This document shows, one piece after another, positions 1 to 13,654 of a DNA stretch of 13,654 nt. A program made the position numbers and the translations under genes. Numbering within the stretch: position 1 is the first letter of the stretch; each line of letters begins with the position of its first letter. The stretch is from contig DJIP01000061.1 of NCBI GenBank assembly GCA_002433675.1, positions 1 through 13,654 on the forward strand, written 5' to 3'. This stretch comes from Halomonas halophila (GTDB lineage Bacteria; Pseudomonadota; Gammaproteobacteria; Pseudomonadales; Halomonadaceae). The notes beneath the pieces were generated by a model that did no database searches, was not told the DNA's origin, and worked only from the letters and a program-made list of their open reading frames with translations.

Positions 1-740
1 TCCCAGAACCACCAGCCGCCCCAGCCCAGTTCGTAGTAGGCCCACCAGCTGCCGAGTGCGATGCCGACGGTGAGAAAGGCCCAGGCGATATTGGTCCAGG
101 GGCGCACCCAACGGGTCCAGGCGCTATCCAGGCGTCCGCCCAGCAGCGCGGCGATGGCAAAGGCGAAGACCACGCTGAAGCCCACGTAGCCCATGTACAG
201 CATCGGTGGATGGATGATCAGGCCGACGTCCTGCAGCAGCGGATTGAGATCGGCGCCGTCGGCGGGAATATTGGGCAGCGACCGCTCGAAGGGGTTGGAA
301 GTGATCAGGACAAAGGCCAGAAAGCCCACGCTGACCAGCCCCATCACGCCGAGCACCCGCGCCACCATGTCCGGCGGAAGACCTCGCGAGAAACAGCCCA
401 CGGCGAAGGTCCAGACACCGAGGATCAGGCTCCACAGCAGCACCGAGCCCTCGTGGTTGCCCCACACCGCGCTGAACTTGTAGTACCAGGGCAACAGTGA
501 GTTGGCGTTGTTGGCGACGTTGACCACGCTGAAGTCGTCGAGCAGGTAGCTCGCCGTCAGACAGCCGTACGCGATCAACAGAAAGGCCAGCTGGCCTGCC
601 GCCATCGGCCGTGCGTAGGCCATCCACAGCGGTCGCCGGGTAGCGGCCCCGGCCAGCGGCAGCACCGCCTGCACACAGGCCATCAGCAGCGCCACGATCA
701 GCGCGTAGTGTCCGATTTCCGGAATCATCTTGATCAGCAT
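1..740 (-). CDS. ccmF: Cytochrome c heme lyase subunit CcmF, N-terminal part (runs off left edge)
   Basis: CcmF is the large inner-membrane subunit of the System I heme ligation complex, which takes heme from holo-CcmE and attaches it to apocytochrome c in the periplasm. About 246 N-terminal residues are visible, starting [20 protein letters not shown]. They form a series of hydrophobic membrane segments, with typical CcmF stretches such as [16 protein letters not shown] and [23 protein letters not shown]. The frame leaves the window just as the tryptophan-rich WWD motif begins (GWGGWWFWD). Full-length family members are about 650 residues, so roughly 400 are missing. The start is the ATG at 738-740, preceded by an AAGGTG ribosome site. 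It is the last visible gene of the ccm operon but is separated from ccmE by 222 bases, unlike the overlapping genes upstream. Further ccm genes probably follow outside the window. Confidence 0.95.
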
Positions 741-962
741 GGATTCACCTTGGCCCGCCTTCCGTCCGCGTCAATCCCCTGGCGCCTGGCTCAGGGACTG
801 AATCGCGCGGGCCCATGGGCCCGGAATGCCTGCGTTATGGTCGATTGACCCTGTCCCGGCAGTGCCCGAAGAAGCGCCTTTGGCCCAGTCCCCTCGGGCA
901 AACGAGGCCCCGCACCATGGAGCCCCGTTGTCGGGATACCTTTCTTCGTCGATGCACGCCTC
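741..962. other. Intercistronic gap between ccmE and ccmF with a 16-bp palindrome
   Basis: These 222 bases contain no convincing reading frame: the short open frames here lack family resemblance and good ribosome sites. The one structured element is the perfect palindrome CGGGCCCATGGGCCCG at 808-823, which could fold in RNA as a 6-bp stem with a CATG loop. No T-tract follows on either strand, so it is not a standard intrinsic terminator. It might act as an mRNA stability or processing element between ccmE and ccmF; that is speculation. Confidence 0.4.
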
Positions 963-1433
963 TTACTGCGACGTGCCGGGGCCCGCCTGCTTGTAGTCTG
1001 CCGGCGAATAGCCAGCGTCTTCCAATGCCTCGGCGACCTCGGGCGGCATATAGTTCTCGTCGTGCTTGGCCAGCACCTTGTCGGCGGCGATATAGCCGTC
1101 ACCGGTCAGTTCGCCGACCACCACCACACCCTGCCCCTCGCGGAACAGGTCCGGCAGGATACCGCTGTAGCGCACCTCGACGTCGTCGACGTAGTCGGTG
1201 ACCACGAAGCTGACGTCCAGGCTGTCGCTGTCACGATGGACGCTGCCTTCCTTGACCATCCCGCCGGCACGCAGCTGCCGGTCCACGGGGGCTTCACCTG
1301 CGGCGATCTGTACCGGGCTGAAGAACAGATTGATGTTGGAGCGCAGGGCATACAGGGTCAGCCCCACCGCCACCGCGCACAGCGCCACCAGCCCAAGCAC
1401 CAGCAGCATTCGATTTCGGCGTTTAGCCCTCAT
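963..1433 (-). CDS. ccmE: Periplasmic heme chaperone CcmE
   Basis: CcmE is membrane-anchored. It binds heme covalently after export by CcmABCD and hands it to CcmF. The 156-residue protein has a basic N-terminus, one membrane anchor (about residues 9-29), then the motif NINLFFSP and a periplasmic beta-barrel domain. The heme-binding site is in [10 protein letters not shown], with His124 as the covalent ligand and Tyr128 matching the HxxxY motif of the E. coli protein. The ATG at 1431-1433 ([10 protein letters not shown]) is preferred because it overlaps the end of ccmD by 11 bases and gives the usual length. An upstream in-frame ATG at 1470-1472 would add 13 residues that overlap ccmD more deeply. 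The last residues (KQAGPGTSQ) look disordered, as is common in this family. Confidence 0.96.
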
Positions 1434-1635
1434 CTTGATCCTCCGAGGGGGAACTTGCGACCGCGGCGTCACGCCTCAGCCGGCGGCGCAAGGTGCGCCG
1501 AACACCGCGGCTCTCGCCGCGAACCAGAATCACGCTCAACAGCAGAAAGCCCAGGGTCGCCCCCCAGGCGGTCCACACATAGGGGCCGTGGCTGCCCATG
1601 CTGACCAGCTCGGCCAGCGATTCGAAAGCCATCAT
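1423..1635 (-). CDS. ccmD: Heme exporter protein CcmD
   Basis: CcmD is a small inner-membrane protein that associates with CcmC and CcmE and is needed to release holo-CcmE from the CcmABC complex. The 70 residues contain the family motif [12 protein letters not shown] followed by one membrane segment (about residues 19-38), then a very basic cytoplasmic tail ([13 protein letters not shown]) and an acidic end. The ATG at 1633-1635 overlaps the TGA of ccmC (ATGA), and a second ATG follows immediately, so the start is uncertain by one codon. It ends with TAA inside the first codons of ccmE. Length and position in the operon are typical. Confidence 0.93.
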
Positions 1636-2372
1636 GGACGCTCCTCGAACAGCTCTTTCACCCAGCGCTTGTGGCCTTCACGGCGCAGGATCTCGGTACG
1701 GGTGCGGGTCAGGGTGAAGGCCGCGAAGAAGGCGTAGAAGCCCAGCACCATGATCAACAGCGGCATCCACATTTCCAGCGGCATCGCCGGGCGTTCGGTG
1801 ATGGTGAAGCTGGCGGGCTGGTGCAGGGTGTTCCACCACTCCACCGAGTACTTGATGATGGGAATGTTGATCACCCCCACCATGGCCAGCACCGAAGCCG
1901 CCTTGGCGCCGCTCTGGGGGCGGGCGAAGGCACGCCGGATCAGCATCACCCCAAGATACAGAAACAGCAGGATCAGCATCGAGGTCAGGCGGGCATCCCA
2001 CTGCCACCAGGTGCCCCAGGTAGGCTTGCCCCAGACCGATCCCGACAGCAGCGCGATAGCCGTCATGGCGGCACCCAGCGGCGCCATCATCGCTGCCGCC
2101 ATGTCGGCAATCTTGATCTTCCAGACCATGAACACGAAGCCGGACGCGGCCAGCGCCATGAAGATCGACTGGGCCAGGAAGGCCGCAGGCACGTGAACAT
2201 AGATGATGCGAAAGCTGTTGCCCTGCTGGTAGTCCGCCGGAGCGAAGGCCAGCCCCCAGACGCTGCCGATCAGGATCAACGCCAGCGCCAGCGCCCAGCA
2301 CCAGGGAGAAAGACGCGCCGCTATGCCGTAGAACCAGCGCGGCGATCCCAGCTTGTGAAAGAAGGCCCACAT
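1632..2372 (-). CDS. ccmC: Heme transport protein CcmC
   Basis: CcmC is the inner-membrane protein that presents heme to CcmE for covalent attachment. The 246 residues form six predicted membrane segments with the periplasmic WWD motif [13 protein letters not shown] at about residues 119-131. The two heme-ligand histidines are in the expected places: His60 in IIYVHVPAA and His184 in NTLHQPASF, the same numbering as E. coli CcmC. The ATG at 2370-2372 has GAGGTA upstream as ribosome site and lies 51 bases after the end of ccmB. Its TGA overlaps the ccmD start. Nothing looks truncated or unusual. Confidence 0.97.
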
Positions 2373-2423
2373 GAGCGTTGTACCTCGATCAACCTTGAAT
2401 TCGTGAAGGCCACGACGGCCCGA

Positions 2424-3158
2424 TCAACCATGGATACTGATACGCAGCGACGCGGCGATGGCAATAGGAGCCGCCATCAGCGACACCGACAACAGCGCGC
2501 CGATCACCGCCAGGTGCCCCAGCCATTCCCCACCGCCCAGCGCCGCGCCCATGGCGCCGGTGCCGAAGATCAGCACCGGCATGAAAAGTGGCAATACCAA
2601 AAGCGACAACAGCATGCCGCCACGCGCCAGCCCCACCGTCAGGCCAGCGCCGATGGCACCGATCAAGCTGATGCAGCCACTGCCCAGCGCCAGGGTCGCG
2701 CTCAGCGCCAGGTAGCTGCCCTGTGGCAATGCCAGCAGCACCCCCAGCAGCGGCGCCATCAGCGCCAGCGGCAGCCCGGTGGTCAACCAGTGCACGGCAA
2801 CCTTGGCCAGCACCAGCAGCGACAGCGGGTGCGGCGCCAGCAACAGTTGCTCGAGAGTGCCGTCCTCGAAGTCGCCGCGAAACAACCCGTCCAGCGACAA
2901 CAGCGCCGACAGCAGGGCGGCCACCCACAGCACGCCAGGGGCGATCAGCGCCAGGCGTTCGGGATCCGGAGAGATGCCCAGCGGAAACAGGGTGATCACC
3001 ATGGCGAAGAACACCAGCGGGGTCAGGGCGTCGCCCGGTCGACGGGCGACCGCCGTCAAGTCACGGCGGAAGGTGGCAACCACCGCGCGGCCAAGCCCTT
3101 CACCGGCCTCTCTGACCGGCTCGGCGGCCTCGGTCAGCCCAGACGTCGTCGTCTTCAT
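2424..3158 (-). CDS. ccmB: Heme exporter permease CcmB
   Basis: CcmB is the membrane subunit that pairs with the ATPase CcmA. ATP hydrolysis by CcmAB drives release of holo-CcmE. The 244 residues contain six predicted membrane segments, with the conserved N-terminal stretch [22 protein letters not shown] (about residues 30-51) and then [14 protein letters not shown]. The motif [17 protein letters not shown] (cytoplasmic) and the [16 protein letters not shown] end are also typical. The ATG at 3156-3158 overlaps the TGA of ccmA (ATGA), which supports it. It gives an N-terminal extension of about 23 residues, rich in charged residues and not found in E. coli CcmB. The same frame stays open upstream to 3647, but that part lies opposite real ccmA codons and is not coding. 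Confidence 0.95.
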
Positions 3159-3808
3159 GAAGCCACCTGTCGATGTCCGTCCAGGGTCAACCGGCGCAAG
3201 CCAGGCACATTGGACAGCGGATGGTGGGTGGTGACCAGCACGGCGCCGCCCCTGGCGGCGTGGTCGGACAGACGGTGCTCCAGGGCGGCCACGCCGGCCA
3301 CATCGATGGCGGTGAAAGGTTCGTCCAGCACCCACAGGGCACGCCGACTCAACGCCAGACGAGCCAGGGTCACCCGGCGCTTCTGGCCGGCCGATAACTG
3401 GGCGGTGGGAACGTCCTCGAAGCCGGCCAGGCCGACCTCGGCCAAGGCCGCCTCGAGCTGGGCATCGGGGCAGCCGTCCCCACTCAGCGCTTGATACCAG
3501 CGCAGGTTCTCGATGGCGGTGAGGTTGGCCTTGATGCCCGGGGCATGCCCCAGATACAGCAGGTTGGCCAGCAGGTCGGCACGGGCTCGAGGCAACGCTC
3601 GCCCCTGCCAGCGCACCTCTCCATCGACGTCGGCGATCTGGCCGCACAGGATCTTCAACAGCGTGGTCTTGCCACTGCCGTTGGGTCCCTCGACTCGGAG
3701 CACTTCCCCCGCCTTGAGGGCCACATCCAATCCTCGAAACAACCAGCGGCCATCGCGCTCACAGGCCAGTTGTCGGGCTTCAAGACACAGACGCAAAGGG
3801 CACTCCAC
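3155..3808 (-). CDS. ccmA: Heme exporter ATP-binding protein CcmA
   Basis: CcmA is the cytoplasmic ABC ATPase of the CcmABCD complex. The 217 residues carry all the ABC motifs: Walker [10 protein letters not shown] (41-49), signature LSAGQKRR (138-145), Walker B ALWVLDEP (157-164) and a switch His in TTHHPL. The opening [16 protein letters not shown] matches the family start closely. The start is not certain. GTG at 3806-3808 opens the frame but has no clear ribosome site. TTG at 3794-3796, with GGAG about 6 bases upstream, would begin with [14 protein letters not shown] and fit E. coli CcmA length better. It is the first gene of the ccm operon. Promoter elements upstream are not obvious. Confidence 0.95.
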
Positions 3809-3932
3809 AACCAGGGACGGGGCGGCAAATCACGCACAGACTTTACACCGATTGCCCTACCCGAACCAGACAGCCAGCGCAGCTGACAGCCGCAATCGCA
3901 CAGCTAATGCACCTTTCGTTGATCCATGGCAC

Positions 3933-3960
3933 TTGCACGAGTGGCGAGGCCTGCTATCTT
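3933..3960 (+). promoter_or_regulatory. Probable sigma70 promoter of the S24-yigZ operon
   Basis: TTGCAC (3933-3938) and TATCTT (3955-3960) are separated by 16 bases, a reasonable -35/-10 pair. The SOS box at 3966-3985 would then cover the transcription start, the classic position for LexA repression. The leader to the ATG would be about 105 bases. Elements were read by eye. Confidence 0.55.
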
Positions 3961-3965
3961 TCACA

Positions 3966-3985
3966 TACTGTATGAATCGACAGTA
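3966..3985 (+). promoter_or_regulatory. LexA binding site (SOS box)
   Basis: The sequence TACTGTATGAATCGACAGTA contains the exact gammaproteobacterial SOS core CTGT-N8-ACAG with the preferred TA flanks on both sides. It matches the E. coli consensus at 16 of 20 positions; only central bases differ. It lies directly after a plausible -10 element and upstream of a gene encoding a LexA/UmuD-type protein, so it almost certainly places that gene and the overlapping yigZ under DNA-damage control. It lies about 158 bases from the divergent ccmA start and probably does not control ccm. Confidence 0.9.
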
Positions 3986-4072
3986 CCCATATTCCTCGAC
4001 GTTGACGTCATTCGACACCCGCTACTCCATCCCGTGACAGCCCGACCCTCACAACAAGGGAGACCCCGCGCC

Positions 4073-4549
4073 ATGGATATCGCGACCTGCCAGTTCCTCG
4101 AACGCCTGCCCAACCTGCCCATCGCCGACAGCTGGGCGCCCGTCGATGCCACCTCGAATGCCCTGGTGGAAGTCCCCCTGCTGGGGCAGGTATCCGCCGG
4201 CATGCCGATCGAGGCCTGCCTGGACAGCGCCACCCTGCAGGTGCCGTCACGCATGGTGAGGCGCAACACCTACGCCCTCAAGGTGTGCGGCAACTCGATG
4301 ATCGATTGCAATATCTTCGACGGCGATGTGATCATCATCGAGCGTCAGGAAAGCGCCGAGAACGGAGAAACGGCGGTGGTGATGATCAATGACCAGGAGG
4401 TCACCCTGAAAAAGCTCTATATCGAGAAGAATGGCGTGCGCCTGCAACCCGCCAACGAGACCATGCCCCCGATCTTCCTGAAGAACAGCGACATCCGTGT
4501 GCTGGGCCTGGTCATGGGCGTCGCCCGCCAGGAAGAAATGGCCGCCTGA
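4073..4549 (+). CDS. HTH-less LexA/UmuD-type S24 self-cleaving protein, SOS regulated
   Basis: The 158 residues correspond to the C-terminal half of LexA and to UmuD. They show a cleavage site Ala42-Gly43 in VPLLGQVSAGMP, the Ser75 nucleophile in VCGNSMIDCNIFDGDVIII, and the general base Lys113 in EVTLKKL. The rest follows the LexA fold up to LGLVMGVAR. There is no helix-turn-helix, only about 42 residues ahead of the cleavage site (24 in E. coli UmuD). In the family, RecA filaments stimulate Ser/Lys self-cleavage; here that is inferred from the intact residues. The ATG at 4073-4075 has AAGGGAGA upstream. The frame is open further upstream to 3926, but that would place the SOS box inside the gene. 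No umuC or dinB follows; instead the TGA overlaps the yigZ ATG. It could be a UmuD paralogue or another damage-triggered factor. Confidence 0.9.
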   Translation: MDIATCQFLERLPNLPIADSWAPVDATSNALVEVPLLGQVSAGMPIEACLDSATLQVPSRMVRRNTYALKVCGNSMIDCNIFDGDVIIIERQESAENGETAVVMINDQEVTLKKLYIEKNGVRLQPANETMPPIFLKNSDIRVLGLVMGVARQEEMAA

Positions 4550-5175
4550 TGCGCTACCCGATACCCGAGCTTGCCCCCGGCGAGTGGCACGAAAGCGAGA
4601 TCGAGGTGGAGAAGAGCCGCTTCATCACCTGGCTGGCCCACACCCCCAGCGTGGCGGACTTCGAGGCGCTGTTGGCCGAGGCCCGCAGGCAGCATCCCAA
4701 TGCCAGCCATCATTGCAGCGCCTACATCGCAGGGCCACCCGGGGAGCAGGTGCACATCGGCTTCTCCGATGACGGCGAGCCGGGTGGCACCGCCGGCCGA
4801 CCGATGTTTCAGGCGCTTGATGGCGACGGCATCGGCCAGGTGGGTGCGGTGGTGATCCGCTACTTCGGCGGCACCAAGCTGGGTACCGGCGGCCTTGCCC
4901 GCGCCTACACCCAGGCGCTGGTCACGGCGCTGGAGAGCCTGCCCAGGGGCGAATGCATCGAGCGTCACCCGCTCAAGATACGGGTCGACTTCGCCGGCGA
5001 GGCCGACGCCCGCCAGTGGTGCCTGGGCCAGGATATCCCGGTGCAGGCGGTGGACTACGGCGCCGACGGTGTCACCCTGACGCTGGGCTGGCCCAGTGAA
5101 CGGACCACCGACCTGAGCGAGCTGAGCACTCGCCTGAAAGGCCGCATCGAGGCCCTGGACAACCCACCAAGCTGA
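4549..5175 (+). CDS. yigZ: YigZ/IMPACT family protein (UPF0029)
   Basis: YigZ proteins are related to eukaryotic IMPACT, a regulator of the eIF2-alpha kinase GCN2. Their bacterial role is not settled, although the fold suggests nucleic acid or ribosome binding. The 208 residues have the usual two-domain layout. An N-terminal UPF0029 domain (about 1-130) carries the motifs EVEKSRFITWLAHT, HHCSAYI, FSDDGEPGGTAGRPM and VIRYFGGTKLGTGGLARAY. A C-terminal alpha/beta domain (about 140-205) follows. The ATG shares one base with the preceding TGA (TGATG), so translation is probably coupled to the SOS-controlled S24 gene. AGGAAGAA lies about 12 bases upstream. The length matches the E. coli protein. 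Confidence 0.95.
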   Translation: MRYPIPELAPGEWHESEIEVEKSRFITWLAHTPSVADFEALLAEARRQHPNASHHCSAYIAGPPGEQVHIGFSDDGEPGGTAGRPMFQALDGDGIGQVGAVVIRYFGGTKLGTGGLARAYTQALVTALESLPRGECIERHPLKIRVDFAGEADARQWCLGQDIPVQAVDYGADGVTLTLGWPSERTTDLSELSTRLKGRIEALDNPPS

Positions 5176-5229
5176 GCCTGCGTCACTCCATGCGCTCTGG
5201 CCAGCGCCATCCGCCCCGCCGCCGGCCCT

Positions 5230-5243
5230 CGTCTGTTCAGACG
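5230..5243. terminator. Small hairpin between convergent yigZ and the acyltransferase gene
   Basis: CGTCTGTTCAGACG is a perfect inverted repeat in the 90-base gap between two converging genes, so it could help end transcription from both sides. No run of T follows on either strand, so it is weak as an intrinsic terminator and may be incidental. Confidence 0.25.
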
Positions 5244-5265
5244 TCCTGGTCGGGTCGACACCTCG

Positions 5266-7044
5266 CTACAACGGCCCCAAGGCGACAGCGTCTTCGCCCA
5301 TCGTGTCGGCGTCCTTTCCCGCCGTGACAGCATCTTCCCCGATATAGCGTCTGCGCTTGTCGGCCTTGAGCCGCGCCACGTCCACCACCACCAGGCCGTC
5401 GATGCAGTAGCCAAAGGCGGTATCCACGCCGAAGGCCTTGAAGCTGACGCCACCAGGCTCGGCCACCTCCACGTACTGCTTGTAGAGCGCGGGCACCCCC
5501 GCCCCCATGGCCTGCAAGGCGCCTTTCAAGCGCTGAAAGTCCTCGCCGGCGTCATTGCCGGCGAACAGCCGATCCGCCTCCTCGCGCCCGGCACGCGACA
5601 TCGTGCACACCGCCTTGGCCCGGATCGGGCTGTCGCCGTCCCCGTAGTAGTGGCGGTAGTAACTGACCAGCAGGTCCTTGGCCAGGGGCGGCAGATGATT
5701 GGGAATGGTCACTGGCCCGAACAGCCAGCGAACCTCGGGATGATGTCGCAGGTAGGCACCGAGACCATGCCAGAGATAGTCGAGGCTGCGTCGTCCCCAG
5801 TAGCGCGGCTGAACAAAGCTACGGCCCAGCTCCAGTCCGTGGCGCCAGCGATCCATCGGTGCCTGATCGAGATGAAAGATGGTGGCGCTGTATAGCCCTT
5901 CGATGCCCTGGCCATCGAGGATGCGACCGACCTCACCGAGACGGTAGGCCCCGGCGATTTCCAGGTCACGATCATCCCACAGCACTAGATGACGATAGTG
6001 CTCGTCGTACTCGTCCATATCTCGCTTCTTGCCAGTGCCCTCGCCGACCCGGCGGAAGGCAATCTCGCGCAGTCGCCCGATCTCGCGCATCACCGCGGAG
6101 TCGGGACGATGGTCAAACAGCAGGATCTGCTTGCCGTCAGGCGTCCTGCCCAGCACCTCGGCGTCGACCAGTTCTTCACGCAGGTGCTGGCGATTTTCCG
6201 GATGGGCGATGCCGGCCTCGGAGACAAACACGCCCTTGCGTCCCCGCCCCAGGCGGTAGACATGCTTGCGCAACAGCTTGAGCTTGGCGGCGGTGGCCAG
6301 GTCCTCGCGGTCGAAGCGCGCCAGAGGAATCTCGCCCCCCACCTTGAGGGTGATGTGCCGCCCTTGCTGGCGAAACATCTCGTGGGGCAGCAGCAGCGTG
6401 CCCAGCGGCGAGTACAGCGAGGCCAACGAATAGAACAGCGATGAATTGCGACCGCCCACGTGCACCGGCAGGATCGGCGCGTTGGTACGCCGGGCCGCGT
6501 GCAGGAAGCCCGACAGCCAGTTGCCGTCCTTTACGCCCTTGGGTCCCGCCCGCGACACCTCGCCGGCGGGAAAGACGATCACCGCCTGTTCATCGTCGAG
6601 GGCATCGACGATGCCCTGGAGGCTCTTGCGAAAGCCCCGGCGCGACAGGTTGTCCACCGGCAGCAGCAGCGGCGCCAGCGGCGACAGCTGCATCAACAGA
6701 TCATTGGCGACAATCTTCACGTCCGGGCGCACATCCGCCACCATGCGCACCAGCGCCAGCCCATCCAGGGCACCGAGGGGATGATTGGCGACGATCACTA
6801 CCCTGCCGGCGACCGGAATGTTGTCGCGATCACGAGACGACAGCGAATAGCCGAAGTTCAGATGATCGAGCACCGCGTCGATGAACTCGAGCCCTCCGGC
6901 GCGCCGATGACGCTCGAGAAAGGCGTTGATCTCGCGCTCGTGCACCAGGCGCTTGAGGCCGGCGCTCAACAGGCGGCGGCACCAGGCTGGCCAGCTCTGT
7001 GCCTTCGGCACCTTGGCCATCAAGGCCTTTTCGACATCGATCAT
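5266..7044 (-). CDS. Two-domain acyltransferase (PlsC + OlsB/GNAT), probable ornithine-lipid synthase OlsF-like
   Basis: The 592-residue protein joins two acyltransferase domains. The N-terminal part (about 60-270) is PlsC-like, with the acceptor motif VIVANHPLGALDG (His88, Asp94) and FPAGEVS (158-164). The C-terminal part (about 300-569) resembles the OlsB/hemolysin-type N-acyltransferases, with EIGRLREIAFRRVGEG, LEIAGAYRLG and LELGRSFVQPRYW. This order is the one described for OlsF, where the OlsB-like half acylates ornithine and the PlsC-like half adds the second acyl chain, giving phosphate-free membrane lipids. That activity is inferred; related fusions are often annotated only as GNAT or hemolysin. 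The ATG at 7042-7044 has an ideal GGAGGA site. The last 23 residues form an acidic seven-residue repeat (GEDAVTA, GKDADTM, GEDAVAL) beyond the conserved end. It is transcribed alone, downstream of the oad terminator. Confidence 0.85.
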   Translation of the reverse strand: MIDVEKALMAKVPKAQSWPAWCRRLLSAGLKRLVHEREINAFLERHRRAGGLEFIDAVLDHLNFGYSLSSRDRDNIPVAGRVVIVANHPLGALDGLALVRMVADVRPDVKIVANDLLMQLSPLAPLLLPVDNLSRRGFRKSLQGIVDALDDEQAVIVFPAGEVSRAGPKGVKDGNWLSGFLHAARRTNAPILPVHVGGRNSSLFYSLASLYSPLGTLLLPHEMFRQQGRHITLKVGGEIPLARFDREDLATAAKLKLLRKHVYRLGRGRKGVFVSEAGIAHPENRQHLREELVDAEVLGRTPDGKQILLFDHRPDSAVMREIGRLREIAFRRVGEGTGKKRDMDEYDEHYRHLVLWDDRDLEIAGAYRLGEVGRILDGQGIEGLYSATIFHLDQAPMDRWRHGLELGRSFVQPRYWGRRSLDYLWHGLGAYLRHHPEVRWLFGPVTIPNHLPPLAKDLLVSYYRHYYGDGDSPIRAKAVCTMSRAGREEADRLFAGNDAGEDFQRLKGALQAMGAGVPALYKQYVEVAEPGGVSFKAFGVDTAFGYCIDGLVVVDVARLKADKRRRYIGEDAVTAGKDADTMGEDAVALGPL

Positions 7045-7149
7045 GCCCGTCCTCCGTCGGTGGCAATAGCCGCCAGACTAGAAAGCGCGCATGACAGCAC
7101 CGTGGCGATCGCGTGTAAGCGGGATGACGGGCTCGACCAGAGTCAGCTA

Positions 7150-7185
7150 CAAAAACAGCGCCCCCACCTTGCGGCGGGGGCGCTG
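7150..7185 (-). terminator. Intrinsic terminator of the oadGAB operon
   Basis: On the minus strand a 10-bp perfect stem (CAGCGCCCCC pairing with GGGGGCGCTG, 7156-7185) encloses a 10-base loop and is followed by TTTTTG. This is a strong rho-independent terminator. It lies about 400 bases after the oadB stop, so the repeat array between them is transcribed as a long 3' untranslated region. Confidence 0.9.
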
Positions 7186-7224
7186 CGATCGATCAAAGCC
7201 GGGCTGCGGGCCCGGAAGACTTTA

Positions 7225-7289
7225 CTACCGAGTCTTGATCACCATCCCGGGACCATCATGCCGGGTACTTGATCATCACCCCGGGACCA
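7225..7289 (-). repeat. Two short degenerate copies (4 and 5) of the oadB tail
   Basis: Two units of 34 and 31 bases (7256-7289 and 7225-7255) follow the third full copy. In oadB direction they read DGPG-VMIKYPA-stop and DGPG-MVIKTR-stop. Both retain the GTGATGATCAAG-like core and a stop codon but have lost the upstream part. Unlike the full copies they carry amino-acid changes, as expected for the oldest or most decayed members furthest from the gene. The shared ATGGTCCCGGG between them shows they arose by local tandem duplication. Confidence 0.8.
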
Positions 7290-7391
7290 TCATCCCAGGT
7301 ACTTGATCATCACCCCGGCGGCTACCGCCGAGCCGATAACGCCGGCGGACGCCTGTGGCTCATAGGAAGCGGCCCCAGGGCCCGGATGACC
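7290..7391 (-). repeat. Displaced oadB 3'-end copy 3 (102-base unit)
   Basis: Bases 7290-7346 encode, in oadB direction, [18 protein letters not shown] and a TGA stop, identical in protein to the last 18 residues of OadB. Relative to the gene it differs at synonymous positions only (Ala423 GCC, Ala429 GCG, Val430 GTA, Gly440 GGA) plus a different stop. A 45-base spacer (7347-7391) contains CTATGAGCCACAGGCG, shared with the other units. Confidence 0.95.
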
Positions 7392-7479
7392 CTAGCCCAG
7401 GTACTTGATCATCACCCCGGCGGCGACAGCCGAACCGATGACGCCTGTGGCTCATAGGGAGCGGGCCCATCGCCCAAGC
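7392..7479 (-). repeat. Displaced oadB 3'-end copy 2 (88-base unit)
   Basis: Bases 7392-7445 encode [17 protein letters not shown] and a TAG stop. Differences from the gene are synonymous (Val425 GTC, Gly427 GGT, Ala429 GCT, Val430 GTC). The unit is shorter than its neighbours because the match starts one codon later, directly after the conserved CTATGAGCCACAGG of the spacer, and because the spacer differs near the stop. It is not in frame with the neighbouring units. Confidence 0.95.
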
Positions 7480-7581
7480 TTAGCCCAGGTACTTGATCAT
7501 CACCCCGGCGGCCACTGCCGAGCCGATGACACCAGCGGACGCCTGTGGCTCATAGGGAGCGGCCCCATCGCTCGGATGCCC
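7480..7581 (-). repeat. Displaced oadB 3'-end copy 1 (102-base unit)
   Basis: Bases 7480-7536 encode [18 protein letters not shown] and TAA. Only Ala423 (GCT), Gly424 (GGT) and Val425 (GTC) use different codons from the gene. The spacer 7537-7581 includes CTATGAGCCACAGGCG, and close to the gene stop GCGATGGGGCC, the same 11 bases that encode the AMGP stretch of OadB. The 102-base period keeps this copy in frame with the oadB stop: stop-codon readthrough would add 33 residues that end in a second tail. Confidence 0.95.
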
Positions 7582-8904
7582 TTAGCCCAGGTACTTGATC
7601 ATCACCCCGGCGGCCACTGCCGAGCCGATAACGCCCGCAACATTGGGCCCCATCGCGTGCATCAGCAGGAAGTTGTGGGGATTGGACTCGAGCCCCACCT
7701 TGTTGGACACCCGCGCCGCCATGGGCACCGCCGAGACACCGGCGGAGCCGATCAGTGGATTGATCGGATGCTTGCTGATGAGGTTGAGCAGCTTGGCCAT
7801 CAGCACACCGCAGGCGGTGCCGATGGCAAAGGCCACCATGCCGAGCCCAAGGATGCCCAGGGTTTCCACCGCCAGGAAGCGGTCGGCCATCAGCTTGGAG
7901 CCCACCGACAGCCCGAGGAAGATGGTCACGATGTTGATCAGGGCGTTCTGCGCCGTGTCCGAGAGCCGTTCGACCACCCCGCACTCGCGCATCAGGTTGC
8001 CAAAGCAGAACATCCCGAGCAGTGGCGCCGCATCCGGCAGGAACAACACCACCAGGATCAGCAGTGCCAGCGGAAACACGATCTTCTCGAGCTTCGACAC
8101 CGGGCGCAGCTGGGTCATGGCGATGCTGCGCTCCTTCTGGGTGGTCAACGCCTTCATGATTGGTGGCTGGATCAGCGGCACCAGAGCCATATAGGAGTAG
8201 GACGCCACCGCGATGGCACCCAGCAGCTCGGGGGCCAGAATGCTCGAGACATAGATCGAGGTCGGGCCGTCGGCACCACCGATGATGCCGATGGCCGCAG
8301 CCTGGTTGAGGCTGAAGTCCATCCACCCCATGGCGGTCATGCCCACCGCCCCGATCAGGGTGGCGAAGATGCCGAACTGGGCGGCGGCACCGAGGAACAG
8401 GGTGCGCGGGTTGGCCAGCAGCGGACCGAAATCGGTCATCGCGCCGACCCCCATGAAGATCACCAGCGGCGCGATACCGGAGGCGATGGCCACACTGTAG
8501 AACTGATACAGCATGCCATGGGAATAGCCCCCATCCATGGCCAGGTCATTGGCGGTGCGAAGCAGCGCCGGCGAGATATCGCCGTGCAGCGTCTCGCTGA
8601 TGGCGTAGCGCCAGGTATCCACATCGGCGCCCGCCGGCAGGCTGGTGCCTAGCGCCTGGGCCATCTGCGCCAGCAGCTCGGGGCGGCCCAGGTGGGCCGC
8701 CTGCTCCGCCGCCGACAGCGCCAGCCCTGCCTCGGGGATATTGGCCAGGATGCCGCCGAAGCCGATCGGCACCAGCAACAGCGGTTCGAACTTCTTGGCG
8801 ATGGCCAGCCACAAGAGCAGCAGGCCCACCACCAGCATCACCGCCTGGCCCAGGGTCAGGTTGTACAGCCCGGAGCCGTACCATAGGGTCAGAATCTTCT
8901 CCAT
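7582..8904 (-). CDS. oadB: Na+-pumping oxaloacetate decarboxylase beta subunit
   Basis: OadB is the membrane subunit that decarboxylates carboxybiotin on OadA and couples this to Na+ export. The 440 residues are strongly hydrophobic, with family motifs [13 protein letters not shown] (48-60), [13 protein letters not shown] (156-168), [15 protein letters not shown] (207-221, containing Asp212, the counterpart of the essential Asp203 of the Klebsiella protein) and [20 protein letters not shown] (385-404). The ATG at 8902-8904 follows the oadA stop by 9 bases, with AAGGAC overlapping that stop as ribosome site. The start and length agree with other gammaproteobacterial OadB. The last 18 codons (7582-7638) are the proximal member of the 3'-end repeat array. 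Confidence 0.97.
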
Positions 8905-8913
8905 GGGAGGTCC

Positions 8914-10725
8914 TTAAAGCACGATCAGGGTGTCGCCGACGGAGACGCTGTCGCCCTCGGCGACCTGGACGTCGGACACGGTGCCGGCAGCGGCAGCGCG
9001 GACCTCGGTCTCCATCTTCATCGCCTCGAGGATAACCACCACGTCGCCCTCGGCCACGCTGTCGCCGGGCTTGACGTTGACCTTGAAGATGTTGCCGGCC
9101 AGCGGTGCATCGATGGTCTCGCCAGAGGAGGCTGCCGGCGCCGCCGGTGCAGCAGCAGGAGAGCCATCAGCGGGCGCTTCCTTGACCTGGGAAATATCGC
9201 CACCCTCGGCGACCTCGACCACGTAGGCGGTGCCGTTGACCTTGACGGTGTAGGTCTCGGGTCCGGCGGTACCAGCCTTGGTCGCCGGCGCCTTGGCGGG
9301 GGCAGCGGGCGTCGCCGCCTCAACGCTGGGCGCAGGTTCGAAGGCGTCGGGGTTGTCGCGGTTCTTGAGGAACTTGAGCCCGATCTGCGGGAACAGTGCG
9401 TAGGTCAGAACGTCGTCCACCTGACGCTCGCCTTCAGCCAGACGGATGCCGTCATCCTTGGCCTTGGCCGCGAGTTCATCGGTCAGCCGCGACATCTCGG
9501 GATCCAGCCGATCCGCGGGACGCTCGGTGATCGGTGAGGCACCGTCCAGCACCCGGCTCTGCAATTCGCTGTCGAAGTCCGCTGGCGCAGCGCCGTACTC
9601 GCCCTTGAGCAGCGCCTGCACCTCCTTGGAGATGGACTTGTAGCGCTCGCCCATCATCACGTTCATCACCGCCTGGGTGCCGACGATCTGGGAGGTGGGC
9701 GTCACCAGCGGGATATAGCCGAGGTCTTCACGGACCCGGGGTATCTCCTTGAGCACCTCGTCGAGACGGTCACCTGCGCCCTGCTCCTTCAACTGGCCTT
9801 CCATGTTGGTGAGCATGCCGCCCGGCACCTGGGCCACCAGGATGCGCGAGTCGATGCCCTTGAGCGAGCCCTCGAAAGCAGCGTACTTCTTGCGCACCTC
9901 GCGGAAATAGGCGGCAATGTCTTCCAGCGCTTCCAGGTCCAGGCCCGTGTCGCGCTCGGTGTCCTTGAGCATCGCCACCAGCGACTCGGTGGGACTGTGA
10001 CCGTAGGTCATCGACATCGAGGAGATGGCGGTATCGACGTTGTCGACGCCAGCCTCGGCGGCCTTCAGTGCCGTCGCCGACGAAAGCCCGGTGGTGGCGT
10101 GGCAATGCAGATGGATGCGAATATTCAGCGCCGACTTAAGCTTGGTGACCAGCTCGAAGGCGTCATAGGGGGTAAGAAGCCCCGCCATGTCCTTGATCGC
10201 CAGAGAGTCGGCGCCCATGTCGGCGATGGACTTGGCCAGCTCCACCCAGCTATCCAGGGTATGCACCGGGCTCTTGGTGTAGGAGATGGTACCCTGAGCG
10301 TGGCCATCGTTGGCCTTGACCGCCTGGATCGCACGCTCGAGGTTGCGCGGATCATTCATCGCGTCGAACACGCGGAAGACGTCGACGCCGTTGGTCTTGG
10401 CGCGCTCGACGAAGCGGTCGACCACGTCATCGGCATAGTGGCGATAACCCAACAGGTTCTGGCCGCGCAGCAGCATCTGCTGCGGCGTATTGGGCATGGC
10501 TTCCTTCAACGCCCGTATCCGCTCCCACGGATCTTCGCCGAGGTAGCGGATACAGGCGTCAAAGGTGGCGCCGCCCCAGGATTCCAGCGACCAGAAGCCG
10601 ATCTTGTCGAGCTTCTCGGCGATGGGCAGCATGTCGTCGATACGCATGCGGGTGGCGAACAGAGACTGATGGGCGTCGCGTAGCACGACATCGGTGATGC
10701 CTAGCGGGCGTGCAGATTCGCTCAT
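8914..10725 (-). CDS. oadA: Oxaloacetate decarboxylase alpha subunit (biotin protein)
   Basis: OadA transfers the carboxyl group of oxaloacetate to its own biotin. The 603 residues comprise a carboxyltransferase barrel (about 8-300) with metal ligands Asp17 (VVLRDAHQS), Lys178 (AIKDMAG), His207 and His209 (HLHCHATTG), all at the same numbers as in the Vibrio enzyme. A helical association domain (to about 460), an Ala/Pro-rich linker and a biotinyl domain follow, with biotin Lys570 in EAMKMETE. The ATG at 10723-10725 is chosen because AAGGAC lies 8 bases upstream and the residue numbering then matches. The upstream ATG at 10765-10767 would add 14 residues with no ribosome site. It lies between oadG (72-base gap) and oadB (9-base gap). 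Confidence 0.97.
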
Positions 10726-10797
10726 GGCTGGGTCCTTATCGTTATGAAGCGCTTTGTCGAAATTCACGGTCAGGGTCGTCGCCTGGTACGGACGACC

Positions 10798-11046
10798 TCA
10801 GCGACGCTGGCGGTAACGGTGAACCGCGGCGGAGATCGCCGCCATCACCGCATCGTCCTGGCCTGGCGCGACGTGTGCCGCCCCGCGCCTGGGCGCCTCG
10901 ACCGGCACCGGCTCGGGAAAGTAGCGACCGATGATGCGAGACATCAGCGTGGTGGTGATCACCAGCACCGTAAGAAAAACAAAAACAAAACCCATGCCGA
11001 GCGCCATCAGGCTGAGGCCCTCGTTGAGCAACTGAGTGTCTTGCAT
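10798..11046 (-). CDS. oadG: Oxaloacetate decarboxylase gamma subunit
   Basis: OadG holds the alpha and beta subunits together and binds zinc near its C-terminus. The 82 residues begin MQDTQLLNEGLSLMALGMGF, with one membrane segment (about 14-36), then a Pro-rich stretch (PEPVPVEAP) and a C-terminal helix AVMAAISAAVHRYRQRR that contains the family's terminal His. The ATG at 11044-11046 has a strong GGAGGA site. The frame is open further upstream to 11235, but that part has no family resemblance and overlaps dusC. It is the first gene of oadGAB, divergent from dusC. Confidence 0.93.
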   Translation of the reverse strand: MQDTQLLNEGLSLMALGMGFVFVFLTVLVITTTLMSRIIGRYFPEPVPVEAPRRGAAHVAPGQDDAVMAAISAAVHRYRQRR

Positions 11047-11173
11047 GCGGGATCCTCCGCGTTGTAGCGCCAAAGTTGCCTTGATCTTTCTGGATCGTAC
11101 GGCTTGCGCAAAAATTTTGATGCTATACCCTGCCACATCCCCGGCACAGCACCATGGTCTAAAGGTAGCAGTT
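11047..11173. promoter_or_regulatory. Divergent control region of oadG and dusC
   Basis: This 127-base stretch separates two divergent genes and is markedly more AT-rich than its surroundings, particularly 11104-11130 (GCGCAAAAATTTTGATGC, then TATACC). TTGCGC at 11104-11109 and TATACC at 11124-11129 on the plus strand are promoter-like but only 14 bases apart, too close for a standard sigma70 promoter. No confident -35/-10 pair was found on either strand. Confidence 0.4.
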
Positions 11174-12259
11174 TTGGTTGTTAAATTACTACATAAACAG
11201 GAGTTAGACGAAGGTCGCATTGGGCTCGCGCCCATGGAGGGCGTGATCGACGCTCACACCCGCGACCTGCTGACCCGTGACGCCGGCTTCGACTGGACGG
11301 TCACCGAGTTCGTGCGGGTCGTGGACGCGCGCCTGCCGCCTCGAGTGTTCTATAAGCACTGCCCGGAACTGGCGACCGAGGGCGTCATCACCCCCAACCG
11401 TATCCCGGTGCACCTGCAGCTGCTCGGCTCCGACCCCGATGCCCTGGCCGCCAATGCCCGCCAGGCGCTGCGCCTCGGCGCCATCAGCCTGGACCTGAAC
11501 TTCGGCTGCCCGGCCAAACTGGTCAATCGCCACGACGGCGGCGCCTCATTGTTGCGCGACCCACGACGCCTGGAGCGTGCCGTGGACGCCGTCCACCGTG
11601 CCGTGGGCGACAGCATCCCGGTCACCGCCAAGATCCGCCTCGGCTTCTCCGATCGCCTCCGGGCACTGGACTGCGCCCTGGCCGCCGAGGCCGCCGGCGC
11701 CACCCAACTGGTGGTGCATGCCCGCACCCGGGACGAGGGCTATCGCCCGCCGGCCCATTGGGAGTGGATCGGACGCATCAACCAGCGCCTGCGCATCCCG
11801 GTCGTCGCCAATGGCGACATCTGGAGCCTCGAGGACTACTGGAAGGCACGCACCCTGTCCGGCTGTCGCGACGTCATGCTGGGCCGCGGCGCCCTGGCAG
11901 ACCCTAGACTCGCCCCGCGCATCCGCCACTGGCAGCGCACCGGAGAGCGCCTGCCGGCCACCTCCTGGACGGAGCGCTCCGACATCCTGACATCCTATGC
12001 TGCAATGCAGCGTACCACACTCCCGGCAAAAGTGGTGGTGTCCCTACTAAAGCAGTGGATGAACCACATGAAGGCGCGCGATCGCGAGGCCGCCTCCCGC
12101 TTTCAGGCCCTGCGACGCATCACCGACCTCGATGAATTCCTTGCGGGGCTCGGCGCCCAGCACCCTGAACCAGCCCCCGTCACGGCTCCAGGCGCCACAC
12201 TGCGCCAGAATCTCGTCTCCCCCAAGCACCAAGGCGAGGCAGTCGCCGCCACCCAATAG
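11174..12259 (+). CDS. dusC: tRNA-dihydrouridine(16) synthase DusC
   Basis: Dus enzymes are FMN-dependent and reduce uridine to dihydrouridine in the tRNA D-loop; DusC acts on U16. Features are the FMN-barrel start RIGLAPMEGVID, TEFVRVVD and LQLLGSDPDALAANA. The catalytic Cys112 is in LDLNFGCPAKLVNRHDGGASLL; VTAKIRLGF and HARTRDEGYRPPAHW are typical of the DusC subgroup, and ANGDIW and MLGRGAL are also present. The start is unclear. Family similarity begins at about 11216, where no ATG, GTG or TTG is in frame. TTG at 11174-11176 with AAAGG 8 bases upstream is preferred (361 residues). ATG at 11120 gives 379 residues without a ribosome site, and a rare ATT at 11219 would match DusC length best. 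The last 30 or so residues are a Pro/Ala-rich extension. Confidence 0.9.
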   Translation: MVVKLLHKQELDEGRIGLAPMEGVIDAHTRDLLTRDAGFDWTVTEFVRVVDARLPPRVFYKHCPELATEGVITPNRIPVHLQLLGSDPDALAANARQALRLGAISLDLNFGCPAKLVNRHDGGASLLRDPRRLERAVDAVHRAVGDSIPVTAKIRLGFSDRLRALDCALAAEAAGATQLVVHARTRDEGYRPPAHWEWIGRINQRLRIPVVANGDIWSLEDYWKARTLSGCRDVMLGRGALADPRLAPRIRHWQRTGERLPATSWTERSDILTSYAAMQRTTLPAKVVVSLLKQWMNHMKARDREAASRFQALRRITDLDEFLAGLGAQHPEPAPVTAPGATLRQNLVSPKHQGEAVAATQ

Positions 12260-12311
12260 GGATAGGCAGGTCAACCTCCCCTCCCGGTGCAGGATCCGAT
12301 CGGAGCAGGGG

Positions 12312-13178
12312 CTAGCTCTTGTCCTTGAGGGCGGCCCAGTCGATATCGGGATCACGCCGCCCATGGGCGCCGGCGTAGGGCGGAGATTCGGGCGGCTGCC
12401 ACTGCGCCAGCCGCTCGGGCGCCACCTCGAACACCTCCACCGCCAGCGGGTGACAGGTGGACAGCGGATCCCTGGCGTCAGGCCCCCATAGATCCACCGA
12501 CAGGTCGCCACCCGGGCAGCAGGACAGCGCGCACAACAGGTCGATCTCGGCGAACAACTCGAGATAGTCCCCCGGCCGCGCCGGGCAGGCCTTCATGAAG
12601 TACTGGTCATCGTCGTTGAGCCCGGTGCACTGGAAGACGTTGAGCACGTCATGCACGTCGAACTCGGTCAGCCCCCAAGGTGCGACCGCCCGCACCAGAT
12701 TGGAATGGCAGTGAAAGTCGAAGTCCTCGCCAGTCAACAGGCGATTGACGTAGGGGTCACAGCGGGTTCCCAGCAGGTCATGCACACGCCCGCCTTCGGC
12801 GTCTTCACCGTAGCCGGCCATGGTATCGTCGATGATGGTGGCCATCGGACGCAGGAAGGGCAGCGTCGACCACAGCCTGTCGTAGGTACTGACATGGGCC
12901 CGCTGCAATTGACGGGTGCGCGAGGCCCACATGCGTTCGCGCGGGTCATGGCGGTGCCACATATTGAAGTCCCCGACCTGAGCGCCATCGACGATGGCGA
13001 TGCGAAAGACCTGTCCCGCCTTGACCTCCCAGGCCAGTCCATCACGAATCGGCACCCGGTGACTGGCCACCCGACGCCGACTCCCCGCCCGTTCGGTCAG
13101 GCCGTCATAGAAGGCGCGATCCACCTCGAGCATCGAGCCCCTGGTCGCCTGATACGCTGCCGCCACCTTGCTGCCCAT
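12312..13178 (-). CDS. DUF1989 (urea carboxylase-associated) family protein
   Basis: The 288 residues belong to the DUF1989/urea carboxylase-associated family. Members near urea carboxylase genes work in guanidine or urea-derivative use; some form carboxyguanidine deiminase. Visible family features are GAQVGDFNMW (65-74), the Cys/His-rich GTRCDPYVNRLL (137-148) and FDFHCHSNLVRAV (153-165), DVHDVLNVFQCTGLNDDDQYF (174-194) and ALSCCPGGD (217-225). The Cys and His residues suggest a metal site. The ATG at 13176-13178 has an excellent AAGGAGGG site. No urea carboxylase, allophanate hydrolase or transporter lies beside it in the window, so the substrate is open. It converges with dusC across a 52-base gap without a clear terminator. 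Its leader carries a duplicated hairpin. Confidence 0.85.
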   Translation of the reverse strand: MGSKVAAAYQATRGSMLEVDRAFYDGLTERAGSRRRVASHRVPIRDGLAWEVKAGQVFRIAIVDGAQVGDFNMWHRHDPRERMWASRTRQLQRAHVSTYDRLWSTLPFLRPMATIIDDTMAGYGEDAEGGRVHDLLGTRCDPYVNRLLTGEDFDFHCHSNLVRAVAPWGLTEFDVHDVLNVFQCTGLNDDDQYFMKACPARPGDYLELFAEIDLLCALSCCPGGDLSVDLWGPDARDPLSTCHPLAVEVFEVAPERLAQWQPPESPPYAGAHGRRDPDIDWAALKDKS

Positions 13179-13196
13179 GCACCACCCTCCTTACGC

Positions 13197-13242
13197 GTGA
13201 AAGCCACAAGGCTTCCCCTATGTGTGAAAGCCACAAGGCTTC
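13197..13242 (-). promoter_or_regulatory. Duplicated 19-bp hairpin in the leader of the DUF1989 gene
   Basis: The 19-bp sequence gtgaaagccacaaggcttc occurs twice (13197-13215 and 13224-13242), 27 bases apart. On the minus strand each copy can fold as AAGCC-TTGT-GGCTT with an extra G-C closing pair. The proximal copy ends 4 bases before AAGGAGG, so folding could block or expose the ribosome site. An alternative pairing AGGCT-GA-AGCCT at the 5' side would compete with the first hairpin. It could be an RNA switch or a protein-binding repeat. It is not guanidine-II, whose loops read ACGR. Confidence 0.6.
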
Positions 13243-13350
13243 AGCCTAGACCAGGCCAAGGGAGACAACGACCGACGCGCGACACGGCAACGTTCGCGAC
13301 TGATCGACGCCATCAGCCGGTCGGCCGCTCGGCCGCTCGGCACGAAACTT
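13243..13350. other. Non-coding stretch upstream of the DUF1989 leader
   Basis: No gene is recognised here. The stretch contains a short repeat of TCGGCCGC at 13320-13339 and ends with GCACGAAACTT (13340-13350), a motif that recurs at 13468-13478 and 13562-13572 in the repeat modules to the right. The promoter of the DUF1989 gene should lie here, but no clear -35/-10 pair was found. Confidence 0.4.
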
Positions 13351-13398
13351 GTCAGGAAAGTAGTCAGGAAAGCAGTCAGGAAAGGAGTCAGGAAACAG
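13351..13398. repeat. Minisatellite, four 12-bp units
   Basis: Four consecutive 12-base units, gtcaggaaagta, gtcaggaaagca, gtcaggaaagga and gtcaggaaacag, differ at only one to three positions. The last unit overlaps the beginning of the larger repeated module. The same core (caggaaac) recurs at 13481, 13575 and 13587. The copy number probably varies between strains. Confidence 0.95.
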
Positions 13399-13401
13399 CA
13401 T

Positions 13402-13430
13402 AAAAGGGCGCCCATCCTTCGACAGGCGCC
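13402..13430 (-). terminator. Intrinsic terminator, distal module
   Basis: On the minus strand GGCGCC (13425-13430) pairs with GGCGCC (13407-13412), followed by CTTTTA. The stem is 6 bp with a 12-base loop and the T-tract is short (four T), so this is the weaker of the two copies. Confidence 0.65.
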
Positions 13431-13493
13431 TAAACGATCGCAACCGGCAGTAATCGCCAGCCGGTCGGCACGAAACTTGGCAGGAAACAGCAT

Positions 13494-13524
13494 AAAAAAA
13501 GACGCCCATCCTTCGACAGGCGCC
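13494..13524 (-). terminator. Intrinsic terminator, proximal module
   Basis: On the minus strand GGCGCC (13519-13524) pairs with GGCGTC (13501-13506, one G-T pair), followed directly by seven T. It is the same hairpin as in the distal module but with a longer T-tract. Confidence 0.75.
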
Positions 13525-13595
13525 TAAACGATCGCAACCGGCAGTAATCGCCAGCCGGTCAGCACGAAACTTGACAGGAAACTTGGCAGGAAACA

Positions 13596-13623
13596 GAAAA
13601 CCCGCCCTCCGAAGAGAGCGGGT
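13596..13623 (-). terminator. Terminator of the tRNA transcript
   Basis: On the minus strand ACCCGCTCTC pairs with GAGGGCGGGT (one T-G pair) around a TTCG tetraloop (13600-13623), followed by TTTC. It starts 7 bases after the encoded CCA of the tRNA, so it ends the tRNA transcript. Confidence 0.9.
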
Positions 13624-13630
13624 CTGAATC

Positions 13631-13654
13631 TGGCGCGCCCGGGAGGATTCGAAC
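13631..13654 (-). tRNA. tRNA 3' end (probably tRNA-Arg), cut by window edge
   Basis: The last 24 bases, read on the minus strand, are the T-loop TTCGAAT, the T-stem half CCTCC, the acceptor half CGGGCGC, the discriminator G and an encoded CCA. The matching 5' acceptor would be GCGCCCG, which is the acceptor of gammaproteobacterial arginine tRNAs. The anticodon lies outside the window, so the isotype is inferred from the acceptor stem only. Confidence 0.85.

Follow-up and report, generated by a model that had tools for sequence, protein, structure and literature searches.

At pilE/pilS of Neisseria, a single expressed locus is accompanied by partial silent copies, and gene conversion from these copies changes the protein. 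Islander covers islands in tRNA and tmRNA genes and rejects candidates under 2 kb (PMC4383910). Mycobacterial MIRUs are described as units of 40–100 bp scattered over 41 places (PMC2734929). No description of oadB ends or of gene-end arrays was found in the titles and abstract openings of the open-licence papers surveyed. Here we analyze a window of 13,654 nt, which is contig C26 of the draft genome G000 (4.28 Mb, 400 contigs, 87% complete, 2.9% contamination) and in which the 3′ end of oadB is followed by displaced copies of itself. From the earlier note on this DNA and from general knowledge, we take oadB to encode the beta subunit of a sodium-pumping oxaloacetate decarboxylase.

Layout of the array at the 3′ end of oadB

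The earlier note reported three full copies and two decayed ones downstream of the oadB end, with TAA, TAA, TAG and TGA as the stops of the gene and the three copies, and the coordinates confirm this (Table 1); the three copies are coding-clean. The copies had been given as the last 17–18 codons plus stop, which holds for copies 1 and 3 (native from Ala423, 18 codons), while copy 2 is native from codon 426 only (15 codons). Copy 2 is without 10 nt (CGCTGGTGTC), and the letters that seem to form its Gly424 and Val425 are GGCGTC of the spacer; its codons 424–425 are therefore not comparable.

Table 1 Features of the oadB end and of the downstream array in the window.
Feature	Position	Strand	Remarks
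oadB, 440 aa	7582..8904	-	ORF; stop TAA (7582–7584); homolog in 88 of 90 genomes of the genus
Current working end of oadB, codons 423–440	7585..7638	-	more derived than gene body
Spacer 1, 45 nt	7537..7581	-	between oadB stop and copy 1
Copy 1, codons 423–440 and stop TAA (7480–7482)	7480..7536	-	
Spacer 2, 40 nt	7440..7479	-	
Copy 2, codons 426–440 and stop TAG (7392–7394)	7392..7439	-	10-nt deletion at left edge
Spacer 3, 45 nt	7347..7391	-	
Copy 3 (distal), codons 423–440 and stop TGA (7290–7292)	7290..7346	-	
Two older decayed copies inside 34-bp tandem	7225..7289	-	
Terminator-like hairpin and T run, 3′ of array	7151..7185	-	inverted repeat I3 and sequence

TRF reported the oadB array as one array (7294–7635, period 102, 3.5 copies, score 463) and, separately, a 34-bp tandem at 7234–7318 that contains the decayed copies. 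The oadB array consists of head-to-tail direct repeats of tens of bp, as in minisatellites or VNTRs. A 23-nt spacer core occurs three times with 0–1 mismatches, and the mean number of occurrences in 200 shuffles was 0.00. Since the spacers themselves are repeated, the repeat unit is the tail, the stop and the spacer together rather than the tail alone. The sequence GCGATGGGGCC is present in spacer 1 and also in codons 417–420 of oadB. Remnants of the decayed copies were recognized by eye in G044 as well, and these copies are probably older than the split between G000 and G044. The array would belong to the 3′ untranslated region of the transcript. A search of RNA families gave six matches, none of which reached the gathering score, and the RNA fold of the array had a z value of −3.0, of which the repeats may be the cause. 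The window carries a second tandem array at 13389–13582 (period 94, 2.1 copies, 94% matches), with similar DNA in G044; the gene downstream of it is presumably DUF1989-like.

Silent differences among the oadB tails

Between codons 424 and 440, six codons vary among oadB and its copies, all at the third position, with a minimum of 8 changes. The claim of the earlier note that these residues vary silently stands (8:0), with copy 2 comparable only from codon 426. The chance that 8 of 8 random changes would be synonymous is 4e-5 to 8e-5. There are no amino-acid changes among the tails, and the C/T differences at codons 424, 425 and 427 do not follow the adenine variation of diversity-generating retroelements.

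The oadB end in the closest species

Among the genomes compared, G044 is the closest species, and its OadB differs by one amino acid. Its oadB locus has a DNA identity of ~93–94% around the locus, shares the flanks and has no array. The right half of copy 3, from codon 427 to the stop, is identical to the working oadB end of G044 (0 differences, stop included) and to no other among the 62 distinct native tails compared. The old end has therefore been displaced, and the present end is the newer one. This order, with the ancestral end outward and the newer end proximal at oadB, is also that of elements integrated at 3′ ends.

The divergence of the present end is in line with this. Of the last 24 codons of oadB, 8 differ between G000 and G044, and of the 417 preceding ones 33 (Fisher P = 0.0007), for which a scan over all positions gives only 0.06. 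When polarized with five outgroup species, the nine differing codons from 417 on were G000-derived in four cases, G044-derived in two and unclear in three, and the differing codons of the gene body were G000-derived in 12 cases, G044-derived in 13 and unclear in seven. The excess of G000-derived codons at the end (4/25 vs 12/416) has a P value of 0.009, and the corresponding value for G044-derived codons is 0.21. Both the identity of copy 3 with the G044 end and the derived excess support the proposal of the earlier note that each tail diverged during its time as the working end, before its displacement. It had also called for genomes in which the pattern of a copy is the working end: G044 is such a case for the right half of copy 3 but, among the 62 distinct tails, no other genome has the pattern of copy 1, of copy 2 or of the G000 gene end. 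Copies 1 and 3 are mosaics: the left half of copy 1 is as in the G044 gene and its right half as in the present G000 gene, and the left half of copy 3 is like the G000 gene while its right half is the G044 end. Such halves may reflect recombination within the tail, since crossovers there give this kind of shuffling.

Displaced and swapped ends at glcF

A second case was found at a gene that we take to be glcF. With GlcF of G044 as the query, there was a match in 90 of 90 genomes of the genus (E ≤ 0.001); 16 loci were kept and scanned, and nine were read in detail. The nine comprise four single ends (G045, G046, G002 and G042) and five with displaced copies (G044, G000, G030, G029 and G055). 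The scan also flagged displaced copies in G020, and antisense frames only in G087. GlcF of G045 ends in EALVRQSQSA, whereas that of G044 ends in EALG and is followed by four displaced copies. The outermost of these reads EALVRQAQSA and stop, and continues into DNA like that 3′ of the G045 gene; in G000, the outermost glcF copy is a remnant of the native end. The sequence GATGAAGCGCTGGGC is the working glcF end in G044 and displaced in G000, and GATGAGGCCCTTGGC is the working end in G000 and displaced in G044. Copy number differs between the two species at both genes (G000 vs G044: three vs no full copies at oadB, two vs four copies at glcF).

Gene-end arrays in G000, G044 and other genomes

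The oadB array belongs to a set of gene-end tandem arrays enriched in G000 and G044. The sequence screened with TRF amounted to 389 kb for G000, including the window, 800 kb for G044 and another 800 kb for three relatives combined (G038, G010 and G192), and arrays with a period of 40 or more and a score of 120 or more were counted. Arrays straddling a stop codon numbered six in G000, ten in G044 and one in the three relatives, and none of the three sets had an array at a start codon only. One array in G044 touched both a start and a stop (0 in G000 and the relatives). Arrays inside an ORF numbered three, five and one, and intergenic ones zero, one and zero, respectively. Thirteen arrays were found in 80 named loci, many of them gammaproteobacterial (1.44 Mb): one at a stop, six at starts, three intergenic, two inside ORFs and one at both. 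The prevalence of start-straddling over stop-straddling arrays in these 80 loci (6 vs 1) is the opposite of that in G000 and G044. The stop-to-start ratio was 16:0 in G000 and G044 (1.19 Mb) and 2:6 in the controls (2.24 Mb; P = 0.0002), and 12:0 (P = 0.0007) after removal of the window, which was found first, and of the doubtful ORFs (L120, L181 and the second L174 array); the stretches behind these ratios were non-random, namely G000 contigs taken by number, two large contigs of G044 and 80 loci centered on oad genes.

A scan for ORFs whose last 36 nt recur in the 500 nt that follow found 6 among 316 in G000 and 8 among 700 in G044, against none among 666 in the three relatives and none among 1214 in the 80 loci. 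Four of these 14 ORFs have doubtful frames (L120, plus-strand L143, plus-strand L163 and L190); without them the counts are 10/1016 vs 0/1880 (P = 3e-5) and, also without the window and L181, 8/1015 (P = 2e-4). Each of the pairs L117/L188 and L144/L190 represents one gene in both G000 and G044, so its members are not independent. A mirror scan, looking for copied gene starts, showed no difference (2/1016 in G000 and G044, 2/1880 in the controls). As copied starts are not scarcer in G000 and G044, the 3′ preference rests on the TRF counts and on the excess of end copies. Loss of mutS was considered as a cause and rejected, as mutS is present in nine of the nine genomes asked (the G000 copy runs off its contig).

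The array at L163 10886–11297 (G044) consists of head-to-tail gene-end copies with 100% matches (period 107, 3.9 copies), indicating very recent amplification or strong homogenization. The arrays at L117 5471–5761 (G000) and L188 6299–6699 (G044) are orthologous and lie at a transporter-like gene; their displaced copies share a variant block that the gene lacks, and a nonsense change is present in two of the G044 copies. At L101 (G199), roughly the last five codons of oadB are repeated in tandem after the gene, in short copies of about 15 bp each.

Codon variants over all arrays

The first 14 arrays tallied yielded 50 synonymous codon variants and 20 replacement ones, and the arrays added later (L117, L188, L181, L190 and L120) gave 9 and 10; L157 and L175 have no copy long enough, and the second L174 array and glcF of G087 stand outside the tally. 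The total of 59 synonymous to 30 replacement variants compares with ~30:70 under neutrality (P about 2e-12), where the counts are not independent of each other and the neutral model takes 70% of changes as replacements. The synonymous lean is carried by oadB (7:0 in this count), L143 (8:1), L164 (3:0), and glcF of G044 (11:1) and G030 (4:1). Several arrays look neutral or mixed, namely the lysis-like L112 (2:5), L174 (2:3), glcF of G000 (5:4), glcD (0:1), L181 (5:4), L188 (0:2) and L120 (1:2).

Spacer sequences

In six of eight arrays, the spacer aligned with the coding sequence immediately upstream of the copied tail better than shuffles did, by short matches and at uncorrected P < 0.05. These are oadB (P = 0.03), glcF of G044 (0.02), G000 (0.045) and G030 (0.0005), glcD (0 of 2000 shuffles) and L143 (P = 0.0015); three of the six are glcF, and the oadB match rests on 11 nt. 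The spacers of L117 and L163 had no significant match to upstream coding sequence (P = 0.15 and 0.16). When the spacer origin was sought in the G044 locus and in the window with the array masked, scores stayed within those of shuffles; the shorter directed comparison matched upstream coding sequence. From these alignments we take the unit to be a duplicated last stretch of the gene, of which the front half would have decayed and the terminal half stayed coding-clean. A decayed front and a clean end inside one unit speak against plain youth and against plain neglect.

Search for integrative elements

The exact oadB end pattern, which would miss an attR shorter than nine codons, was present in 192 of 275 genomes of the family, with four matches in G000, two in five genomes and one in the remainder. 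Among the five, G002, G005 and G074 carry a second oadB, as perhaps do G050 and G132, in which both matches lie at contig edges. Weak extra tail matches occurred in G014, G048, G059 and G060; those in G014, G048 and G060 were rejected, as they read by eye like an unrelated membrane-protein coding motif. The spacer core was absent from the other 274 family genomes (as a 26-mer with up to three mismatches) and, as an exact 19-mer, from viral contigs and genome contigs. The unit occurs at one place in G000 and the spacer core only there, without MIRU-like dispersal. The end pattern had no match in viral contigs. A phage or plasmid source of the spacer was rejected, as among the matches listed there were only oadB-like or weak partial ones (3 phage and 26 plasmid records).

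The earlier note had attributed the array to repeated integration of elements and pointed to relatives with an integrase between a tail and its copy as evidence to look for. In 75 distinct regions downstream of oadB (up to 1.5 kb), none was recognized: 45 regions had one of two syntenic genes and, in the other 30, the longest ORF read by eye included one transposase-like gene and no integrase. Tyrosine-integrase domain matches numbered five in G000 and nine in G044, and none lay on the contig of the window.

Origin of the array

We consider it reasonably probable that the array is a gene-end minisatellite, in which gene ends are duplicated in tandem, working and displaced ends exchange and ends from different lineages are mixed. 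About the last 25–30 codons of oadB would have been tandemly duplicated across the stop codon; only the first copy, attached to the gene, is read, and oadB thereby remains intact. The upstream half of a displaced unit would no longer be read and would decay into spacer. The terminal half could still be exchanged with the gene's own end through recombination in the tail (unequal crossing-over or conversion), so that a displaced end originates from the working position and may move back to it. Recombination at oadB between arrays or ends of diverged lineages, a step that we deduce from the sequences, would then leave a stack of ends that had accumulated synonymous changes while working in different genomes, the ancestral one lying farthest out. 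The earlier note had offered foreign oadB alleles and tail exchange with a silent reservoir as alternatives; these fit better than elements, and probably both act.

Under clonal evolution in place, a tandem duplication would be followed by divergence of the gene end and its copies inside one lineage. This is simple, the copies at L163 are indeed identical and some arrays are near-neutral. However, the working position has room for one copy at a time, so that silent copies would account for no less than about half of the divergence within one lineage, and about 54% replacements would be expected. The 30 of 89 observed over all arrays tallied (P = 1e-4, again for non-independent counts and 70% replacements under neutrality) and the absence of replacements beside 8 silent changes at oadB (P = 0.002) make clonal evolution improbable, and the latter value again favors divergence as working ends before displacement. 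The simplest way out of the synonymous lean is mixing of ends that diverged in different genomes, and its rival is selection on the spare ends. Displaced ends could be kept coding directly, either because frequent contraction makes bad spare ends harmful (a recombination load) or through another use, and at oadB, glcF of G044 and L143 the displaced ends have stayed clean next to a decayed spacer within the unit. Yet frequent contraction should homogenize the copies, whereas 6 of 17 third positions differ, and several arrays do decay; we regard such selection as rather unlikely.

Under serial integration, elements carrying an oadB end in their attP would have entered the 3′ end of oadB on three occasions; each would have brought a new end and later been reduced to about 45 bp. 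The geometry fits, as oadB is intact and the ancestral right half lies distal to a proximal new end, and the left flanks of the copies are alike, as attP arms would be. On the other side, the array contains no integrase or element body but gaps of 40–45 nt only, three separate losses would need to leave almost identical remnants of 40–45 nt, G000 is the only one of the 275 family genomes with more than two matches to the exact end pattern, the spacer core was found nowhere else in the genomes and viral contigs searched and like structures occur at other, unrelated genes. We therefore set repeated integration aside as very improbable. The draft state of G000 (400 contigs, 87% completeness) makes assembly error possible, and the contamination of 2.9% would allow for mixed strains. 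An artefact of this kind is nevertheless highly unlikely: no exact repeat in the array is longer than about 50 nt, the junctions between spacer and tail must exist somewhere, and G044, which is 100% complete and has contigs of up to 1 Mb, has arrays of like kind and shares junctions at glcF and L117/L188.

As for gene-end minisatellites more generally, it is conceivable, if doubtful, that a dedicated or strongly biased process of this lineage duplicates and exchanges gene 3′ ends genome-wide, that many genes consequently bear a small stack of ends which once worked there or came from elsewhere, and that the stacks swap ends between species independently of the gene bodies. If gene-end duplication and exchange operate as proposed, gene 3′ ends would turn over as tandem-repeat units and the spare copies would record formerly working alleles, providing a natural record of recombination between species. 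New C-termini would also be explained, such as the change from EALVRQAQSA to EALG in GlcF, and the question would arise of what makes tandem duplication favor stop over start codons in one lineage.

Comparison with known systems

Like pilE/pilS, oadB is an expressed locus with partial silent copies able to exchange with it; unlike there, the protein end of OadB stays unchanged. In the tRNA/tmRNA islands of Islander, as at oadB, the gene is intact and its original end lies beyond it as a displaced 3′ fragment (PMC4383910). In those islands, however, the island and its integrase lie between gene and fragment, whereas the gaps at oadB are 40–45 nt without an integrase, and the gene-end repeats described here occur at several protein genes rather than at tRNA or tmRNA genes (PMC4383910). 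With bacterial minisatellites and MIRU-VNTR loci, the arrays share a position near genes, tandem units measuring from tens of bp to about a hundred, and a copy number that varies between related genomes (PMC2734929). Unlike MIRUs, each array consists of the end of its own gene and straddles the stop codon, and the copies at oadB differ from one another at silent sites only (PMC2734929).
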